Below, piece after piece: positions 1 to 64,000 of a stretch of 64,000 nt of DNA. A program made the position numbers and the translations under genes. The stretch spans positions 1,736,001 through 1,800,000 of the forward strand of contig NZ_LN868938.1 in assembly GCF_001182745.1 (NCBI RefSeq), in the 5' to 3' direction. The number at the start of each line of letters is the position of its first letter. The stretch's first letter is position 1. This stretch comes from Nocardia farcinica. Its GTDB lineage: Bacteria; Actinomycetota; Actinomycetes; Mycobacteriales; Mycobacteriaceae. The notes beneath the pieces were generated by a model. The model did not search any database. It was not told the DNA's origin and saw only the letters and a program-made list of their open reading frames with translations.

Positions 1-4
1 CGGA

Positions 5-949
5 TCAGTGCGCGCGAAAGCGCGCCCGGTAGTCGCTGGGCGTGACGCCGAGCACCTTGACGAAGGTGCGGCGCAGTGTTTCCTCGGAGCCGAGCCCGCA
101 GCGGCGCGCCACCACGGGAATCGGATCGGTGCTCGCCTCCAGCAGGTGCTGCGCGGCTTCCACCCTGGCCCGTTCGACGAACCGGCCCGGCGTCGTCCCG
201 AGTTCCCTGCGGAACAGGCGGCTCAGATGCCGTTCGCTCATGGCGGCGCGGGCCGCCAGCGCGGGCAGGCTGTGATCGCCTGCGGGATCGGCGATCACGG
301 CATCGACGACGGCACGCACGCCGTCGGCGCGCGGGCCCGCGATCTGCGCGCGCACGCTGAACTGGGACTGGCCGCCCGGCCGGCGCAGGAACACGACCAG
401 CTGTTTGGCGACGGTGCGGGCCAGCTCCTGGCCCTGATCCTCCTCCACCAGCGCCAGTGCCATGTCGATGCCCGCGGTGACCCCGGCCGAGGTGACGACG
501 CCGCCGTCGCGCACGTAGATGGCGTCGGGCTGCACGGTGACGCGCGGAAAGCGCCGGGCCAGTTCGCCGCAACCCATCCAGTGCGTGGTGGCCCGGCGCC
601 CGTCGAGCAGCCCGGCTTCGGCGAGGACGAAAGCGCCGGTGCAGACCGCGGCGACCCGGCGCGCCCGCCCGGCCAGCGCGCCGACGGCGGCGACCAGGCG
701 CGAGTCCGGCCGGTCGTCGGGCGCGAAGCCCGGGACGAGCAGCGTGTCGATCCGCGCGGCCACCTCCGCGAACGCGCAATCCGCGCCGAGCGGTGCGCCC
801 ACGTCGGTGCGCACCGGGCCGCCGTCGAGGGAGGCGAATCGCACCCGCCGCCGCGCCCAGTGCAGCACCTGGACCGGACCGGCGACATCCAGCAGCAGCA
901 CCCCGTCGGCCAGGGCGACCACCACGTCGTCGCGGTCCGTCGATTCCAT
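5..949 (-). CDS. GlxA family transcriptional regulator (DJ-1/PfpI-like domain plus AraC HTH)
   Basis: 314 aa. The N-terminal half has the DJ-1/PfpI-like fold, including the conserved AAVCTGAFVLAEAG segment with the nucleophile-position Cys. The C-terminal ~100 residues are an AraC/XylS double helix-turn-helix (MSERHLSRLFRRELGTTPG, then a second HTH ending GVTPSDYRARF). Proteins of this architecture are transcription factors; the DJ-1-like half is thought to sense a small ligand. The ATG at 949 opens the conserved DVVVALADGVLLLDVAGP strand; longer upstream readings only run antisense through the next gene. It is divergent from the oxidoreductase at 1080, which is a plausible but untested target. 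Effector unknown. Confidence 0.88.
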   Translation of the reverse strand: MESTDRDDVVVALADGVLLLDVAGPVQVLHWARRRVRFASLDGGPVRTDVGAPLGADCAFAEVAARIDTLLVPGFAPDDRPDSRLVAAVGALAGRARRVAAVCTGAFVLAEAGLLDGRRATTHWMGCGELARRFPRVTVQPDAIYVRDGGVVTSAGVTAGIDMALALVEEDQGQELARTVAKQLVVFLRRPGGQSQFSVRAQIAGPRADGVRAVVDAVIADPAGDHSLPALAARAAMSERHLSRLFRRELGTTPGRFVERARVEAAQHLLEASTDPIPVVARRCGLGSEETLRRTFVKVLGVTPSDYRARFRAH

Positions 950-1079
950 GCGTTCAGTCTCTCGACCGCGACGGCATGTCCACAAGGACACGTCACCCAC
1001 AGATCCGGACACGGTCGGGGCGTCCGGTCCCGGCGGCGCATGCCGCGACCGGCCCGGTGCGGGCGGTAGCGTCGGGAGC

Positions 1080-2132
1080 ATGAGCAGCCTCGACGTGGCG
1101 GTGATCGGATACGGCTTGGCGGGTGCAGTCTTCCACGCACCCTTGATCGCGGCGCATCCGCGGATGCGGGTGGCGGCGGTGGTGACGGGTTCGGCCGAGC
1201 GCGCCGAACAGGCCCGGCGCGAGCACCCCGGGGTGCGGGTGCTGCCCGACGCCGACGCGCTCTTCGCCGATCCGGGCGACGTCGGCCTCGTCGTCGTGGC
1301 CACCCCGAACCGGACCCACGCGCCGTTGGCGTTGCGTGCCGTCGCGGCCGGGCTGGCCGTGGTGGTGGACAAGCCGTTCGCGGTGTCCGCGGCCGAGGCC
1401 GCGGAGGTGGTGGCGGCCGCGCAACGGGCGAACGTGGCGCTCTCGGTGTTCCAGAACCGGCGCTGGGACGGCGATTTCCGCACGGTGTGCCGGCTCGTCG
1501 AGACCGGGGAACTGGGCGAGGTGCGCCGGTTCGAGTCGCGGTTCGAGCGGTGGCGGCCGGTGTCCAAGGGCGGCTGGCGCGAGGTCGGCACCGCCGCCGA
1601 CGGCGCGGGCCTGCTCTACGACCTCGGCTCGCACCTGGTCGACCAGGCGCTCACGCTGTTCGGACCGGTGCGGTCGGTGTTCTGCGAACTCGACAACCGG
1701 CGCCCGGAGGTGCGCACCGACGACGATGTGTTCCTCGCGCTGACCCACCACAGCGGCGTGCGGGCGCACCTGTGGGCGAGCGCGGTCGCGCCGCGGCTCG
1801 GGCCCCGGTTCCGCGTGCTGGGGGCGCGGGCGGGCTATGTCACGTTCGGGCTCGACCCGCAGGAGGACGCGCTGCGGGCGGGCCGCCGTCCCGGTGCAAG
1901 CGACTGGGGCACAACCCCTCCCGAGGCGTGGGGCACTCTCGGCGCGGAGCCCGACAGCGCGCCGTACCCGACGCTGCCCGGCGACTACCCGGCCTTCTAC
2001 GACGGCATGGCGCGGGCGGTTCTCGACGGTGGCCCGGTGCCGGTCGATCCCGCCGACGCGGTGGCCGGACTGCGCGTCCTGGAAGCCGCGCGCCGCTCCG
2101 CCGAGGACGGGCTGGTCGTCGCCGTCGACTGA
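1080..2132 (+). CDS. Gfo/Idh/MocA family oxidoreductase
   Basis: 350 aa. The N-terminal Rossmann fold starts at once (MSSLDVAVIGYGLAGAVFH), with the family's DKPF (V-DKPFAVSAAEAAEV) lysine motif near residue 98 and a C-terminal GFO_IDH_MocA alpha/beta domain (LLYDLGSHLVDQAL). Members oxidise or reduce sugars, inositols and related polyols with NAD(P). It resembles the YdgJ/YvaA branch acting on scyllo-inositol-type substrates, but the substrate cannot be read from sequence. It is divergent from the GlxA regulator with a 130-bp gap, and the next gene follows 56 bp downstream on the same strand. Confidence 0.88.
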   Translation: MSSLDVAVIGYGLAGAVFHAPLIAAHPRMRVAAVVTGSAERAEQARREHPGVRVLPDADALFADPGDVGLVVVATPNRTHAPLALRAVAAGLAVVVDKPFAVSAAEAAEVVAAAQRANVALSVFQNRRWDGDFRTVCRLVETGELGEVRRFESRFERWRPVSKGGWREVGTAADGAGLLYDLGSHLVDQALTLFGPVRSVFCELDNRRPEVRTDDDVFLALTHHSGVRAHLWASAVAPRLGPRFRVLGARAGYVTFGLDPQEDALRAGRRPGASDWGTTPPEAWGTLGAEPDSAPYPTLPGDYPAFYDGMARAVLDGGPVPVDPADAVAGLRVLEAARRSAEDGLVVAVD

Positions 2133-2188
2133 CGACCGGACGCCGGGAGCCGGTGCGGTGCGGCGGTGCGATCGCTAGGGTTCGGCGG

Positions 2189-2980
2189 GTGCACACCGCC
2201 GAATTGGTCGATCGTGGCGCCTCCCTCGTGGACCGGCTCACGACCACGCAGAGTCCGCCGCCGTGGCAACTGGTCCTCGTCACCGCCGTGCTGGCGCTGG
2301 TGCTCGTCGCCGCCGGGCCGCTGTGGCGGATCACCCGCAACGCGGTCACCATCGCGCACGAGGGCGGCCACGCGCTCGTCGCGCTGGTCACCGGCCGCAG
2401 GCTCGACAGCATCACCCTGCACTCGGACACCTCGGGCCTGACGGTCTCGCGCGGAAAGCCCTACGGCCCCGGCATGATCCTCACCGCGCTCGCCGGGTAT
2501 CCGGCCCCGCCGCTGCTCGGGCTCGGTTTCGCGGCGTTGCTGGCCGCCGACCGGATCACGCTCATGTTGTGGACCTCGATCGCGCTGCTGGCCGCCGTGC
2601 TGATCAAGGTGCGCAACCTCTACGGCCTGTGCACGGTCCTCGCCCTGGGCGCGCTGGTGTTCGCGGTGTCCTGGTTCGGCACCGACCTCGTGCAGGCGGC
2701 CTTCGCCTACCTGGCCGCCTGGTTCCTGCTGTTCGCCGGGCTGCGGCCGGTGGTCGAGATGCAGCGCGGCCGCCGACACCGGTGGGGCAATCCGGGCGGC
2801 GTCGACTCCGACGCCGACCAGCTCGCCGCGCTCACCCACCTGCCCGCGCTGCTGTGGGTGCTGATCTTTGCCGCGATCGCCCTGGCCGCCCTGCTCTACG
2901 GTGGCGGGCTGCTGCTGTCGGAGGCGACCGGACTGTGCCTGCCCGCGATCTCGTCGGGCAATTGCCCGGCGCCGGGCTGA
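2189..2980 (+). CDS. M50 family metallopeptidase (M50B-like membrane protein)
   Basis: 263 aa integral membrane protein. After a first hydrophobic segment (LVLVTAVLALVLVAAGPLW) comes AHEGGHALVAL, an HExxH zinc site embedded in the membrane as in site-2-type peptidases of the actinobacterial M50B-like group. Several more transmembrane segments follow, ending in GGGLLLSEATG. The start is a GTG at 2189, just before the HTAELVDRGASLVDRL segment; the long upstream reading overlaps the oxidoreductase and has no homologous look. The typical downstream S2P ligand (NxxPxxxLDGG) is not obvious, so proteolytic activity is uncertain. Likely cotranscribed with the upstream oxidoreductase. Confidence 0.78.
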   Translation: MHTAELVDRGASLVDRLTTTQSPPPWQLVLVTAVLALVLVAAGPLWRITRNAVTIAHEGGHALVALVTGRRLDSITLHSDTSGLTVSRGKPYGPGMILTALAGYPAPPLLGLGFAALLAADRITLMLWTSIALLAAVLIKVRNLYGLCTVLALGALVFAVSWFGTDLVQAAFAYLAAWFLLFAGLRPVVEMQRGRRHRWGNPGGVDSDADQLAALTHLPALLWVLIFAAIALAALLYGGGLLLSEATGLCLPAISSGNCPAPG

Positions 2981-3022
2981 ACCGGTCACCCCGGCACCGG
3001 AAACGGCCATCCGGGCCGGTGG

Positions 3023-3538
3023 TCAGCGGGGCGTCGTCCGCATCAGCTCGCGTGCCCGCGCCACCAGTTCCTCGGGTGGCCGCGTTCCGTCGAGCACCAC
3101 GCCCGGCTCGTCGGGCCCGAGTGGCTCCAACAGCGCCAGCTGGGAATCCAGCAGCTGCGGCGCCATGAAGTGCCCGCGGCGTTCGCGCACCCGCCGATCC
3201 AGCACCGGCCGCGGCACGTCGAGGTGCACGAACAGCACATCGGGCGCGGCCGCGCGCAGGGTGTCGCGGTAGGCGCGGGCCAGCGCCGAACAGCTCACCA
3301 CGCCCCCGCCGGTCGCCCCGGCCAACCAGGCGGCGATGCGGTCCAGCCACGGCCTGCGCTCGGCGTCGGTCAACGGGATACCGGCGCGCATCCGCTCGAT
3401 GTTCGCCGCCGGATGGAAGTCGTCGCCCTCGGCGAAGGGCACACCCAGTGCCGCTGCCAGGCGCGTTCCCACCGTCGTCTTGCCGGATCCGGTCACGCCC
3501 ATCACCACCACCCGCGGCGCGGATTCGTTCTGCGTCAT
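3023..3538 (-). CDS. gntK: gluconokinase, GntK/IdnK type
   Basis: 171 aa, the normal length for thermoresistant-type gluconokinase, which phosphorylates D-gluconate to 6-phosphogluconate for the pentose phosphate route. The Walker A is GVTGSGKTTVG near residue 14. The family signature GDDFHPAANIERMRAGIPLTD follows, then PWLDRIAAWL, and the HFM/LLDSQLALLEPL region sits near the C terminus. The ATG at 3538 is chosen because it precedes the first beta strand directly. No gluconate permease or GntR regulator adjoins it. It is divergent from the Ser/Thr kinase over 84 bp. Confidence 0.93.
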   Translation of the reverse strand: MTQNESAPRVVVMGVTGSGKTTVGTRLAAALGVPFAEGDDFHPAANIERMRAGIPLTDAERRPWLDRIAAWLAGATGGGVVSCSALARAYRDTLRAAAPDVLFVHLDVPRPVLDRRVRERRGHFMAPQLLDSQLALLEPLGPDEPGVVLDGTRPPEELVARARELMRTTPR

Positions 3539-3622
3539 CCCCCCATGGTGCGTGTCGCGGACGCGATCGGTGGGTGGGTAGCCTTTCGGGGTTCGATCGG
3601 CTCGAAGGGAACCCGCTACGCG

Positions 3623-5434
3623 ATGCAACCGCTCGGCTTGGACGATCCGCGACGGATCGGCGACTACCGGCTTCTCGGCGTCCTCGGGGCGGGCGGCATG
3701 GGGCGGGTGTACCTGGGGCGCAGCGCGGGCGGCCGCACCGTCGCGGTGAAGGTGATCCGGCCCGATCTGGTCGCCGACCCGGAGTTCCGCACCCGCTTCC
3801 AGCGCGAGGTGGCCGCCGCCCGGCGCGTCGGCAGCTCGTGCACCGCGCCGGTGCTCGACGCCGACGTGGCCGCGAACCCGCCGTGGCTGGCCACCGGTTA
3901 CGTCGCCGGGCTCGCGCTGTCGGATGCGGTGGAGCGGTTCGGTCCGCTCGGTGAGCACAGCCTGCTCGTGCTCGCCCACGGCTTGGCCGAGGCCCTGATC
4001 GCGGTGCACGCGGCGGGGGTGGTGCACCGCGACCTCAAGCCCTCCAACGTGCTGCTGGCCCTCGACGGGCCGAAGGTGATCGATTTCGGCATCGCCCGCG
4101 CCATGGACGACACCTCCCTCACCACGACCGGCAAGGTCATCGGTTCCCCGGCGTTCATGAGTCCGGAGCAGGTGACCGGCGAACCGATCGGGCCCGCGGG
4201 CGACATGTTCGCCCTCGGCGGCGTGCTGGCCTACGCCGCCGCAGGCCAAGGGCCGTTCGGCACCGGCGACACGGTGCAGTTGCTGTGGCGCGTCGTCTAC
4301 GAGGAACCGCGGATCGAGGCGGTGCCGCCGCGGCTGCGGCCGGTGGTGGCCGCCTGCCTGGCCAAGAACCCGGCCGACCGGCCCACCCCGCGGCAGGTGC
4401 TCGACCAGCTCACCGCGCTCGGCCTGCCCGACCGCGCGGGCTGGCTGCCCGCGCCGGTGCTCGAGGACGTCAGCGCCCGTGCCGTGCGGCTGCTCGATCT
4501 CGACTCCGAACCCGACGACGGCTACGGCGAACCCACCCGAGCGGCCGCCATCCCGTCCGGCCACGGCACCGCGCCTTCGCATCCCGGCACCGCCCGCTTC
4601 CCGCAGGACGACCCCTACCGGCAGTCGTCGGGCGGGTACGGCACCGCGGCGGGGCAGGGCACCGGAGCGCAGCCCGAGTCCGGTCGCTACGGCACCACCC
4701 CGACCGGGTGGCACACCCACACCGCACACTCCGGCTCCGACCGCTCGGTGGACCGGAATCACTCTGTCCCCCAGGGCTATTCGGCGCACTCTCCACACGG
4801 CCGGCAACACGGGTCCGGCGCGGGCCGCACCGACGCGACAGCCCTGCACCGCCCGTCGACCGCGCACGAGCCGTCCACCCGCCGGTCCGGCCGGCGCGGG
4901 CCGCTGGTGGCGGCCCTGGTCGTCGTCGGAACGGCCGTCGCCGCGGGCGCTTTCGTGATCGGTACGCAGTTGCGGGACCAGCCCCCGCACGAGAACGCGG
5001 GCGCCCCGCCGAGCGCACAGGTCGCCGAACCGACCGAGGCCGCGCCGACGACCACGGCGGCCACCTCGACGACCACCGCCCCCGAATCCGCGGTACCCGC
5101 CGAGTTCGTCGGCACCTGGCGCGGCACGGCGGCCGACGGCCTGGTGGCCTTCGACATCGAACTCGTCATCGACGAGGGCGAGGTCGGCGCGGAGGTGGCC
5201 CGCTCGGCCAACACCGGCAAACTCATCGGACAGCGGTGCAGCCGCGTCGAACGGCTCACCGAGGCGAATCCGCAGCAGCTCACCTTCGTCGCGCGGCTGG
5301 CCGACGACAGCCCGCGCGACTGCCGCGACGAGGGCGCGGTCACCACCGTGCGCCTGCAACCGGACGGCTCCCTCGCCTACAGCACCCCGGGACTGTTCGG
5401 CGGTTCGATCGCGGGGATCCTGCGCCGCGGCTGA
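3623..5434 (+). CDS. membrane serine/threonine protein kinase with C-terminal ectodomain
   Basis: 603 aa Hanks-type kinase. Seen in order: glycine loop GAGGMGRVY (22-30), catalytic-site Lys in AVKV (43), HRDLKPSN (135-142), DFG (154-156), SPEQ activation-loop end (~180), then a long Ser/Gly/His/Thr-rich low-complexity linker (~290-420). One transmembrane helix lies near 426-450, followed by a Thr-rich stalk and a ~110-residue external domain (FVGTWRGTAADGLVAFDIEL..., with two Cys). This is PknB-like topology, but the sensor is not PASTA. The single globular ectodomain probably senses an envelope or extracellular signal (inference). ATG 3623 precedes RIGDYRLLG, the usual kinase start. Confidence 0.93.
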   Translation: MQPLGLDDPRRIGDYRLLGVLGAGGMGRVYLGRSAGGRTVAVKVIRPDLVADPEFRTRFQREVAAARRVGSSCTAPVLDADVAANPPWLATGYVAGLALSDAVERFGPLGEHSLLVLAHGLAEALIAVHAAGVVHRDLKPSNVLLALDGPKVIDFGIARAMDDTSLTTTGKVIGSPAFMSPEQVTGEPIGPAGDMFALGGVLAYAAAGQGPFGTGDTVQLLWRVVYEEPRIEAVPPRLRPVVAACLAKNPADRPTPRQVLDQLTALGLPDRAGWLPAPVLEDVSARAVRLLDLDSEPDDGYGEPTRAAAIPSGHGTAPSHPGTARFPQDDPYRQSSGGYGTAAGQGTGAQPESGRYGTTPTGWHTHTAHSGSDRSVDRNHSVPQGYSAHSPHGRQHGSGAGRTDATALHRPSTAHEPSTRRSGRRGPLVAALVVVGTAVAAGAFVIGTQLRDQPPHENAGAPPSAQVAEPTEAAPTTTAATSTTTAPESAVPAEFVGTWRGTAADGLVAFDIELVIDEGEVGAEVARSANTGKLIGQRCSRVERLTEANPQQLTFVARLADDSPRDCRDEGAVTTVRLQPDGSLAYSTPGLFGGSIAGILRRG

Positions 5435-5449
5435 CCGGGTTAGGCTGTA

Positions 5450-5498
5450 TCCCAGCCCGCTCGACGTCCCAGCCCGCTCGACATCCCAGCCGCTCGAC
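5450..5498. repeat. three tandem copies of a 17-bp unit upstream of the DUF5995 gene
   Basis: Unit tcccagcccgctcgacg, copies starting at 5450, 5467 and 5484. Copy 2 differs at the last base and copy 3 has lost one C. The array lies between the kinase stop (5434) and the ATG at 5551, so it occupies the likely promoter or 5' leader of the secreted DUF5995 gene. It may be a slippage-prone repeat or a set of binding sites on one DNA face; nothing in the sequence decides between these. Confidence 0.85.
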
Positions 5499-5550
5499 CG
5501 CGTCACCGCCCGATCGCCGATCACTCGCCGACCCGAAAGCGCAGCGACCC

Positions 5551-6462
5551 ATGAGCCTTCGCCCCGCGCGGCCGTTCCTGCCCCTCGCCGTCCTCGCGGC
5601 ACTGCTGTGCAGCGCGCTCACCCTGCTCGTCCCCGCGCGCGCAGCCGCCGTCGCCGACACCGCCTGCGGTGCGCCGCTCGCGCCCGCGACCGTGGCCGAG
5701 ATCGCCGACCTCGCCGACACCACCGAGGTCGCCGACCCGGCCACCGGCAGCTCCCTCGACCGGCTCGAGCGCGCGGTGGAGCGGCACCGGCGCATCACCG
5801 AGATCCTCGTCGAGCACCGCGACCGCCGCGGCCTGCTCGCGCTCGGCCTGGACACCGTCGAACAGACCGCGGTGATGCCGCTGCAGCGCACGCCCGCCGC
5901 CTTCGACGACCCGGAGTGGGCGCACCGCATCAGCCTCGACCTGCTGCTGCGCTTCCTGCGGAACCTGCACGCCGAGTTCACCGGCGGGCCGACCGAACCC
6001 CAATGGACGCACTATTTCGCGCTCACCCGCCGCTGCGAACTCTCCGCGGCCCGGGTCGCGATGGCCGGCTACAACGCCCACCTCAGCGTCGACCTCGCCA
6101 ACGCCGTCGCCGCCACCCGCGCCACCCCGGCCGATGCCCGCGACTACTTCACCATCGTCGACGCGATCGCCAGTCACGGCTTCCTGATCGTGGACGCGAC
6201 GAAGGCGATCTACGGCGGCGACCTGGGTCCGCTGTGGCGGTTCTACTTCGTCGGGGAGGGCTTGGACGCCGTGCTCGGCGCGGGCGTGGCGACCGGGCCA
6301 CTGCTGCGGCTGGCCGACGCGGGCGCCAACGTGGTGATCTTCGGCAACGGTCTGGCACTCCAGGATCCGGCGCTCGAACCCGCGGTGCGCGCCGAGATCG
6401 ACGTGCTGTGGCGCAGCGCGGACGCCGCCTTCGAGGTGCTGGCCGCCGTCGGCGGCCTGTGA
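5551..6462 (+). CDS. secreted DUF5995 family protein
   Basis: 303 aa with a classical signal peptide (RPARPFLPLAVLAALLCSALTLLV, cleavage likely after PARAAA near residue 32). The mature part has the pattern I associate with DUF5995: WxHxISLDLLLRFLRNLH...WxHYFALTRRCE, then MAGYNAHLSVDLANAV, i.e. a mostly helical domain with conserved His/Asn/Asp that look like metal or active-site residues. Function is unknown. ATG 5551 is chosen because it opens the signal peptide; the frame is open far upstream but only through the kinase gene. Confidence 0.75.
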   Translation: MSLRPARPFLPLAVLAALLCSALTLLVPARAAAVADTACGAPLAPATVAEIADLADTTEVADPATGSSLDRLERAVERHRRITEILVEHRDRRGLLALGLDTVEQTAVMPLQRTPAAFDDPEWAHRISLDLLLRFLRNLHAEFTGGPTEPQWTHYFALTRRCELSAARVAMAGYNAHLSVDLANAVAATRATPADARDYFTIVDAIASHGFLIVDATKAIYGGDLGPLWRFYFVGEGLDAVLGAGVATGPLLRLADAGANVVIFGNGLALQDPALEPAVRAEIDVLWRSADAAFEVLAAVGGL

Positions 6463-6465
6463 GAC

Positions 6466-6493
6466 GTCCGCGGATCGTGGCGCATCCGCGGAC
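6466..6493. terminator. intrinsic terminator-like hairpin between convergent genes
   Basis: Perfect 10-bp inverted repeat gtccgcggat / atccgcggac with an 8-nt loop, 3 bp after the DUF5995 stop and 8 bp after the stop of the convergent methyltransferase gene. There is no U-tract, as is common in actinobacteria. It could serve both strands. Confidence 0.7.
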
Positions 6494-6501
6494 TGTGCGG
6501 G

Positions 6502-7293
6502 TCAGGGCTTGCGGCCGACCCCGCCCCAGGCCGACGCGCGACGAACGCCCTGCTCGGCCTCGTCGGTGCGCCAGAAATTGATCGGCACCACACCGGGTTC
6601 GACGAGTTCGAGCCCGTCGAACAGTCCGCGGATCTGCTCGGAGGTGCGCGGAGTATAGGGCACCCCACCGGTTTTCGCGTAGTTCGCGCACAGCCGGACG
6701 TAGCCGGGATCGTCGGTGGTGCCGTCGTAGAGCACCAGGTAGCTGCCCGAGGCCAGCGGCTCCATGATGGTGCGCACCACGCGGCGCGCGTCCTCGTAGG
6801 AGGCGGCGTGGCCGAGGACGCCGATGAACATCACCGCCACCGGCTTGCTCAGGTTCAGCACGTTGCGGCTGTCGGCGAGGATGAGCTCGGGAGCGTTGAA
6901 ATCGGCCTCCATGTAGGTGGTCACGCCCTCGTCGGTGGTGTTGACCAGCAACGCCCTGGCATGGGCCAGCACCAGCGGGTCGTTGTCCACGTAGACGATC
7001 TTGGCGTCCGGCGCCGCGGCCTGGGCCACCTCGTGGGTGTTCTGCATGGTGGGCAGACCCGTGCCGATGTCGAGGAACTGGCGCACCCCGGCCTCGGTGG
7101 CCAGCCAGTGCACGGCCCGGATCAGGAACTGCCTGGACTGCACCGCCATCGAGCGGATCTCGGGGTAGCTGGCCAGCCCTGCTTCACCCGCTTGGCGGTC
7201 CACCTCGTAGTAGTCACGCCCGCCCAGCCAGAAGTTCCAGATGCGCGCCGAGGACGGGACATCGGTTCGGACGGGACGGTGCTGGTCGACCAT
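6502..7293 (-). CDS. SAM-dependent methyltransferase, DUF574 / Methyltransf_19 type
   Basis: 263 aa. The N-terminal signature RPVRTDVPSSARIWNFWLGGRDYYEVD is typical of this actinobacterial methyltransferase family, followed by the SAM-binding FLDIGTGLPT strand-loop and YVDNDPLVLAHARALL (acidic residue at the end of strand 2). The family has many paralogues in Nocardia and Streptomyces; substrates are largely unknown. Start ATG 7293 is preceded by CAGGAG at good spacing; an ATG six codons upstream lacks this. Stands alone; convergent with the DUF5995 gene. Confidence 0.87.
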   Translation of the reverse strand: MVDQHRPVRTDVPSSARIWNFWLGGRDYYEVDRQAGEAGLASYPEIRSMAVQSRQFLIRAVHWLATEAGVRQFLDIGTGLPTMQNTHEVAQAAAPDAKIVYVDNDPLVLAHARALLVNTTDEGVTTYMEADFNAPELILADSRNVLNLSKPVAVMFIGVLGHAASYEDARRVVRTIMEPLASGSYLVLYDGTTDDPGYVRLCANYAKTGGVPYTPRTSEQIRGLFDGLELVEPGVVPINFWRTDEAEQGVRRASAWGGVGRKP

Positions 7294-7371
7294 GGGTGAC
7301 TCCTGAAACACTTTTCCGGCGATGTCGTGGCGACTGTACCGCCGATCCCGCTGTCGCAGCAGGGTCTTCGG

Positions 7372-8904
7372 TCACCGGTCCAGTACCGCCATGGCGGCGT
7401 TGTGGCCGCCGATCCCGCTGACGCCGCCGCCGCGCACCGCACCCGCACCGCAACACAGCACGTTCGGCACGCCGGTCGCCACCCCCCACCGGTGCGCGGG
7501 ATCGTCGGCCTCGGTTGCGCGCCACGGGAACTCGAGATCGCCGTGGAAGATGTGTCCGCCCGGCAAACCCAGCTCCCGCTCCAGGTCCAGCGGCGAGCGC
7601 ACCTCCAGGCACGGCCTGCCCTCGGCGTCCTCGGCCAGGCAGTCGGCCAACGGCTCGGCGAGCACCGCGTCGAGCCCGGCCAGCGCCGACCGCAACGCCG
7701 CGGCCCTGGCCGCCTCCGGATCGTCGCGGAAAAGCCGTGCGGGCGTGTGCAGTCCGAACAGGGTGAGGGTGTGCATCCCGGCCGCGTCGCCGGTCAGGAT
7801 CGACGGGTCGGTCAGCGTGTGACAGTACAGTTCCGACGGCAGCACCGCGGGCATCCGCCCGTGCGCGGCACTGCGATAGGCGGCGTCGAGTTCGCGGTAG
7901 GACTCGGCCACGTGGAAGGTGCCCGCGAAGGCGTCCCGGGGATCGACCGCGGTGTCGCGCAATCGCGGCAATCGGCGCACCACCATGTTGACCTTCAGTT
8001 GGGAGCCTTCGGGTTCGCCGCCCGGCGCGCGGCCGAGCAGCCGATCCAGTTCGCGCGGGGCGGCGTTGACGAGCACGTGCCCGGCACCGACCGCGCCGCC
8101 GTCGTAGCGCACCTCGGCGGTGCGCCCGTCGCTGTCGATGCCGGTCACGGCGGTGCCGGTGCGGATCTCGGCGCCGGCCGCGCGGGCGGCGTCGGCGAGC
8201 GCGGAGGTCAGTGCGCCCATGCCGCCCACCGGCACCGTCCAGTCACCGGTCCCGCCACCGATGACGTGGTAGAGGAAGCAGCGGTTCTGCCGCAGGGTGG
8301 GGTCCTCGCCGTGGGTGAACGTGCCGATCAGCGCGTCGGTGAAGACGATGCCGCGCACGGTGTCGTCGGCGAAGGTGGCGGTGAGGGCCTCGCCGAGCGG
8401 CCGTTCGAACACCGCCGCCCAGGTCCGGTCGTCGTCGACGCGGGCGCGCAGTTCGGCGCGGGTGGGCAGCGGTTCGGTCAGGGTCGGGAACACCCGGTGC
8501 GCCAGCCGGGCGGTGGCGGCGTAGAAGCGTTGCCACGCCTCGAATTCCCGGTCCGAGCCGGTGAGCTCGCGGAACGAGGCGCGGGTGCGGGCGAGGTCGG
8601 CGGTGTCGACGAGCAGGCCGCCGCTACCGACCGGGGTGTAGGACGAGATGCGCCTGCGCCGGGTGTGGAAGCGCAGGCCGAGATCGCGCACGATGCGCTC
8701 CGGCAGCAGGCTCACCAGATACGAGTAGCGCGAGACCCGGGCGTCCACGCCCGGGAACGGACGTTGCGAGACCGCCGCACCGCCGGTGTGATCGAGCCGC
8801 TCCAGCACCAGCACCGAACGCCCGGCGCCGGCCAGATACGCGGCGGCGACCAGACCGTTGTGCCCGCCGCCGACCACGACCACGTCATAGCTACCTCGCG
8901 TCAT
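7372..8904 (-). CDS. phytoene dehydrogenase-like FAD-dependent oxidoreductase
   Basis: 510 aa. N-terminal dinucleotide-binding motif GGGHNGLVAAAYLAGAGRSVLVLER, then GGAAVSQRPFPG. The C-terminal FAD-binding signature (VLCCGAGAVRGGGVSGIGGHNAAMAVLDR) reaches the last residues, so the protein is full length. It belongs to the broad CrtI/PYROXD2-like group of flavin amine-oxidase-fold proteins. No crtB or crtE lies nearby, so a carotenoid role is not supported by context. Start ATG 8904 is directly before the Rossmann strand. Confidence 0.85.
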   Translation of the reverse strand: MTRGSYDVVVVGGGHNGLVAAAYLAGAGRSVLVLERLDHTGGAAVSQRPFPGVDARVSRYSYLVSLLPERIVRDLGLRFHTRRRRISSYTPVGSGGLLVDTADLARTRASFRELTGSDREFEAWQRFYAATARLAHRVFPTLTEPLPTRAELRARVDDDRTWAAVFERPLGEALTATFADDTVRGIVFTDALIGTFTHGEDPTLRQNRCFLYHVIGGGTGDWTVPVGGMGALTSALADAARAAGAEIRTGTAVTGIDSDGRTAEVRYDGGAVGAGHVLVNAAPRELDRLLGRAPGGEPEGSQLKVNMVVRRLPRLRDTAVDPRDAFAGTFHVAESYRELDAAYRSAAHGRMPAVLPSELYCHTLTDPSILTGDAAGMHTLTLFGLHTPARLFRDDPEAARAAALRSALAGLDAVLAEPLADCLAEDAEGRPCLEVRSPLDLERELGLPGGHIFHGDLEFPWRATEADDPAHRWGVATGVPNVLCCGAGAVRGGGVSGIGGHNAAMAVLDR

Positions 8905-8955
8905 CGGTCCTCGATAGCACGGCGGCGCGGCCGCGGCCCAACCCCGACACGCCGG

Positions 8956-9372
8956 TCAGGCGCCGGTGACCACGCACCCGTAGCCCACCGGCGTGCCGAC
9001 ACCGGTCCACACATCCACCGCCACCGCGGCCACCGCGTCGGGTGCCTGGCCCGCGCTGATCCGGTGCATTCCGGGTGTGGCCGGTACCCAGGTGACGAGC
9101 GCGACCCCGCCGGTGGGACGCACGGTCGCCAGCGGAATCCCGTTGTCGTAGAAGTACACCGGGGCCACCGGATCGGTGACGAAGGCCTGGATCGTCGCGG
9201 TGCAGCCGGTGCCGTAGTCGCTGTCGATGCCCCAGGTGAGGTTGGGCAACGTCTTCAGTCCGGTGACGGCACCGGCCGCGGCCGGTGCCGTGGCCACGGC
9301 GAGCCCGGCGGCGCAGGCGCACAAGCCTGCGGCGACGGCGGCGCGGACGCGGGTGTGCGCGGTGACGGTCAT
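8956..9372 (-). CDS. small secreted protein, Ig-like fold possible
   Basis: 138 aa. A signal peptide (TRVRAAVAAGLCACAAGLAVATAPAAAG, cleavage near residue 30) is followed by a ~105-residue mature domain with two widely spaced Cys (TGCTATIQAF and YGCVVTGA), which could form one disulfide. The pattern of short beta strands (PVYFYDNGIPLATVRPTGG) suggests a small beta-sandwich. ATG 9372 has GGAAGGG upstream. I recognise no family; similar short secreted proteins are common in Nocardia. Function unknown. Confidence 0.72.
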   Translation of the reverse strand: MTVTAHTRVRAAVAAGLCACAAGLAVATAPAAAGAVTGLKTLPNLTWGIDSDYGTGCTATIQAFVTDPVAPVYFYDNGIPLATVRPTGGVALVTWVPATPGMHRISAGQAPDAVAAVAVDVWTGVGTPVGYGCVVTGA

Positions 9373-9488
9373 CGGCGTGGCCCTTCCGGATCGACGCGGG
9401 AAACCCACTGCGATCGTAGGGCGGCGACCGGCCCGATCGGGGCCTTTCCGCCGATCTCGCAACGATCCGGCAAACCGTGCCGTGCCGG

Positions 9489-10250
9489 TCAGGCCGTGGG
9501 GCCGCCCGCCACGTAGACGACCTGGCCGGAGACGAAGCCCGCACCCTCGCTCACCAGGAACGACACCGTGTGCGCGATGTCCTCCGGCGTGCCGGTGCGC
9601 GCCACCGGAATCTGCTTGGCGGCGGCCTCGCGGAACTGCTCGAACGGGATTCCCAGCCGCTCGGCGGTGGCCGCGGTCATGTCGGTCTCGATGAAGCCGG
9701 GGGCGATGGCGTTGACGGTGACGCCGAACTTGCCGAGCTCGATCGCCAGCGTCTTGGTGAAGCCCTGCAGGCCCGCCTTGGCGGCGGAGTAGTTGGCCTG
9801 GCCGCGGTTACCCAGCGCCGAGGTGCTCGACAGGTTCACGATGCGGCCCCACTTCGCCTCGGTCATGTACTTCTGGGTGGCCCGGCTCATCAGGAACGAG
9901 CCGCGCAGGTGCACGTTCATCACCGCGTCCCAGTCCTGCACCGACATCTTGAACAACAGGTTGTCGCGGGTGATACCGGCGTTGTTCACCAGCACGGTCG
10001 GCGCGCCGAGCTCGCTCGCCACCCGCTGCACCGCGGCGTCCACGGACTGCTCGTCGGCGACGTCGACGCCGACGGCCAGTGCCCGGCCGCCCGCCGCCTC
10101 GATCTCGCCGACGACCGGCCCGGCCGCCGACTCTTCCAGATCCAGGACGGCGACCGCGAAGCCGTCGGCGGCCAGCCTGCGTGCGGTCGCGGCGCCGATG
10201 CCGCGCGCGGAACCGGTGACGATGGCGGTGCGGGAGGTCGATGCGCTCAT
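9489..10250 (-). CDS. fabG: 3-oxoacyl-ACP reductase FabG-like SDR
   Basis: 253 aa classical short-chain dehydrogenase: TGSARGIG cofactor loop, LVNNAGITRDNL, catalytic S-Y-K in NLSSTSALGNRGQANYSAAKAG, then NAIAPGFIETDM. Closest in look to FabG, which reduces 3-oxoacyl-ACP/CoA with NADPH, but assignment within SDRs is soft. It is not the primary fabG of a fas/inhA locus. ATG 10250 is preceded by AGGAG. Divergent from a TetR/QsdR regulator across a 124-bp region carrying a strong dyad, so control by that regulator is likely. Confidence 0.85.
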   Translation of the reverse strand: MSASTSRTAIVTGSARGIGAATARRLAADGFAVAVLDLEESAAGPVVGEIEAAGGRALAVGVDVADEQSVDAAVQRVASELGAPTVLVNNAGITRDNLLFKMSVQDWDAVMNVHLRGSFLMSRATQKYMTEAKWGRIVNLSSTSALGNRGQANYSAAKAGLQGFTKTLAIELGKFGVTVNAIAPGFIETDMTAATAERLGIPFEQFREAAAKQIPVARTGTPEDIAHTVSFLVSEGAGFVSGQVVYVAGGPTA

Positions 10251-10342
10251 GATGCTCCTGACATGTTCGAGGGCGCGCCGGTGTGGGACCGGCGGATACC
10301 GAATAACATAGACGCGCCCGGCGGTACGACGCGGCCATTTTG

Positions 10343-10364
10343 ATACACAGTCGACTGCCTGTAT
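10343..10364. promoter_or_regulatory. candidate operator of the divergent QsdR-like regulator
   Basis: The perfect 10-bp palindrome cagtcgactg (10348-10357) is flanked by ATACA on the left and TGTAT on the right, the right flank offset by two bases. It lies 10 bp upstream of the TetR-family ATG and ~93 bp upstream of fabG, where an autorepressor would sit. This is an assignment by symmetry only. Confidence 0.55.
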
Positions 10365-10374
10365 TATTCGCCCG

Positions 10375-10989
10375 ATGACCACTCCCCCACGCCCCGCGGG
10401 CACCCGATCCCCGGGCAGGCCCGCGTCGGCGACCCGCCAGGAGGTCGTCGCGCTCGCCCGGCGCGCCTTCCTGGCCGGCGAACGGGTGGACGTGCAGGCG
10501 ATCGCGGCCGAACTCGGCCTCAGCCGCGCCTCGATCTACCGCTGGTTCGGCTCCCGCGACGGCCTGCTCGGCGCGATGCTGGTCCAGGAGTACGAGCAGA
10601 TGATCGCCAAAGCCGACGCCAAGTGCCGGGCGCGCGGCGGACGCCGGATCCTCGACGTGCTCGACCGCGTGGCCCGCTGGGAGGCGGTGAACGAACCGTT
10701 CCGCCGGTACTTCGAGAACGAGCCGATGTCGGGACTGCGGATCCTCACCGCCAGCGACGGGCCGGTGCAGCCGCGGGCCGTCGCCGCCGTCGCCGAACTC
10801 ATCAGCCGGGTCGAGACCGAGGACGGGTATCAGCCGCCGCTCGAACGCGACCTGCTGGCCTACACCCTGGTGCGCATCGGCGAGGCGTTCCTCTACACCG
10901 ACACCGCCGCGGGCATCCGCAACGACGTGGACCGGCTGCGCGAGGTGTATTCGGTGCTGGTGGGGCTGGTTCCGCCGACCTCCGGCTGA
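10375..10989 (+). CDS. TetR family regulator, QsdR-like
   Basis: 204 aa. N-terminal TetR helix-turn-helix: PGRPASATRQEVVALARRAFLAG, then VQAIAAELGLSRASIYRWFGSRDGLLGAML. The C-terminal domain with FRRYFENEPMSGLRILTASDGPVQPR and YTLVRIGEAFLYTDTAAGI matches what I recall of the QsdR-type ligand domain found in rhodococci and nocardiae. QsdR of Rhodococcus controls lactone degradation; here the neighbour is an SDR, so a fatty-acyl or lactone-like effector is a reasonable guess. ATG 10375 follows the dyad directly, with no clear Shine-Dalgarno. Confidence 0.85.
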   Translation: MTTPPRPAGTRSPGRPASATRQEVVALARRAFLAGERVDVQAIAAELGLSRASIYRWFGSRDGLLGAMLVQEYEQMIAKADAKCRARGGRRILDVLDRVARWEAVNEPFRRYFENEPMSGLRILTASDGPVQPRAVAAVAELISRVETEDGYQPPLERDLLAYTLVRIGEAFLYTDTAAGIRNDVDRLREVYSVLVGLVPPTSG

Positions 10990-11006
10990 ACCACACCGGA
11001 GCGGAA

Positions 11007-11618
11007 CTACTCCACCACCAGGACGACCAGGCCCGCGCCGCCCGCCGACTCCTGGCCCGGCCCACCGAACATCGTGATCGACCGGCGCGGGTCGAGCCGG
11101 TCGACCACCTCCGGCAGGGACGGGCCGATCTGCTCGGCCCGCACCAGGCACACGTGCCACGCGACGTCGAGGCGCGCGGCACGCCGCATCTGGCCGGGGC
11201 CGCCGTCGAGCACCAGCGCTCCGGAGTCGGCGACGGCAGCCGCGCAGGTCGTCACGACCGCGTCGACCCCGTCGAACTCCTCGGCGGCCGACATCGGACT
11301 GTCGGTGACCACCCGGTGGCCCGCGTTCCGCCACGGCGCCAGCAGGGCGGCGGGCAGCCCGTCGGGCACCATCACCGCGGTCGCGCCGAGCGTGCGCAGC
11401 GCGTCGTCGAGTGCCGCGGCGACCTCTTCTTCGGCGACCCGCCGCCCCCGCGCACCGTCGCGCGCGAGGCGGGCGAGGAAGTCCGAGACGAGGCCGGCGC
11501 GGTCGGCCGGGTCGATCGCGGCGTGCCTGCCGCGCCGCACCGGAACCACCCGCTCGTCGTCGGGCAGTTCGACGAGCAGGTCGCGGACCCGGCGCAGCAG
11601 CTGTTCGTCGGAGCTCAC
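11007..11618 (-). CDS. LutC-like LUD domain protein (orphan)
   Basis: 203 aa LUD-domain protein. Family-typical parts are the N-terminal SSDEQLLRRVRDLL helix, TEAxVTTCAAAVADSGALVLD-like region (VDAVVTTCAAAVADSGALVLDGG), HVCLVRAEQI, and C-terminal SITMFGGPGQESAGGAGL. LutC works with LutA/LutB in lactate oxidation; neither partner is present here. I use GTG 11618 because it opens the conserved helix and has GGAGG upstream; a 42-residue longer reading has no RBS. The gene converges on the TetR gene and is divergent from the uracil-DNA glycosylase. Confidence 0.8.
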   Translation of the reverse strand: MSSDEQLLRRVRDLLVELPDDERVVPVRRGRHAAIDPADRAGLVSDFLARLARDGARGRRVAEEEVAAALDDALRTLGATAVMVPDGLPAALLAPWRNAGHRVVTDSPMSAAEEFDGVDAVVTTCAAAVADSGALVLDGGPGQMRRAARLDVAWHVCLVRAEQIGPSLPEVVDRLDPRRSITMFGGPGQESAGGAGLVVLVVE

Positions 11619-11810
11619 CGCGCCGCCCTCCGGGGTGCGCGCGGTTCGCACCTGCCCTCGGTCATGTCTCACCTCACCGTTGTCGCCTACGCGGGTCGAC
11701 GGCCTCTCGCGTCCGCGACCGCCGGGCCGTCCCGCACCGGGCAACGTACCCGCGCCGCGCGGGGCGTGGCAACCGCATGATCCCCGTCACGACGGGCCTA
11801 TGCTGCGGAT

Positions 11811-12605
11811 ATGTCCCCTGGCGAGATGTCCTCCGGTACGCGACCGCCGCCCGTTCCCCTCGCCGGTGGTGCGCCGGCGCGCGCCCGCTACCGCAGCATC
11901 GCCGACCTCGACGCCGACATCGCCGCCTGCCGCGCCTGCCCTCGGCTGGTGCGGTGGCGCGAACTCGTCGCCGAGACCAAGCGCGCGGCGTTCCGCGACG
12001 AGACGTACTGGGGCCGCCCGGTGCCCGGCTTCGGTCCCGACGACGCCCGGCTGCTGCTCGTGGGACTCGCGCCCGCCGCGCACGGCGGCAACCGGACCGG
12101 GCGGATGTTCACCGGTGACCGCAGCGGTGACGTCCTCTTCGCCGCCCTGCACGCGGTCGGCCTGGCCAATCAGCCCACCGCGGTGCATCCCGGCGACGGG
12201 CTGCGCCTGCTCGGCGCGCGGGTGACCGCCCCGGTGCACTGCGCCCCGCCGGACAACAAACCCACGGTGGCCGAACGCGATCGGTGCCGCGGCTGGCTCG
12301 ACGTCGAGCTCGGGTTGCTCGCGCCGACCGTGCGCGCCATCGTGGTACTCGGCGGCTTCGGCTGGCAGGCGCTGCTGCCCGCGCTGGCCGAGGCGGGGTG
12401 GGCGGTGCCACGGCCGCGGCCGAAGTTCGGGCACGGGGTGCGGGTGCGGCTGGAACCGGCCGCCGCGGACCGCGCGCCGCTCGAGCTGTTCGGCTGCTAC
12501 CACGTCAGCCAGCAGAACACCTTCACCGGCAGGCTGACCCCGGCGATGCTCGAAGCCGTGCTGGCCGAAGCCGCCGACGCCGCCGGACTGCGGACCACGT
12601 CGTGA
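11811..12605 (+). CDS. udgB: uracil-DNA glycosylase, family 5 (UdgB)
   Basis: 264 aa. Motif [14 protein letters not shown] (85-98) followed by MFTGD is the signature of family 5 uracil-DNA glycosylase, and the C-terminal motif region [14 protein letters not shown] matches too. Iron-sulfur Cys are visible: CRAC (40, 43) and later single Cys in HCAPPDNKP and RDRCRGW. The enzyme excises uracil and related deaminated bases, which suits a very GC-rich genome. ATG 11811 is used; a second ATG at 11826 is possible. Proline dehydrogenase follows 25 bp downstream. Confidence 0.9.
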
Positions 12606-12630
12606 GCGACCGTACGGAAAGGGCACGCCG

Positions 12631-13602
12631 ATGAGCGGTTTCACCCGATTGCTCCGCCCCGCCCTGCTCGCCGCGGCCGCCTCGCCCCGCGTCGAGCGCA
12701 CCGTCACGTCGCTGCGCGCGACCCGGGCGCTGGTGGACCGCTTCGTGGCGGGCACCACCGAGGCCGACGCGCTCGGCACCGTCGAGGCGCTGCTGGCCTC
12801 CGGCCGCTGGATCACCGTCGACCATCTCGGTGAACACACCACCGACCTGGCGCGGGCCCGCGACACCGTCGCCCACTACCGCCGCCTGCTCGCGGCCCTC
12901 GCCGAACTGCCCGCCGCCGGTGCGCCGGGAACGGTCCGCCCGCTCGAGGTCTCGGTCAAGCTCTCCGCACTCGGCCAGGCCCTGCCCGGCGACGGTGCGG
13001 CGATCGCGCTCGACCACGCCCGCGAGATCTGCACCGCCGCGTCCGCGGCCGGGATCGGCGTCACGGTGGACGCCGAGGACCACACCACCACCGACGCCAC
13101 CCTCGCCGTCGTGCGCGAGCTGCGAGCGGACTTCCCGGGCGTCGGCACCGTCCTGCAGGCCTATCTGCGCCGCACCGAGGGCGATTGCCGAGAATTCGCC
13201 GGGCCGGGATCACGGATCCGGTTGTGCAAGGGCGCCTATCGCGAACCCGCATCGGTGGCCTTCCAACGCGCCGCCGAGGTGGACGATTCCTACCGCCGGT
13301 GCTTGCGCATCCTCATGTCCGGCCGGGGTTACCCGATGGTCGCCAGCCACGATCCCGCGATGCTGGCCGAGGCCGATCGCCTGGCCGCCGAAACCGGACG
13401 GGGCCCGGACGATTTCGAGTATCAGATGCTGTACGGCATCCGCGACGCCGAACAGCGCCGCCTCGCCGACGCGGGCCACCGCATGCGGGTCTACGTGCCC
13501 TACGGCGACCAGTGGTACGGCTATTTCATGCGCCGCCTCGCCGAACGCCCCGCGAATCTGGCCTTCTTCCTCCGCGCCGCCGCCTCCCGCGACCGCGCCT
13601 GA
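12631..13602 (+). CDS. proline dehydrogenase
   Basis: 323 aa, the length of monofunctional bacterial PRODH. It oxidises L-proline to pyrroline-5-carboxylate using FAD in a TIM-barrel fold. Visible family blocks: VSVKLSALGQ, GVTVDAEDHTTTD, VGTVLQAYLRRTEGDC, RLCKGAYREP, MVASHDPAM, DFEYQMLYGIRD, MRVYVPYGDQWYGYFMRRLAERPANL (Arg pair binding the proline carboxylate). Partner P5C dehydrogenase is not in the window. ATG 12631 is preceded by a purine-rich GGAAAGGG. Confidence 0.93.
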   Translation: MSGFTRLLRPALLAAAASPRVERTVTSLRATRALVDRFVAGTTEADALGTVEALLASGRWITVDHLGEHTTDLARARDTVAHYRRLLAALAELPAAGAPGTVRPLEVSVKLSALGQALPGDGAAIALDHAREICTAASAAGIGVTVDAEDHTTTDATLAVVRELRADFPGVGTVLQAYLRRTEGDCREFAGPGSRIRLCKGAYREPASVAFQRAAEVDDSYRRCLRILMSGRGYPMVASHDPAMLAEADRLAAETGRGPDDFEYQMLYGIRDAEQRRLADAGHRMRVYVPYGDQWYGYFMRRLAERPANLAFFLRAAASRDRA

Positions 13603-13660
13603 TCCGCGCGCGGCGTGCCCCGTCGTCCGGCGCCGAGCCGGTGCGAGCGGCGTCCCGCCG

Positions 13661-13691
13661 CGGGCGGGCCACACCTGATGCGGCCCGCCCG
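13661..13691. terminator. terminator-like hairpin between proline dehydrogenase and the conservon
   Basis: 10-bp perfect stem cgggcgggcc / ggcccgcccg with an 11-nt loop, 6 bp beyond the stop of the minus-strand cvnD gene and 59 bp after the proline dehydrogenase stop. It can act on both convergent transcripts. Confidence 0.65.
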
Positions 13692-13697
13692 GGGGCG

Positions 13698-14303
13698 TCA
13701 GACGCGCGACTCCACGCGGTGGAACAGATACTCCACCAGCGTGATCAGCGATTGCAGACAGGTGCCGCGGTGGCGGGCGTCCAGGTTCGTCAGCGGGGTC
13801 TCCGGCGAGAGGTCGAGCGCGTCGCGCACCTCGTCGAGCGGATAGACCCGGCCGTCGTCGAACTGGTTGACCGCCACCGAATACGGCACCCCGCGCTCCT
13901 CGAGCACCGAGAGCACCTCGTCGGACTTCTCGATCCGGCGGGTGTCGACCAGCACCAGCGCGCCGAGCGCGCCCCGGGCCAGCTCCTCCCACAGCGGCAC
14001 GAACCGCTGCTGGCCGGGCGTGCCGAACAGGTACAGCGCCAGCGTGGGATTCAGGGTGATGCGCCCGAAGTCCATCGCGACCGTGGTCTGCGTCTTGCCC
14101 GGCAGACCCGCCATGTCGTCCACCCCGATGCTGGCCTCGGTGATGGTCTCCTCGGTACGCAGCGGCTTGATCTCGGAGACGCTGCTGACGAAGGTCGTCT
14201 TGCCGACGCCGAAATTACCCGCCACCAACAGCTTCACCGATCGGGTCACCGTCTCCGGCACATACTCGACGACACGGTCAGGCCGGGAGAGCACGGAGCC
14301 CAT
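13698..14303 (-). CDS. cvnD: conservon GTPase-like ATP/GTP-binding protein (CvnD)
   Basis: 201 aa small G-protein-like NTPase. P-loop GNFGVGKTTF (~29-38), switch-like TxxxxSIGVDDM, FGTPGQQRF in place of DxxGQ, and NQFDDG in place of NKxD. Last gene of the four-gene conservon; it starts 26 bp inside cvnC, so the two are translationally tied. In Streptomyces the Cvn proteins form a membrane-associated G-protein-coupled-receptor-like complex affecting development and secondary metabolism. Confidence 0.92.
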   Translation of the reverse strand: MGSVLSRPDRVVEYVPETVTRSVKLLVAGNFGVGKTTFVSSVSEIKPLRTEETITEASIGVDDMAGLPGKTQTTVAMDFGRITLNPTLALYLFGTPGQQRFVPLWEELARGALGALVLVDTRRIEKSDEVLSVLEERGVPYSVAVNQFDDGRVYPLDEVRDALDLSPETPLTNLDARHRGTCLQSLITLVEYLFHRVESRV

Positions 14304-14628
14304 TGAGTACCTCCTCCAACAGGGAGATCTCCGGCAACATCTGGGCCGGAGTCGGTGTGCTGAGATTGCCGCCGTCGAGCAGATCCGAGACCACGATCTT
14401 CACCACGGACGGCGGCATGTCCAGGTAGGCGGCTATTTCCGCGATGGACAGGGCGCCGCGGCGGCTGCACAGATTCATCACCCGGCGCGCGTCGGGACTC
14501 GCGCCGGTGGGCGGATCCGACGCGGCCACGACCAGGGTCACCAGATCCAGGTCGCGGGTGGGTCGGGATCGACCGCCCGTGCGCACATAGGCCCGAACGA
14601 GGTCGGGGTCGCGGCGGTGCCTGCTCAT
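14278..14628 (-). CDS. cvnC: DUF742 protein of the conservon (CvnC)
   Basis: 116 aa. Typical DUF742: VRAYVRTGGRSRPTRDLDLVTLV then a winged-helix-like stretch ALSIAEIAAYLDMPPSVVKIVVSDLLDGG. It overlaps cvnB by four bases (ATGA) and cvnD by 26. The role in the complex is not well defined; the HTH-like fold suggests protein or DNA binding. Confidence 0.92.
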   Translation of the reverse strand: MSRHRRDPDLVRAYVRTGGRSRPTRDLDLVTLVVAASDPPTGASPDARRVMNLCSRRGALSIAEIAAYLDMPPSVVKIVVSDLLDGGNLSTPTPAQMLPEISLLEEVLNGLRALPA

Positions 14629-15056
14629 GACAGGTCGCTGTCTGTCCTCTGCCGCGGCATGCTGCCGAGCTCGTGCCCGACGCGGCCCGCGAGCTCGTTC
14701 ATCCGATGCGCGATCAGGCTGACATCGATCTCGGTGGTGGTCGACACGCCGAGCAGCGCGCCCTCGCCCGCGGCAGTGATGAAGATCATCCCGTCGTCGT
14801 ACTCGGTCATGTTCTGCCGGACACCGCTCTCCGGGCCGCCGCAGAACTCGCCCAGGGCCTTGCCCAGCGAGCGCAGACCCGACGCCGCCGCGGCGAACCG
14901 CTCGGCGTCGTCACGGGCGATCCCCGAGGAGTGCGCGATGCGCAGGCCGTCGTCGGACAGCAGCACCGCGAAACGCACACCGGGAATGCTCAGATCCTCG
15001 AGTAACCAGCCCAGCCTGTTGCTGCTGTCGGTCACGGCCGTATTCGTTGTGCCCAT
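14625..15056 (-). CDS. cvnB: roadblock/LC7 domain protein of the conservon (CvnB)
   Basis: 143 aa roadblock/LC7 fold: LGWLLEDLSIPGVRFAVLLSDDGLRIAHSSGI...DDGMIFITAAGEGALLGVSTTTEIDVSLIAHRMNELAGRVG. Such proteins regulate small GTPases, here presumably CvnD. ATG 15056 shares its A with the cvnA stop (TGATG), which fixes the start; the 22-residue longer reading would overlap cvnA more deeply. Confidence 0.92.
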   Translation of the reverse strand: MGTTNTAVTDSSNRLGWLLEDLSIPGVRFAVLLSDDGLRIAHSSGIARDDAERFAAAASGLRSLGKALGEFCGGPESGVRQNMTEYDDGMIFITAAGEGALLGVSTTTEIDVSLIAHRMNELAGRVGHELGSMPRQRTDSDLS

Positions 15057-16429
15057 CAAGGTGTCGTCCCTTCCGTGTGTTCGGTCGCGGCGGCGCGACC
15101 GCTCTTGGAACCGGCATGCCAAGCCGCGGCGATATCCGGGCGGCCGGGCGTCGCCTCGGTGCCGGTCCGGCGCGGCCGGGCGCCGATCGCGGGCGCGACG
15201 GCCCTGCGCCGCCGCTTCGGCAGTCCGCCCTGGGTGATCTCGTGCACGGCGAACTGCTTCTCCTCCCCTTCGTCTGTACGGGCCGCGGCGACCGCGACCG
15301 GCTCGCGCGCGGGCGCCGGCTCCTCGACCACGTCCTCGCCCGACTCGCTCGCCTTCTGCGGCTGCAGCAGCGCCTCCGGGATGTAGACCATCGCGCGCAT
15401 GCCGCCGTAGGCGTTGGGACCGTCGATGTAGACGGTGAATCCGTAGCGGCGGGCCAGCGCGGCGATGCCGGGGAAGCCGACCTTCGGCGAGGGCCCGAGC
15501 TGGTGGATGTCCACCGAGCGCTCTCCGGCCAGCACCTGCCTGGCCTCCTCCATCTGCTCGGAGTTCATCCGCACGCCCGCGTCGTCCACGATGACCGTCA
15601 CGCCGTGGTGGCCTTCCTGGAAGGTCACGTCCACGAAGGAGGTCGGCGGCGAGTAGCGCAGCGCGTTGTCCAGCAGGGTCGCCAGCGTGTGCACCAGCGG
15701 CTCGACCGCGCGGCTGATGACCACCCGGTCGGACTGGTTGGCCCGCACCCGCAGGTAGTCGCGCACGCGGCCGGTCGCACCGCCGACCACGTCGGTCAGC
15801 GTCTGGGCGGGCCAGCGCCGGCCGGGCAGGCCGCCACAGACGATCACGTAGGACTGCGCCTGGCGGATCATCTGCTGGACGGTGTGGTCGATGCGGGTCA
15901 GCGTCGCGTACACCTCGTCGTCGCGGTGCGCGCGCAGCGCGGCGCTGACCACCTGGCTGACGTCGGCGCCGAGGCTCACCACCGAGGTGCCGAACGAGCG
16001 CACGGCGCCACTGGTCGCTTCCCGCGCGGAGGCACGAACGGCCTCCTCGGCCGCTTCCACGGCCTGCCTGGTGCGGGCCTCGGCCTCCGCGCCCACCCGG
16101 TCGGCGGTCTCGGCCTGCACCATGCGCAGGCCGTCGACGTACCGCTCCCCGGTCCAGTTCAGCACCTGAGCGAAGCGCGAGTTCTGTAGCGCGACAGGCA
16201 CTTCGACGGTGACGTTCGGCGCGTCGTGGCGCCGGATCGCCTCGGTGAGCGCGGGCACGGTCTGCGAGGCGAATCGCTCCAGCGCCTCGTCGCGCGCACC
16301 CTGCTCACGGGTGAGTTCCTCGACGCGGGCACGCTCCTTGCGGATCGCGACCGAGGCGTACACGGCCACCGCCAGGACCAGGACGGGGGCGAGAATCCAC
16401 GGAAGTACTACGGCGATATCCAAATTCAT
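15056..16429 (-). CDS. cvnA: conservon sensor histidine kinase-like protein (CvnA)
   Basis: 457 aa. One N-terminal membrane helix (LDIAVVLPWILAPVLVLAVAVYASVAI) and a coiled coil (AEAEARTRQAVEAAEEAVRAS) precede a HATPase_c region (LLDNALRYSPP N-box, VDDAGVRMN, VGFPGIAALARRYGFTVYID). No clear phospho-accepting His box is present, as usual for CvnA/nitrate-sensor-like kinases. The C-terminal ~100 residues are charged and probably disordered. ATG 16429 is preferred for the GAGAG at -12; an ATG five codons upstream has no RBS. Confidence 0.88.
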   Translation of the reverse strand: MNLDIAVVLPWILAPVLVLAVAVYASVAIRKERARVEELTREQGARDEALERFASQTVPALTEAIRRHDAPNVTVEVPVALQNSRFAQVLNWTGERYVDGLRMVQAETADRVGAEAEARTRQAVEAAEEAVRASAREATSGAVRSFGTSVVSLGADVSQVVSAALRAHRDDEVYATLTRIDHTVQQMIRQAQSYVIVCGGLPGRRWPAQTLTDVVGGATGRVRDYLRVRANQSDRVVISRAVEPLVHTLATLLDNALRYSPPTSFVDVTFQEGHHGVTVIVDDAGVRMNSEQMEEARQVLAGERSVDIHQLGPSPKVGFPGIAALARRYGFTVYIDGPNAYGGMRAMVYIPEALLQPQKASESGEDVVEEPAPAREPVAVAAARTDEGEEKQFAVHEITQGGLPKRRRRAVAPAIGARPRRTGTEATPGRPDIAAAWHAGSKSGRAAATEHTEGTTP

Positions 16430-16910
16430 CTGTTCTCTCGTCATCTACGGCTACGAGCCTTCACCCGGAAACAGCACGTCACGGCCCCCGTGTCGACCAC
16501 CAGCCTGCGACCACAGAACTCGTTGTGCCTTTCCTCGGGATTTTCCGACCTGTGGAACTCGATCGGATCGGTTTCCTGCCGGAGGGTTCAACGGCCCGGG
16601 GCGGCACGGAGGCTCACCGCTCACCTCACTGTGCCTGCGGGACAGGCGATCCAGACCACGACCGCCGTCCGGACGGGGTATCCCGACCGGACCGGAACCC
16701 GACGACGCGCCAACATTAGCAGTATTACGGCGCGGTCTCGACGTAACCTGCTGACCGGCATCGGATTTGCCCGCCCCGCACGTACCTGCCCGTGGAAAAC
16801 AGCTGGTCCGAGGGCCGTACGGCGTCACGGCCCCCAGACGCCGAGCCGGACCCGCCGCCGCGACACGCCGGTCCCGCAGCCGACCGGCAACGCCCCCCGG
16901 AGACGACAAC
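16430..16910. other. non-coding stretch upstream of the conservon
   Basis: About 480 bp with open frames on both strands but none with a credible start, RBS or protein-like composition. It should contain the conservon promoter on the minus strand; an AT-rich patch at about 16713-16730 (read on minus: TAATACTGCTAATGT) is the only -10-like element I see. No repeats or RNA gene recognised. Confidence 0.5.
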
Positions 16911-16944
16911 GGCCCGTCCACCCACGGCAGCGGGTGGACGGGCC
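16911..16944 (-). terminator. intrinsic terminator of the yceI gene
   Basis: 13-bp perfect stem ggcccgtccaccc / gggtggacgggcc with an 8-nt loop, 26 bp beyond the yceI stop on the minus strand. Confidence 0.75.
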
Positions 16945-16970
16945 GGTCGGTATCGCGGCGTCGCCGGCGA

Positions 16971-17522
16971 TCAGCTCGCCTGCTTGACGACCTCGACCTC
17001 GAGGGTCAGCGTGATCTTGTCGCCGATCACCGCGCCACCGTCGGGCAGCGGCATGTCGATGTCGAGCCCGAAGTCGCGGCGGCTCACCACGGTCTTGGCC
17101 TCGAACCCGGCGACCTCACCCTGGCCCATGCCCGGGTTGACCCCGAGGAACTCGACGTCCAGCGAGACCGGCTTGGTGTTGCCGCGGACGGTGAATTCGC
17201 CGTCCACCACGAAGTTCTCCCCGTCGACGCGGAAGCCGGTCGACTTGAAGGTCATCTCCGGGAATTCGGCGGCGTGGAAGAAGTCGGCGGTGCGTAGGTG
17301 CGCGTCGCGCTGCTCGTTGTCGGTGGTGACCGAGTCGACGCGGATGGCGGCCTCGGCCGAGGCGGTGCCGTCCGCACCGATGACGAGCTTGCCGTCGAAG
17401 TCGGTGAAGCGGCCGCGGACCTTGCTCACCATCAGGTGCCGGACCGAGAAGCCGACGGTCGAGTGGGCGGGGTCGATGACCCAGGTGCCCGCGGTCAGTC
17501 CCTTGGCGATTCCGGTGGTCAT
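16971..17522 (-). CDS. YceI family protein
   Basis: 183 aa, cytoplasmic form without signal peptide. Hallmarks: GTWVIDPAHSTVGFSVRHLMVSKVRGRFTDFDG, DFFHAAEFPEMTFKSTGF, and C-terminal VSRRDFGL. YceI proteins are lipocalin-like barrels that bind polyisoprenoid or amphiphilic ligands; physiological role is unsettled. ATG 17522 has GGAGG upstream. A strong terminator follows, so it is probably monocistronic. Confidence 0.92.
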   Translation of the reverse strand: MTTGIAKGLTAGTWVIDPAHSTVGFSVRHLMVSKVRGRFTDFDGKLVIGADGTASAEAAIRVDSVTTDNEQRDAHLRTADFFHAAEFPEMTFKSTGFRVDGENFVVDGEFTVRGNTKPVSLDVEFLGVNPGMGQGEVAGFEAKTVVSRRDFGLDIDMPLPDGGAVIGDKITLTLEVEVVKQAS

Positions 17523-17601
17523 GTCGTGTCCTCCAGTGGTAGAAATTTCAACTAGTGGGGTGGTCGGGAGCCCCGGGGGCGGTGCCCCGACGGGGTGCCG
17601 G

Positions 17602-18297
17602 TCAGCCGAGGCGGCCGGCCAGCAGGTCTTCGAAGGGAACGGTTTCCTCGTAGGGATCGGCGGGGTCGGGATCGGCGGACCGGGCGCCCACCCGTCCAGC
17701 CACCAGCTCGGCCAGTTCCCCGGCCGCGCGATCGATGCGCCGGTCCAGTCCTTCCCCGGCGTCGCCGCCGCCCCAGTCGGCCGAGGCCGCGTAGACGGCC
17801 GTCGGCACGACGATCGAGCGCAGGTAGGCGAACATCGGGCGCAGCGCGTGCTCGAGCGCCAGCGAATGCCGTTCGGTGCCGCCGGTGGCGCCGAGCAGCA
17901 CCGGCATCCCGGTCAGCGAGTCCGGTTCCAGTACGTCGAAGAAGGTCTTGAACAGGCCGCTGTAGGAGGCGTTGAAGATCGGCGTCACCGCGATCAGACC
18001 GCTCGCCGTGGTCACCGCCTCGGTCACCTCGCGCAGTGCGGGCGAGGGGAACCCGGTGACCAGGTTGTTCGCCAGGTCGTGCGCGTGGTCGCGCAGTTCG
18101 ATCACGGTGAACTCCGCGCCGGTGAACTCCGCGTCGCTGGACCCCGCGCCGGTGAACCCCGGCCCGGCGACCTCCGCCTCGCGTGCCCGCGCGGTGAGCG
18201 AACGGGCGGTGGCCGCGGCGAGCCGGTCGGCCAGCAGGCGGGTCGACGAGGGCTGGGACAGCCCGGCCGAGATCACCGCGATTCGGGTGTCGGTCAC
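17602..18297 (-). CDS. NADPH-dependent FMN reductase, CE1759-like
   Basis: 231 aa flavodoxin-fold reductase. RIAVISAGLSQPSSTRLLADRL binds the FMN phosphate; TPIFNASYSGLFKTFFDVLEP and LLGATGGTERHSLALEHALRPMFAYLRS are family typical. GTG start overlaps the stop of the upstream monooxygenase by 4 bp (GTGA), so the pair is translationally coupled and the reductase presumably feeds FMNH2 to it. Residues ~46-64 carry a degenerate repeat (GPGFTGAGSSDAEFTGAEFT) coded by 21-24-bp repeats at about 18108-18165, an apparent expansion. Confidence 0.87.
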   Translation of the reverse strand: MTDTRIAVISAGLSQPSSTRLLADRLAAATARSLTARAREAEVAGPGFTGAGSSDAEFTGAEFTVIELRDHAHDLANNLVTGFPSPALREVTEAVTTASGLIAVTPIFNASYSGLFKTFFDVLEPDSLTGMPVLLGATGGTERHSLALEHALRPMFAYLRSIVVPTAVYAASADWGGGDAGEGLDRRIDRAAGELAELVAGRVGARSADPDPADPYEETVPFEDLLAGRLG

Positions 18298-19478
18298 GAC
18301 CGCACCTCCTGCCTCTGCTCGTCGGCCTGAACCTCGTCGGCCTGAGCCTCGTGGGCCTGAACCCCGTCGGGCTGAGCAGCGTCGGACTGAATCTCGTCGG
18401 CCCGCGCCCGGCGGGCGGCGACCAGCGCGGCGTGGGTGGGGGCGTCGGGCACGTGCGCGGGGCGGCGGGCGGCGAACTCCTTGCGCAGCACCGGCACGAC
18501 CTCCTCGCCCAGCAGGTCGAGCTGCTCGAGCACGGTCTTCAGCGGCAGGCCGGCATGGTCCATCAGGAACAGCTGGCGCTGGTAGTCGCCGAAGTACTCC
18601 CGGAAGGTCAGCGTCTTGTCGATGACCTGCTGCGGGCTGCCGACGGTGAGCGGGGTCTGCTCGGTGAACTCCTCGAGCGAGGGCCCGTGCCCGTAGACCG
18701 GCGCGTTGTCGAAGTACGGCCGGAACTCGCGGACCGCGTCCTGGGAGTTCTTGCGCATGAACACCTGCCCGCCCAGGCCGACGATGGCCTGGTCGGCCGA
18801 GCCGTGCCCGTAGTGCTCGTAGCGGCGCCGGTACAGCGCGATCAACCGCTGGAAGTGCTCCTTCGGCCAGAAGATGTTGTTGGCGAAGAAGCCGTCACCG
18901 TAGTAGGCGGCCTGCTCGGCGATCTCCGGGCTGCGGATCGAGCCGTGCCAGACGAAGGGCGGCACGTCGTCGAGCGGGCGCGGGGTCGAGGTGAACGACT
19001 GCAGCGGGGTGCGGAACTTGCCCTGCCAGTCCACCACGTCCTCCCGCCAGAGCCGGTGCAGCAGGTGGTAGTTCTCGATGGCGAGCGCGATGCCGTCGCG
19101 GATGTCCTTGCCGAACCACGGGTAGACCGGGCCGGTGTTGCCGCGGCCGAGCATGAGGTCCACCCGGCCGTCGGCCAGGTGCTGCAGCATCGCGAAGTCC
19201 TCGGCGATCTTGACCGGGTCGTTGGTCGTGATCAGCGTGGTCGCGGTGGACAGCTGGATGCGCTCGGTGGTGCCGGCGATGTAGCCGAGCATGGTGGTCG
19301 GCGAGGACGGCACGAACGGCGGGTTGTGGTGCTCGCCGGTGGCGAAGACGTCGAGTCCGACCTCCTCGGCCTTCTGCGCGATCCGCACGATCGCCTTGAT
19401 GCGTTCGGCCTCGGTGGGGGTCCGACCGGTCGTCGGGTCCGTGGTGACATCACCGACGGAGAAGATTCCGAACTGCAC
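18294..19478 (-). CDS. LLM class FMN-dependent luciferase-like monooxygenase, CE1758-like
   Basis: 394 aa. Bacterial-luciferase TIM barrel: MQFGIFSVGDVTTDPTTG, ATGEHHNPPFVPSSP, TTLITTNDPVKIAEDFAMLQHLADGRVDLMLGRGN, FVWHGSIRSPEIAEQAAYYGDGFFANN. First gene of a two-component flavin monooxygenase pair with the FMN reductase downstream. GTG 19478 has GAGGAGG at good spacing. The last ~35 residues are an acidic Gln/Asp/Glu/Ala repeat tail coded by a minisatellite and are unlikely to be part of the barrel. Substrate unknown. Confidence 0.88.
   Translation of the reverse strand: MQFGIFSVGDVTTDPTTGRTPTEAERIKAIVRIAQKAEEVGLDVFATGEHHNPPFVPSSPTTMLGYIAGTTERIQLSTATTLITTNDPVKIAEDFAMLQHLADGRVDLMLGRGNTGPVYPWFGKDIRDGIALAIENYHLLHRLWREDVVDWQGKFRTPLQSFTSTPRPLDDVPPFVWHGSIRSPEIAEQAAYYGDGFFANNIFWPKEHFQRLIALYRRRYEHYGHGSADQAIVGLGGQVFMRKNSQDAVREFRPYFDNAPVYGHGPSLEEFTEQTPLTVGSPQQVIDKTLTFREYFGDYQRQLFLMDHAGLPLKTVLEQLDLLGEEVVPVLRKEFAARRPAHVPDAPTHAALVAARRARADEIQSDAAQPDGVQAHEAQADEVQADEQRQEVRS
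18303..18400. repeat. coding minisatellite in the 3' end of the luciferase-like gene
   Basis: About five imperfect copies of an 18-bp unit of the form ctcgtcggcctgaacctc on the plus strand (copies near 18318, 18336, 18354, 18372 and 18390). In frame on the minus strand it codes hexapeptides such as QADEVQ, so copy-number change in whole units keeps the frame. Confidence 0.8.
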
Positions 19479-19599
19479 GAGGCCTCCTCGGGCTCGTTGG
19501 TTGACTTGGCAACCATACCAACCGGGGCCTCCCCCCGTCTATTCCCCGCACCCGTTCCCGTGGCGGGCGCCACCGGAAGCCGCCGGATACCATGCGCGA

Positions 19600-20031
19600 A
19601 TGGCAAAGCTGAAGGTCTCCGCCGACGTCCCGATCAGCCCGGAGCAGGCGTGGACGCACACCTCCGACCTGGCCGGCCTGGACAAGTGGCTGACCATGCA
19701 CGAGGCCTGGCGCGGCGAGGTGCCCACCGAACTGACCCCGGGCACCACACTGGTCGGGGTGGCGACGGTGAAGGGCCTGCGCAACCGCGTCACCTGGACG
19801 GTGCAGACCGCCGAACCGCCGAACCGGCTGGTGTTGAAGGGTTCGGGCAAGGGCGGCACCAAATTCACCCTCGGCCTGCTGGTCGCCCCCACGGGCACCG
19901 GCTCGCAGGTGAGCGTCGACCTCGAACTGGGCGGCGCGCCGCTGTTCGGTCCGATCGGCGCCGGCGTAGCCAAGGCCGTACGCGGCGACATCGAGCGGTC
20001 GCTGGAGAAATTCGTCGCGCTCTACGGCTGA
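19600..20031 (+). CDS. SRPBCC family protein, Rv0910-like (annotated elsewhere as a type II toxin)
   Basis: 143 aa START/SRPBCC domain. The whole length lines up by eye with what I recall of M. tuberculosis Rv0910: MAKLxVSxDVPxxPEQAWxHxSDL, KWLTMHEAWRGEVP, VGVATVKGLRNRVTWTV, LGGAPLFGPIGAGVAKAVRGDIERSLEKF. Rv0910 is listed as the toxin of the Rv0909-Rv0910 pair; no small antitoxin gene adjoins here, so this may be a non-toxin relative that binds a hydrophobic ligand. The start ATG 19600 gives the exact family N terminus. Confidence 0.8.
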   Translation: MAKLKVSADVPISPEQAWTHTSDLAGLDKWLTMHEAWRGEVPTELTPGTTLVGVATVKGLRNRVTWTVQTAEPPNRLVLKGSGKGGTKFTLGLLVAPTGTGSQVSVDLELGGAPLFGPIGAGVAKAVRGDIERSLEKFVALYG

Positions 20032-20035
20032 TGAA

Positions 20036-20080
20036 ACGCCGATCGCCGGCCACGGACGAACCGGGACCGGCGATCGGCGT
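20036..20080. terminator. bidirectional terminator hairpin
   Basis: 14-bp perfect stem acgccgatcgccgg / ccggcgatcggcgt with a 17-nt loop, between the convergent Rv0910-like and MFS genes. Confidence 0.75.
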
Positions 20081-20089
20081 CGGCGGCGC

Positions 20090-21568
20090 TCAGTGCACGA
20101 GCATCGGCGCGTCCGCGTCCTGGGTCGCGGCGGGCCGGGTGCGCGGCAGGAAGAACGCCGGGATGAGGGTCAGCCCGGCCAGCACCAGCGCCACCACATA
20201 GGTGTTGCTGAAGGCGTCGGCCGCCTCGGCGGGGCCCGGCAGACCGGCCGGTCCCGACCGGTCCTTCATCTCGTTGGACAGCACCACCGACATCGTCGCC
20301 GTGCCGATGGAACCGGCGGTCTGGTTGATGATGTTCATCAGCGTCGAGCCGCGGGCCACCTGCTGGTGGGTCAGCGTCTGGATGGCGGCGGTCATGATCG
20401 GCATCATCGTGCAGCCCATGCCCAGGCCCATGACGAACAGCGCGGCGCACAACGCCACGTAGGAGGTCTGGTCGGTGAGCTGGACGAAGAACACCATCGA
20501 CACCGTGATGACGGCGATGCCGACCATGACGATCTTGCCCGGTCCGATCCGGTCGACGAAGCGCCCGGCGATCGGCATGGTCAACATCGCGCCGATGCCC
20601 TGCGGCGCCATCAGCAGGCCCGCGGCCATGGCCGACTCACCCCGCACCTGCTGCAGGTAACTGGGCAGCAGCAGGCCTGCGCCGAAGAACGCGATGGCGA
20701 ACAGCACCATCGTGAGCACCGAGAAGGTCAGCGCGCGGTTGCGGAACAGGTGCAGATCGATGAGCGGGTGCTCGGTGCGCAGCGCGTGGAACACGAAGCC
20801 CACCAGCAGCAGGACGCCGATGGCGGCCGGGACCAGCACCTTCGCGTCGGCGACCGTGCCGGTCTCCGGAATGGTCGACACGCCGTAGAGGAACAGCGCC
20901 AGGCCCGGCGAGGCCAGCAGCATGCCCAGGAAGTCGAAGGACTCCGAGGGCTGCGGTTCGTCCGCGGGCAGCACCAGGTAGGCCAGCACCAGCGACACGA
21001 TGCCGATCGGCAGGTTGATCAGGAAGATCCAGTGCCAGCTGAACGCGTCGATCAGCCAGCCGCCCAGGATCGGGCCGGTGATCGGGCCGAGCAGCATCGG
21101 CACGCCGAGCACGGCCATGACCCGGCCGATGCGCTGCGGGCCCGCCGCGTGCGTCATGATCGTCATGCCGAGCGGCATGAGCATGCCGCCGCCCAGGCCC
21201 TGGATCACGCGGAAGGCGATCAGCGACTCGATGTTCCAGGCCACGCTGCACAGCAGCGAGCCGAGCACGAAGAAGGTCAACGCCATCAGGTAGAGGCGTT
21301 TGGTGCCGAACCTGTCCGCCGCCCAGCCGGTGATCGGGATGACGGTGGCCAGCGCCAGCGTGTACCCGGTCATGGTCCACGCGGCGATCGCGTAGGTCGT
21401 CTCGAATTCGGTGATGAAAGTGGGCAGGGCGACGGTCACGACGGTGACGTCGAGGATCGACATGATCGCGCCGAGCACGACCACGCCCGCGACCTTGTAC
21501 ACCCCTGCGTCGAGTTTGTCCGCGGCGGGATCAGGCTGTGCCGCCTGCGTATGTGGAGGTTCTGTCAC
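20090..21568 (-). CDS. MFS drug efflux transporter, DHA2 family
   Basis: 492 aa, about 14 membrane helices. LDVTVVTVALPTF in helix 1 (DHA2 motif D1), GWAADRFGTKRLYLMAL (motif A), FRVIQGLGGGMLMPLGMTI (motif B) and GVPMLLGPITGPILGGWLID (motif C, antiporter signature). Members export drugs and lipophilic compounds with proton antiport. GTG 21568 is used; no clear RBS, perhaps a leaderless or short-leader transcript. No TetR repressor is adjacent. Confidence 0.9.
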   Translation of the reverse strand: MTEPPHTQAAQPDPAADKLDAGVYKVAGVVVLGAIMSILDVTVVTVALPTFITEFETTYAIAAWTMTGYTLALATVIPITGWAADRFGTKRLYLMALTFFVLGSLLCSVAWNIESLIAFRVIQGLGGGMLMPLGMTIMTHAAGPQRIGRVMAVLGVPMLLGPITGPILGGWLIDAFSWHWIFLINLPIGIVSLVLAYLVLPADEPQPSESFDFLGMLLASPGLALFLYGVSTIPETGTVADAKVLVPAAIGVLLLVGFVFHALRTEHPLIDLHLFRNRALTFSVLTMVLFAIAFFGAGLLLPSYLQQVRGESAMAAGLLMAPQGIGAMLTMPIAGRFVDRIGPGKIVMVGIAVITVSMVFFVQLTDQTSYVALCAALFVMGLGMGCTMMPIMTAAIQTLTHQQVARGSTLMNIINQTAGSIGTATMSVVLSNEMKDRSGPAGLPGPAEAADAFSNTYVVALVLAGLTLIPAFFLPRTRPAATQDADAPMLVH

Positions 21569-21617
21569 CGCTTAAGGGTGCCACGTTCGCGCGTCCGTGA
21601 CCACCCGATATCCGCGC

Positions 21618-22448
21618 TCAGACCTCCCGCCACTGCTCGTCGGGCAGCATGCTGCTGGCCTGCGGACCCATCAGGAGCATGCCGCCGTCCACCACGAACG
21701 AGGCGCCGGTGACGTAGCCGGCCGCGGGGGTGGCGAGGAAGGCGACCACCGCGGCGACCTCCTCGGCGTGTCCCGGCCTGCCCAGCGGCACACCCGGACG
21801 CGGCTGTTCGCGCGGGTCCACGTCCTCCTGGCCGGTCATCGGGGTGGAGATCTCGCCGGGCGCCACCGAGTTGACGGTGATGTCGTACTCGGCCAGCTCC
21901 AGCGCGAGCACCTTGGTGAGCGCGCCCAGCCCGGCCTTGGCCGCGCAGTAGGGTGCGGCGCCGACCTTGGGCGCGTGCTCGTGCACGCTGGTGATGTTGA
22001 TGATCCGGCCGCCCCGGCCACCCCGGATCATGTGCTTGGCCGCGCGCTGCGCGCACAGGAAGGCGCCGTCCAGATCCACCGAGAGCACCCGGCGCCAGGT
22101 GTCGAAGTCCATGTCCATGACCTTCTCGGCCGACCCGGTGCCCGCGCAGTTCACCAGCAGGTCGAGCCCGCCCAGCTCCTCGGCGATGTCGTCGATGACG
22201 GCGGCCGCGGTGGGCAGGTCGGTGAGGTCGAGCTGCCGGACGGCCGCGCTCGCACCGCGCTCGCGGACCTGTTCGGCGGTGCGTTCGGCACCCTCGGCGT
22301 CGCGGTGGTAGGTGACGCCGACGTCGACGCCGCCGCCCGCGGCCAGCGCCACCGCGACGGCCTTGCCGATGCCGGAGTCCGAGCCGGTCACCACCGCGCG
22401 CAACGGCGCGCCGGTGCGTTCATGGGGAAGGGGTGCGATGGTCGGCAC
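21618..22448 (-). CDS. SDR family oxidoreductase, glucose 1-dehydrogenase-like
   Basis: 276 aa classical SDR: TGSDSGIGKAVAVALAAGG, LVNCAGTG, catalytic S-Y-K in NITSVHEHAPKVGAAPYCAAKAG, NSVAPGEISTPMTG. GTG 22448 lies 10 bp after the hemerythrin gene, with GAGGAGG in the gap, so the two are an operon. This type of SDR recurs beside hemerythrin/stress genes in actinobacteria; the substrate is not determined by sequence. Confidence 0.87.
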   Translation of the reverse strand: MPTIAPLPHERTGAPLRAVVTGSDSGIGKAVAVALAAGGGVDVGVTYHRDAEGAERTAEQVRERGASAAVRQLDLTDLPTAAAVIDDIAEELGGLDLLVNCAGTGSAEKVMDMDFDTWRRVLSVDLDGAFLCAQRAAKHMIRGGRGGRIINITSVHEHAPKVGAAPYCAAKAGLGALTKVLALELAEYDITVNSVAPGEISTPMTGQEDVDPREQPRPGVPLGRPGHAEEVAAVVAFLATPAAGYVTGASFVVDGGMLLMGPQASSMLPDEQWREV

Positions 22449-22458
22449 GGCGGCCTCC

Positions 22459-22959
22459 TCAGCTGATGACCGCGTCGACGGCCTTCTTCAGGGCCGAGGG
22501 CTGCGCGGGCGAGTGCGGCGCCTTCTTCTTCAGCTCCAGCATCCGCGCGCCGATCTCCTGGAGTTGCTTGCGCCCCAGCCGCTCCCGGACCTTGGGGAAC
22601 CACTCGTGCTCCTCCTCGTCGATGTGGTGGTCGACGTTCTCGATCAGCACCGTGGTCTTGGCGGTGAAGTGCTCGTCCTCGGGCTTCATGGTGGCCAGCT
22701 CCATGACGAGCAGATCGGCCACGTGGTGCTCCTCGTAGGACTCGAGAATGTCGTCGGTGAGTTCGGGCACCAGCTTGCGCACCTCCGGGTACATGCACTC
22801 GTTCTCGATGTAGGTGTGCACGGTGAGCGCCTCGATGATCTTGTCGACCACCCGGCCCTTGGTGGCGTTGGCGTCGTCTCCCGCTTTCTCGAACTCGCGG
22901 AACAGTTTCCGGATCTCCTTGTGATCCTCCCGCAGCAACACGATGGCATCGGTGCTCAT
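22459..22959 (-). CDS. hemerythrin domain-containing protein
   Basis: 166 aa. Helical bundle with the expected ligands: LLREDHKEIRKLF, ALTVHTYIENECMYPEV, ESYEEHHVADLLV, VDHHIDEEEHEWFP, a di-iron His/Glu set. The Lys/Ala/Pro tail (KKAPHSPAQPSALKKAVDAVIS) is typical of actinobacterial members. Such proteins bind O2 or NO or store iron. ATG 22959 with GAGGAG upstream. Confidence 0.92.
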   Translation of the reverse strand: MSTDAIVLLREDHKEIRKLFREFEKAGDDANATKGRVVDKIIEALTVHTYIENECMYPEVRKLVPELTDDILESYEEHHVADLLVMELATMKPEDEHFTAKTTVLIENVDHHIDEEEHEWFPKVRERLGRKQLQEIGARMLELKKKAPHSPAQPSALKKAVDAVIS

Positions 22960-23041
22960 GGCGACTCCTCGGATTCGGTTCGACCGTCGTGGCGGACATT
23001 CCCGCCGGGCGAGGTCCGAAACCTGCGGTCGCGCCGGGACG

Positions 23042-23614
23042 CTAGCGCGCCAGCCCGCGCCTGCCGTCGTCGAAGCGCAGCTCCAGCGTCACCGGCACGG
23101 CGCTCACCTCCAGTGCCTCGCGCAGCCGTGCCACCGCGTGTCCGAGAATCCGCCGCCGCAGCTCGGCGATGTCGGCGGTCGGTTCGGCGGTGACCACGAG
23201 ATGCAGTTCCGGCTCGGTGCCGGTGCCGGTGAGCCAGGCCGAGGCCGAGCGCACCCCGGGATAGGTTCCGATGTCGTCGGCGACCGGCGCCGCGGCGGTG
23301 CGGGTGTCGAGGGTGGTGACGCCGGCGCCGGTGGCGGTGCCGATCTCCCACGCCTGTGCCTTGGGCATCCGGAACGCCTGGGCCAGCAACCAGCGCAGGC
23401 ACAGCAGCGCCGCCAGCAACCCCGCGGCGATCACGATCACCAGCACCCAGGTGGGCGGCGCGCCGGTGCCGGGGACCAGCGGTTCGTCGCGGCCCGCGGC
23501 GGCCAGGCGGCCGAAGTGCGCGGCGATCAGCAGCGCACCCGCGGCCACCAGCACCGCACCGGTCAGCCCGAGCAGGGTCCGGTTCGTCCCGGCCGGGCGG
23601 TTGATTCCGCTCAC
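23042..23614 (-). CDS. AmaP-like membrane anchor for Asp23-type stress proteins
   Basis: 190 aa. Two membrane helices (LLGLTGAVLVAAGALLIAAHF and WVLVIVIAAGLLAALLCLRWLL) and a cytoplasmic C-terminal domain with GVTTLDTRTAAAPVADDIGTYPGVRSASAWLTGTGTEPELHLVVTAEPTAD, which resembles the alkaline-shock membrane anchor AmaP. GTG start overlaps the upstream DUF6286 stop (GTGA). Last gene of the nine-gene Asp23 operon; expected to tether Asp23 proteins to the membrane. Confidence 0.78.
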   Translation of the reverse strand: MSGINRPAGTNRTLLGLTGAVLVAAGALLIAAHFGRLAAAGRDEPLVPGTGAPPTWVLVIVIAAGLLAALLCLRWLLAQAFRMPKAQAWEIGTATGAGVTTLDTRTAAAPVADDIGTYPGVRSASAWLTGTGTEPELHLVVTAEPTADIAELRRRILGHAVARLREALEVSAVPVTLELRFDDGRRGLAR

Positions 23615-24249
23615 GACACTCCCCTTCCGGTCACCTCGACCGTTTCGGGCGCGGCCGACGGCTGCGGCGCGACGGGTTCCGCCCCGAGCTGTCCCTTCGC
23701 GCCCCGGCGTCCCTCGGCCTTCGCGCGCCGACCGCCGTGCACCGACGCCTTCACCTTGCGCACCGACTGCGGTCCGATCTCCTGCACCCGGTTGGTCAGC
23801 CGCTCGCACACCGCCTCGGCCAGCCCCTCGGAGCGGGCCCGGTCGGTGCGGATGCGGGCCTTGACGGCCTTGCGCCGCACCCGGATCCGCGCGGCGGACA
23901 CCCCGCCGACGGTGGTCGCCGAGGCCCGCAGCGCGGTGCCGAGTCCGCGCCGGGTGACGCCGCCGCGCAGCCCGTCGTCGCCGGCCAGCGGCACCACCAC
24001 CGCGCGGCCGGGCCAGATCGCCAGCACCAGCAGCACGAGGCCGAGCGCGGCGAGGACCACCCCGGTCACGAGGACGGGCACGTCGTCCCAGGTGCGGCCG
24101 TGCAGTTCGGTCGCCACCCGCTGGTAGGACACGAACTCGCGCGCACCGGCCAGCCGCTGCACCGCCCAGACGATCGCGCCGACCGACAGCGCCAGCAGCA
24201 CCAGCGCGACGATCACGGCGGGCAGCGTGCGGCGCGGCCTGCGGATCAT
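23611..24249 (-). CDS. DUF6286 family membrane protein
   Basis: 212 aa. Helices at LPAVIVALVLLALSVGAIVWAVQRLAG and VPVLVTGVVLAALGLVLLVLAIWPGRAVVVPL, with TW(D)DVPVL between them, and a cytoplasmic domain RRGLGTALRASATTVGGVSAARIRVRRKAVKARIRT, then an Arg/Lys/Ala tail. This arrangement is what I recall for DUF6286, found beside Asp23/Gls24 genes. ATG overlaps the upstream Asp23 stop by 4 bp. Confidence 0.8.
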   Translation of the reverse strand: MIRRPRRTLPAVIVALVLLALSVGAIVWAVQRLAGAREFVSYQRVATELHGRTWDDVPVLVTGVVLAALGLVLLVLAIWPGRAVVVPLAGDDGLRGGVTRRGLGTALRASATTVGGVSAARIRVRRKAVKARIRTDRARSEGLAEAVCERLTNRVQEIGPQSVRKVKASVHGGRRAKAEGRRGAKGQLGAEPVAPQPSAAPETVEVTGRGVS

Positions 24250-24593
24250 CGCACCCTCCCGGCCGTCTCGGCCGGACGCACCAGCCGGTTCACCACGATG
24301 TCCACCCGGTCGACGGTGAGCCCGGTGAGCTCGCCGGTGCGGCGGATCAGATGTGCGCGGCAGCTGTCGCTGGTCCGGCCCACCGGGCGCGGGTAGCCCA
24401 CCGCCAGCCGCACGTCGAGGGTGGCGCGGTCGCCGAGCACGCGCACCGCCACGTCGACATCGGGCTCGACGCCCTCGACCTCGCGCGCCGCCCGCGCCGC
24501 GATCTTGCGCACCACGCGGTCGGCCACGACGGTGACGCCGGGCAGGTCCGCCGCCGGGTCCACCGGATCGGCCGCGGCGGTCACCGCCGTCAT
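24246..24593 (-). CDS. Asp23/Gls24 family envelope stress protein
   Basis: 115 aa. Short Asp23 domain: LPGVTVVADRVVRKIAARAAREVEGVEPD, VRLAVGYPRPV, LTGLTVDRVDIVVNRL. An internal DSCRAHLIRRTG insertion replaces the usual helix start. ATG 24593 overlaps the DUF2273 stop (ATGA), fixing it against a longer upstream reading. Part of the envelope-stress operon. Confidence 0.82.
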   Translation of the reverse strand: MTAVTAAADPVDPAADLPGVTVVADRVVRKIAARAAREVEGVEPDVDVAVRVLGDRATLDVRLAVGYPRPVGRTSDSCRAHLIRRTGELTGLTVDRVDIVVNRLVRPAETAGRVR

Positions 24594-24778
24594 CGCCCGC
24601 TCCGGCGCTGGGCGGTGCGCACCAGGCCCGCCACGTCCAGCTCGCCGTCGAGCCAGCGGCCGACCACCAGGCCGAGCAGCGCGAACACCAGGACGATGGC
24701 GAAGGCGCCGAAACCCCCGAAGGCGACGGCGAATCCGAGCGCCAGACCCACGGCCAGGCACAGCGTTGTCGCGTTCAC
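24590..24778 (-). CDS. DUF2273-like small membrane protein
   Basis: 62 aa. Two close hydrophobic segments (NATTLCLAVGLALGFAVAFGGF and AFAIVLVFALLGLVVGRWLDGELD) make a helical hairpin as in DUF2273 proteins that accompany Asp23 genes. GTG 24778 with GAGAGGAG upstream. Sits between two Asp23 genes; presumably part of the membrane platform. Confidence 0.8.
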   Translation of the reverse strand: MNATTLCLAVGLALGFAVAFGGFGAFAIVLVFALLGLVVGRWLDGELDVAGLVRTAQRRSGR

Positions 24779-24807
24779 ACCGGTCTCCTCTCCGCGGCCC
24801 CGGCCGC

Positions 24808-25293
24808 TCAGCGGACCCGGCTCGGCGCGGCGTCGGTCTCGTCCTCGTCGTCGCCGGGGATGTGCACGTCGTTGACGTGGATGTTGACCTCGACCACCTC
24901 GAGGCCGGTCATCTGCTCGATCGCGGTGATCACGTTGCGGCGCACCGTGCGCGCCAGTTCCGCGATGGCCACGCCGTATTCGACGACGATCTCCAGGTCG
25001 ACCGCGGCCTGGGTCTCGCCCACCTCGACCGAGACGCCCTGGCCGATGCTGGCCGAGGCGCCGGGGATGCGGTCACGGATGGCGCTGAAGGCGCGGGCCG
25101 CGCCGCCGCCGAGCGCGTGGACGCCGCGCACCTCGCGGGCGGCCAGGCCGGCGACCTTCTGCACGACGACGTCGGCGATGGTGGTGCTGCCCTGATCGGT
25201 GACCAGGTCGTTGCGCTTGGGCGCGGTTTCGGCCGTGGTCTTGGCGGGGGCGCTGTTCTCGCCGGTGGACTTCGAGGGTGTCGCAGTGGTCAT
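24808..25293 (-). CDS. Asp23/Gls24 family envelope stress protein
   Basis: 161 aa and the most canonical Asp23 member here: GSTTIADVVVQKVAGLAAREVRGVHALGG, GVSVEVGETQAAVDLEIVVEYGVAIAELARTVRRNVITAIEQMTGLEVVEVNIHVNDVHIP, then an acidic tail. A ~30-residue Thr/Lys/Ala leader precedes the domain. ATG 25293 has AGGAGG. A 105-bp gap separates it from the upstream gene, the largest gap in the operon, so a secondary promoter is possible. Confidence 0.92.
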   Translation of the reverse strand: MTTATPSKSTGENSAPAKTTAETAPKRNDLVTDQGSTTIADVVVQKVAGLAAREVRGVHALGGGAARAFSAIRDRIPGASASIGQGVSVEVGETQAAVDLEIVVEYGVAIAELARTVRRNVITAIEQMTGLEVVEVNIHVNDVHIPGDDEDETDAAPSRVR

Positions 25294-25398
25294 CGTTCCT
25301 CCTGAGTTTCCTTCGGATACAGCGGTTGTCGCCGGTCCTGTACTCCTTTCGACACCGGCACGGACGGGATGCTCACGGTGGAAATCGGGTGAGCGAGG

Positions 25399-25713
25399 TC
25401 ACCCGCCCTGGTCGTCGGCGAAGGCGGCGGCGTCGAGTTCGGTCACCACCAGGCGCACCGCGGCGTTCTCCCAGCGGGTGCCGTGCAGGACGCCGCGCAC
25501 CGCCTCGGCGGCGAGGTTCAGCAGCGGCGGCAACGGCAGCGCCGCGGCGATCACCCTGACCTCCACCGTGGTCGGGCCGAGATCGACGGCGTAGCGGCGG
25601 GTGTCCCACGGCCACCAGGCCGGGTCGCCCGCGCCGAGCGGGGTCGCGGGCCGCAGCCCGGACACGCCGCCGACCGCGGCCACGATCTTGTCCCTGGTCT
25701 CCTCCTCGATCAT
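25399..25713 (-). CDS. hypothetical protein of the Asp23 operon
   Basis: 104 aa, acidic to neutral, no membrane segment. Opening MIEEETRDKIVAAVGGVSGLRPATPLGAG and later VEVRVIAAALPLPPLLNLAAEAVRGVLHGT look like a shortened Asp23-related fold (the first helix and a strand-helix unit), but I do not recognise a named family. ATG overlaps the upstream stop (ATGA) and GGAGG lies upstream. Function presumably tied to the stress complex. Confidence 0.75.
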   Translation of the reverse strand: MIEEETRDKIVAAVGGVSGLRPATPLGAGDPAWWPWDTRRYAVDLGPTTVEVRVIAAALPLPPLLNLAAEAVRGVLHGTRWENAAVRLVVTELDAAAFADDQGG

Positions 25714-26087
25714 CGCGCCTCCGGCTCGATGTCGAGCACGAGCACCGCGACCTCGCCGACGTCCTCGCCGGTCTGTTCGGCGACGACGCGGGTGATCTCG
25801 CGCTGCACGGCACGGCCGACCGCCGCGACGTCGGCGTCGGCGGTGACCACCAGGTCCACCGCGACCCGCACGCCGCCGTCGTTGGTGCGCCGCACGCGGA
25901 CGCCATCGGCGCGGGCGGGGTCGGCGCCGGCGAGCCGCTGCCGACCGGCGCGCAGCACCGACCCCACCAGTCCGCGCACCCCCGGTTCCAGTCTGCGTAC
26001 CCCGGGGACGGCGGCGGCCGCACGCGCCGCCACCGCCGCCACCACGGCGGGCTCGACCACCAGCACGGTCCCCGGCGGCGTGCTCAT
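25710..26087 (-). CDS. Asp23/Gls24 family envelope stress protein
   Basis: 125 aa. Asp23-like arrangement: VVEPAVVAAVAARAAAAVPGVRRLEPGVRGLVGSV, GGVRVAVDLVVTADADVAAVGRAVQREITRVVAEQTGEDVGEVAVLVLDI. Overlaps both neighbours by 4 bp, so tightly coupled translation in the operon. Confidence 0.83.
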   Translation of the reverse strand: MSTPPGTVLVVEPAVVAAVAARAAAAVPGVRRLEPGVRGLVGSVLRAGRQRLAGADPARADGVRVRRTNDGGVRVAVDLVVTADADVAAVGRAVQREITRVVAEQTGEDVGEVAVLVLDIEPEAR

Positions 26088-26680
26088 CGGCCCTCCCGCG
26101 GCGACTCGTCGAACACGTCGGCGACGACCACGTCGATGCGTTCGGCCACCAGCCCGGTCCGCGCGGCCAACGCCGTGCGCACCCGCTCGCGCACCGCGGG
26201 CAGCACCCGGCCGACCTCGGTGGCCGGGAAGCGCACGGCGATGGACAGCTCCACCGTCACCCGGCGCGTCCCGTCCGGCTCGGCGCCCAGTTCCCGCACC
26301 GCGCAGTGCCGGGCGCGCACGCCGGGCACGGTGTCGGCGGCGTAGCGCAGGACCGCGGCGACGGCCTGCTCGCTCACCTCCACCGCACCCGGCTGGTCGG
26401 TGGCCAACCGCAGGGTGCGCCCGCGCCGCGCCTCGGCCCGTACCGCGGACATGATCCGGGTGACCAGGTCCGGTGGCGGCGCGGTGGGCTCCTCGATCAG
26501 TTCCGCGGTGGCCGCGCGCAGGGCGAGCAGGCTCTCCCGCGCGCCGCGGCAGTACTCGCAGGTCATGTCGTGCTCGTCACCGAAGCCCGCGCGCACCATG
26601 TCCAACCGCTCCCACACCTGTTCGATGTCGCGGCCGCACGGCAACACATAGTTCTGTTCGGTCGTGTCGTTCACCGCCAC
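26084..26680 (-). CDS. ZAS-like zinc motif fused to an Asp23/Gls24 domain (candidate anti-sigma factor)
   Basis: 198 aa. The N-terminal ~60 residues carry H37-x3-C41-x2-C44 (GDEHDMTCEYCRGA), the HxxxCxxC of zinc-associated anti-sigma domains, plus an upstream Cys15. From ~80 on there is an Asp23-type domain (VEVSEQAVAAVLRYAADTVPGVRARHCAV...RTGLVAERIDVVVADVFDE). It lies directly downstream of, and overlapping, the sigma gene, where anti-sigma genes usually sit. GTG 26680 is chosen for GGAGGTGA at ideal spacing; a GTG two codons later is also possible. Inference: it holds the sigma factor and ties it to the Asp23 membrane complex. Confidence 0.8.
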   Translation of the reverse strand: MAVNDTTEQNYVLPCGRDIEQVWERLDMVRAGFGDEHDMTCEYCRGARESLLALRAATAELIEEPTAPPPDLVTRIMSAVRAEARRGRTLRLATDQPGAVEVSEQAVAAVLRYAADTVPGVRARHCAVRELGAEPDGTRRVTVELSIAVRFPATEVGRVLPAVRERVRTALAARTGLVAERIDVVVADVFDESPREGR

Positions 26681-27249
26681 GGCTTCATCACCTCCGCGAG
26701 TTGGGCGCGTGCCCGGGCTATGCGGCCGCGTACGGCGGTCGTGTTCGTCTCGACGATCGTGGCGATCTCCTCGTAGGACAGTCCGTCGACTTCCCGCAGC
26801 AGCCAGCACGCGCGTTGTTCCGGCGTGAGCCGTTGCAGGGCCTGGTTCAGTGCCGCCAGCTGCGAATTCACCTGGGCGGCGTGGTCGGGTCTGGTGTCGG
26901 TGCGCGGCGACTCGGCGGTATCGGGGTCCACGTCGGCGGTGGGGCGGCGGGCGCGGATCACGTTCAGGCACCGGTTCGTCGTCATCCGGTACAGCCAGCC
27001 GACGAACGCGGCCGAGTCCTGCAATTGGCTCAGCCTGCGCCACGCGCCGAGGAAGACCTCCTGCACCGCGTCCTCGGCGTCGGCGCGGTCGCCGAGCATG
27101 CGCAACGCCAGCCGGAACATCTGGTTCTGGTACCGCAGCACCAATTGCTCGTAGGCCCGCACATCACCGTCCTTGGCGCGCTCGACCAGCGTCACCTCGT
27201 CGGGCGTCGTGGACCCCGTGTCGTGAACAACCGCATCGGTCGTGGTCAC
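26671..27249 (-). CDS. RNA polymerase ECF-type sigma factor
   Basis: 192 aa. Sigma region 2 (YEQLVLRYQNQMFRLALRMLGDRADAEDAVQEVFLGAWRRL, FVGWLYRMTTNRCLNVIRARRP) and region 4 (ALQRLTPEQRACWLLREVDGLSYEEIATIVETNTTAVRGRIARARAQLAEVM). GTG 27249 is used because GGAGGAGG precedes it at 8 nt; an ATG seven codons upstream has no RBS. First gene of a nine-gene run; the likely job is switching on this envelope-stress operon. Confidence 0.92.
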   Translation of the reverse strand: MTTTDAVVHDTGSTTPDEVTLVERAKDGDVRAYEQLVLRYQNQMFRLALRMLGDRADAEDAVQEVFLGAWRRLSQLQDSAAFVGWLYRMTTNRCLNVIRARRPTADVDPDTAESPRTDTRPDHAAQVNSQLAALNQALQRLTPEQRACWLLREVDGLSYEEIATIVETNTTAVRGRIARARAQLAEVMKPWR

Positions 27250-27297
27250 CGCACCTCCTCCGCCGCTCATGGGTGGGACACCGCGGGCTGCGAGAAC

Positions 27298-27319
27298 GTC
27301 ACGGCGATTATCGCGTGAC
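27298..27319. promoter_or_regulatory. dyad upstream of the sigma operon
   Basis: Inverted repeat GTCACG (27298-27303) / CGTGAC (27314-27319) around a CGAT-T-ATCG core, 49 bp upstream of the sigma GTG and ~96 bp before the divergent DUF6098 gene. Symmetry and position suggest an operator in the shared control region. Confidence 0.5.
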
Positions 27320-27414
27320 GGTCGTCTCAGCGAGTGCCGTTCGCGGGCGGGGTGCGCGCGTGTCGTCCCCGCCAGGACCGATTACCGCACCGGGCGCTGG
27401 TTAACCTCCCGGAC

Positions 27415-27852
27415 ATGGCGATCGACGAGGATTCCCTGCCGAGCGTCGACACCCTCGACGAGGTGACCGAGATCGCACGCGCCCACGATTCGGTGTTCCT
27501 GCGCTACTCGCGCGGGCCCGCGGCCGACGCGCGCAGCGGTCCCAGCCGCGATTTCGAGGCCGAGGTCGAGTTGCCCGGGTGGTCGGTGACGACCGTGACA
27601 CCGGAACCGTGGTGGCCGCGACCCGACCGGGACTGGGTGGCGCGCCGGCTGTGCAAATACGCCGAACTCGGCGCCGCGCACGGCCGGTTTCCCTGGTTGC
27701 TGATCGGTCGCGTGGTGGGGCGCGGACCAGACCACGAGCCGCTGGTGGCCGATATGACACCGATTGCCCGGGTGAGCGAGGCGGCGCTGGCGGAGGCCGA
27801 ACGGGTCTACGGCGAGCGGTTCCACGTGGGCCGGGACTCCACCTCGGACTGA
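27415..27852 (+). CDS. DUF6098 family protein
   Basis: 145 aa soluble protein. LPSVDTLDEVTEIARAHDSVFLRYSRGPAADARSGPSRDFEAEVELPGWSV, PEPWWPRPDRDWVARRLCKYAEL and WLLIGRVVGRGPDHEPLV match the pattern I recall for DUF6098, a conserved actinobacterial family of unknown function. ATG 27415 opens the conserved part. Divergent from the envelope-stress sigma operon; it may share its control region. Confidence 0.8.
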   Translation: MAIDEDSLPSVDTLDEVTEIARAHDSVFLRYSRGPAADARSGPSRDFEAEVELPGWSVTTVTPEPWWPRPDRDWVARRLCKYAELGAAHGRFPWLLIGRVVGRGPDHEPLVADMTPIARVSEAALAEAERVYGERFHVGRDSTSD

Positions 27853-27997
27853 GATTTCTTGTGGAAAACCTTGCGGTGGCGGGGGTTTCGCGGGCGAGAA
27901 TGGAAGGGGCCGCGCGCCGGCCGCCGACGGGGGGGACATCCGCAGCTCGTCTTTCCCGATCGACTCTTGCCCGCACGAAACACGTAGGGATCACACG

Positions 27998-28537
27998 ATG
28001 AGAGTCCATCGATTCGCCGCAACCGCCCTGCTCGCCATCGGGGCCACCACCTTCGCCGCGGGCACCGTGCACGCCGCACCCGCCGCACCCGAGATCGCCG
28101 GGGTGGAACAGGGCATCGGCTTCACCGCGGGCCCGACCACGGACGGCACCGGTCTGGTCACCCGCCTCGACTCCGGCACGTTCCGCGCGGTCGGCGATGC
28201 CGTCGTCCTCACCGACGCCGCGGGCCTGCCGGTCGCCGCGGTGCCGGCCACGGTGCAGGTCGACGGCGCCGCGGTCGCCCTGTCCCCGCGGATCAGCGAC
28301 GCGGGCCGCACGCTCACCCTCACCCCCGTCGGCGCGCCCGCGGCGAGCGAGCGGCTGGCCAGCTTCGTCGACCAGGACGAGACACTGGCCCGCAAGCAGC
28401 ACAACGCCGGTGTCGGGGCGCTCATCGGCGCCGGAATCGGCGCGGTGTTCGGGTTCTTCCTCGGTGGCGTCGGCGCACTGGTCACCGTGCCGATCGGCGC
28501 GGGGATCGGCGCCCTGATCGGCTTCGCCACCCCCTAG
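27998..28537 (+). CDS. secreted glycine-zipper-containing protein
   Basis: 179 aa. Signal peptide (RFAATALLAIGATTFAAGTVHAAPAA) and a beta-rich middle (FTAGPTTDGTGLVTRLDSGTFRAVGDAVVLTDAAGLPVA). After a hydrophilic hinge (DQDETLARKQHNA) comes a Gly-zipper segment GVGALIGAGIGAVFGFFLGGVGALVTVPIGAGIGALIG that could insert in or cross a membrane. I recognise the layout as common in Nocardia and Rhodococcus but no function. RBS AGGGATC before ATG 27998. Confidence 0.78.
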   Translation: MRVHRFAATALLAIGATTFAAGTVHAAPAAPEIAGVEQGIGFTAGPTTDGTGLVTRLDSGTFRAVGDAVVLTDAAGLPVAAVPATVQVDGAAVALSPRISDAGRTLTLTPVGAPAASERLASFVDQDETLARKQHNAGVGALIGAGIGAVFGFFLGGVGALVTVPIGAGIGALIGFATP

Positions 28538-28549
28538 CACGGCCACCGG

Positions 28550-28585
28550 GATCGCCGGCGTCCGCACGCACGGACGCCGGCGATC
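28550..28585. terminator. bidirectional terminator hairpin
   Basis: 15-bp perfect stem gatcgccggcgtccg / cggacgccggcgatc with a 6-nt loop, between convergent genes; the right arm overlaps the minus-strand stop codon at 28584. Confidence 0.75.
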
Positions 28586-29066
28586 AGCGCAAGGGGGCGG
28601 TGACGGTGTTGGATCGGCCGACGTACTCGTCGTTGATGAGGTGATAGGCCTCGCCGAGATCGGTGAGCGCCCGCTGCCACCAGCCATCGGCCAGTTCCCC
28701 CGCGGGCCTGCGGCTCAGCGCCAGCAGTGCGGCGGCGGCATCGGCCGACCTGGCGGCGGCGTCGAGCAGCACCGGCGCCGGGTCGGCGGTGGCCGCCCCG
28801 GCCAGCGCGTCGATGTGATCGTGCAACAGGCACGCCTCGAAACACACCTGTTCGGTGGGGCTTTCGTCGAGCACCGCACCGACCTCGGCGAGCGGGTGGG
28901 CCGGGTCGGCGGTGAGCACCTGCCGCAACTCCCCCGACACCACCCGGTGCAGCAGGCCGACGAGTTCGGCCTGCTCGGACGCCGGATCGCGGTGCGCCGC
29001 GACCGACTCCTGCGGGTCCACCCGCAGGATCGCCAGCACCGCCCGCAGTTGCGCGATGGTCACCAC
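28584..29066 (-). CDS. hypothetical protein, helical
   Basis: 160 aa, predicted mostly helical and acidic: TIAQLRAVLAILRVDPQESVAAH, AELVGLLHRVVSGELRQVLT, VCFEACLLHDHIDALAGAATADPAPVLLDAAARSADAAAALLALS, WWQRALTDLGEAYHLINDEYVG. No signal peptide and no family recognised. GTG 29066 is chosen for a strong GGGAGG 8 nt upstream; a longer reading from 29285 crosses DNA with repeat-like composition and is not favoured. Confidence 0.65.
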   Translation of the reverse strand: MVTIAQLRAVLAILRVDPQESVAAHRDPASEQAELVGLLHRVVSGELRQVLTADPAHPLAEVGAVLDESPTEQVCFEACLLHDHIDALAGAATADPAPVLLDAAARSADAAAALLALSRRPAGELADGWWQRALTDLGEAYHLINDEYVGRSNTVTAPLR

Positions 29067-29360
29067 GTTCGCGTCCTCCCTGTTCGCCAGCGCCTGTCCT
29101 GCCCACCCATCGAACCGCCTCGAACCACCCGCCGCGTCGAAACACACCCGGTACCGAACCCACACCCCCGGGACCGGAACACGCCCCTGCATCGAACGCG
29201 GCATCACCAACGCGGCATCAACGTAGCCAAGTCGGCCTGCCCTGTCCAGAGCAGCCACCACCTGGCCGGATGCCGCGATCGGCACCGGCGCGGGCGGCCA
29301 CCGAATAGGCTTGCCGCCGAAGCGCGCTCGCCGCCCGTGCGGGCGCTCGGGGAGGACTCC
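29067..29360. other. divergent non-coding stretch with short repeats
   Basis: Control region between the helical hypothetical gene and the lipoprotein gene. It holds a 12-nt direct repeat aacgcggcatca (29195-29206 and 29209-29220) and several scattered cgaac-type motifs. No promoter box can be assigned with confidence. Confidence 0.5.
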
Positions 29361-29909
29361 ATGCCCGGCCGTCTACGCCGCGCGCTCGCCGTCACCGCCG
29401 TCGTGGCCGCCGTCCCGGGTTGCGCGACCCTGTTCGGTGATCCGCCGCCGCCGCCGCCGGAGCAGATCGCGCGCGCCGCCGACGAGGTGGCGGCACTGCC
29501 GCGCGCCGCCGAGGCCGAACAGTCGCTGCGCACGGCCGTCGAGCACATCGCCGCCGCGGCCGCCGCGCACAACCCGGCGTTGCGGTGGAGCTGGAGCGGC
29601 GAACGCGCCGAAGGTCCTTGCCACGGCCCGTACGCGAGTGTCGGCGGGCTGCGGGTGGTCTTGCCGCGCTACCTCGCCGAGGGCTCCGTTCCCGCGTCGG
29701 CCTGGCCGGAGTTCCGCCGCGTCGCGCACGAGATCGCCGCCGCCGCGGGAGCGGTCGACCTGCGGCCCGACACCAGCACGCCACCGCACTACCACCTCGA
29801 CGCCGACGGCACCGACGGTGCGTACTGGGACAACCAGACGAACCTGGCCGTGTTCGCCGGGCCGGACTCGATGACGATCACCGCCAACACCGGCTGCCGC
29901 CGTCCCTGA
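29361..29909 (+). CDS. LppA/LppV-like lipoprotein
   Basis: 182 aa. Lipoprotein signal with lipobox VPGC (ALAVTAVVAAVPGCATLFG), a short Pro run, then a domain whose order (helical EQIARAADEVAALPRAAEAEQSLRTAVEHIAAAA; LRWSWSGERAEGPCHGPY; VVLPRYLAEGSVPASAWPEF; final TITANTGCRR) resembles mycobacterial LppA/LppV as I remember them. Two Cys in the mature part may pair. Function of the family is unknown. ATG 29361 with GGGGAGGA upstream. Confidence 0.62.
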   Translation: MPGRLRRALAVTAVVAAVPGCATLFGDPPPPPPEQIARAADEVAALPRAAEAEQSLRTAVEHIAAAAAAHNPALRWSWSGERAEGPCHGPYASVGGLRVVLPRYLAEGSVPASAWPEFRRVAHEIAAAAGAVDLRPDTSTPPHYHLDADGTDGAYWDNQTNLAVFAGPDSMTITANTGCRRP

Positions 29910-29958
29910 CGCCGCGCCGTGGCTGTTTGCCCGGCGGGGGCCCGGGTAGGCGCTCCAT

Positions 29959-29982
29959 GGTCGCCCGGCGTCCCGGGCGACC
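29959..29982 (+). terminator. hairpin between the lipoprotein and F420-oxidoreductase genes
   Basis: 10-bp stem ggtcgcccgg / ccgggcgacc with a 4-nt loop, 49 bp after the lipoprotein stop and 33 bp before the next ATG. Terminator or leader structure. Confidence 0.55.
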
Positions 29983-30015
29983 GACCGGGACTGCACACCA
30001 GCTCAGGAGGTAGCG

Positions 30016-30999
30016 ATGCCCATCGGATACAAGCTCGCGGCCGAGGGCTACGGGCCGAACGACCTCATCCGGCAGGCCGTGGCGGCCGAGCAGGCCGGCT
30101 TCGACTTCGTCGAGATCAGTGACCATTTCCATCCCTGGCTCGACAACCAGGGCCATTCCCCGTTCGCCTGGAGCGTGCTCGGCGCGATCGCCGCGCGCAC
30201 CGAACGGATCGGCCTGGCCACCGGCGTCACCTGCCCGACGCTGCGCTACCACCCCGCCATCGTGGCCCAGGCCGCCGCGACCACCGCGCTGATCTCCGAC
30301 GGCCGCTTCACCCTCGGCATCGGCTCCGGTGAACGCCTCAACGAACATGTGGTGGGACTGGAGTTTCCCGACTCGGTGCGGGTGCGCCACGAGATGCTGC
30401 GCGAGGCGCTGGAGATCATCCGGCTGCTCTGGCAGGGCGGCTACCGGTCCTACGAGGGCAAGTACCTGCAATTGTCGGATGCCCGCATCTTCGACCTGCC
30501 CGAGACGCCCCCGGTGATCGCGGTGGCCGCGGGCGGACCCGCGGCCGCGCGGCTGGCCGCCGATCTCGGCGACGGGCTCTTCGCGACCGAGCCGAATGCC
30601 GAGATCGTCCGCGAGTACCACGAGCACGGCGGCAGCGGCCCGCGCTACGCCGAGGTGCCGGTGGCCTGGGCGCCCGACGAGCACACCGCCGCGCAGGCCG
30701 CGCTGGAGACCACCCGCTGGGCGCTCGCCGGCTGGAAGGTGATGAGCGAACTGCCCAACCCGGTGAACTTCGCCGCGGCCAGCGCGACCGTGCGCGAGGA
30801 CGACATCCGCGCGCACTTCACCTGCGGGACCGACCCGGATCGCTACGTCGAGGCCGTGCGCACCTTCACCGACGCCGGGTTCGACCACCTCGTCCTGCAG
30901 AACGCGGGGCCGGACCCGTACGGCTTCATCGACTTCTACGGCTCGCGGTTGCGCGAGACGTTGCGGGAGTCGACGGCGCTCACCGCGCACCGCGGCTGA
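30016..30999 (+). CDS. F420-dependent LLM class oxidoreductase, TIGR03557 type
   Basis: 327 aa. PIGYKLAAEGYGPNDLIRQAVAAEQAGFDFVEISDHFHPWLDNQGHSPFAWSVLGAIAARTERI is the N terminus of the FGD-like F420 family, with GVTCPTLRYHPAIVAQAAATTALISDGRFTLGIGSGERLNEHV following. Related to F420-dependent glucose-6-phosphate dehydrogenase but not proven to use sugar phosphate. ATG 30016 has a very strong AGGAGGT. Convergent with the membrane protein gene at 31012; only 12 bp separate the stops. Confidence 0.88.
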   Translation: MPIGYKLAAEGYGPNDLIRQAVAAEQAGFDFVEISDHFHPWLDNQGHSPFAWSVLGAIAARTERIGLATGVTCPTLRYHPAIVAQAAATTALISDGRFTLGIGSGERLNEHVVGLEFPDSVRVRHEMLREALEIIRLLWQGGYRSYEGKYLQLSDARIFDLPETPPVIAVAAGGPAAARLAADLGDGLFATEPNAEIVREYHEHGGSGPRYAEVPVAWAPDEHTAAQAALETTRWALAGWKVMSELPNPVNFAAASATVREDDIRAHFTCGTDPDRYVEAVRTFTDAGFDHLVLQNAGPDPYGFIDFYGSRLRETLRESTALTAHRG

Positions 31000-31011
31000 G
31001 CGGGCGCCCGC

Positions 31012-32691
31012 TCAGCTCAGGCGCTGCCTGCTGCTGCGGGCGCGGCGGCGCGCCTCGGCCATCTCGGCGAGCTCCTGCTCGAGCGCCTCGGCGATGCGGA
31101 ACTGGCCGGTGTCGTAGATGCCCGAGGACCGCACCACCTCGTGGTAGGCACCGTCCGGATCGGGCGGCGGCACGCTGCGCTCCTTGCTCTTCCGCGAGGA
31201 CATGGTGCGGCTGTCCTTGGCCAGCGACCGGTTGTCCTTGGCGACCGGCGGCGGCACCGAGGGATCGCCCTTGGCCGCCGCGGGGGTCTGCGGCACGACG
31301 ACCTTGGCGGTCATCGCGCTGTCGGACCGGCCGGGCACCGCGGGGCGGCCGACCGGAGCCAGTGCCTCGTCGATCGTCTTCGCCCGGTTCGGGGCCGGAT
31401 TCGGTGACGCGGCCACGGCTTTCCCGGTCGCGGTGGGGATCGGCGCGGTCGCGGGCACCGACGTGCTCAATGGCTTGGTCGCGGGCGCAGCCGGTTTCGG
31501 CGTCTTCACCGCGGCCGGGGCGGACTTCGCGGGGGTGCCGTTGGTGGTGGTGCCCTTGCCTGAGGTGCCGTGGGTGGCGGCGCTGCCGTTCGTGGACGCC
31601 GCAGCTGTCGGCTCGGCCGGCGTGGCCGCCTTCTTCTCGGGCGCGGCGGTCTTCGGGCGCGACTTCTCGGCCGCCGGTGCGGCGGACTCGTCCGCGGGCT
31701 CGCCTCGGTGGCCCGCCTCGACGAGTTCGCCCTCGGCCGGTGCCTCCTGCGCCTCGTCGGCGGCCAGCGGCTCACCGGTCTCGGGATCGACGCGGCCGTC
31801 CACGTCCGGGTCGGCCTGCTCGGCGATCTCGGCCTCGGCCGCCACCCGCGGCACCATCTCGATCGGGCCGCGCGAGCGCACCGCCACCAGCGAGGGCAGG
31901 CTGTTGCGGATCTGCTCGGCCGGGTCGGGCAGCTCGCGCACCTGCTCGGTCGCCCGGTAGATCGCCAGACCGTAGCGGGAGCTGGCGGCGTCGTGGATGA
32001 GCAACGCGACGCCGATCATCACCGGCGCGATGGCGTGCACACCGACCTCGTACCACTGCCCCGCCCGCAGATACGGGTAGGTGTTCAGCACGACCGTCAG
32101 CGACAGCAGCGCGATCTCGGCGGCGGCGACCTGCTTGCGGTTGTCGACCACGCCCCATTCGGCCACCTTGTTGGTGCCGATCATGATGATGATCAGACAG
32201 ACGCTGATCATGCCTTCCAGCAGATAGCTGAACCAGTACAGCGGATCGCCCGGCCCGCCCGGCGCGATGTTGTGCTGGACGTTGACCGCCGACCAGAGCA
32301 TGCCTGCGGCGACGACACCGGCGAGCGCGCGCAGCGACCAGGACCGATGCCGGTACAGCGAGGCGAGTTTCGCGTGCGGGCTGGATTCGCGCCGCTGCGC
32401 GGCGATCGCCTTGCGGGCGAGCAACAGATCTCGCATGTCGGCCTTCGCGATCTCTTCCGCGGTTTGACGTGCCCGGTCCGAGGCCACCGCGGCGGCCTGC
32501 ACTTCTTTCCAGCGCTGTTCCCGGTCCTGCTCGCGAATGCGTTCGGCCAGCTCGCGTTCGGCACGCAGCTCGTCCTCCGACAACGCCTCGGTGAGCGCCG
32601 GGTCGAACTGGTAGGCCAGGCGGCCTCTGGCCTTCTCGACCCGCCGCGCCAGCTGCGTGACCTCGTCCTCGATCGGATGCTCGACGGTCAT
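31012..32691 (-). CDS. four-helix membrane protein with long disordered C-terminal tail
   Basis: 559 aa. Residues 1-110 are charged and coiled-coil-like (DEVTQLARRVEKARGRLAYQF; ELRAERELAERIREQDREQRWKEVQ). Four membrane segments follow (ALAGVVAAGMLWSAVNV; YLLEGMISVCLIIIMIGTNKV; AAAEIALLSLTVVLNTYPYL; VGVHAIAPVMIGVALLIHDA). A ~250-residue Pro/Ala/Thr/Lys-rich tail ends in a short ordered stretch (YDTGQFRIAEALEQELAEMAEARRRAR). The four helices recall DUF2637/SpdB-type transfer proteins, but no transfer genes adjoin. ATG 32691 with GGGAGG. Function unknown. Confidence 0.75.
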   Translation of the reverse strand: MTVEHPIEDEVTQLARRVEKARGRLAYQFDPALTEALSEDELRAERELAERIREQDREQRWKEVQAAAVASDRARQTAEEIAKADMRDLLLARKAIAAQRRESSPHAKLASLYRHRSWSLRALAGVVAAGMLWSAVNVQHNIAPGGPGDPLYWFSYLLEGMISVCLIIIMIGTNKVAEWGVVDNRKQVAAAEIALLSLTVVLNTYPYLRAGQWYEVGVHAIAPVMIGVALLIHDAASSRYGLAIYRATEQVRELPDPAEQIRNSLPSLVAVRSRGPIEMVPRVAAEAEIAEQADPDVDGRVDPETGEPLAADEAQEAPAEGELVEAGHRGEPADESAAPAAEKSRPKTAAPEKKAATPAEPTAAASTNGSAATHGTSGKGTTTNGTPAKSAPAAVKTPKPAAPATKPLSTSVPATAPIPTATGKAVAASPNPAPNRAKTIDEALAPVGRPAVPGRSDSAMTAKVVVPQTPAAAKGDPSVPPPVAKDNRSLAKDSRTMSSRKSKERSVPPPDPDGAYHEVVRSSGIYDTGQFRIAEALEQELAEMAEARRRARSSRQRLS

Positions 32692-32873
32692 ATCGACCTC
32701 CCGCCGGGGAGTTTCGATGGCAGACAAGTGATCACGGGTGTGAACAGCACCCCACATTCATAGTCCATGCACGGTTGCCTGCAAAACCATAGATTTTCCC
32801 GCTCCGCTCTCCCCCGGCGCGCCGCGCGCGACACACGGGGGAACGACGCGCTTTTCCCAGGCACGACGACAGC

Positions 32874-32911
32874 GCGGTGCCCGCCCCGGCACGTCCCGGG
32901 ACGGGCACCGC
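32874..32911 (-). terminator. terminator hairpin after aztD
   Basis: 10-bp stem gcggtgcccg / cgggcaccgc with an 18-nt loop that contains a smaller cccgg/ccggg helix. It begins 13 bp beyond the minus-strand aztD stop. Confidence 0.6.
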
Positions 32912-32924
32912 TCGGCGCGCGCGA

Positions 32925-34088
32925 TCAGTGCGCGCTCACGCCGCTCAATTCGTTCGGGCTGTCGGGCAAGGTGACCGAGGCCGCCACGGTGCCCGCGGCC
33001 AGATCGATCCGGTGCACCTGCTTGGTCGCCGGATCGCTGACGTAGACGTCACCGCCCCGCACGAACAGCGCCGGGCGCGGCTGCTGCCACTTCAGCGGTT
33101 CCTGCCACGGCGCGAGCACGTCGATGCGACGCACCACAGTGCCCGCCACCGGGTCGATGACGTGCAGGCGGCCGTCGGTGCCGAGCACCAGCGCCTCGCC
33201 CTGCGGGCCGCGGCCGAGGGAGCGGAAGGTGTAGCTGGCGCCCAGATCCACCAGGCGCAGCGAGCCGGTGGTGGTGTCGATCAGCGAGACCTGCTGCGGG
33301 CGCTCCAGTTCGGCGTCCTTGTCCTGCTTGTAATCGCCGAGCACGATGGCCGATTCGGGGCTACCGGCCTGGTTGCCGATGCGACCGTAGGGGGTCGGGC
33401 TGGTGATCTTGGTGATGACGCCGTCGCGGTAGACGAGCACACCGTTCTCGCAGCCGACGACGACGGTCTCGTCCTCGGCGGCGGCCTCGCCGTGCACGCC
33501 GGGGCAGTCCTCGTTGCGGGTGATCTCGGTGCGCCGCTCGTCCAGCACGGCCAGACCGGTGCGCTTCTCCTCGGTGCCGAGGGTGACGACCAGCTTCCCG
33601 TCCGCCAGTTCCACCGCGACACCGTGGTGCGGCTGCGGGGTCTTGTAGACCTCGGTGGGCGGCGCGCCCGCGGCGAGGTCGGCCGGGTCGAAGGAGACCA
33701 CCTCGCCGGTGCCGTCGGTGAACAGCACGGTGCGCCCGGCGTGGCGCACGACGTGCCCGGGCTCCGGGCCGGGGAAGGAGATGTCGGTGAATTCGGCGGC
33801 GGTCGCGTCGTAGACCCGGAACCCTTCGGACGTGGAGACCATCAGGTGCCGCTCGTCACCGGCCGGGTTGAGCCGGTTGAAGCCGTCGAGCCGGGTGGTG
33901 CCGCCCAGTTCCAGCGTGCGGCCGTCGAGGACGTGGATGCCGCCGTCGAAGGTGACCGCGATCGGCTCGGCGATCGCGCGGTCCTGGGCGTCGGCGTCGT
34001 CGCCGGACCCGCAGGCGGTCAGCGTGACCGCGGCGGTCAGCAGACCGGCCAGCGCGGTCGCGGTCCGCGCGGTGGATCGAATGTGCAT
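32925..34088 (-). CDS. aztD: zinc metallochaperone AztD-like beta-propeller lipoprotein
   Basis: 387 aa. Lipoprotein signal TARTATALAGLLTAAVTLTACGSGDDADAQ (lipobox LTAC) and a seven-bladed-propeller-like repeat pattern. AztD-type blocks include KTPQPHHGVAVELADGKLVVTLG and RNEDCPGVHGEAAAEDETVVVGCENGVLVY. AztD hands zinc to the substrate-binding protein AztC. Start ATG 34088 has GGGAGC; an ATG 11 codons upstream has none. Last gene of the aztBCD operon, 29 bp after aztC. Confidence 0.83.
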   Translation of the reverse strand: MHIRSTARTATALAGLLTAAVTLTACGSGDDADAQDRAIAEPIAVTFDGGIHVLDGRTLELGGTTRLDGFNRLNPAGDERHLMVSTSEGFRVYDATAAEFTDISFPGPEPGHVVRHAGRTVLFTDGTGEVVSFDPADLAAGAPPTEVYKTPQPHHGVAVELADGKLVVTLGTEEKRTGLAVLDERRTEITRNEDCPGVHGEAAAEDETVVVGCENGVLVYRDGVITKITSPTPYGRIGNQAGSPESAIVLGDYKQDKDAELERPQQVSLIDTTTGSLRLVDLGASYTFRSLGRGPQGEALVLGTDGRLHVIDPVAGTVVRRIDVLAPWQEPLKWQQPRPALFVRGGDVYVSDPATKQVHRIDLAAGTVAASVTLPDSPNELSGVSAH

Positions 34089-34117
34089 GTGGTGCTCCCT
34101 TTTCCGATGTACTGCGT

Positions 34118-35029
34118 TCACGGAGCGGCCAGCCCGGCCACGATGGCCTCGGTGTTGGACCGCATCATCTCCAGGTAGGTGGCCGCGCCGCCGCCGGGTG
34201 GGCTCAGCGATTCCGAGTGCAGGCCGATCACCCGCACGTGCAGTCCGGCTTGTTCGGCGAGGACGCGGGCGAGCCGGTCGGGCTGGGCGGTGTCGGCGAA
34301 GACCGCCCCGACACCCGCCGCGCGCACCGCGCCGGCGAGCTCGGCCAGATCCGCGGGGCTGGGCGAGGCGAGCGTGGTGCCGCCGGGGATCACCGCGCCG
34401 ATCACCTCGAAACCGAAACGCTGGGCCAGGTAGCCGAAGACGTGGTGGTTGGTGACCAGCTTGCGGCGCTCGGGCGGCACGGTGGCGAAACGTTCGGTCA
34501 TCCAGCGGTCCAGCTCGTCGAGCTCGCGTAGGTAGTTCTCGGTCCGCGCCCGCACGATGTCCGGGTCGGCGTCGGTGTGTTCGAGCACCGCGTCGCGCAG
34601 CGCTTCGACAGCGCGGGCCACCCGGCGCGGGTCGGTCCAGAAGTGCGGGTCGGGACGATCGGCACCGACCTCGGGCCGGAAGCGCAGCGGATCGACCCGC
34701 TCCCCCACCGCCAGCGTCGGCACACCCGCCTCGGCGGCGGCGGTGACGTGGCGGGCCACGCCCTCCTCCAGGCCGAGGCCGTTGTGCACGATCAGGCTCG
34801 CCCGCTCGAGCACGGCCGCCTGCTGGGCGGAGACGGCGAAATGGTGCGGGTCCGCGCCGGGCGACATCAGCACGGTCACCTCGGCGGCGTCGCCCACCAC
34901 GGCGGCGGTGAGGTCGCCGAGGATGTTCGTGGTCACCACGACGCCCTCGCCGCGGCCACCGCCGTCGGCACAGCCCGCGGCCAGCACGAGCGCGGTGACC
35001 AGGACCAGCAGTCGCAGGATCGTTCTCAT
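34118..35029 (-). CDS. aztC: zinc ABC transporter substrate-binding protein AztC
   Basis: 303 aa cluster A-I metal-binding lipoprotein: lipobox LAAGC, VVVTTNILGDLTAAVVGDAAEVTVLMSPGADPHHF (first His ligand), DPHFWTDPRR (second), NHHVFGYLAQRFGFEV (third), VFADTAQPD (acidic ligand). No long His-rich loop, in line with the AztC type that relies on AztD. ATG overlaps the aztB stop by 4 bp. Confidence 0.9.
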   Translation of the reverse strand: MRTILRLLVLVTALVLAAGCADGGGRGEGVVVTTNILGDLTAAVVGDAAEVTVLMSPGADPHHFAVSAQQAAVLERASLIVHNGLGLEEGVARHVTAAAEAGVPTLAVGERVDPLRFRPEVGADRPDPHFWTDPRRVARAVEALRDAVLEHTDADPDIVRARTENYLRELDELDRWMTERFATVPPERRKLVTNHHVFGYLAQRFGFEVIGAVIPGGTTLASPSPADLAELAGAVRAAGVGAVFADTAQPDRLARVLAEQAGLHVRVIGLHSESLSPPGGGAATYLEMMRSNTEAIVAGLAAP

Positions 35030-37008
35030 TCGCCGGTCTCCACCATCAGCGCGGGGGCGATGTCGAGCGGGAAGGTCCGCGCGACCCGCAGATCCGCGTA
35101 GTCGATCTCGAACACCCGCCTGCCCGCCGGGTCGTTGACATAGGCGCGGGCGCTGTCGACGGTCACGGTCGGGGCCGCGGCCGGATCCACCGTCGCCAGC
35201 AGCTGCGTGCCGGCGAGTTCGACACCGGTGACCGGGTCGTGGGCGTGCAGCATCCCGTCGGCGGTGAGGGTGAGCAACGGGGCGCCCTCCCCCGCGGTGT
35301 TCGCCGCGAGCACCGGCCCGGCCGGGACGAGCGTCCAGGTCCGCGCCCGCACGTCGAGCAGCCAGGCGCCGCGATCACCGGCCCGCGCCGCCAGCGTCGC
35401 GCTGCCCGGACGGTGTCGGAACTCGGTCGCGCGCTCGGTGGCGGGCACCGGGTGCGGGTAGGCGATCGGAGTGCCGGCGAAGGCGGTGCCGTCCGCGTAC
35501 ACGACCAGCGCGCCGTCCGCGCAGCCGAACACCACACCGCGGCGGGTCGAGGCGCTGCCGCGCGGTTCCGGGCAGGGCTGCGGCAGCGACGCGACGGGGG
35601 CACCGTCCCTGGTGCGCACCTCCACCCGGCCGTCGGGGCGGGCGATCACCAGATGTTCGGCGTAGGGCACGGCCGTTCCGGCGATCGGCTCGCCGAGCGC
35701 GCGCACCGAACCGTCGTCCAGCGCGCCACGATCCAGCAGCACGGTCTCGGCGCCGGTGTGCACGGCCGCCACGGCGCGGTCGGCGAGCACCGTGACGTCA
35801 CCGGCGACCGGCCGGGTGCCCACTTCGCGGATCGGCGCACGGTAGTAGTGGGTGTGGTCGCCGTGGTCGACCAGCCAGCTGCCGGTGTCCACGATCCGCA
35901 GCGCGGCGCCGTCGGAGAGGTAGGCGTGCCTGCCGTCGGCGGCGATGCCGCGCACGCCCGGCACCGCGGGCAGCTCGGTGACCTGCTCGCTCACCAGGTC
36001 GAGGACCCGCACGGCGCCGGACCCGCTGTCGGCCAGTACCAGCCGCGGCTGCGGTTCGGCCGTCTCCTCCGCGCCCGCGATGTATCCGTGCGGCGTCGGC
36101 TCCGGTTGCGCCGGTTCGGGATTCGCGGCGCAACCGGTCAGCACCGCGGCCACGGCCACGGTGGCGGCGGCCGCGCGGGCCCGGCGCCCGCGCCACCACG
36201 AGCGGGCGGCGGAGGCGGCCGCGGACAGGAAGAACAGCGCCACCGCCACGACCGCGATCGTCGCGCCCGCCGCGGTGCCCGCATGCCAGGAGATGAGCAG
36301 TCCCGCCACCGTCGCGCTCGCGCCGAGCAGCGCGGCCAGCGCCATGATCACCGGAATGCGGTGCGCCCACAGCGTCGCCGCCGCGGGCGGCGCGATGAGC
36401 AGCCCGAAGACCAGCAGGGTGCCGACCACGTGGAAGGAGGCCACGATCGCGAGCGTGATCAGGCCGAGCATGGCCGCCTGCGCCAGGCGCGGTCGCAGGC
36501 CGAGGGTGTGGGCCAGGCGCGGATCGAAGGCCAGCGCCACGAACGCGCGGTGGCCGAGTGCGGCCACGATCCCGGCGAGCAGCAGGGCCGTCGCGAGGAA
36601 GGCCAGGTCGCGGTCACGGATCGCCAGCACGTCACCGAACAGGAAGCCGGTGAGGTCGACGGCGAACGACTGCGCCCGCGAGATGATCACCACGCCGATC
36701 GCCAGCATGCCCACGAAGAGCAGGCCGATGCCGATGTCGGCGGAGAATCGCGGCGAGCGGGTCAGGGCGGAGACGCCGAGCGCCATCGCCGCGGCGCTGA
36801 CGGCGGCGCCCAGTACCAGGTTTCCGCCCAGCAGCGCGGCCACGGCGATGCCGGGCAGCATGCCGTGCGCCATGGCGTCGCTCAGAAATGCCATGCCGCG
36901 CACCACGACCCACGTTCCGGCGATCGCGCACAGGCAGCTGACCAGCAGCCCGCCCCACAACGCCCGGTGGACGAAGGACACCTCGAACGGGGCGAGCAAC
37001 CATTCCAT
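35026..37008 (-). CDS. aztB: zinc ABC transporter permease AztB fused to an AztD-like beta-propeller
   Basis: 660 aa, more than twice a normal AztB/ZnuB (~280). Residues 1-270 are an ABC-3 permease (FVHRALWGGLLVSCLCAIAGTWVVVRGMAFLSDAMAHGMLPG; SFHVVGTLLVFGLLIAPPAAATLWA). Then comes WWRGRRARAAAATVAVAAVLTGC, which has the basic, hydrophobic and lipobox parts of a lipoprotein signal (Cys293). From ~315 to the end there is a propeller with DHGDHTHYYRAP (His 382-387), resembling AztD. The frame is continuous. ATG 37008 is chosen; the 19-residue extension would run into the Zur-like box. Confidence 0.85.
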   Translation of the reverse strand: MEWLLAPFEVSFVHRALWGGLLVSCLCAIAGTWVVVRGMAFLSDAMAHGMLPGIAVAALLGGNLVLGAAVSAAAMALGVSALTRSPRFSADIGIGLLFVGMLAIGVVIISRAQSFAVDLTGFLFGDVLAIRDRDLAFLATALLLAGIVAALGHRAFVALAFDPRLAHTLGLRPRLAQAAMLGLITLAIVASFHVVGTLLVFGLLIAPPAAATLWAHRIPVIMALAALLGASATVAGLLISWHAGTAAGATIAVVAVALFFLSAAASAARSWWRGRRARAAAATVAVAAVLTGCAANPEPAQPEPTPHGYIAGAEETAEPQPRLVLADSGSGAVRVLDLVSEQVTELPAVPGVRGIAADGRHAYLSDGAALRIVDTGSWLVDHGDHTHYYRAPIREVGTRPVAGDVTVLADRAVAAVHTGAETVLLDRGALDDGSVRALGEPIAGTAVPYAEHLVIARPDGRVEVRTRDGAPVASLPQPCPEPRGSASTRRGVVFGCADGALVVYADGTAFAGTPIAYPHPVPATERATEFRHRPGSATLAARAGDRGAWLLDVRARTWTLVPAGPVLAANTAGEGAPLLTLTADGMLHAHDPVTGVELAGTQLLATVDPAAAPTVTVDSARAYVNDPAGRRVFEIDYADLRVARTFPLDIAPALMVETGE

Positions 37009-37025
37009 GGCGAGACACCATAAGA

Positions 37026-37040
37026 TGAAAACGATTATCA
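37026..37040. promoter_or_regulatory. Zur-like operator between divergent aztA and aztBCD
   Basis: tgaaaacgattatca is a 7-1-7 near-palindrome close to the actinobacterial Zur/FurB consensus (TGAAAATCATTTTCA type). It sits 17 bp upstream of aztB and 27 bp upstream of aztA, so one site could repress both arms when zinc is plentiful. Confidence 0.8.
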
Positions 37041-37067
37041 CTACAACTGACGTGACGGGAGCCACAC

Positions 37068-37808
37068 ATGGCGGCGGGACTGCGGATCCACGGCTTGACC
37101 GCGGGCTATCGGGGGCGGATCGCCCTGCACGACCTCACCGCCGATCTGCCCGGCGGCGCCGTCACCGCCGTGCTCGGACCCAACGGTTCGGGCAAATCGA
37201 CGCTGCTCGCCGCGGTCGCGGGAGTGCTGCGCCCCGCGGCGGGACGGGTCGAGCGCGGCCCCGGCACGCGGCTGGCGTTCGTGGTCCAGCACAGCGCCGT
37301 GCCCGCCACGCTGCCCATCACCGTCGCGGAGACGGTGGCGATGGGCCGCTGGTCGCATCGCGGTCCGTGGCGGCGGCTCACCCGCGCCGACACCGCGATC
37401 GTCGACGCCTGCCTGGACCGGCTGCACCTCACCGAGCTGGCCGGGCGCCGCCTCGACACCCTCTCCGGCGGCCAGCGCCAGCGCACCCTGCTCGCCCAGG
37501 CGATGGCCCAGCGGGCCGACATCCTGCTGCTCGACGAACCCACCGTCGGCCTCGACGCGCACTCGCGCCGGATCATCGCCGACCTGCTCGTCGAACTGGC
37601 CGCCGACGGCGCGACGATCGTGCAGGCAACCCACCATCCCGACGAGGTACTGGCAGCGACCCACTGCCTGCTGCTCGAGGCGGGACACCTGCGCGCCCAG
37701 GGTGATCCCGCGTCGATACTCGGCGGCCCCGCGGCGCAACTCTTTGGTCACGAGGGCGTGTCGTTCGACCGAAACGCCTTGGCGCGGCAATCGATCGGCT
37801 TACGCTGA
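37068..37808 (+). CDS. aztA: zinc ABC transporter ATP-binding protein AztA
   Basis: 246 aa ABC ATPase: Walker A GPNGSGKST, Q-loop VVQHS, signature LSGGQRQR, Walker B ILLLDEP, H-loop QATHHPDE. HHPDEVLAATHCLLLEAGHLRAQGDP is typical of metal-uptake ATPases. Divergent from aztBCD across a 59-bp region with the Zur-like box. ATG 37068. Confidence 0.9.
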   Translation: MAAGLRIHGLTAGYRGRIALHDLTADLPGGAVTAVLGPNGSGKSTLLAAVAGVLRPAAGRVERGPGTRLAFVVQHSAVPATLPITVAETVAMGRWSHRGPWRRLTRADTAIVDACLDRLHLTELAGRRLDTLSGGQRQRTLLAQAMAQRADILLLDEPTVGLDAHSRRIIADLLVELAADGATIVQATHHPDEVLAATHCLLLEAGHLRAQGDPASILGGPAAQLFGHEGVSFDRNALARQSIGLR

Positions 37809-37880
37809 GTGCGCCCCGGTAGCCCCGGGGTTGCAGGGCGGGTCGTCACGCCCCCGAACGCGACTCGCCATCGCCGAGCA

Positions 37881-37927
37881 GGTCAGGCGGGGCCCGGGTC
37901 CGGCTTCAGCCCGGACCCCGCCTGACC
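37881..37927 (+). terminator. terminator hairpin after aztA
   Basis: Outer 12-bp stem ggtcaggcgggg / ccccgcctgacc with an inner tccgg/ccgga helix and a small bulge, 72 bp after the aztA stop. Confidence 0.7.
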
Positions 37928-38406
37928 AGCACCCCGTCCGGAAAACTCCGCTCGTTCCGAGCGATCCTCGATCCATCGAAGAAATTGCGGCACATCGCCG
38001 AGCACGAATTGCGCGGGGCGCCCGGACGGTCGACAGGATACCGTTTGCACCGGCGCGGATACGTGAATTGTTAATTCCGCGCAAATCTTCCCGTGCATCC
38101 GAACGCGCAGATCATCGGCACATCCACGCCGGAAGTCCCGATTTGTGGGCTCCACCGGGCGAGATTCGGACCGATTTTCCGGTAACCGACCACCGATGCG
38201 GGGTGGCAGTCCGAATTGTTTCCCGCATTCTCGGCGATCAGCGGCTAAAATTGTCGGCACCTGGAAAATCGAAGTGGGTCGGCATTCCTGTCCACCTCAC
38301 CAGTTCGTCTGTACAGGAAGTCCCCGCGGCCCGACGACCAGCGCCTTCGCTCGAACATCGCGATGCCGCCACGTCGGCGCCGGCCCACCTGCCGAGGAGG
38401 CCGACC
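37928..38406. other. lower-GC non-coding stretch
   Basis: GC drops to about 55% (33 of 60 bases in two lines counted) against 68-77% in nearby genes. Minus-strand frames exist, e.g. 37883-38260, but third positions are not GC-biased and the 3' end lies in the aztA terminator. I see no transposase remnant or RNA gene. It may be decayed DNA or a regulatory region. Confidence 0.5.
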
Positions 38407-38574
38407 ATGGTCGACAATGCCGTGACCGAGCAGTACGAACCCGAGCCGGGGGTGGTGATCTGGCCCGAGCCGAGCCGTCTCGAGCCGTGGTGGGAACGGG
38501 TCATGTTCGGATCGGGCAGCCGGTCCGCCGGGTCGTCGGGGGATGCGCTGCACGAGAGCACCCGGCGGCAATAG
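38407..38574 (+). CDS. small hypothetical protein
   Basis: 55 aa: acidic N terminus (TEQYEPEPGVVIWPEPSRLEPWWERVMFG) and a Ser/Gly/Arg tail. No family recognised. Support comes from a strong gaggagg 7 nt before ATG 38407 and the return to GC-rich codons at exactly this point. Could be a false call. Confidence 0.5.
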   Translation: MVDNAVTEQYEPEPGVVIWPEPSRLEPWWERVMFGSGSRSAGSSGDALHESTRRQ

Positions 38575-38612
38575 CGCCGCCGGGCCGGAACCCCGCACTC
38601 CCCGCCCGGCGA

Positions 38613-38870
38613 TCAGCCCGGCCAGGTACCGGTCAACGACTGGTATCCGCGGGCACCCGCGCGGTCCACCGCGGCCTTCACCGCACCGAAGATGGCACCT
38701 TGCAGCGCGGCCGCGATGACGACCTCGCGCCAGGTGTGATCGGGCGCGGTCGCGTTCGGCGCCTCGTCCTCGCCGGTCAGCTTGCCCCATACCTTGCTGA
38801 ACACGGCGTTGGCGGCGACACCGCCGAGCACGCCGACGATCAGTCCGAGGGGTTTGTACAAGGTCTTCAC
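38613..38870 (-). CDS. DUF4235 domain membrane protein
   Basis: 85 aa. KTLYKPLGLIVGVLGGVAANAVFSKVWGKLTGEDEAPNA...TWREVVIAAALQGAIFGAVKAAVDRAGARGYQ is the standard DUF4235 layout, two membrane segments around a hydrophilic loop. GTG 38870 overlaps the DUF3618 stop by 4 bp (GTGA). Last of a three-gene envelope operon. Function unknown. Confidence 0.9.
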   Translation of the reverse strand: MKTLYKPLGLIVGVLGGVAANAVFSKVWGKLTGEDEAPNATAPDHTWREVVIAAALQGAIFGAVKAAVDRAGARGYQSLTGTWPG

Positions 38871-39265
38871 AAGCGCCGCCTCCGCAACAGCCACCACACC
38901 AGGACGCCGGCACCCACGGCGCCGAGCACCAGCGGCACCGGCTGCCTGCGCGCGGTGTCGGCGGCGTGCCTGCCGCTCTGGGCGACCGGTTCGGGCACCT
39001 TGGCCTCGGCGCGGGCGATGGCCTCCTTGGCGCGCCTGCCCGCCTGCGCGGCCTTGTCCTCGGCGGCGAGCACCGCCTCGTTCGCGGCCTGCTGCGCAGA
39101 GTGCACGGTGTCGTTCACCTTCTCCTTGCCGCGGGCTCGGATGTCCAGTTTGCGGCCGAGTTCGTCGACGGTCTCGCCCAGTTCGCGGCGCGCCTGATCG
39201 CGGTCCTCGCGGACGGCGTCGGCGAGCGCGTCCGGGCTCGTGTTGTTCGGCTCGGTGTCACTCAT
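38867..39265 (-). CDS. DUF3618 domain protein
   Basis: 132 aa. DALADAVREDRDQARRELGETVDELGRKLDIRARGKEKV is the DUF3618 core; a long amphipathic helix rich in Ala/Lys/Glu follows, and one C-terminal helix (VPLVLGAVGAGVLVWWLLRRRR) anchors it. Overlaps both neighbours by 4 bp. In this family DUF3618, a holin-like protein and DUF4235 recur together. Confidence 0.9.
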   Translation of the reverse strand: MSDTEPNNTSPDALADAVREDRDQARRELGETVDELGRKLDIRARGKEKVNDTVHSAQQAANEAVLAAEDKAAQAGRRAKEAIARAEAKVPEPVAQSGRHAADTARRQPVPLVLGAVGAGVLVWWLLRRRRL

Positions 39266-39696
39266 CGGCGGGTCCCGTTCCTGATCGCTCGAATGTCGCC
39301 TTCCACGCCGCGCACGGCCTCCTGTGGCACCGGCGGGGTGGCGTTGTCCACCTTCTTCTTGCCCGCCAGCGCCAGCACGCCGGCGACCAGCAACAGCGCC
39401 GCGGCCACGATCAACGCGGCCGCCCAGTCCGGCAGCGGGATGTTCAGCGCGAACACCGCCGCCGCGACCAGGGCCGCGCCGCCGTAGAACGCCAGCAGCC
39501 CCGCGGCGCCCGCGAGTCCGGCGCCGATCCCGATGCCGCGCGCCTTCCTCTGCATCTCCAGCTGGGCCAGCCGGAATTCGTCTCTGATCAGCCTGCTGAC
39601 CTGCGCGGTGGCGTCTTCGACCAGTTCGGCCGTCGACCGGGACTGCGTCGTCGACCTGGCCTGCTCGGTCAGGTGAGCCCCTGTCGTGTCGGTCAT
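39262..39696 (-). CDS. phage-holin-superfamily-like membrane protein (DUF1469 type)
   Basis: 144 aa. Helix STAELVEDATAQVSRLIRDEFRLAQLEMQRKARGIGIG, then two membrane helices (AGLAGAAGLLAFYGGAALVAAAVFALN and WAAALIVAAALLLVAGVLALAG). This is the actinobacterial holin_3_6/DUF1469 group; nothing else here suggests a phage. ATG 39696 has GGAGGAGG. First gene of the operon with DUF3618 and DUF4235. Confidence 0.88.
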   Translation of the reverse strand: MTDTTGAHLTEQARSTTQSRSTAELVEDATAQVSRLIRDEFRLAQLEMQRKARGIGIGAGLAGAAGLLAFYGGAALVAAAVFALNIPLPDWAAALIVAAALLLVAGVLALAGKKKVDNATPPVPQEAVRGVEGDIRAIRNGTRR

Positions 39697-40087
39697 GAGT
39701 CCTCCTCCGCATCGAGCGGCATGTCCGTTCCGGACGGGCACACCCGATTCGCCTGTGCGTCGCCGTTCCCGGCCCGCGCCGTTGCGAGCCCACGTCCCCG
39801 TTGACGCCGTCGGCGACGGCCGAATCCGCGGTGGTGCCGCCGGGATCCGCGTCGGGTGTCGATGACGCGATGTCCCACGGGGCGTATACCCTGCCGCCGA
39901 TCACTCAATCGCCGACCTGAACAGCAGGTCAGGGCGCGATTCCGCGATTGGATCCGGCGCGGGTGGGTAGTTCGCTCCAGCGGGGCCGCGCCCCGTGCGA
40001 GTACTGGAGAAGGTGGTCGACCCGATGCTGGAGCCTTCGACCGCTCCGGGCCGCGGTCGCCGCCGCGGCCGGCGGGAGCACGGTCCG
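39697..40087. other. divergent non-coding stretch
   Basis: No credible gene. On the minus strand GGGTAT at 39884-39889 with GATTGAG about 16 nt upstream is a weak match to stress-sigma (SigB/SigF-type) promoters and could serve the holin-like operon ~190 bp downstream. Confidence 0.4.
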
Positions 40088-40678
40088 ATGACGCTGGATG
40101 ACGACGACGGTTGGAATCGCCGGGCCAGGGGCGAGACGAAAACCCAACGGCTGGACCGCAACTGGTCGCATCTGCTGCAGGAGCTGCGGGTGTTGCAGAC
40201 CGGTGTGCAGTTGCTGACCGGTTTCCTGGTGACCCTGCCGTTCCAGCCCGGTTTCGCCGATCTCGACACCGGCATGCGCGCGATCTATCTGACCACGATG
40301 GGCGCCTCGGTGGCGGCGACGGTCTTCGTCGTCGCGCCGGTGGCCTGGCATCGGGTGCTGTTCCGCAGGCACCGGCTCGAACAGTTGGTCGCCGCCGCGC
40401 ACCGGTTCGCCGCCGCGGGCATGGTGTGCCTGGCGGTGGCGTTGACGGGGGCGCTGGTGCTCGTGGTGGACCGGATCCTCGGCGAGGAGGCCGCCGCCGC
40501 GGCGGCGGTCGTGCTCGCGGTGTCGTTCCTGCTGGCGTGGATGATCGGGCCGTGGCGCCGGCGGGGCCACCGACAGGCGCCACGGCGTTCGCCTCATTCG
40601 GGCGGCTCGGGACGGCGGATGTCGTCGGCGACCGAGCCGCCCGCGACATCGGCCTCCACGCCGAGCGACTCCTCGTAG
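40088..40678 (+). CDS. DUF6328 family membrane protein
   Basis: 196 aa. RLDRNWSHLLQELRVLQTGVQLLTGFLVTLPFQPGF, YLTTMGASVAATVFVVAPVAWHRVLFRRHRLEQLVAAAHRFAAAGM and two further helices match DUF6328 as I recall it (four membrane segments). ATG 40088 has GGGAG upstream; in-frame starts at 40025 and 39995 add an Arg-rich leader with poor codon bias. The last ~28 codons run antisense through the end of the convergent DUF5709 gene and look non-conserved. Confidence 0.78.
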   Translation: MTLDDDDGWNRRARGETKTQRLDRNWSHLLQELRVLQTGVQLLTGFLVTLPFQPGFADLDTGMRAIYLTTMGASVAATVFVVAPVAWHRVLFRRHRLEQLVAAAHRFAAAGMVCLAVALTGALVLVVDRILGEEAAAAAAVVLAVSFLLAWMIGPWRRRGHRQAPRRSPHSGGSGRRMSSATEPPATSASTPSDSS

Positions 40679-41016
40679 CTGGTGGCCGGGCCGACTTCCT
40701 CGCCGTTGTCGGCCGCGATGTCGGTGAGCCGCTGGTCGTCCGCGGGCGGCGCCTGCCGGTCCGGATCGATGTCGGGTTCCTCTTCGGTGAGCCGGTCGCC
40801 GATCGGGCGCGGATGGGCCTGCTCCCACGGGGTGGTGCCGTACTTGTCGGCGGCGGTCCAGTGTTCCGGCGGATCCATACCCGCCTCCAGCGGATCGGAT
40901 CGCAGCCGGTCCTCGTCCAGGTCCTCGGCGCTGTTGAGAGCGGCCGGGTCGGTCTCGACCGAATCCGGCGCCCCCGTGTCCTGTGGCGGGTCGAAGGTGT
41001 CGTTCGGTTCCGTCAT
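40594..41016 (-). CDS. DUF5709 family protein
   Basis: 140 aa, very acidic, soluble. ALNSAEDLDEDRLRSDPLEAGMDPPEHWTAADKYGTTPWEQAHPRPIGDRLTEEEPDID is the DUF5709 pattern. Found in many actinobacteria, often among stress-induced genes; function unknown. ATG 41016. Its 3' end overlaps the convergent DUF6328 gene by 85 bp. Confidence 0.83.
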   Translation of the reverse strand: MTEPNDTFDPPQDTGAPDSVETDPAALNSAEDLDEDRLRSDPLEAGMDPPEHWTAADKYGTTPWEQAHPRPIGDRLTEEEPDIDPDRQAPPADDQRLTDIAADNGEEVGPATSYEESLGVEADVAGGSVADDIRRPEPPE

Positions 41017-41117
41017 TGCCGTCTCCTTTATTGCCCTCTGCTCTATTTGCCGTCGGCTCATCTGCCCCCAAGCGACTTCCCGCCACGGCGGCCACCAAAC
41101 CGGCGGCGACGGGCGCC

Positions 41118-41276
41118 TCAGCCGGTCCGGTCGGTGTACACGGGCGCGGGGCCGCGCTGGGCCTCGGCGAGGGCACGGTCGGCGGGCAGTGCCCGCTGGG
41201 CGACGACGAAGCCCGCGGCCAGCACCGCCGCGGCCACGCCGATCGTGACGGCCGTCCGCACTGCCTCGATCCGCAT
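41118..41276 (-). CDS. small single-helix membrane protein
   Basis: 52 aa: basic start (MRIEAVRTA), one membrane helix (VTIGVAAAVLAAGFVVAQRAL) and a short Pro-rich tail ending in DRTG. Supported by GGAAGG 8 nt upstream of ATG 41276, high GC at third positions and a clean stop; too short for most gene finders. No family recognised. Confidence 0.65.
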   Translation of the reverse strand: MRIEAVRTAVTIGVAAAVLAAGFVVAQRALPADRALAEAQRGPAPVYTDRTG

Positions 41277-41417
41277 GCCTGCCACCTTCCTCACCGGTCC
41301 GCACCGTGCACGGGTCGAGCGGCGACGCTAGCCCGGCGGGCGGGTGACGGCAGGCGGGGCACACGGCGCGGAGACCGTCTCGTGACGACCCCTACGCCGT
41401 CCGGTGACCTCCCCGCC

Positions 41418-43019
41418 TCAGGCCCGAGGCGCCGGAGCGTGCGAGGAGTAGCGGGCCGACAGGATCCGGGCGACCCGGGCGCGGTCGCAGGCGCTCGGTC
41501 TGCGCGGCGGCGCAGGCGGCGGGTCGACGCGCCGGAACGCGTGGGCGGGTGACTGTTTCAGCATCCGGGCGAAGGAGCGCGCGGTGGCGGGCCACGGGTT
41601 GGTGACCCGGCCGCTCGGGTGCCGGTACCAACTCGCGCTGGCCGGCCACACGGTCTCGGCGATCGCCCCGCTGAGCCAGCGCCGATAACCCTCCATGGCG
41701 GCGGGGGTGACCTCGATGGCCGGTGCGCCGATCTCGTCGCGCCAGCGCAGGCATTCCAGCACGAACTCGATCTGGTGTTCCTTCATGCCCGGGTTGCTGC
41801 CCGCGGGATTGAACGTGTTGGGCCCGGCGATGAGGAAGGCGTTGGGGAATCCGGGCACCGCCAGCCCGAGATAGGCCTCGGCGCCGTCGCGCCACCGCTC
41901 GTGCAGCACCTGCCCGCCACGTCCACGCACGACGATCGGGGCGAGGAATTCCGCGGCGCGGAACCCGGTGGCGTAGACGAGCACGTCGGCGCGGCGGTGC
42001 ACGCCGTCGGTGGTGCACACGCCGTCGGGGGTGAGCCGCGCGATCGGCTCGGTGACGAGTTCGACGTTGTCCCTGGTCAGCGCGCGATAGTAGCCGTTGT
42101 CGAACAGAATGCGTTTGGCGCCGATGGGGTGGCGGGGGGTGAGTTTCGCCCGCAGGTCCGGGTCGGCGACACGGTGGCGCAGGTGGGCGCGGGCCAACCA
42201 CTGGGCGGGCCGGGCCGACCACCCCCGGCGCATGATCGGGGCCAGGGTGAGGTCGGCGCCCTGGGCCAGCACGCCACGGTACATCCGGTGGGCGGCGGGC
42301 AGGTGCAACAGGGTGCGCGAGACGCGGCCGAATTGCTCACACGGCTTGGGCAACAGCCAATTCGGGGTCCGCTGGTAGACCGTCACCCGGCGCGCCACCG
42401 CGGCCAGTTCCGGAACCACCTGCGCGGCGCTGGAGCCGGTGCCGATCACGGCGATCTCGCGTCCCGCGGGATCGACCCGATGATCCCAGCGCGCGGTGTG
42501 GAAGGCCTTGCCCGCGAATACTTCCCGGCCGGGCAGCGCGGGTTCCCACGGCCGGTGCAGTTGGCCGACGGCGAACACCACGAACTCCGCGTCGATCGCC
42601 TCCCCCGCCACCGTGCGCACCTCCCAGCGCGCCCGGTCCTCCCGGTAGGTGGCCGCGGCGACCGGCGTGCGCAGCCGCAGGTGCGGGACCAGCCCGTGGT
42701 CGGCGGCGACGCGGCGCAGGTAGGCCAGGATGTGCTGCTGTCCCGGGTAGCGTCTACGCGTGCTGCGGTAGGGCGCGAACGAGAACGAATACAGGTGCGC
42801 GGGCACGTCACACGAGCAGCCCGGATACGTGTTGTCGCGCCACACCCCGCCGACGTCGGTCCCCTCCTCGAGGATCAGGAAGTCCTCGATCCCGGCCCGT
42901 TTCAATCCCACCCCCGTGCCGATCCCGCCGAACCCCGCCCCGACGATCACCACCCGTGTCGTTCGAACCGCGTCCGCCCCGTCCCGCTCCCCGTTCGCCC
43001 CGTCCCGCTCCGCAGTCAC
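41418..43019 (-). CDS. flavin-containing Baeyer-Villiger-type monooxygenase
   Basis: 533 aa. FAD site VGAGFGGIGTGVGLKRAG (~26-43), BVMO fingerprint F168-x-G-x3-H174-x3-W178, and NADPH site IGTGSSAAQVVPEL. GYPGCSCDVPAHLYSFSF-type block (TYPGCSCDVPAHLYSFSFAP) is typical. Such enzymes insert oxygen next to ketones to give esters or lactones. It stands alone, with a low-GC upstream region; substrate unknown. ATG 43019 is used, with a ~20-residue charged leader. Confidence 0.9.
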   Translation of the reverse strand: MTAERDGANGERDGADAVRTTRVVIVGAGFGGIGTGVGLKRAGIEDFLILEEGTDVGGVWRDNTYPGCSCDVPAHLYSFSFAPYRSTRRRYPGQQHILAYLRRVAADHGLVPHLRLRTPVAAATYREDRARWEVRTVAGEAIDAEFVVFAVGQLHRPWEPALPGREVFAGKAFHTARWDHRVDPAGREIAVIGTGSSAAQVVPELAAVARRVTVYQRTPNWLLPKPCEQFGRVSRTLLHLPAAHRMYRGVLAQGADLTLAPIMRRGWSARPAQWLARAHLRHRVADPDLRAKLTPRHPIGAKRILFDNGYYRALTRDNVELVTEPIARLTPDGVCTTDGVHRRADVLVYATGFRAAEFLAPIVVRGRGGQVLHERWRDGAEAYLGLAVPGFPNAFLIAGPNTFNPAGSNPGMKEHQIEFVLECLRWRDEIGAPAIEVTPAAMEGYRRWLSGAIAETVWPASASWYRHPSGRVTNPWPATARSFARMLKQSPAHAFRRVDPPPAPPRRPSACDRARVARILSARYSSHAPAPRA

Positions 43020-43377
43020 CGCAGCCTCACTTCCTCACCAATGGACAACATTCAGCAAACCCAATTGTGACGCGGACCACATGCTATGGGACAGCACGGT
43101 TCAAGATCGAATCACACGCACACAACGAATAAAACGGGGTCTTCTCAGCGGAAATGGCCGAAACGCACTCAGCGTGGACGTAGGCCAGGCCCTTCCATGC
43201 AGAATGGAACAGCCCGAAATCAGGGAGAGAACAGGTTCACAGCAGACATCCAGCAAAATCAACCGACCAGCACGTGAGCCCCGACACGTGCCCGTGCCGT
43301 CTGAGCGGCCGGGGTGTCGGGTATCCGTGAGGTCGATCCGATTCCGCGGACGCGGAGTCGTAGGAAAGGGTGGCAAC
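43020..43377. other. AT-rich divergent non-coding stretch
   Basis: Two lines counted give 29 GC of 60 (about 48%), the lowest in the window. Stops in all frames are frequent and no start has an RBS until the GTG at 43378. It separates the Baeyer-Villiger gene from a divergent membrane gene. An AT-rich patch like this next to a transferred-type gene is the kind of DNA Lsr2 binds. Confidence 0.55.
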
Positions 43378-44076
43378 GTGTTCGGACAGGCCGTGAACAA
43401 GATCGTGCTGACCGCCATCGACACCGGCGCGCGGGCGCAGACCCCGCTGGTGGAGAAGTACGGCGACTGGTTGCGTCGCGCGCACCCCGCCGAGTCGCCG
43501 GAGCAGCTGCTGCACCGTGCTCGCAGGCATTACCTCGTCGCCGTCACCGCCAGCGGTGTCGCGGCGGGTATGTGCGCCGCGGTGCCCGGCATCGGGCTGA
43601 TCACCGGGTTCGCCGCGATGGGCGTGGACACCGTGTTCTTCGTCGAAGCCTCCGTGTTCTACGCACTCACGGCCGCCGCGCTGGCGGGCGAGGAGACCGA
43701 GCTCATCGCGCGACAGGCCACCCTGCTCTCGGGCATCGTGTTCGGGGCCGAGGGCGCGCGACTGCTCGGCAAGGAGTCGGCGGGGTCGGCCAAGAACTGG
43801 GCCGACGAGCTGGCCGACCGGCTGCCGATCATCGGCGAGATGGACGACTCCGCGCTCAAACGGCTCGTCGTGCGCGCCATCGCCAAGCGCAGCGTGCTGG
43901 CCTTCGGCCGGGTGATCCCGGCAGGCATCGGCGCGGTGGTCGGCGCGGCGGGCAACCGTATGCTGGCCAAGAGCGTCATCCGCAACGCCGACAAGGCGTT
44001 CGGGCCGGGCGAGCCCAACTCGCCCGAGCGCGACGAACCGGAGCGCGCGTCGGTGCCCTCCGCGTCGCGCGGATGA
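43378..44076 (+). CDS. membrane protein, possibly EcsC-like
   Basis: 232 aa. Amphipathic N terminus, then hydrophobic YLVAVTASGVAAGMCAAVPGIGLITGFAAMGVDTVFFVEASVFYALTAAALAG, a middle helical part, and Gly-rich RVIPAGIGAVVGAAGNRMLAKSVIRNADKAF near the end. The paired VPGIG and IPAGIGAVVGAAGN blocks recall EcsC-family proteins, but I am not certain. GTG 43378 follows AGGAAAGG. The alpha/beta hydrolase starts 13 bp after its stop, so an operon is likely. Confidence 0.65.
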   Translation: MFGQAVNKIVLTAIDTGARAQTPLVEKYGDWLRRAHPAESPEQLLHRARRHYLVAVTASGVAAGMCAAVPGIGLITGFAAMGVDTVFFVEASVFYALTAAALAGEETELIARQATLLSGIVFGAEGARLLGKESAGSAKNWADELADRLPIIGEMDDSALKRLVVRAIAKRSVLAFGRVIPAGIGAVVGAAGNRMLAKSVIRNADKAFGPGEPNSPERDEPERASVPSASRG

Positions 44077-44089
44077 GAGGACGTGTGGT

Positions 44090-44974
44090 GTGAGCGGTCT
44101 GGGAATGCGCGCGGTCGGGCTCTACCTGCGGCTGACCTCGCGACGCCGGATGGCCACCGCCGAACGGGCCCGCGCGCGGATGGCGGCGCCCAAGGGTTCG
44201 GCCGCGCCGCCCGCCCGGTTACGGGCCCGCCACACCGTCACCGAACGTCGGTTCGGCCAATTCACCACCTACACCGTGACGCCACGGCACCGCGCGCCGC
44301 ACTGCGCGGTGCTGTTCCTGCACGGCGGCTCCTACATCGCCGAGATCGCGCGCCAGCACTGGGGACTGATCGCCCGGCTGGTCGACCACGGTGCGCGCGT
44401 CGACGTCCCGATCTACGGTCTGGCCCCGCGGTTCAGCCATCACGACGCGTATCCGTTCGTCACCGAGGCGTATCGCGCCATGGCCGCCGAGGCGCCGGGA
44501 CCGGTGACGGTGCTGGGTGATTCCGCGGGCGGCGGACTCGCCCTCGGCTTCACCCAGACGCTCGCCGGACTCGACGAGCCCGTCCGCCGGCCGGATCGGC
44601 TGGTGCTCATCGCACCGTGGCTCGATCTCACGTTGTCGAATCCGGACATGGCGGCCGTCGACGATCCGTGGCTCACCCGGGCCGGGCTGCTCGAGGCCGG
44701 ACGGGCGTGGGCGGCGGGCACCGACCCGACCGATCCGCGGCTGAGTCCGCTCAACGGCCCGATGGACGCGCTGCCGCCCACCGATCTCTACATCGGAACC
44801 CGCGACCTCGGCTACCCCGACGCGTGCGCGTTCCGGGACCGTGCCACCGCGGCGGGAGTGCGGGTCGATTTCACCGTGTGCGGCGGTGCGCTGCACGACT
44901 ATCCGCTGCTGCCGACCCGCGAAGGCCGCGCCGCCGCGGCCCGCATCGCCCGCGCGGTGTGCGCGAGCCGCTAG
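44090..44974 (+). CDS. alpha/beta hydrolase, HSL-type esterase
   Basis: 294 aa. Oxyanion motif HGGSY, nucleophile GDSAGGG, and a C-terminal HDYPLL with the catalytic His give the hormone-sensitive-lipase (alpha/beta hydrolase 3) group, near steryl-acetyl-hydrolase-like proteins. Cytosolic or membrane-near by the preceding basic N terminus. GTG 44090, with GAGAGG upstream. Overlaps nothing; only 3 bp separate its stop from the convergent lsr2 stop. Confidence 0.88.
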   Translation: MSGLGMRAVGLYLRLTSRRRMATAERARARMAAPKGSAAPPARLRARHTVTERRFGQFTTYTVTPRHRAPHCAVLFLHGGSYIAEIARQHWGLIARLVDHGARVDVPIYGLAPRFSHHDAYPFVTEAYRAMAAEAPGPVTVLGDSAGGGLALGFTQTLAGLDEPVRRPDRLVLIAPWLDLTLSNPDMAAVDDPWLTRAGLLEAGRAWAAGTDPTDPRLSPLNGPMDALPPTDLYIGTRDLGYPDACAFRDRATAAGVRVDFTVCGGALHDYPLLPTREGRAAAARIARAVCASR

Positions 44975-44977
44975 GCG

Positions 44978-45322
44978 TCAGTCGCCGTCGGCGTGCGCCG
45001 CCTTGTACGCGGCCACCACGTCGGCGGAGACCCGGCCGCGGCTGGACACCTCGTAGCCGTTGCGGCGCGCCCACTCCCGGATCGCGGCGGCCTGCTCCTG
45101 ATCGCCGCGCTCGCGCTGCTTCACACTGCGGCTGCGGCCGGACTTGCCCACCTTGCGCGCGTAGGGAGTCCACTGTTCGAAGATCTGCCGCAGCGCGGCG
45201 GCGTTCTGCTCGGACAGATCGATCTCGTAACCCACACCGTCGAGCCCGAACGAAACCGTCTCCGCGGCCTGCGATTCGCCGTCGTAGTCATCGACGATCG
45301 TCACGACCACCTTGCGTGCCAC
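44978..45322 (-). CDS. lsr2: histone-like nucleoid-structuring protein Lsr2
   Basis: 114 aa. N-terminal dimerisation domain [45 protein letters not shown] and C-terminal DNA-binding domain [26 protein letters not shown] with the RGR AT-hook-like loop. Lsr2 binds AT-rich DNA and silences transferred genes. Nocardiae usually have more than one; the constitutive copy normally lies near clpC/lysS, which are not here, so this may be an extra paralogue. Confidence 0.93.
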
Positions 45323-45476
45323 TACGTGCCCTCCTCCTCGGTCTGCGAAACTGCGATCCTATTCTGCGTCGCACCCGCACCGAGGCCGCTCTCGCCCCGG
45401 TCACGATCGGTCTCATTTCCCCCGCCACGCCGCACGGGTGATTGCATTACCCCCGCCCACTGCCCACTCTTACCCC

Positions 45477-45677
45477 ATGTCCGACCCCTGCCCCACCTGT
45501 GCCTGGCCCGCCCCGATGCTCGTGTCCACCCACGGTTCCGTGCGCTACCTCCGCTGCGTCTGCGGGCAATGGGTGGTCGCCCACCCGGGCGGGTCCACCG
45601 CGATCAACGGCAGGCCCGGCGGACCGGCCGGTGAACCCGGCGACCATTTCGAACTCATCCCCCTCCCGGAATCCTGA
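45477..45677 (+). CDS. small zinc-ribbon-like protein
   Basis: 66 aa with C-x2-C (DPCPTCAWPAP) and C-x-C (RYLRCVCGQWVV), enough for one zinc site, then a Gly/Pro-rich tail. High GC3 supports coding. No Shine-Dalgarno precedes ATG 45477, so a leaderless transcript is possible. No known family. Confidence 0.6.
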   Translation: MSDPCPTCAWPAPMLVSTHGSVRYLRCVCGQWVVAHPGGSTAINGRPGGPAGEPGDHFELIPLPES

Positions 45678-45909
45678 AATCCGCCACCACCGAGTATTTC
45701 ATCCCCGCGGCAATTCCGCCGCCCGCAATTCCCCGGCGGCGGAATTCCCCGGGAAATCGGCGCAGCACTCCTTCCGTGCCACCCGGCCGGCGGGAACACC
45801 GGCCACGAACCCGCCGTCCCGTCTCGCGATCGCCCGCTGCGCCGATCCGGCGCGCGCTCGCCCCGCCGGGGCGTCCGGGTGGCGGCCCGGCCCGGCGACG
45901 CGGGGTGAG

Positions 45910-47226
45910 TCAGGCTCGTGCGCGGGCGGGACGGGGGTGGACGAGCAGCACGGCGAGCACACCGACGAACGCGCCGAGCGCGGTGTCCAGCGCGCGGTCG
46001 ATCGCGAGCGCGGACGGGTCGGCGGGCGCGCCGAGCGCGGTCATCAGCAGCGCCATCGGCGCGATGAGCAGCTGCGCGAGACCGTAGTTCACCGCGATGA
46101 CGATCTCGGTGGCGACCTGCAGGACGAGCACCACGCAGGCCGCCTGCCAGAAGGACAGGTCCGCGGCCAGCAGCGGCCACGCGATCGCCAGCGCCCCGAC
46201 GACCGTGCCCGCGGCGCGCTGCACCGCCCGCACCACCGCGTGCCGGGGCGTGTCGGCCTGCAGGGTGGCGGTCGACCCCATCACCGCCCAGGCCGCGTGC
46301 CCGAGCCCGGCCACCGCGGAGGCCACGCAGGCGACCAGACCCGCGATCGTGACCCGGGCGGTCGCCAGGATCCAGCCCGGCCCGGCGCTCTCGGCCCGGG
46401 CGGTGCCGCGCAACGAACGGCGCGGTGGCAGCGGTGTCGGCGGGCCGGTGCGGTCGGGGTACAGGGCACGCTCGATCGCGTCGAGTTCGCCGGTCAGCAG
46501 CTGCGCGACGGGCCGGGTGCGCCGCCACGATCGGTCGTCGGCGAGGGCCGCGCGGGCGGCGGCCAGTGCGGCCTGCGCCGCGGCCAGGTCGTCGGCGGAC
46601 CGGTGCGCGCGGGCCCGGCGCACGGCGTCGGCGGCGCGGCGCACCGCCAGCCGGGCGGGCGCGGTCGGGTACCCGAGCACGCCCGCCATGCACACCACCC
46701 AGGCCAGCAGCGCGCCGGTCGCGGCGGCGCCGGTGCGCGGCAGCACATCGCCGGTCGCCGGATCGCCGGCCATTCCCGCCCCCGCACAGAACACGACGAT
46801 CGTCGCTCCCGGCGGTCCGGCCCGCAGCAGCAGCACGAACGCGGTCATCCCGCCGGCCAGTGTCGCCATCAGCAGCCAGCCCACCGGTGTCGGCGCGCCG
46901 AGTGCGGCGAGCAGGGTGAAACCGCCGATCGCGGCGGTCATCAGCGTCCCGACGGTGGCGAGCAGGGCCGCGCGCCGCCGATAGGTGTCGTAGCGGCCGT
47001 AGAGCGAGGTCAGGGCGCCGAGTGCGGCGAAACCGGCCAGTTCCTGATGCCCGGCCAGCCCGAAGCCGACCAACGCGATCGCGGCCGCGATGCCGACGCG
47101 GACGGCCGGAGCCAGCGCGGCGTCGGCCCGGCCGACGCGCAGCGACTGCCGCAGCACGGCCGCGTCGAGCACCTCCCGTGCGGTGGCGCGGACCGGGTTC
47201 GCGGGGTCGGGGCGATCGGAGCTCAT
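45910..47226 (-). CDS. FUSC family membrane protein
   Basis: 438 aa. Two repeated hydrophobic blocks of 4-6 helices (VRVGIAAAIALVGFGLAGHQELAGFAALGALTSLYGRYDTY... and VTIAGLVACVASAVAGLGHAAWAVMGSTATLQADTPRHAVVRAVQRAAGTVVGA) around a cytosolic helical region. The second block has the fusaric-acid-resistance/aromatic acid exporter signature. ATG 47226. Divergent from the flavin oxidoreductase over 66 bp. Confidence 0.87.
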   Translation of the reverse strand: MSSDRPDPANPVRATAREVLDAAVLRQSLRVGRADAALAPAVRVGIAAAIALVGFGLAGHQELAGFAALGALTSLYGRYDTYRRRAALLATVGTLMTAAIGGFTLLAALGAPTPVGWLLMATLAGGMTAFVLLLRAGPPGATIVVFCAGAGMAGDPATGDVLPRTGAAATGALLAWVVCMAGVLGYPTAPARLAVRRAADAVRRARAHRSADDLAAAQAALAAARAALADDRSWRRTRPVAQLLTGELDAIERALYPDRTGPPTPLPPRRSLRGTARAESAGPGWILATARVTIAGLVACVASAVAGLGHAAWAVMGSTATLQADTPRHAVVRAVQRAAGTVVGALAIAWPLLAADLSFWQAACVVLVLQVATEIVIAVNYGLAQLLIAPMALLMTALGAPADPSALAIDRALDTALGAFVGVLAVLLVHPRPARARA

Positions 47227-47292
47227 TGCCCGGATCAGTCTACGGAGGACCGCCCGGTGGAATCCTCGCGCCGCGCGCGCGTTGAGGTGAAC

Positions 47293-48324
47293 ATGACCAG
47301 CGCGACACCGACCGGTACCGTCCGATTCTCGATCCTGGATCGATCGCGGGTGCGCCGCGGCCAGCCGCATCCGGCCGCGTTGCGCGAGACGGTCGAGTTC
47401 GCCCGGCTCGCGGAGCGGTGGGGGTACCACCGGTTCTGGGTATCCGAGCACCACAGCGTGCCTGGCGTGGCCGGGTCGGCGCCGACGGTGCTCGCCGCCG
47501 CCGTCGCCGCCGCGACCGAGCGCATCCGGGTCGGCACCGGCGGGGTGATGCTGCCCAACCACCAGCCGCTGGTCGTGGCCGAACAGTTCGGGGTGCTCGA
47601 ATCGCTGTATCCGGAGCGCATCGACATGGGCTTGGGCCGGTCGGTCGGCTTCACCGAGGCGGTGCGCCGGGCGCTGGCCCACGGCAAGAGCGACGCGGCC
47701 GACTTCGACGCCCGGCTCACCGAGGTGCTGGACTATCTGGCGCGCGGGCGCGCGGGCGTGCACGCCTGGCCCGCGGAGGGCCTGTCCGTTCCCGCCTTTC
47801 TGCTGGCCACCGGGTCCGGTGCGGCGCGGGCCGCCCGGTTCGGGTTGCCGCTGGTGATCGCGCCGGTCGGCGGCTTCGACCGGATGGCCGAGGCGATCGC
47901 CCGCTATCGCGCCGACTTCACCCGCACCCCGTGGGGCGAGCAGCCCTACGTCATGGTCTCCACGACGGTGATGATCGCGGACACGACCGAGCAGGCACAT
48001 CGATTGCTGTGGCCGGAAGCGTGGTCGAACGCCTATTCCCGGACCAAAGGCGAATTCCCGCCACTGCCCGATCCCGCCACCATCGATCCCGCGGCACTCG
48101 CGCCCCGCGAGCGGGCGTATTTCGACGAAGCACTGCGCGATCAGATCCACGGCACCGAAGACGAGGTCGCCGAAGCACTCGAGCAGTTGCTCGCCGCCAC
48201 CTCCGCCGACGAGGTCCTGGTGCACACCAGCACATTCGACCGGGCGGCCCGGCTGGAGTCGCATCGGCGACTGGCGCTGCTCGCCGGCCTGACCGCGCGG
48301 GCACAGGCATATCCCGCCGCCTGA
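47293..48324 (+). CDS. LLM class flavin-dependent oxidoreductase
   Basis: 343 aa luciferase-like barrel: VRFSILDRSRVRRG, RLAERWGYHRFWVSEHHSVPGVAGSAPTVLAAAVAAATERIRVGTGGVMLPNHQPLVVAEQFGVLESLYPERIDMGLGRSVG, typical of the group-1 (LuxA-like) family. ATG 47293 has GAGG at 5 nt. Possible functional link to the divergent FUSC exporter is only positional. Confidence 0.88.
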   Translation: MTSATPTGTVRFSILDRSRVRRGQPHPAALRETVEFARLAERWGYHRFWVSEHHSVPGVAGSAPTVLAAAVAAATERIRVGTGGVMLPNHQPLVVAEQFGVLESLYPERIDMGLGRSVGFTEAVRRALAHGKSDAADFDARLTEVLDYLARGRAGVHAWPAEGLSVPAFLLATGSGAARAARFGLPLVIAPVGGFDRMAEAIARYRADFTRTPWGEQPYVMVSTTVMIADTTEQAHRLLWPEAWSNAYSRTKGEFPPLPDPATIDPAALAPRERAYFDEALRDQIHGTEDEVAEALEQLLAATSADEVLVHTSTFDRAARLESHRRLALLAGLTARAQAYPAA

Positions 48325-48536
48325 ACGACTCCGCGCGCGATTTGTGAGAATTCACCGGGCGCAACGGTATTCGGCACCGCCGAAGGACCGCGGGCGCCTC
48401 CGGACCAGTCCGGTGACTGGCGCCGGTACGCCGCTGTGGCCGCTCCCTAGCTGTTCCGGAACGCTTTCGTGAGCTGTCCGGACAGCCGGTCGATCGGTGG
48501 TTTCCGGGATTTCGCCGACCCTACTGTCCTCCCGGA

Positions 48537-48561
48537 ATTCGAGGTCGCAAGTACCTCGAAT
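48537..48561 (+). promoter_or_regulatory. inverted repeat in the leader of the lipase gene
   Basis: attcgaggt / acctcgaat, 9-bp perfect arms with a 7-nt spacer, ending 35 bp before the ATG. A 14-bp perfect palindrome gctgtccggacagc lies further up at 48473-48486. Either could be an operator. Confidence 0.55.
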
Positions 48562-48596
48562 CCGAGAACGCCGACGTTCTGTAGGAAGGCATCTCC

Positions 48597-49814
48597 ATGA
48601 AACGAAGTTCCGGCCGGCGCGCGACGCTTCTGGCCAAATGGTGTGGCACCGCGGCGATGGTCACCGTCTCGGTGCTGGCGGTGACGGTGTCCGGCTCCCC
48701 CGCGCACGCCGATCCCGACGCGGGCACCTCCGTCTCCGAGCAGGCGCTGGCGGCGATCATCGCCGAGGGTCGCACGCTCGCACCGACCGCGGGCGGCACC
48801 GGCTCGGCGTGCACGTCCGGCAGCGGTGCGGGCTCGGGTAACGGCTCGGGCAACTGCTACGGCGGTTCGGGCAGCAGCTCGGGTTCGGCGGGCGGCTACG
48901 CCAGCGACACCGTCGGGCACGGCCCCGAGATGTCGTCGTGGCTGGCCGCTTTCGGCTACGGCCTGGGCAATCCGGATGTGGCGCCGCCGGGCGCCAACGA
49001 CTGGAACTGCAAGCCGACCGCCGAGCATCCGCGCCCGGTGGTGCTGCTGCACGGCACCTGGATGAACGCCTACAACGGCTTCGCCTACATGAGCCAGCCG
49101 ATCAAGGACGCCGGATTCTGCACCTTCACCCTGAACTACGGGCGGTCGAATCTGCTCGAGGGCGGCGGCCTCGGCTCGGTGCTGCCGGGCGTGATGGGTA
49201 CCGGCTACATCCAGGATTCGGCCAAGCAGGTGGCCACCTTCGTCGACCGGGTGCTGGCGGCGACCGGCGCCGACGAAGTCGACATCATCGCCCACTCCCA
49301 GGGCGGTGCGCTGGCGAACTGGTACACCAAGTACGAGGGCGGCGCGGACAAGGTGAAGAACCTGATCACCTACGGGGCCACCCACCACGGCACGACGCTG
49401 GTCGGTATCGGCGCGCTCGGCCGGGCGATCAACAACTTCGGCATCGACGTGCTCGGTTTCGTGGAGATCTTCGTCGGTCACGCCGGTATCCAGCAGACCG
49501 TGGGATCGGATTTCATCAACAAGCTCAACGAGAACGGCGACACCATCGCCGGGGTGGACTACACCGTGGTGGGCACCCGCTACGACGAGATCACCAACCC
49601 CTACGAGCTGACCTTCCTGCAGGCCGTGCCCGGCGCGACCGTGCAGAACATCACCCTGCAGGACGGCTGTGAGCAGGACATGTCCGATCACCTGACGATG
49701 ATGTACTCCCCGCGCGGGCTGTCCATCGCGTTGCGCGCCCTGGACCCGGAGGGCCACCCGGATCTGGTGTGCACGGGCAACCCCTGGTTGCTCGGTGGCG
49801 GCGGATCGCTGTGA
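48597..49814 (+). CDS. secreted triacylglycerol lipase/esterase (class 2-like)
   Basis: 405 aa. Signal peptide (TAAMVTVSVLAVTVSGSPAHADP, cut near 39), a Ser/Gly-rich linker (66-100) and an alpha/beta hydrolase domain: oxyanion LLHGTW (151-155), nucleophile AHSQGG (Ser234), later acid in GVDYTVVGTRYDEITNPYE and His in DMSDHLTMMYSP. Resembles the EstA/LipB-type lipases of Nocardia and Rhodococcus. Four Cys may form disulfides. ATG 48597 has AGGAAGG. A 20-bp hairpin terminator follows. Confidence 0.9.
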   Translation: MKRSSGRRATLLAKWCGTAAMVTVSVLAVTVSGSPAHADPDAGTSVSEQALAAIIAEGRTLAPTAGGTGSACTSGSGAGSGNGSGNCYGGSGSSSGSAGGYASDTVGHGPEMSSWLAAFGYGLGNPDVAPPGANDWNCKPTAEHPRPVVLLHGTWMNAYNGFAYMSQPIKDAGFCTFTLNYGRSNLLEGGGLGSVLPGVMGTGYIQDSAKQVATFVDRVLAATGADEVDIIAHSQGGALANWYTKYEGGADKVKNLITYGATHHGTTLVGIGALGRAINNFGIDVLGFVEIFVGHAGIQQTVGSDFINKLNENGDTIAGVDYTVVGTRYDEITNPYELTFLQAVPGATVQNITLQDGCEQDMSDHLTMMYSPRGLSIALRALDPEGHPDLVCTGNPWLLGGGGSL

Positions 49815-49825
49815 CACGCTGATCG

Positions 49826-49870
49826 CACCGAGAAGGGCCGGGCGAGGAGATCGCCCGGCCCTTCTCGGTG
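49826..49870. terminator. very strong bidirectional terminator
   Basis: 20-bp perfect stem (arms 49826-49845 and 49851-49870) with a 5-nt loop ggaga, between the convergent lipase (stop 49814) and PucR-type gene (stop 49878). The strongest hairpin in the window. Confidence 0.85.
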
Positions 49871-49877
49871 TTCGCGG

Positions 49878-51098
49878 TCAGCGGGTGCGGTAGCTGCGCG
49901 CGACCAGCGCCGAACGCAGGTACCACAGTCCGGAGGGCTGGGTGGGGTCGAAGCCGGTGAGCTGGCCGATCCGCTTGAGGCGGTAGTCGACGGTGTTGGT
50001 GTGCACGTGCAGCAGGCGTGCGGTGCGCTGGCGGTTGAGGTTGTTGGCGATGTGGCGTTGCAGGGTTTCGAGCAGTTCCGGATGGTCGTCGAGCGGGTCG
50101 AGCAGTGCGCCGAGGTACTCCCGGCCCGGGCCGGGCCGGGTGAGCTGGTATTCCAACGCCAGTTCGTCGAAGCGGTAGAGGCCGGGCACCGCCTGCAACC
50201 GCTGCACCATGTCCAGCAGTTCGTGCGCCTGGTCGGCGGCGTCGGGGATCTGCGGTGGCGGGGCCTGCACGAGGGTGGCGGTGATGCCGACCTGCGCGGC
50301 GCGCGAGAGGTCGGTGACGAGACGGTCCAGGCCGTCGTCGTCGAACATGGTCGCCGGGACGAGCAGGGTGCCACCGTCGACGCTGAGCAGCGACAGCGCG
50401 GCGGTGCCGCAGCGGGTGGCGAGTTCGGCCTGCACCCGGCGCAGTTTGCGGCGCGCGACCACCTGGCCGTCCAGCGCCGGATTCGCCTCGTCGCGGTGCG
50501 GGGGGATCGCCACCGCCACCACCGCGTAGGAGTCGGCGATGGCGATGCCGCATTCGCGCGCCATCGTCGAATTGCTGTGCCCGCCCAGCAGTGCCGAGGT
50601 GAGGGTGTGCACGGCGGTGTGGTGTTCGCTGACCACCGCGCGCAATTCGCGCACGTAGGCGGTCGAGATCGTGGTCGTCATCCGGTCGAGCATCTCCACG
50701 ACCAGCTTGGCGCCGTCGACGAGGCTGTCGTAGTCCTTGACCGAGGCATTGGCGACCACCAGGTCCAGGCCGATCTTGAAGCCCTCGTGCACCGAATGGT
50801 GGATGGTGTCGATGGGGACGCCTTCGCGGGCCCAGCCCGCCGCGGCGTCCTCCAGCCTGCGCAGTTTGGTCTGGATATCGCGGCCGTCGAGCATGCTCAC
50901 CGCCACCTCGAGGCAGACGCGGGTGATGGTGGTGACGTCGCCGCTGATCGCGTCGCCGGGTAGCGTGCCGCAGGGCACCACGTTCTGCACGAAGTGGCCG
51001 ACCATCTGCCGGGACAGGCCGCGGACGTCCTTGAGTGGGGACGACATCGGCTTGCCCGACAGGGTCAGGCTCGGTCTGATCGAACTGTCGACGGTCAT
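49878..51098 (-). CDS. PucR/CdaR family transcriptional regulator
   Basis: 406 aa. N-terminal helical sensor-like region ([57 protein letters not shown]), a GGDEF-like middle, and the C-terminal PucR HTH ([44 protein letters not shown]). ATG 51098 has GAAGGAG; a longer reading lacks one. Divergent from the beta-lactamase gene (171 bp), which it might control. Confidence 0.9.
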
Positions 51099-51269
51099 CG
51101 GCAACTCCTTCAGCCCCCGAGAATTACTGTGTGGCAGATTCACACTAATGAGCGGGGTGCTGCCGCGGACGGAATCGCGTGGTTCTGTGACAACGCTCCG
51201 GACCGCCGCGACCGCGTCTGTGAGTGCTCACAGCGCTCGCGTTGCGCGGCGGTGGGGCGTCGGCCGAAG

Positions 51270-52211
51270 ATGCCAGGCGTGGATATTTCCTTCCTGAAGA
51301 AATCTGGTCGCCGGACGATGGCGGCCGCCGCGGCGATCGCGCTACTGGGCGGCTGCGGCGCGGACGCGGGTTCCGAGCCCGCCACCACCGCGGCGAGCAC
51401 GAGCGCGCCGAGCACGGCCACCGACGCGGCGACCGCCGAGTTCGCCGCACTGGAACAGCGATTCGGCGCGCGGCTCGGCGTCTACGCGGTCGACACGACC
51501 AGCGGCGCCGAGGTCGCCTACCGGGCGGACGAGCGGTTCGGCATGGCCTCCACTTTCAAGGGCCTGGCCTGCGGCGCGCTGCTGCGCGAGCACCCGCTGT
51601 CGTCCGGCTATTTCGACCAGGTCGTCCGCTACTCCCGCGAGGAGGTGGTGTCCTATTCGCCGGTCACCGAGACCCGCGTGGACACCGGGATGACCGTCGC
51701 CGAACTGTGCCACGCCACGATCACCGTCAGCGACAACACCGCGGGCAACCAGATCCTGAAACTGCTCGGCGGCCCCGCCGGTTTCACCGCCTTCCTGCGC
51801 TCGCTCGGCGACGAGGTGAGCCGGCTGGACCGCTGGGAGACCGAACTCAACGAGGTGCCGCCCGGCGAGGAACGCGACACCACCACCCCCGCCGCCGTGG
51901 CGGCGAACTACCGCGCGCTGGTGCTCGGTGACGTGCTCGCCGAGCCCGAGCGCGCCCAGTTGCGGGACTGGCTGGTCGCCAACACCACCGGCGACCAGCG
52001 CATCCGTGCGGGCGTACCCGCGGGCTGGACGGTCGGCGACAAGACCGGCGGCGGCAGCCACGGCGGCAACAACGACGTGGCCGTGGCCTGGACCGAGACC
52101 GGCGACCCGATCGTCATCGCCCTGCTCTCGCACCGCACCGACCCCGCCGCCAAGGCCGACAACGCCCTGCTCGCCGAGGCGACCCGGGCGGTGGTCACCG
52201 CCCTGCGATGA
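51270..52211 (+). CDS. bla: class A beta-lactamase, lipoprotein
   Basis: 313 aa. Lipobox LLGGC (Cys29) suggests membrane anchoring. Catalytic motifs are complete: STFK (94-97), SDN (154-156), ExxLN (190-194) and KTGGG near 255, in the sizes and order of class A enzymes such as Nocardia FAR-type. It hydrolyses beta-lactams outside the membrane. ATG 51270 is used; GTG 51279 is an alternative and does not affect the signal. Faces the PucR-type regulator. Confidence 0.93.
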
Positions 52212-52226
52212 CGATCAGCGCGCGGG

Positions 52227-53239
<1,013 letters not shown>

Positions 53240-53243
<4 letters not shown>

Positions 53244-53692
53244 GCGGTGGTCCCTTCGCAGTCGTCGGTGCCGAGCGCGGCAGGCCGGGTTGCGGAAGCG
53301 CCCTCGTAGAGCGCGATCTTGCGATCCAGCACGGCCACGGTCTGTTGCAGTTCGGCGATCTTGGCGAGGGCCTCGGCGCGGGTGGCGCGGAACATCTCCA
53401 GGCGTTGCGGGAACGTGGCATCCCCGGCGCGCACCAGCTCCGCGTAGCGGATCATGTCCGCCACCGACATGCCGGTCGCGCGGAGCCTGCCGATCAGCTC
53501 CAGCCACTCGAGGTCGCGGTCGCTGAACCGGCGGCGGCCGGTGTGATCGCGGCCGATGTAGTTCATCAGCCCGATCCGCTCGTACCACCGCAACGTGTCG
53601 CGGCTCAGCCCGGACCGTTCGGCCGCCTCACCGATGGAGTATTTCGCCCGTTCCCGCTCGCCGTCGTCGGCTTGTGCCGCGATCACGCTCAC
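53240..53692 (-). CDS. MerR family regulator of the aldo/keto reductase operon
   Basis: 150 aa. MerR HTH (KYSIGEAAERSGLSRDTLRWYERIGLMNYIGRDHTGRRRFSDRDLEWLELIGRLRATGMSVADMIRYAELV) and a dimerisation coiled coil. No Cys-rich metal site is seen; this is the group that regulates aldehyde/AKR genes. GTG 53692 (AAAGGGG upstream) is preferred to a GTG at 53734, because the latter lies inside the promoter with the dyad 53736-53749. Confidence 0.88.
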
Positions 53693-53735
53693 CGGACTCG
53701 CCCCTTTCGTCGAACACGACCCGACGCTAGTCACC

Positions 53736-53749
53736 TGGAGTGCGCTCCA
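53736..53749 (-). promoter_or_regulatory. MerR-type operator/promoter
   Basis: TGGAG-TGCG-CTCCA dyad. Read on the minus strand, TTGCTT and TAGCGT frame it with a 19-bp spacer, the long spacer MerR activators need. It lies 44 bp upstream of the GTG at 53692. Confidence 0.7.
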
Positions 53750-53770
53750 AGCAAGACCGATTCTGCCCCC

Positions 53771-54706
53771 TCACCGGAAACTGCGGCGGTAGGCGTGCGG
53801 CGTGACGCCGGTGACGCGGGTGAAGCGCTCCCGGAAGGTGGTCGGCGAGCCGAAGCCCACCTGGGTGGCGATCCGCTCGACCGTGTGATCGGTGGTCTCG
53901 AGCAGATGCTGGGCGCGGTGGATGCGGGCCCGGTGCAGCCAGCGCAGCGGCGTGGTGCCGGTCTGGTCGCGGAACTGTCGCAGCAGTGTCCTGGTGCTCG
54001 TCCCGGCGTGGGCGGCGATCTCGGCGAGGGTCAACGGGCGGGACAGGTTGTCCTGCAACCAGATCAGCAGCGGTTCCAACGCCGAACCGCGCGGGGCGGG
54101 CGGCAGCGGCGCGACGATGAACTGGGCCTGACCGCCCTCGCGTTCCAGCGGCATCACGGCCAGCCGGGCGGCGTCGGCGGCCACCGCGGACCCGTAGTCG
54201 CGGCGCACGAGATGCAGGCACAGATCCAATCCCGCCGCCGCGCCCGCGGAGGTGAGGACGCGGCCGTCGTTGTCGACGTAGAGGACGTCCGGATCGACGG
54301 TGACCGCCGGGTGGGCCCGCGCGAGCGCCTCGGCGGCCGCCCAGTGGGTGGTGGCGCGCAGGCCGTCCAGCAGCCCGGTGGCCGCCAGCGGAAAGGTGCC
54401 CGTGCAGATGGAGGCGATGCGGGTGCCGGCCGCGGCCGCGCGGCGCAGCGCCGCGACGACCGCGGGTGACGGCGGGGACGCGGGGTCGGCGACGCCGGGG
54501 ACGATCACCGTGTCGGCGCCGTCCAGGCCGTCCAGGCCCCAGGGCGCGCGCAGGGTGAACGCGCCCGCGTCCACCTGCGGGTGCTCGGCGCAGACGCGTA
54601 CCCGGTAGGCGGGGCGCCCGTCGGGCAGCCGGGTGCGGGTGAAGACCTCGAGGGGTGTCGAGAGGTCGAACGGGATCACCCGGTCCAGGGCGAGAACGGC
54701 CACCAT
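53771..54706 (-). CDS. GlxA family transcriptional regulator (second copy)
   Basis: 311 aa. DJ-1/PfpI-like half (VAVLALDRVIPFDLSTPLEVFTRTRLPDG; RIASICTGTFPLAATGLLDGLRATTHW) and AraC HTH half (LAEIAAHAGTSTRTLLRQFRDQTGTTPLRWLHRARIHRAQHLLETTDHTVERIATQVGFGSPTTFRERF). Same architecture as the gene at 5-949 but clearly diverged. ATG 54706 or GTG 54712; no clear RBS for either. Faces no obvious target. Confidence 0.9.
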   Translation of the reverse strand: MVAVLALDRVIPFDLSTPLEVFTRTRLPDGRPAYRVRVCAEHPQVDAGAFTLRAPWGLDGLDGADTVIVPGVADPASPPSPAVVAALRRAAAAGTRIASICTGTFPLAATGLLDGLRATTHWAAAEALARAHPAVTVDPDVLYVDNDGRVLTSAGAAAGLDLCLHLVRRDYGSAVAADAARLAVMPLEREGGQAQFIVAPLPPAPRGSALEPLLIWLQDNLSRPLTLAEIAAHAGTSTRTLLRQFRDQTGTTPLRWLHRARIHRAQHLLETTDHTVERIATQVGFGSPTTFRERFTRVTGVTPHAYRRSFR

Positions 54707-54908
54707 GTGCACGGCTACAACGTACCTCTCCGCCGGGTTTCCGCCAGCTGCGCTTTCGCCGATCGCCTGAGCTCGGCCCCGGTCAGGAGTGTTGGCGCTA
54801 TCCCGTCGTCATCTGGCGTTCTCGCCACTGTGCGGCTCCCGTGGCGCTGGATAGCGTCGGAGCGGTCCGGCTCGGACCCCTTCCACCGCCACCCCGAGGA
54901 GTCGCTCC

Positions 54909-55331
54909 ATGAACTACGTCGCGCCACTGTTCGTCGGTGCCGTCTACATCGTGCTGATGTCGCTGATCCGCGAACCGCACCGGCGCCAGTTCAACGCGAT
55001 CATGGTGGCCGGGGCCGGGGCCGCCTACCTCAGCGGCGGCGGCTTCGGCATCTGGGAATTCGCGTTCACCGCGCTCGTCACCTACTGCGCCTACCGGGGT
55101 CTGCGATCCTGGCGCTTCATCGGCATCGCCTGGCTGCTGCACACCGTCTGGGACGCCGTGCACCATCTCAAAGGGAACCCGATCGTTCCATTCCTGCACG
55201 ACTCCTCGCTCGGCTGCGCGATCTGCGACCCGGTGATCGCGGTGTGGGCGTTGCGGGGTGGGCCGGACGTCATCGCGTGGGCGCGCGGCAAGCTCGGCGC
55301 GACCCGGCCGACCACGGCCGAGATCCCCTGA
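54909..55331 (+). CDS. DUF6010 family membrane protein
   Basis: 140 aa, four hydrophobic segments (YVAPLFVGAVYIVLMSLI; AIMVAGAGAAYLSGGGFGIWEFAF; FIGIAWLLHTVWDAVHHL; LGCAICDPVIAVWAL). HTVWDAVHHLKGNPIVPFLHDSSLGCAICDPVIAVW with conserved His and Cys pairs fits DUF6010. Function unknown. ATG 54909 with GAGGAG. Confidence 0.83.
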   Translation: MNYVAPLFVGAVYIVLMSLIREPHRRQFNAIMVAGAGAAYLSGGGFGIWEFAFTALVTYCAYRGLRSWRFIGIAWLLHTVWDAVHHLKGNPIVPFLHDSSLGCAICDPVIAVWALRGGPDVIAWARGKLGATRPTTAEIP

Positions 55332-55452
55332 GCGGTCGGCGGCTCCGGTGTGGACGATCGCGTATGCTCCGGCGCGTCTCGGCGATGGTTCGACCCGGCT
55401 CCCGGCAGTTGACTGGAGTGGACCGAAAAACCCACTCGCCGAGGAGAACACC

Positions 55453-56073
55453 ATGCGAATCACCCTTCTGGGAGCCACCGGCAGCGTCGGCGCCCACGTC
55501 GTCGAGCAGGCGCCGGCCGACGGTCACGAGATCGTCGCCCTCGTCCGCGATCCCGCCCGCCTGCCCGCCCGGCCCGGCCTGACCGTCGTCCGCGGCGACG
55601 CAACCGTCCCGGCCGACGTGACCGCCGCGGTCGACGGCAGCGACGCGGTGATCGTGGCACTCGGCGCGGGCCGCGCCGCCGGGGTGCGCGAGACGGGCAC
55701 CCGCACGGCCGTCGAGGCGATGCGCGCGACCGGGGTGCGGCGACTGGTGTGCCTGTCCACCCTCGGGGCGGGCGAGAGCCGCGCCAATCTGAACTTCGTC
55801 TGGAAGTACCTGATGTTCGGTCTCCTGCTGCGTGCCGCCTACGCCGACCATCAGCGCCAGGAGGAGGTCGTGCGCGGCAGCGGCCTGGACTGGACCCTCA
55901 TCCGGCCCAGCGCCTACACCGACGGTCCGCGCACGGGCGACTACCGCCACGGATTCGGCCCGGACGCAACCGGTCTCACCCTGAAGGTGGCGCGCGCCGA
56001 CGTGGCCGACGCGCTGCTGCGCGCCGTCACCGACCGCGCCCAGGTCGGTCGTGCGGTGGCGGTGTCGCACTGA
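55453..56073 (+). CDS. NAD(P)H-binding atypical SDR (NmrA/SDR_a5-like)
   Basis: 206 aa. GATGSVGAHVVEQAPADGHEIVALVRDPARL is the atypical-SDR dinucleotide motif; later VRRLVCLSTLGAGESRANL and LDWTLIRPSAYTDGPRTGDY. Members act as NAD(P)H-binding redox or sensor proteins. ATG 55453 with GAGGAG. The AraC regulator starts 14 bp downstream. Confidence 0.88.
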   Translation: MRITLLGATGSVGAHVVEQAPADGHEIVALVRDPARLPARPGLTVVRGDATVPADVTAAVDGSDAVIVALGAGRAAGVRETGTRTAVEAMRATGVRRLVCLSTLGAGESRANLNFVWKYLMFGLLLRAAYADHQRQEEVVRGSGLDWTLIRPSAYTDGPRTGDYRHGFGPDATGLTLKVARADVADALLRAVTDRAQVGRAVAVSH

Positions 56074-56087
56074 GTACGCTCACCGAT

Positions 56088-57029
56088 GTGGACGTACTGG
56101 AGGCGCTGCTGGACGGCCCGCGGGCCCGCGGCGCCTTCCTGCTGCGGTCCCTGCTCGACCCGCCGTGGGCGCTGCGGATCGAGGACGGCGCGCCGCTCAC
56201 CGTGGCGGCGCCGCTGCGGGGCGAGGCGTGGCTGCTCCCCGACGACGGCGACGCCGTGCGGCTGAGCACCGGGGACGTGGCGATCGTGCGCGGCCCCGGC
56301 TTCTACACCGTCGCCGACGATCCGGCCACCGAGCCGTCGGTGGTCGTCCTGCCCGGCGGATTGTGCACCAGCGCCGAGGACGGGCGCAGCCTCGTCGACG
56401 AGTGGTCGCTCGGTGTGCGCACCTGGGGCGCGCCCGAGGGCCGCACCACGCTGCTCACCGGCACCTACGACAACGCAGGCGAGGCGAGCAAACCGCTGCT
56501 CGCGGCCTTGCCCGCGCTGGTGGTGCTGCGCCGCGACCAGTGGCGTTCGCCGCTGATCGACGTGCTCGCCGAGGAGATGCAGATCGCCGCGCCCGGTCAG
56601 CGCGCGGTGCTGGACCGGCTACTGGACGTGCTGCTCATCTCCGCGTTGCGCACGTGGTTCGCCGCGCAACGCGAGCACGCACCGGCCTGGTATCGGGCCC
56701 AGCAGGATCCGGTGGTCGGGGTGGCGCTCGCTCGCATCCACGGGGCGCCGGAGCGGCCGTGGACCGTCGCGACCCTGGCCGCCGAAGCCGGTGTGTCGCG
56801 GGCGAATCTGGCCAAACGCTTCACCGACCTGCTCGGCGAGCCGCCGATGGCCTACCTCACGCATTGGCGGCTGGCGGTGGCCGCCGACCTGCTCACCGAT
56901 CCGGAGGCGACCGTCACCAGCGTGGCCCGCCGGGTCGGGTACAGCACGCCGTTCGCGTTCAGCACCGCGTTCAAACGCGCCCGCGGGATCAGCCCGCAGC
57001 AGCACCGATTGCGCGGCGCCACCGCGTGA
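56088..57029 (+). CDS. AraC family regulator with N-terminal cupin
   Basis: 313 aa. Cupin_6-like N-terminal domain (VLEALLDGPRARGAFLLRSLLDPPWALRIEDGAPLTVAAPLRGEAWLL; DVAIVRGPGFYTV) and AraC HTH pair (TVATLAAEAGVSRANLAKRFTDLLGEPPMAYLTHWRLAVAADLLTDPEATVTSVARRVGYSTPFAFSTAFKRARGISPQQHR). GTG 56088 opens the conserved part; the frame is open upstream but antisense or overlapping only. Possible regulator of the upstream SDR. Confidence 0.88.
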   Translation: MDVLEALLDGPRARGAFLLRSLLDPPWALRIEDGAPLTVAAPLRGEAWLLPDDGDAVRLSTGDVAIVRGPGFYTVADDPATEPSVVVLPGGLCTSAEDGRSLVDEWSLGVRTWGAPEGRTTLLTGTYDNAGEASKPLLAALPALVVLRRDQWRSPLIDVLAEEMQIAAPGQRAVLDRLLDVLLISALRTWFAAQREHAPAWYRAQQDPVVGVALARIHGAPERPWTVATLAAEAGVSRANLAKRFTDLLGEPPMAYLTHWRLAVAADLLTDPEATVTSVARRVGYSTPFAFSTAFKRARGISPQQHRLRGATA

Positions 57030-57030
57030 T

Positions 57031-57573
57031 TCAGCGCGCGGGCTCGGGCAGCGCGCAGGCCAGTCCCTCGGCCATCCCGGTGGGCCGCACGCCCAGGCCC
57101 TGATTCAGCCGGGCGCGCTGGTTCTCCCACGCGATGGTGGCCGCCAGTTCCGCCAGTTGCGCCTTGCTCAGGTGGGCCAGCAGCTGCTCGCGCAGGTCGG
57201 CCAGGTCGACGGCGGGCGTCGCGGTCATCGCCTCGGCGTAGGCGATCACCAGCCGCTCCAGCTCGGAGTAGGCCGGGCTGGTGCGGTACCGCGGCAGGTC
57301 GGTGATCTGCTGTTCGGTCACACCGCTGCTGTGTGCGAGGGCCGAGCCGATGTCGAGGCAGAACTCGCAGTTGATCAGCCCGGCCGTCTTGAGTTCGGCC
57401 AGCTCCTTGAGGTGCGGGTCGAGCCGGTTGCTGAACAGCAGCATGGATTCGTAGAAGGCCGTGCCCGCGCCGAGCTGCGGCCGCCGCGCCAGCCATCCCA
57501 CCAGGTCGCCGCGGTGCCGCCGGGCCTGCCGCATCGCCTGCGCGTAGTTGCGTATCCGCCTGAGTGCCCGCAT
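57031..57573 (-). CDS. carboxymuconolactone decarboxylase (AhpD-like) family protein
   Basis: 180 aa. The CMD core ELAELKTAGLINCEFCLDIGSALAHSSGVTEQQI contains C-x2-C and a downstream His, the peroxidase-type redox site of AhpD-like proteins. ATG 57573. Converges on the AraC gene (1 bp between stops) and is divergent from the ArsR-AHSA1 pair. Often a stress or general-metabolism protein; substrate unknown. Confidence 0.9.
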   Translation of the reverse strand: MRALRRIRNYAQAMRQARRHRGDLVGWLARRPQLGAGTAFYESMLLFSNRLDPHLKELAELKTAGLINCEFCLDIGSALAHSSGVTEQQITDLPRYRTSPAYSELERLVIAYAEAMTATPAVDLADLREQLLAHLSKAQLAELAATIAWENQRARLNQGLGVRPTGMAEGLACALPEPAR

Positions 57574-57699
57574 CTCCCCACCTCCGTCGCCGTACGTCGT
57601 GTGCCGCCGATGCTACGCCTCAACGACGACTTGTAGTAGAGCAATTCTCACATCCCCACCCCCTTGCCAGGGAGCTTTTGAAAGCCGATACTTACGAAA

Positions 57700-58035
57700 G
57701 TGGCTGCTTTCAGAGATGTGGATCTGGCGATCCTGGGCGATCCGACCCGGCGGGCGATCTTCGAACGGCTCGCGCGCAGGCCCTCGTCGGTCGGCGAGCT
57801 GGCCGAATCGCTGCCGATCACCCGCCAGGCGGTCTCGCAACACCTGCGGGTGCTCCGGGACGGCGGACTGGTGGTGGCCACGGCGCAGGGCACCCGGCGC
57901 ATCTACCGGATCAATCCCGAGGGACTGGCCGCGATCCAGGCCTATTTCCAACAGATCTGGGACGAGGCGCTGACCGCTTTTCAGAAGGCCGCCGACGCGG
58001 CGGCCACCGATCCCGGACAGGAGCACCGAACATGA
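57700..58035 (+). CDS. ArsR family HTH regulator
   Basis: 111 aa winged helix: RDVDLAILGDPTRRAIFERLARRPSSVGELAESLPITRQAVSQHLRVLRDGGLVVATAQGTRRIYRINPEGLAAIQAYFQQIWDEAL. No metal-site Cys; this is the ArsR type that pairs with AHSA1/SRPBCC genes. GTG 57700; only a weak GAAAG lies upstream. Stop overlaps the next ATG (ATGA). Confidence 0.92.
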   Translation: MAAFRDVDLAILGDPTRRAIFERLARRPSSVGELAESLPITRQAVSQHLRVLRDGGLVVATAQGTRRIYRINPEGLAAIQAYFQQIWDEALTAFQKAADAAATDPGQEHRT

Positions 58036-58514
58036 CCACCTCCACCCTCCCGACCCTGCGGGGCACCGCGACCGTCGCCTTGCCGCTCGCGCGCGCCTTC
58101 GCGTTCTTCACCGACTCGTTCGGCAGCTGGTGGCCCGCCGCCTACCACATCGGCTCGGCCGAGATGGCGGACGCCGTCGTCGAACCCCACGTCGGCGGCC
58201 GCTGGTACGAACGCGGCGTGGACGGCTCCGAATGCGACTGGGGCCGCGTGCTCGCCTGGGAGCCGCCGCACCGCCTGCTGCTCACCTGGCAGATCAACGG
58301 TCATTGGCAGTTCGACCCCGACCCACGACGGGCCAGCGAGATCGAGATCCGCTTCACCGCCGACACTCCCGAGCAGACCACGGTGACCCTCGAACACCGC
58401 CATCTGGATCGTCTCGTCGACGGCCGCGCCATCCACGACACCATCGCCGAACGCGGCGGCGGCTGGAGCACGCTACTCGAACTGTTCAGGCGGACCGCCG
58501 AATCCGCGTCCTGA
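58032..58514 (+). CDS. SRPBCC/AHSA1 domain protein
   Basis: 160 aa. ATVALPLARAFAFFTDSFGSWWPAAYHIGS...VVEPHVGGRWYERGVDGSECDWGRVLAWEPPHRLLLTWQING is a START-like ligand-binding fold of the AHSA1 type. Cotranscribed with the ArsR repressor; presumably binds or responds to a hydrophobic compound. Confidence 0.9.
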   Translation: MTTSTLPTLRGTATVALPLARAFAFFTDSFGSWWPAAYHIGSAEMADAVVEPHVGGRWYERGVDGSECDWGRVLAWEPPHRLLLTWQINGHWQFDPDPRRASEIEIRFTADTPEQTTVTLEHRHLDRLVDGRAIHDTIAERGGGWSTLLELFRRTAESAS

Positions 58515-58746
58515 ACGTCGGGCACCCGGGGGTGTGGGCCGATGCGATCGACCCGGTGAGCCCGCCTTCCCACACCGGCAGCGCGGGGTCCAGCACCACC
58601 GTGGCGGCGCCGCATATTGCCGGCCGAGCGCCCCCAGCACTCCGCGTAGCAGGGCGCACCAGACCCACACATCCCGACACCGCCGCACGCCGCCACCTCA
58701 CCTCGGAACCGACAGCGGGCAGTCCGCCCGACACCGCCGGCGCAGA

Positions 58747-59748
58747 TCACCCGGCCGGCAGCGCGCGCTGACGGAATTCCGTTGCGGACTCTCCGAACGT
58801 CTTGCGGAACGCCTGGCTGAAATGTGAGGCGCTGGTGAACCCCGAACGCGCGGCGATGGCCGACACGGTGTCGGCGCGCAAGGCCGGATCGGCCAGATCA
58901 CGTCTGCACTGCTCCAGTCGGCGCAACCGCACCCACTCCGAGACCGAGACACCGTGTGCGCGAAAGATCGCGTGCAGGTGGCGAGTGGAGATGAAGTGGG
59001 CGGCGGCGATGGTGGCCGGGCCGAGGTTCGGATCGGTCAGATGCGCATCGATGAAGTCGAGAATCCGGCGGGTCAACGCACGGTGGCGGTCGTCGGTCTC
59101 GTCGGTCCGCGCCGATTCGAGCTGGCTGACGAGCACGGTGGTGACCAGGTCGATCGCGTTCGTGATCAACCGCGCCCCACCGGCACCGGCGAGTGCGCCC
59201 AGATTGCTGCCGAGTTCGACGAGGAAAGGGCTCACGACGCGGGACAGGCCCTCGTCGCCTGCCATCCGGGTCGCGGCCAGGTGCGCGACCAGCGGACTCG
59301 GGAGCCCCAGGCGCGGGCGGGGAACCGTGATCGCCAAACTGCGGAATTCCTGCTCGAAGACCAGTGTGTACGGCTCATCCATGTCGTAGACGGAGATATC
59401 CCCCGGTTCCAGCGCCGCTTCTCGGCCGCCCTGGCTCAGGATGCCGCGGCCCGCCAACTGAAAGCACAGCATGTAGCGGCCGGTGCCGTACGCCTCGATC
59501 GATGCCGACGTCCGTTCCACCACCTGCGCGGCCGCGGCGACCTCCGAGACGTTCACCTCTCCGAGCGTCCTGGTGCGGATCAGCCCGCGGAAATCGGCCC
59601 GTCGCGCGGCCCGCACCTGTAGCGGCGCGAATGTCGACGATACGGCGGCGCGCCATTCGCCGATTCCGCGGACCTCGACGGCGACCGCATCCTGTACGGA
59701 TGCTCCCTCCGGAGCCCTGCCCTGCACGATCCGCACCTCCACCGACAT
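58747..59748 (-). CDS. AraC family regulator (AraC_binding_2-like)
   Basis: 333 aa. N-terminal ligand domain (VERTSASIEAYGTGRYMLCFQLAGRGILSQGGREAALEPGDISVYDMDEPYTLVFEQEFRSLAITVPR) and C-terminal HTH (ATIAAAHFISTRHLHAIFRAHGVSVSEWVRLRRLEQCRRDLADPALRADTVSAIAARSGFTSASHFSQAFRKTFGESATEFR). This type activates catabolic operons. Divergent from the hydrolase-monooxygenase-dehydrogenase operon across 289 bp, its likely target. Confidence 0.9.
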   Translation of the reverse strand: MSVEVRIVQGRAPEGASVQDAVAVEVRGIGEWRAAVSSTFAPLQVRAARRADFRGLIRTRTLGEVNVSEVAAAAQVVERTSASIEAYGTGRYMLCFQLAGRGILSQGGREAALEPGDISVYDMDEPYTLVFEQEFRSLAITVPRPRLGLPSPLVAHLAATRMAGDEGLSRVVSPFLVELGSNLGALAGAGGARLITNAIDLVTTVLVSQLESARTDETDDRHRALTRRILDFIDAHLTDPNLGPATIAAAHFISTRHLHAIFRAHGVSVSEWVRLRRLEQCRRDLADPALRADTVSAIAARSGFTSASHFSQAFRKTFGESATEFRQRALPAG

Positions 59749-60037
59749 CGTAACCGGGACGGATCCGGCCGCACCGGGCTTCGGCTACGACTCGGCAACT
59801 CGTCCGAACACACGGTATGGCGCGGCGAGTCGCCGGACCGGCGTTCGATCCACTCGTGCGCGGAGACGACATCGGTGTGCGCGCTGGTGAAAGAGCGGCT
59901 GCCACGGCGACGGATACGGTCACCGCGGCACGGACATTCCGGTGCACCGATCGCGGCGAAAACGTCGTTCGCCGAACCATTCCCCCATCACCAGGCGGCA
60001 GCCGAGCACACCCGGCGGCGCCTCGAAGGAGACCAGC

Positions 60038-61186
60038 ATGAGCACAGCAGCCGTGGCCCCACCCGTCACCCCGGTGTCCGGGGTGGTGGAAGCGCCATTC
60101 GACCAGGTCGCCGACATGTTCGCCCGCACGGTCGCGCGGCAGGGCGGTGGCGGCAGCGCCCTGTGTGTGTACCGGGAGGGTCGCCCGGTGCTCGATCTGA
60201 TCGGCGGCACATACCGGCCCGACTACCTGCAGCAGGTGTTCTCGGTGTCCAAGGGGATCGTGGCGGTCGCCGCGGCCGTCGCCCACCACGACCAGATGAT
60301 CGACCTCGACGCGCCGATCGCCGACTATTGGCGGGAGTTCCGTCGGCCGTCGACGGCGATGATCACGGCCCGGATGATCTTGGCGCACCGCTCGGGTCTC
60401 TCGGCGGTCGCCACCCCGCTCAGCCTCGCCGACCTGGTGTCGGGCGAGCTGGACCGGGCCGTCGCCAGGCAGGAACCGTACTGGGAACCCGGCACCGACC
60501 ACGGATATGCCGCCTTCACCTTCGGCGCCTTGATGGCAGGCGTGTTCCGCCACGGCGCCGGGGTGGAGATCGCCGATTTCCTCCGAACCCGGATCTCGGC
60601 ACCCCTCGGCCTCGAACTGTGGCTCGGCGCTCCCGCCGATCAGCTCGACCGGATCGCGCCCACGGTGTTCTCACCCCCGGCGTCGACGCCCGCACAAGCA
60701 CGGGCGATGAGTTCGCCTCGGTTCATTCCCGACGGGAGCTTCGTCGAGATCAACGCCGATCCGGTCGGCTTCTTCGGCGACCCGCGGGTGCGGACCGCGC
60801 GATGGCCCGCGATGTCCGTGGTGACCACGGCGCGCGATCTGGCCCGCGCCTTCGCCGCGACGCTGGACGCCGTGGGCGGCGTCCGCCTGCTCGACGCCGG
60901 CTCCCTCACCGCCATGACCGCTTCGCGCTCGCACGGCCCCGATCGCATGGTCGGCCACGTGACCCATTTCGGCTCCGGCGTGGAGTTGCCGCACACCCAT
61001 CTGCCGTTCCTCGGTGAGCGCTCGTTCGGTCACGAAGGCGCGGGCGGATCCGTCGTCTGCGCCGACCCCGAGCTGGGTGTGGCACTGGCATTCACCACCA
61101 GCAAGGCGCCCGCCGTGGTCGGTGTGAGCGACCAAGCGCTCCTGCTCCTCGGCGCCGTGCGCCACTGCCTCACCCACCTCCGCTGA
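60038..61186 (+). CDS. serine hydrolase, beta-lactamase fold (family VIII esterase-like)
   Basis: 382 aa. SxxK at S69-V-S-K72 (QQVFSVSKGIVAVAAAVAHHDQ), Tyr in HGYAAFTFGALMAGVF, and C-terminal GHEGAGGSVVCADPELGVALAFTTSK. Beta-lactamase-fold esterases of this sort (EstB/family VIII, LACTB-like) hydrolyse short esters rather than beta-lactams. No signal peptide. ATG 60038 with AAGGAG. First gene of a three-gene operon. Confidence 0.9.
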   Translation: MSTAAVAPPVTPVSGVVEAPFDQVADMFARTVARQGGGGSALCVYREGRPVLDLIGGTYRPDYLQQVFSVSKGIVAVAAAVAHHDQMIDLDAPIADYWREFRRPSTAMITARMILAHRSGLSAVATPLSLADLVSGELDRAVARQEPYWEPGTDHGYAAFTFGALMAGVFRHGAGVEIADFLRTRISAPLGLELWLGAPADQLDRIAPTVFSPPASTPAQARAMSSPRFIPDGSFVEINADPVGFFGDPRVRTARWPAMSVVTTARDLARAFAATLDAVGGVRLLDAGSLTAMTASRSHGPDRMVGHVTHFGSGVELPHTHLPFLGERSFGHEGAGGSVVCADPELGVALAFTTSKAPAVVGVSDQALLLLGAVRHCLTHLR

Positions 61187-61211
61187 TCACCCGCGACGGA
61201 AGCGAACAACC

Positions 61212-62618
61212 ATGAGCGAGAAGACTTCACTGCCCACCACCTACTGCATCGTCGGCGCCGGTCCGATGGGTCTGATCGCGGCGCGAGCCATGCGCCGCTA
61301 CGGGATCGACGTCGAGATCGTCGAGCGGCACAGCCGGGTCGGCGGACTGTGGGACATCGACAACCCCGGCTCGCCGATGTACGAAACGTGCCACTTCATC
61401 ACCAGCAGAGACCACGGCGGCTTCATCGGGTATCCGATGCCCGCCGACTATCCCGACTACCCCTCCTGGCGACAGATCCGGGACTACATCCGGAGCATGG
61501 CCGCGGCGTACGGACTCACCGATCTCGTCCGTTTCGACACCGAGGTCCACAGTGCCCGCCCGATCACGACCGGGTCGGGCACCTATTGGAAAGTCGTCTT
61601 CGGTTCGGGCGAGACCCGTGACTACCGCGGAGTCGTCTACGCCTGCGGGCAGCAGTGGCACCCGTTCGTCCCCCGCATCCCCGGCCACGAATCCTTCACC
61701 GGACGTTTCCTGCATTCCCGCGACTACCGCTCGGCCGACGAGTTCGCCGGGAAACGGGTGCTGGTGATCGGCGCGGGCAACAGCGGCGTGGACATCGCCG
61801 TCGACGCGGCCTTCCACGCCGAACGCGCCCACCTGTCGACCCGCCGCGCCTACCACTTCTTCCCGAAGCAGGTATTCGGCGTCCCGACACCCGATCTGGT
61901 GAACGGAAAGGTCCAGCTCCCCGATCTCCCGTTGCTGGCCGGTCTGACCCCCGAGCAACAACTCGAGCTCGTGCTCGCCACGGTCGGTGACCTGAGCCGG
62001 TTCGGACTGCCGGTGCCCGACAACCCCGTCGGCGCGACGCAGCCGATCGTCAGCAATCTCGCCCTGCACTGCTTCTCACACGGGACGCTGACGCCGCGGC
62101 CGGACGTGGCGAGCATCGACGGGTCGACCGTCCGTTTCGTCGACGGCAGCACCGCCGAGGTGGACGTCATCGTCGCGGCCACCGGATACGATATCGAAAT
62201 CCCCTGGCTGCCGGACGGATTGGTGCCCTTCGCCGAGGGCCACCCCGTGTTCCACCTTGGCACCTTCGCCGACGGTGTCCCCGGACTGTACGCCGTGGGC
62301 GTGTTGCATCCCAGCGTCTCGGACGCCTGGTCGGTCTTCGATCAGCTCTTCCAGCTGGCGGCTGCCGACGCGCACGCCACCCTCACCGGGGCGAACGCCG
62401 AGAACATGCGCAGAATCCGCGAGGACTACCGGCCCGATCTCAAGGCCGACTTCCCCTTCATCGATGTACGGCGAAACGTGAATCAGGCCGACGTGCGGCG
62501 CTTCCGGGCCATGATCGCCGAAGCGGCGGACCGGTTCGGCGTCGCTGTCCCCGACCCCGGCGACGCCTGCTTCTACGCCGACCAGCTCGTACGCCACGTC
62601 GCCGCCCGCTCGGCCTGA
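61212..62618 (+). CDS. flavin-containing monooxygenase
   Basis: 468 aa. FAD motif VGAGPMGLIAARAMRRYG, FMO fingerprint F162-x-G-x3-H168-x3-Y172, NADPH motif GAGNSGVDIAVDA (~187-199), ATGYD signature (ATGYDIEIPWLPDG). Some enzymes of this class carry out Baeyer-Villiger oxidation. Starts 25 bp after the esterase and ends 14 bp before the dehydrogenase. Confidence 0.9.
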   Translation: MSEKTSLPTTYCIVGAGPMGLIAARAMRRYGIDVEIVERHSRVGGLWDIDNPGSPMYETCHFITSRDHGGFIGYPMPADYPDYPSWRQIRDYIRSMAAAYGLTDLVRFDTEVHSARPITTGSGTYWKVVFGSGETRDYRGVVYACGQQWHPFVPRIPGHESFTGRFLHSRDYRSADEFAGKRVLVIGAGNSGVDIAVDAAFHAERAHLSTRRAYHFFPKQVFGVPTPDLVNGKVQLPDLPLLAGLTPEQQLELVLATVGDLSRFGLPVPDNPVGATQPIVSNLALHCFSHGTLTPRPDVASIDGSTVRFVDGSTAEVDVIVAATGYDIEIPWLPDGLVPFAEGHPVFHLGTFADGVPGLYAVGVLHPSVSDAWSVFDQLFQLAAADAHATLTGANAENMRRIREDYRPDLKADFPFIDVRRNVNQADVRRFRAMIAEAADRFGVAVPDPGDACFYADQLVRHVAARSA

Positions 62619-62632
62619 GGGAAGGACCTGCG

Positions 62633-63712
62633 ATGCGTGCAGCAGTGTGCCCGGAGCAGGGCACGGTCGCGGTGACCGATGTCCCCGACCCCGAGTTGCG
62701 GGCGCCCACCGACGTGATTCTGCGGATCCGGGCCACCACGATCTGCGGCAGCGACCTCCATCTGAGGAACGGACACATCCCCACGCCGTGGGGTTTCTGC
62801 CTCGGCCACGAGTATGTCGGCGAGGTCGTCGAGATCGGTGGGGCGGTGTCGCAGGTGCGGATCGGTGACCGGGTCGTCGGACCCGCCGCGCCGTGGTGCG
62901 GCAGCTGCCCGACCTGTCGCCGTGGCCGGATACAGCGCTGTCCCCGCGGCGGAGTGTTCGGCTCCGGCGCCGCGTGGGGCGACCTCGGCGGCGCGCAGGC
63001 CGAATACCTGCGGGTGCCGTGGGGGGACCGGATCCTGTCGGCCGTTCCGGACACAATCGAGGACGGGCAGGCGCTGACCGTCGGCGATGTGCTCTCCACC
63101 GGCTGGACGGCGGTGCGCCGATCGGTGCATGGGCCCGGCGCCACCGTGCTCGTGCTCGGCTGCGGCCCGGTCGGGCTCTCCGCGATCCATACCGCGTCGC
63201 TGTACGGGCCGAGCCGGATCGTCGCCGTGGATTCCGTTCCGGAACGCCTGCGGCTGGCACGCGCCCTCGGCGCCACGCACACCGTCGGCGCGGACGAGGA
63301 CGTCGCCGCGGCGATCGCCGATCTCACCGACGGGCTCGGCGCCGACTCCGTCATCGAGGCAGCCGGGGCGGACGCGGCCTTTGCCACCGCCACCGCCGCG
63401 GTGTCCATCGGCGGGACGATCGCCGTCGTCGGGATTCACGGCGCGCCGGTCGAGGTGCCGATGGCCGACCTGCTGACGAAGAACGTCTCGATCTGGGCCG
63501 GGCTCGGCGACCTCGGACGGATGGACGAACTCCTCGCGCTCATCGCCGCGGGGCGGCTCGATCCAGCACCGATGTTCACCCACCACCTGCCGTTCGACCG
63601 CATCGAAGACGCGTACCGGATGATGGACGCGGGAGCGAACGGCATGGTGAAACCGCTGATCACCTCGATCACGCCCGGACGGCGGGGCGCCGGAATCCGG
63701 CTCCGGTCGTGA
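62633..63712 (+). CDS. zinc-dependent alcohol dehydrogenase
   Basis: 359 aa MDR. Catalytic zinc ligands C38 and H59-E60, structural zinc Cys89-x2-C-x2-C-x7-C103, NAD motif LGCGPVGLSAIHTAS, then ValAspSer (AVDSVPERL) suggesting NAD. Likely oxidises secondary or primary alcohols; with the monooxygenase and esterase it forms a plausible alcohol-to-ester-to-acid route. ATG 62633 follows GAAGGA. Confidence 0.93.
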   Translation: MRAAVCPEQGTVAVTDVPDPELRAPTDVILRIRATTICGSDLHLRNGHIPTPWGFCLGHEYVGEVVEIGGAVSQVRIGDRVVGPAAPWCGSCPTCRRGRIQRCPRGGVFGSGAAWGDLGGAQAEYLRVPWGDRILSAVPDTIEDGQALTVGDVLSTGWTAVRRSVHGPGATVLVLGCGPVGLSAIHTASLYGPSRIVAVDSVPERLRLARALGATHTVGADEDVAAAIADLTDGLGADSVIEAAGADAAFATATAAVSIGGTIAVVGIHGAPVEVPMADLLTKNVSIWAGLGDLGRMDELLALIAAGRLDPAPMFTHHLPFDRIEDAYRMMDAGANGMVKPLITSITPGRRGAGIRLRS

Positions 63713-63718
63713 CGGCCA

Positions 63719-63767
63719 CCCGCACGGCCACCGTCGGCGCCCACGACACCGACGGTGGCCGTGCGGG
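63719..63767. terminator. strong bidirectional terminator
   Basis: 19-bp perfect stem (63719-63737 with 63749-63767) and an 11-nt loop, 6 bp after the dehydrogenase stop and 1 bp beyond the P450 stop. Confidence 0.8.
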
Positions 63768-63768
63768 A

Positions 63769-64000
63769 TCACGCCGTCAGGTACACCGGCAGGTGGCGGT
63801 GGCCGTTGGAGATGAAGCTCTGCACCGTGCCGAGTTCGTCGGAGGCGGCGGCCAGGCGCAGGTTCGGGAAGCGGTCGAACAGGGCGGGGAGCGCGATGGA
63901 CGCCTCGAGGCGGGCCAGCGGGGCGCCGAGGCAGTGGTGGGCGCCGTAGCCGAAGGCCAGGTGGTCCTTGGTGGTTCGGCTCAGGTCGAATTCGTCGGCG
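63769..64000 (-). CDS. cytochrome P450, C-terminal part (runs off the window)
   Basis: 77 codons plus one base are inside the window. The haem-binding signature [22 protein letters not shown] (FxxGxxxCxG) is intact, followed by [12 protein letters not shown] and the last strand [13 protein letters not shown] before the stop at 63769-63771. N-terminal part and start lie beyond 64000. Partner ferredoxin not visible. Converges on the alcohol dehydrogenase operon. Confidence 0.92.

Follow-up and report, generated by a model that had tools for sequence, protein, structure and literature searches.

A permease–propeller fusion with a predicted internal lipoprotein signal in the AztABCD zinc transport locus of Nocardia farcinica

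The window considered here is a stretch of 64,000 nucleotides from Nocardia farcinica (contig NZ_LN868938.1), and all positions are counted from its first letter. Its minus strand holds a single open frame of 660 codons (37008 to 35026) that starts as a zinc transporter permease and ends as a propeller resembling AztD, and a separate aztD gene lies downstream in the same operon. The locus raises the question of whether the fused gene yields one protein or two, and of what a second propeller does in an operon that already encodes an AztD. The propeller half of the fusion is referred to as D'. The presence of aztABCD in N. farcinica has already been noted (available part of PMC5387054); the open-licence literature yielded no description of the fusion, of a second AztD or of an internal lipobox.

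The operon and its fused gene

The aztA gene, encoding the ATPase of the zinc ABC transporter, occupies 37068..37808 on the plus strand, divergent from aztB, and its product scores 265.9 bits against NF040873 (AztA, cut-off 220). The fusion gene aztB-D' (35026..37008, minus strand) is followed on the same strand by aztC (34118..35029), which encodes the zinc-binding lipoprotein (NF040870, 389.6 bits, cut-off 350) and whose start overlaps the stop of the fusion by 4 nt (ATGA). The separate aztD (32925..34121, minus strand) comes next; its product, a lipoprotein propeller, reaches 499.5 bits against NF038015 (cut-off 400), in agreement with the first-pass annotation. The GTG of aztD at 34121 overlaps the aztC stop, and an ATG at 34088 behind AAAGGGAG looks the better start.

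The continuity of the 660-codon frame, also proposed in that annotation, was confirmed, and three parts can be told apart within it. The permease part consists of residues 1-262 (36223..37008, minus strand), of which residues 2-255 match the AztB profile NF040871 at 371.2 bits (cut-off 280), which settles the proposed permease identity. AztA, AztB, AztC and the separate AztD thus each score above their own NCBIfam cut-off. In a Foldseek search the permease part, a low-confidence region of the model, matches the PsaBC chains of 7kyp (best E 3.1e-11). Residues 269-293 (36130..36204, minus strand) form a putative internal lipoprotein signal with a basic n-region, a hydrophobic run and the residues LTGC, ending at the predicted lipidation and signal peptidase II site Cys293 (36130..36132, minus strand). 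The predicted mature lipoprotein, D', extends from Cys293 to residue 660 (35029..36132, minus strand) and has the β-propeller fold of AztD; its likeness to AztD at the sequence level is weak, with residues 326-656 scoring 51.4 bits against the 400-bit cut-off of NF038015. In the whole genome there are only two AztD-type matches, both inside this operon. The locus is an AztABCD system in a new arrangement, in which the permease scores as AztB and D' scores below the AztD cut-off.

The aztA-aztB intergenic region contains a Zur-box-like palindrome, TGAAAACGATTATCA (plus-strand letters, 37026..37040), which fits the central part of the actinobacterial Zur motif as quoted in the available text of PMC5472717. 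A relaxed Zur pattern (up to 2 mismatches) occurs in 71 of 79 aztA-aztB regions of relatives versus 2 of 395 control stretches, and the strict pattern in 23 of the 79. The locus is best explained as a split version of the Zur-type zinc importer AztABCD.

Occurrence and history of the fusion

A survey of Nocardia genomes, which the first-pass annotation had suggested, found the fusion to be common. An unbroken, near-full-length match without stops is present in 72 of 148 genomes of the genus (that of the window included), and both halves lie within one longer open frame (700-1,099 codons) in 16 others. The remaining 60 comprise two genomes with the halves in separate frames (G010, G046), five in which the match is partial or split across contigs or frames (G031, G044, G059, G117, G130) and 53 without a listed near match. 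The nearest database cluster (P0003), named from N. farcinica, has 49 member sequences and a 660-aa representative that is 99 per cent identical. Permease core, anchor and HxDHxH motif occur in one chain in all 120 database relatives, these being the best listed of 782 and biased towards the query. In two Nocardia loci (L069, L071) the linker is long, with 86 and 100 residues separating the permease match from the Cys, and the signal at its end is normal.

Among the best 80 of 168 named loci found with the D' half, a set with the same bias, 41 are fused, and in the other 39 aztB is followed by a free-standing D' gene. The gene order aztA / aztB-D'-aztC-aztD is recurrent among these 80; AztB was found in all of them (tblastn without composition statistics), and aztA was not found in one (L045). 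Fused forms among the named loci come from Nocardia, Lentzea, Saccharothrix, Prauserella shujinwangii and Amycolatopsis suaedae. A second genus of Nocardia's family adds five fused genomes (L147, L172-L175) and two separate ones (L176, L184), and one fused genome (L177) belongs to another family. The system is patchy: when the sampling was widened, D' or AztD-type matches turned up in 71 of 298 genomes from the order and in 23 of 396 from the phylum. One genome (G404, L185/L211) has a D'-AztD pair with no aztB within the first stretch, and a wider stretch contains only distant permease, ATPase and binding-protein matches near the pair. Where standalone D' proteins of Streptomyces (L099 and relatives P0123-P0242) carry a name, it is mostly 'hypothetical protein' or 'lipoprotein'.

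At 23 of the 39 separate loci the aztB stop and a D' start codon share 4 nt, so that a small indel is enough to fuse the two genes; in this analysis the script did not assign the Cys of L036, L045 and L074. Trees were calculated from permease and D' with the linker omitted (FastTree, 144 rows; IQ-TREE, 65 rows). Both require six changes between fused and separate states, of which at least four are forced by starred branches; in these trees, with their uncertain root, gain and loss are indistinguishable. Three fusions may each rest on a single assembly (A. suaedae L087, L177, and P. shujinwangii L079, which is identical to L114), and without them three changes are needed, not six. Several genomes each stand behind the fusion in the Nocardia-Lentzea-Saccharothrix group and in the second genus of the family. 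The loci include near-copies (71 distinct sequences among 81 fused), so sequence counts are not counts of independent events.

Division of the zinc sites between two propellers

In AztD of Paracoccus denitrificans (PdAztD), according to the available text of PMC6689063, zinc site 1 lies in the pore (His124, His167, His218) and site 2 on an extension (His99, His102, Asp104, His408), and the ligands are at least 95 per cent conserved except His408 (68.1 per cent). The same text reports that zinc passes to AztC from site 2, the removal of which nearly abolishes transfer while removal of site 1 does not, and its authors ask what the conserved site 1 does. In the joint alignment D' of N. farcinica has the motif HGDHTH (residues 382-387, 35848..35865, minus strand) at the place of PdAztD His99-Asp104, with His replacing Asp104, and has Thr406, Ala443 and Arg483 at the site-1 positions. 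The last residues of D' contain no His that would be an evident counterpart of His408. The separate AztD of N. farcinica has site 1 (His123, His166 and His210, long-form numbering) and lacks the site-2 segment.

This division recurs in the relatives. All 148 close D' sequences have His at positions 99, 102 and 104, Gly100 varying in a minority, and in the AztD of D' loci the site-2 segment is absent in 85 of 85, with the three site-1 His present in 85, 85 and 84 of them. The sample was extended by 20 loci and by 20 more picked for an AztD-type gene (19 of these without D' beside it), and duplicates were removed by identity of the last 250 letters. Site 2 is then filled in all 153 D', of which 149 have no site-1 His, three have one and one has all three. 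AztD beside D' has site 2 in 0 of 108 cases and a full site 1 in 105; of the other three, two are cut by the end of the stretch and one has Asp. Of the AztD without an adjoining D' in the fetched stretch, all 22 have site 2 and 21 a full site 1, the last being broken by a frame split; two of these (L193, L201) are misaligned at site 2 and were scored by motif. Both sites are also present in seven distant single AztD and in two crystal structures. The contrast of 0 of 108 with 22 of 22 gives p 2e-25 in Fisher's test, relatedness being ignored. One AztD beside D' (L171:823-2091) has HGDHFH away from the place of site 2 and was counted as lacking it.

In a propeller tree of 85 rows, with the site columns removed, the site state has to change three times. 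Two groups, one with site 2 only and one with site 1 only, are surrounded by rows that have both sites, and the sole site-2 row inside the site-1 group is the frame-split L163; several branches are long and the deeper order is unsure. In one locus (L186:2604-3845 and 4850-6106) a D' with both sites stands beside an AztD with site 1 only, and is likely, by its sequence, an intermediate of the split. In genome G374 a fused D' system with a site-1-only AztD (L175) coexists with an AztD elsewhere that has both sites and no D' beside it (L210). Since site 2 is missing from AztD in this sample only where D' adjoins, the pattern can be read as duplication with division of labour, D' apparently keeping site 2 and the neighbouring AztD site 1, and the two propellers look complementary and not redundant. 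Because D' falls below the AztD cut-off and lacks site 1, it is filed as an AztD paralogue and not as AztD; as far as alignment can tell, it is a deep one with site 2 only. Of the 'AztD-like propeller' in the first-pass annotation, the relationship and the fold thus stand, and membership of AztD itself does not.

A further question concerns the fourth ligand of site 2. No equivalent of the C-terminal His408 is evident in D', and Asp104 is replaced by His; both points count against the reading favoured below. A conserved N-terminal His, His307, was considered as the missing ligand; it is kept in 81 of 81 near rows but absent in more distant fused loci such as L172 and L175, and stays a guess. 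AztC also departs from the P. denitrificans protein, which needs a His-rich loop for zinc transfer from AztD. The N. farcinica AztC (34118-35029, minus strand) lacks a His-rich flexible loop, and among 81 rows this loop has no His in 62 and one His in 19. This loop, mostly without His, speaks against a simple analogy, and the docking of AztC must differ from that in P. denitrificans.

The internal signal and the fate of the fused protein

The basic patch, hydrophobic run and LTGC described in the first-pass annotation are well conserved. All 81 fused loci (71 distinct) have the Cys with G, A or S at -1, and 76 have a strict lipobox. Among the database relatives the Cys is present in 119 of 119 anchored fused proteins (strict lipobox in 115), and the 120th has LVGC. 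The separate D' genes have the Cys in 84 of 84 and a strict lipobox in 55; where several Cys fell within 60 residues, the script chose the one preceded by the most hydrophobic run. From 264 to 305, an alignment of 45 fused proteins has a single invariant column, Cys293. The profile around the Cys in the 119 proteins resembles a type II signal, Arg-rich between -28 and -17 and then a run of A, L and V, with L at -3 in 103 and G at -1 in 110. The net charge of the n-region is positive in 120 of 120 fused proteins, and the polar-free run before the Cys has a median length of 16 versus 18 in 120 standalone D' obtained with a Streptomyces query. The fusion therefore has the n-region, h-region and lipobox Cys of a lipoprotein, placed internally at residues 269-293 and not at the N-terminus. 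Generally known definitions were applied for a lipoprotein, for the lipobox and Shine-Dalgarno patterns and for hydropathy. Above cut-off the host genome has one match to LspA and two to Lgt.

These features suggest a polyprotein, and this is the reading that we consider probable. The gene would have arisen by merging of aztB and the next gene, D', into one frame, from which the ribosome would make a single chain whose permease helices insert into the membrane. The basic tail behind the last permease helix would stay inside and act as the n-region of the internal signal, and the next ~16 hydrophobic residues would carry the propeller outward, a topology that we infer. Lgt would then lipidate Cys293 and signal peptidase II would cut before it, so that a free permease and a lipid-anchored propeller would result in a 1:1 ratio. 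Co-translation with AztB would also put donor and channel on the same membrane patch. All fused forms examined have kept the signal intact, which a cut product predicts and an uncut tether does not require; this retention could in part be inheritance from a separate lipoprotein. The open-licence literature yielded no example from nature of signal peptidase II cleaving within a polytopic protein. In a Streptomyces Rieske protein, a signal peptidase I site introduced after an internal helix released a reporter from the polytopic protein (available text of PMC5449189).

In the same reading D', with site 2, would hand zinc to AztC for import through AztB, and its partner lipoprotein AztD, with site 1, would bind or buffer zinc as a store or loader. 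By analogy with donation from site 2 in P. denitrificans, D' is likely the donor and AztD the store or loader. For a broader proposal the balance is even. In it, such fusions would constitute a naturally occurring family of transporter polyproteins that arose more than once and are cleaved by signal peptidase II within a polytopic membrane protein, and the two zinc sites of a metallochaperone would have been parted between a permease-borne donor (site 2) and a lipid-anchored acceptor or store (site 1) that form an obligatory pair.

Several other explanations were weighed against the polyprotein. The fusion might stay uncut, its hydrophobic run serving as an extra helix that tethers the propeller to the permease, with Cys293 perhaps still lipidated. 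An AlphaFold model does draw a helix at 279-291, with low confidence, and ABC importers such as OpuA and GlnPQ carry fused extracytoplasmic domains; however, the run is as short as the signals of standalone D', and conservation extends beyond hydrophobicity to the entire lipobox, of which an uncut anchor would not need the Cys. We consider this outcome unlikely. Of the two options offered in the first-pass annotation, the evidence thus appears to favour signal peptidase II cleavage over a plain extra helix. Permease and normal lipoprotein could also come from one gene by an internal translation start, and 39 of 41 fused loci do have a GTG, ATG or TTG within the linker or immediately ahead of it, but the places of these codons vary and only 1 of the 41 has a Shine-Dalgarno-like match, a weak one (GGAG). 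An internal start was rejected as the main route on this count and is highly improbable. As for an assembly or sequencing artefact joining two genes near 36130, which had been raised at the outset, it is conceivable for the three single-assembly fusions (L087, L177, L079), whereas nothing at the N. farcinica locus speaks for it; a stop or frameshift at the junction occurs in none of the 72 unbroken genomes, and with these and the 49 members of cluster P0003 an artefact has a negligible probability and was rejected for the genus.

The remaining alternative concerns the function of D' and not its release. As a site-2 propeller it might have another job, such as docking AztC on the permease or sensing zinc, and donate nothing; the absence of any site-1 His from nearly all D' (149 of 153) and the AztC without a His loop would suit this. 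Against it, all 153 D' have counterparts of His99, His102 and, as His, of residue 104, and the one site with a known role as donor to AztC is missing from the adjoining AztD. Another job for D' is a rather doubtful prospect, and donation is preferred.

Whether signal peptidase II can cut within a polytopic protein is directly testable on the internal lipobox, which has persisted through repeated fusion. As native single-site forms seem to have evolved as separate genes in one operon, the task of each zinc site is testable, and the unexplained role of site 1 can be approached with native proteins. The standalone D' of Streptomyces, mostly filed as hypothetical or lipoprotein, would gain a proposed function as a likely zinc-uptake protein.

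The closest known system is AztABCD of P. denitrificans, which likewise has AztA, AztB, AztC and an AztD, a Zur-type box and the AztD fold. It differs in having one propeller, whereas here there are two with one zinc site each, one of them fused to the permease, and an AztC loop that has no His in most rows (62 of 81). Compared with the AztD structures 6ck1 and 6cmk, D' lacks the site-1 His, has Asp104 replaced by His and no evident counterpart of the C-terminal His ligand, scores 51 bits where the cut-off is 400, and has a predicted membrane-borne precursor. The fbcH product of the Bradyrhizobium cytochrome bc1 complex also joins a polytopic protein and an exported domain in one chain that is divided at an internal signal. 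There the enzyme is signal peptidase I and no lipid is attached, whereas a type II signal is predicted here. Finally, in a known zinc ABC importer a zinc chaperone-type domain is fused to the binding protein, while in N. farcinica the corresponding fusion is to the permease.
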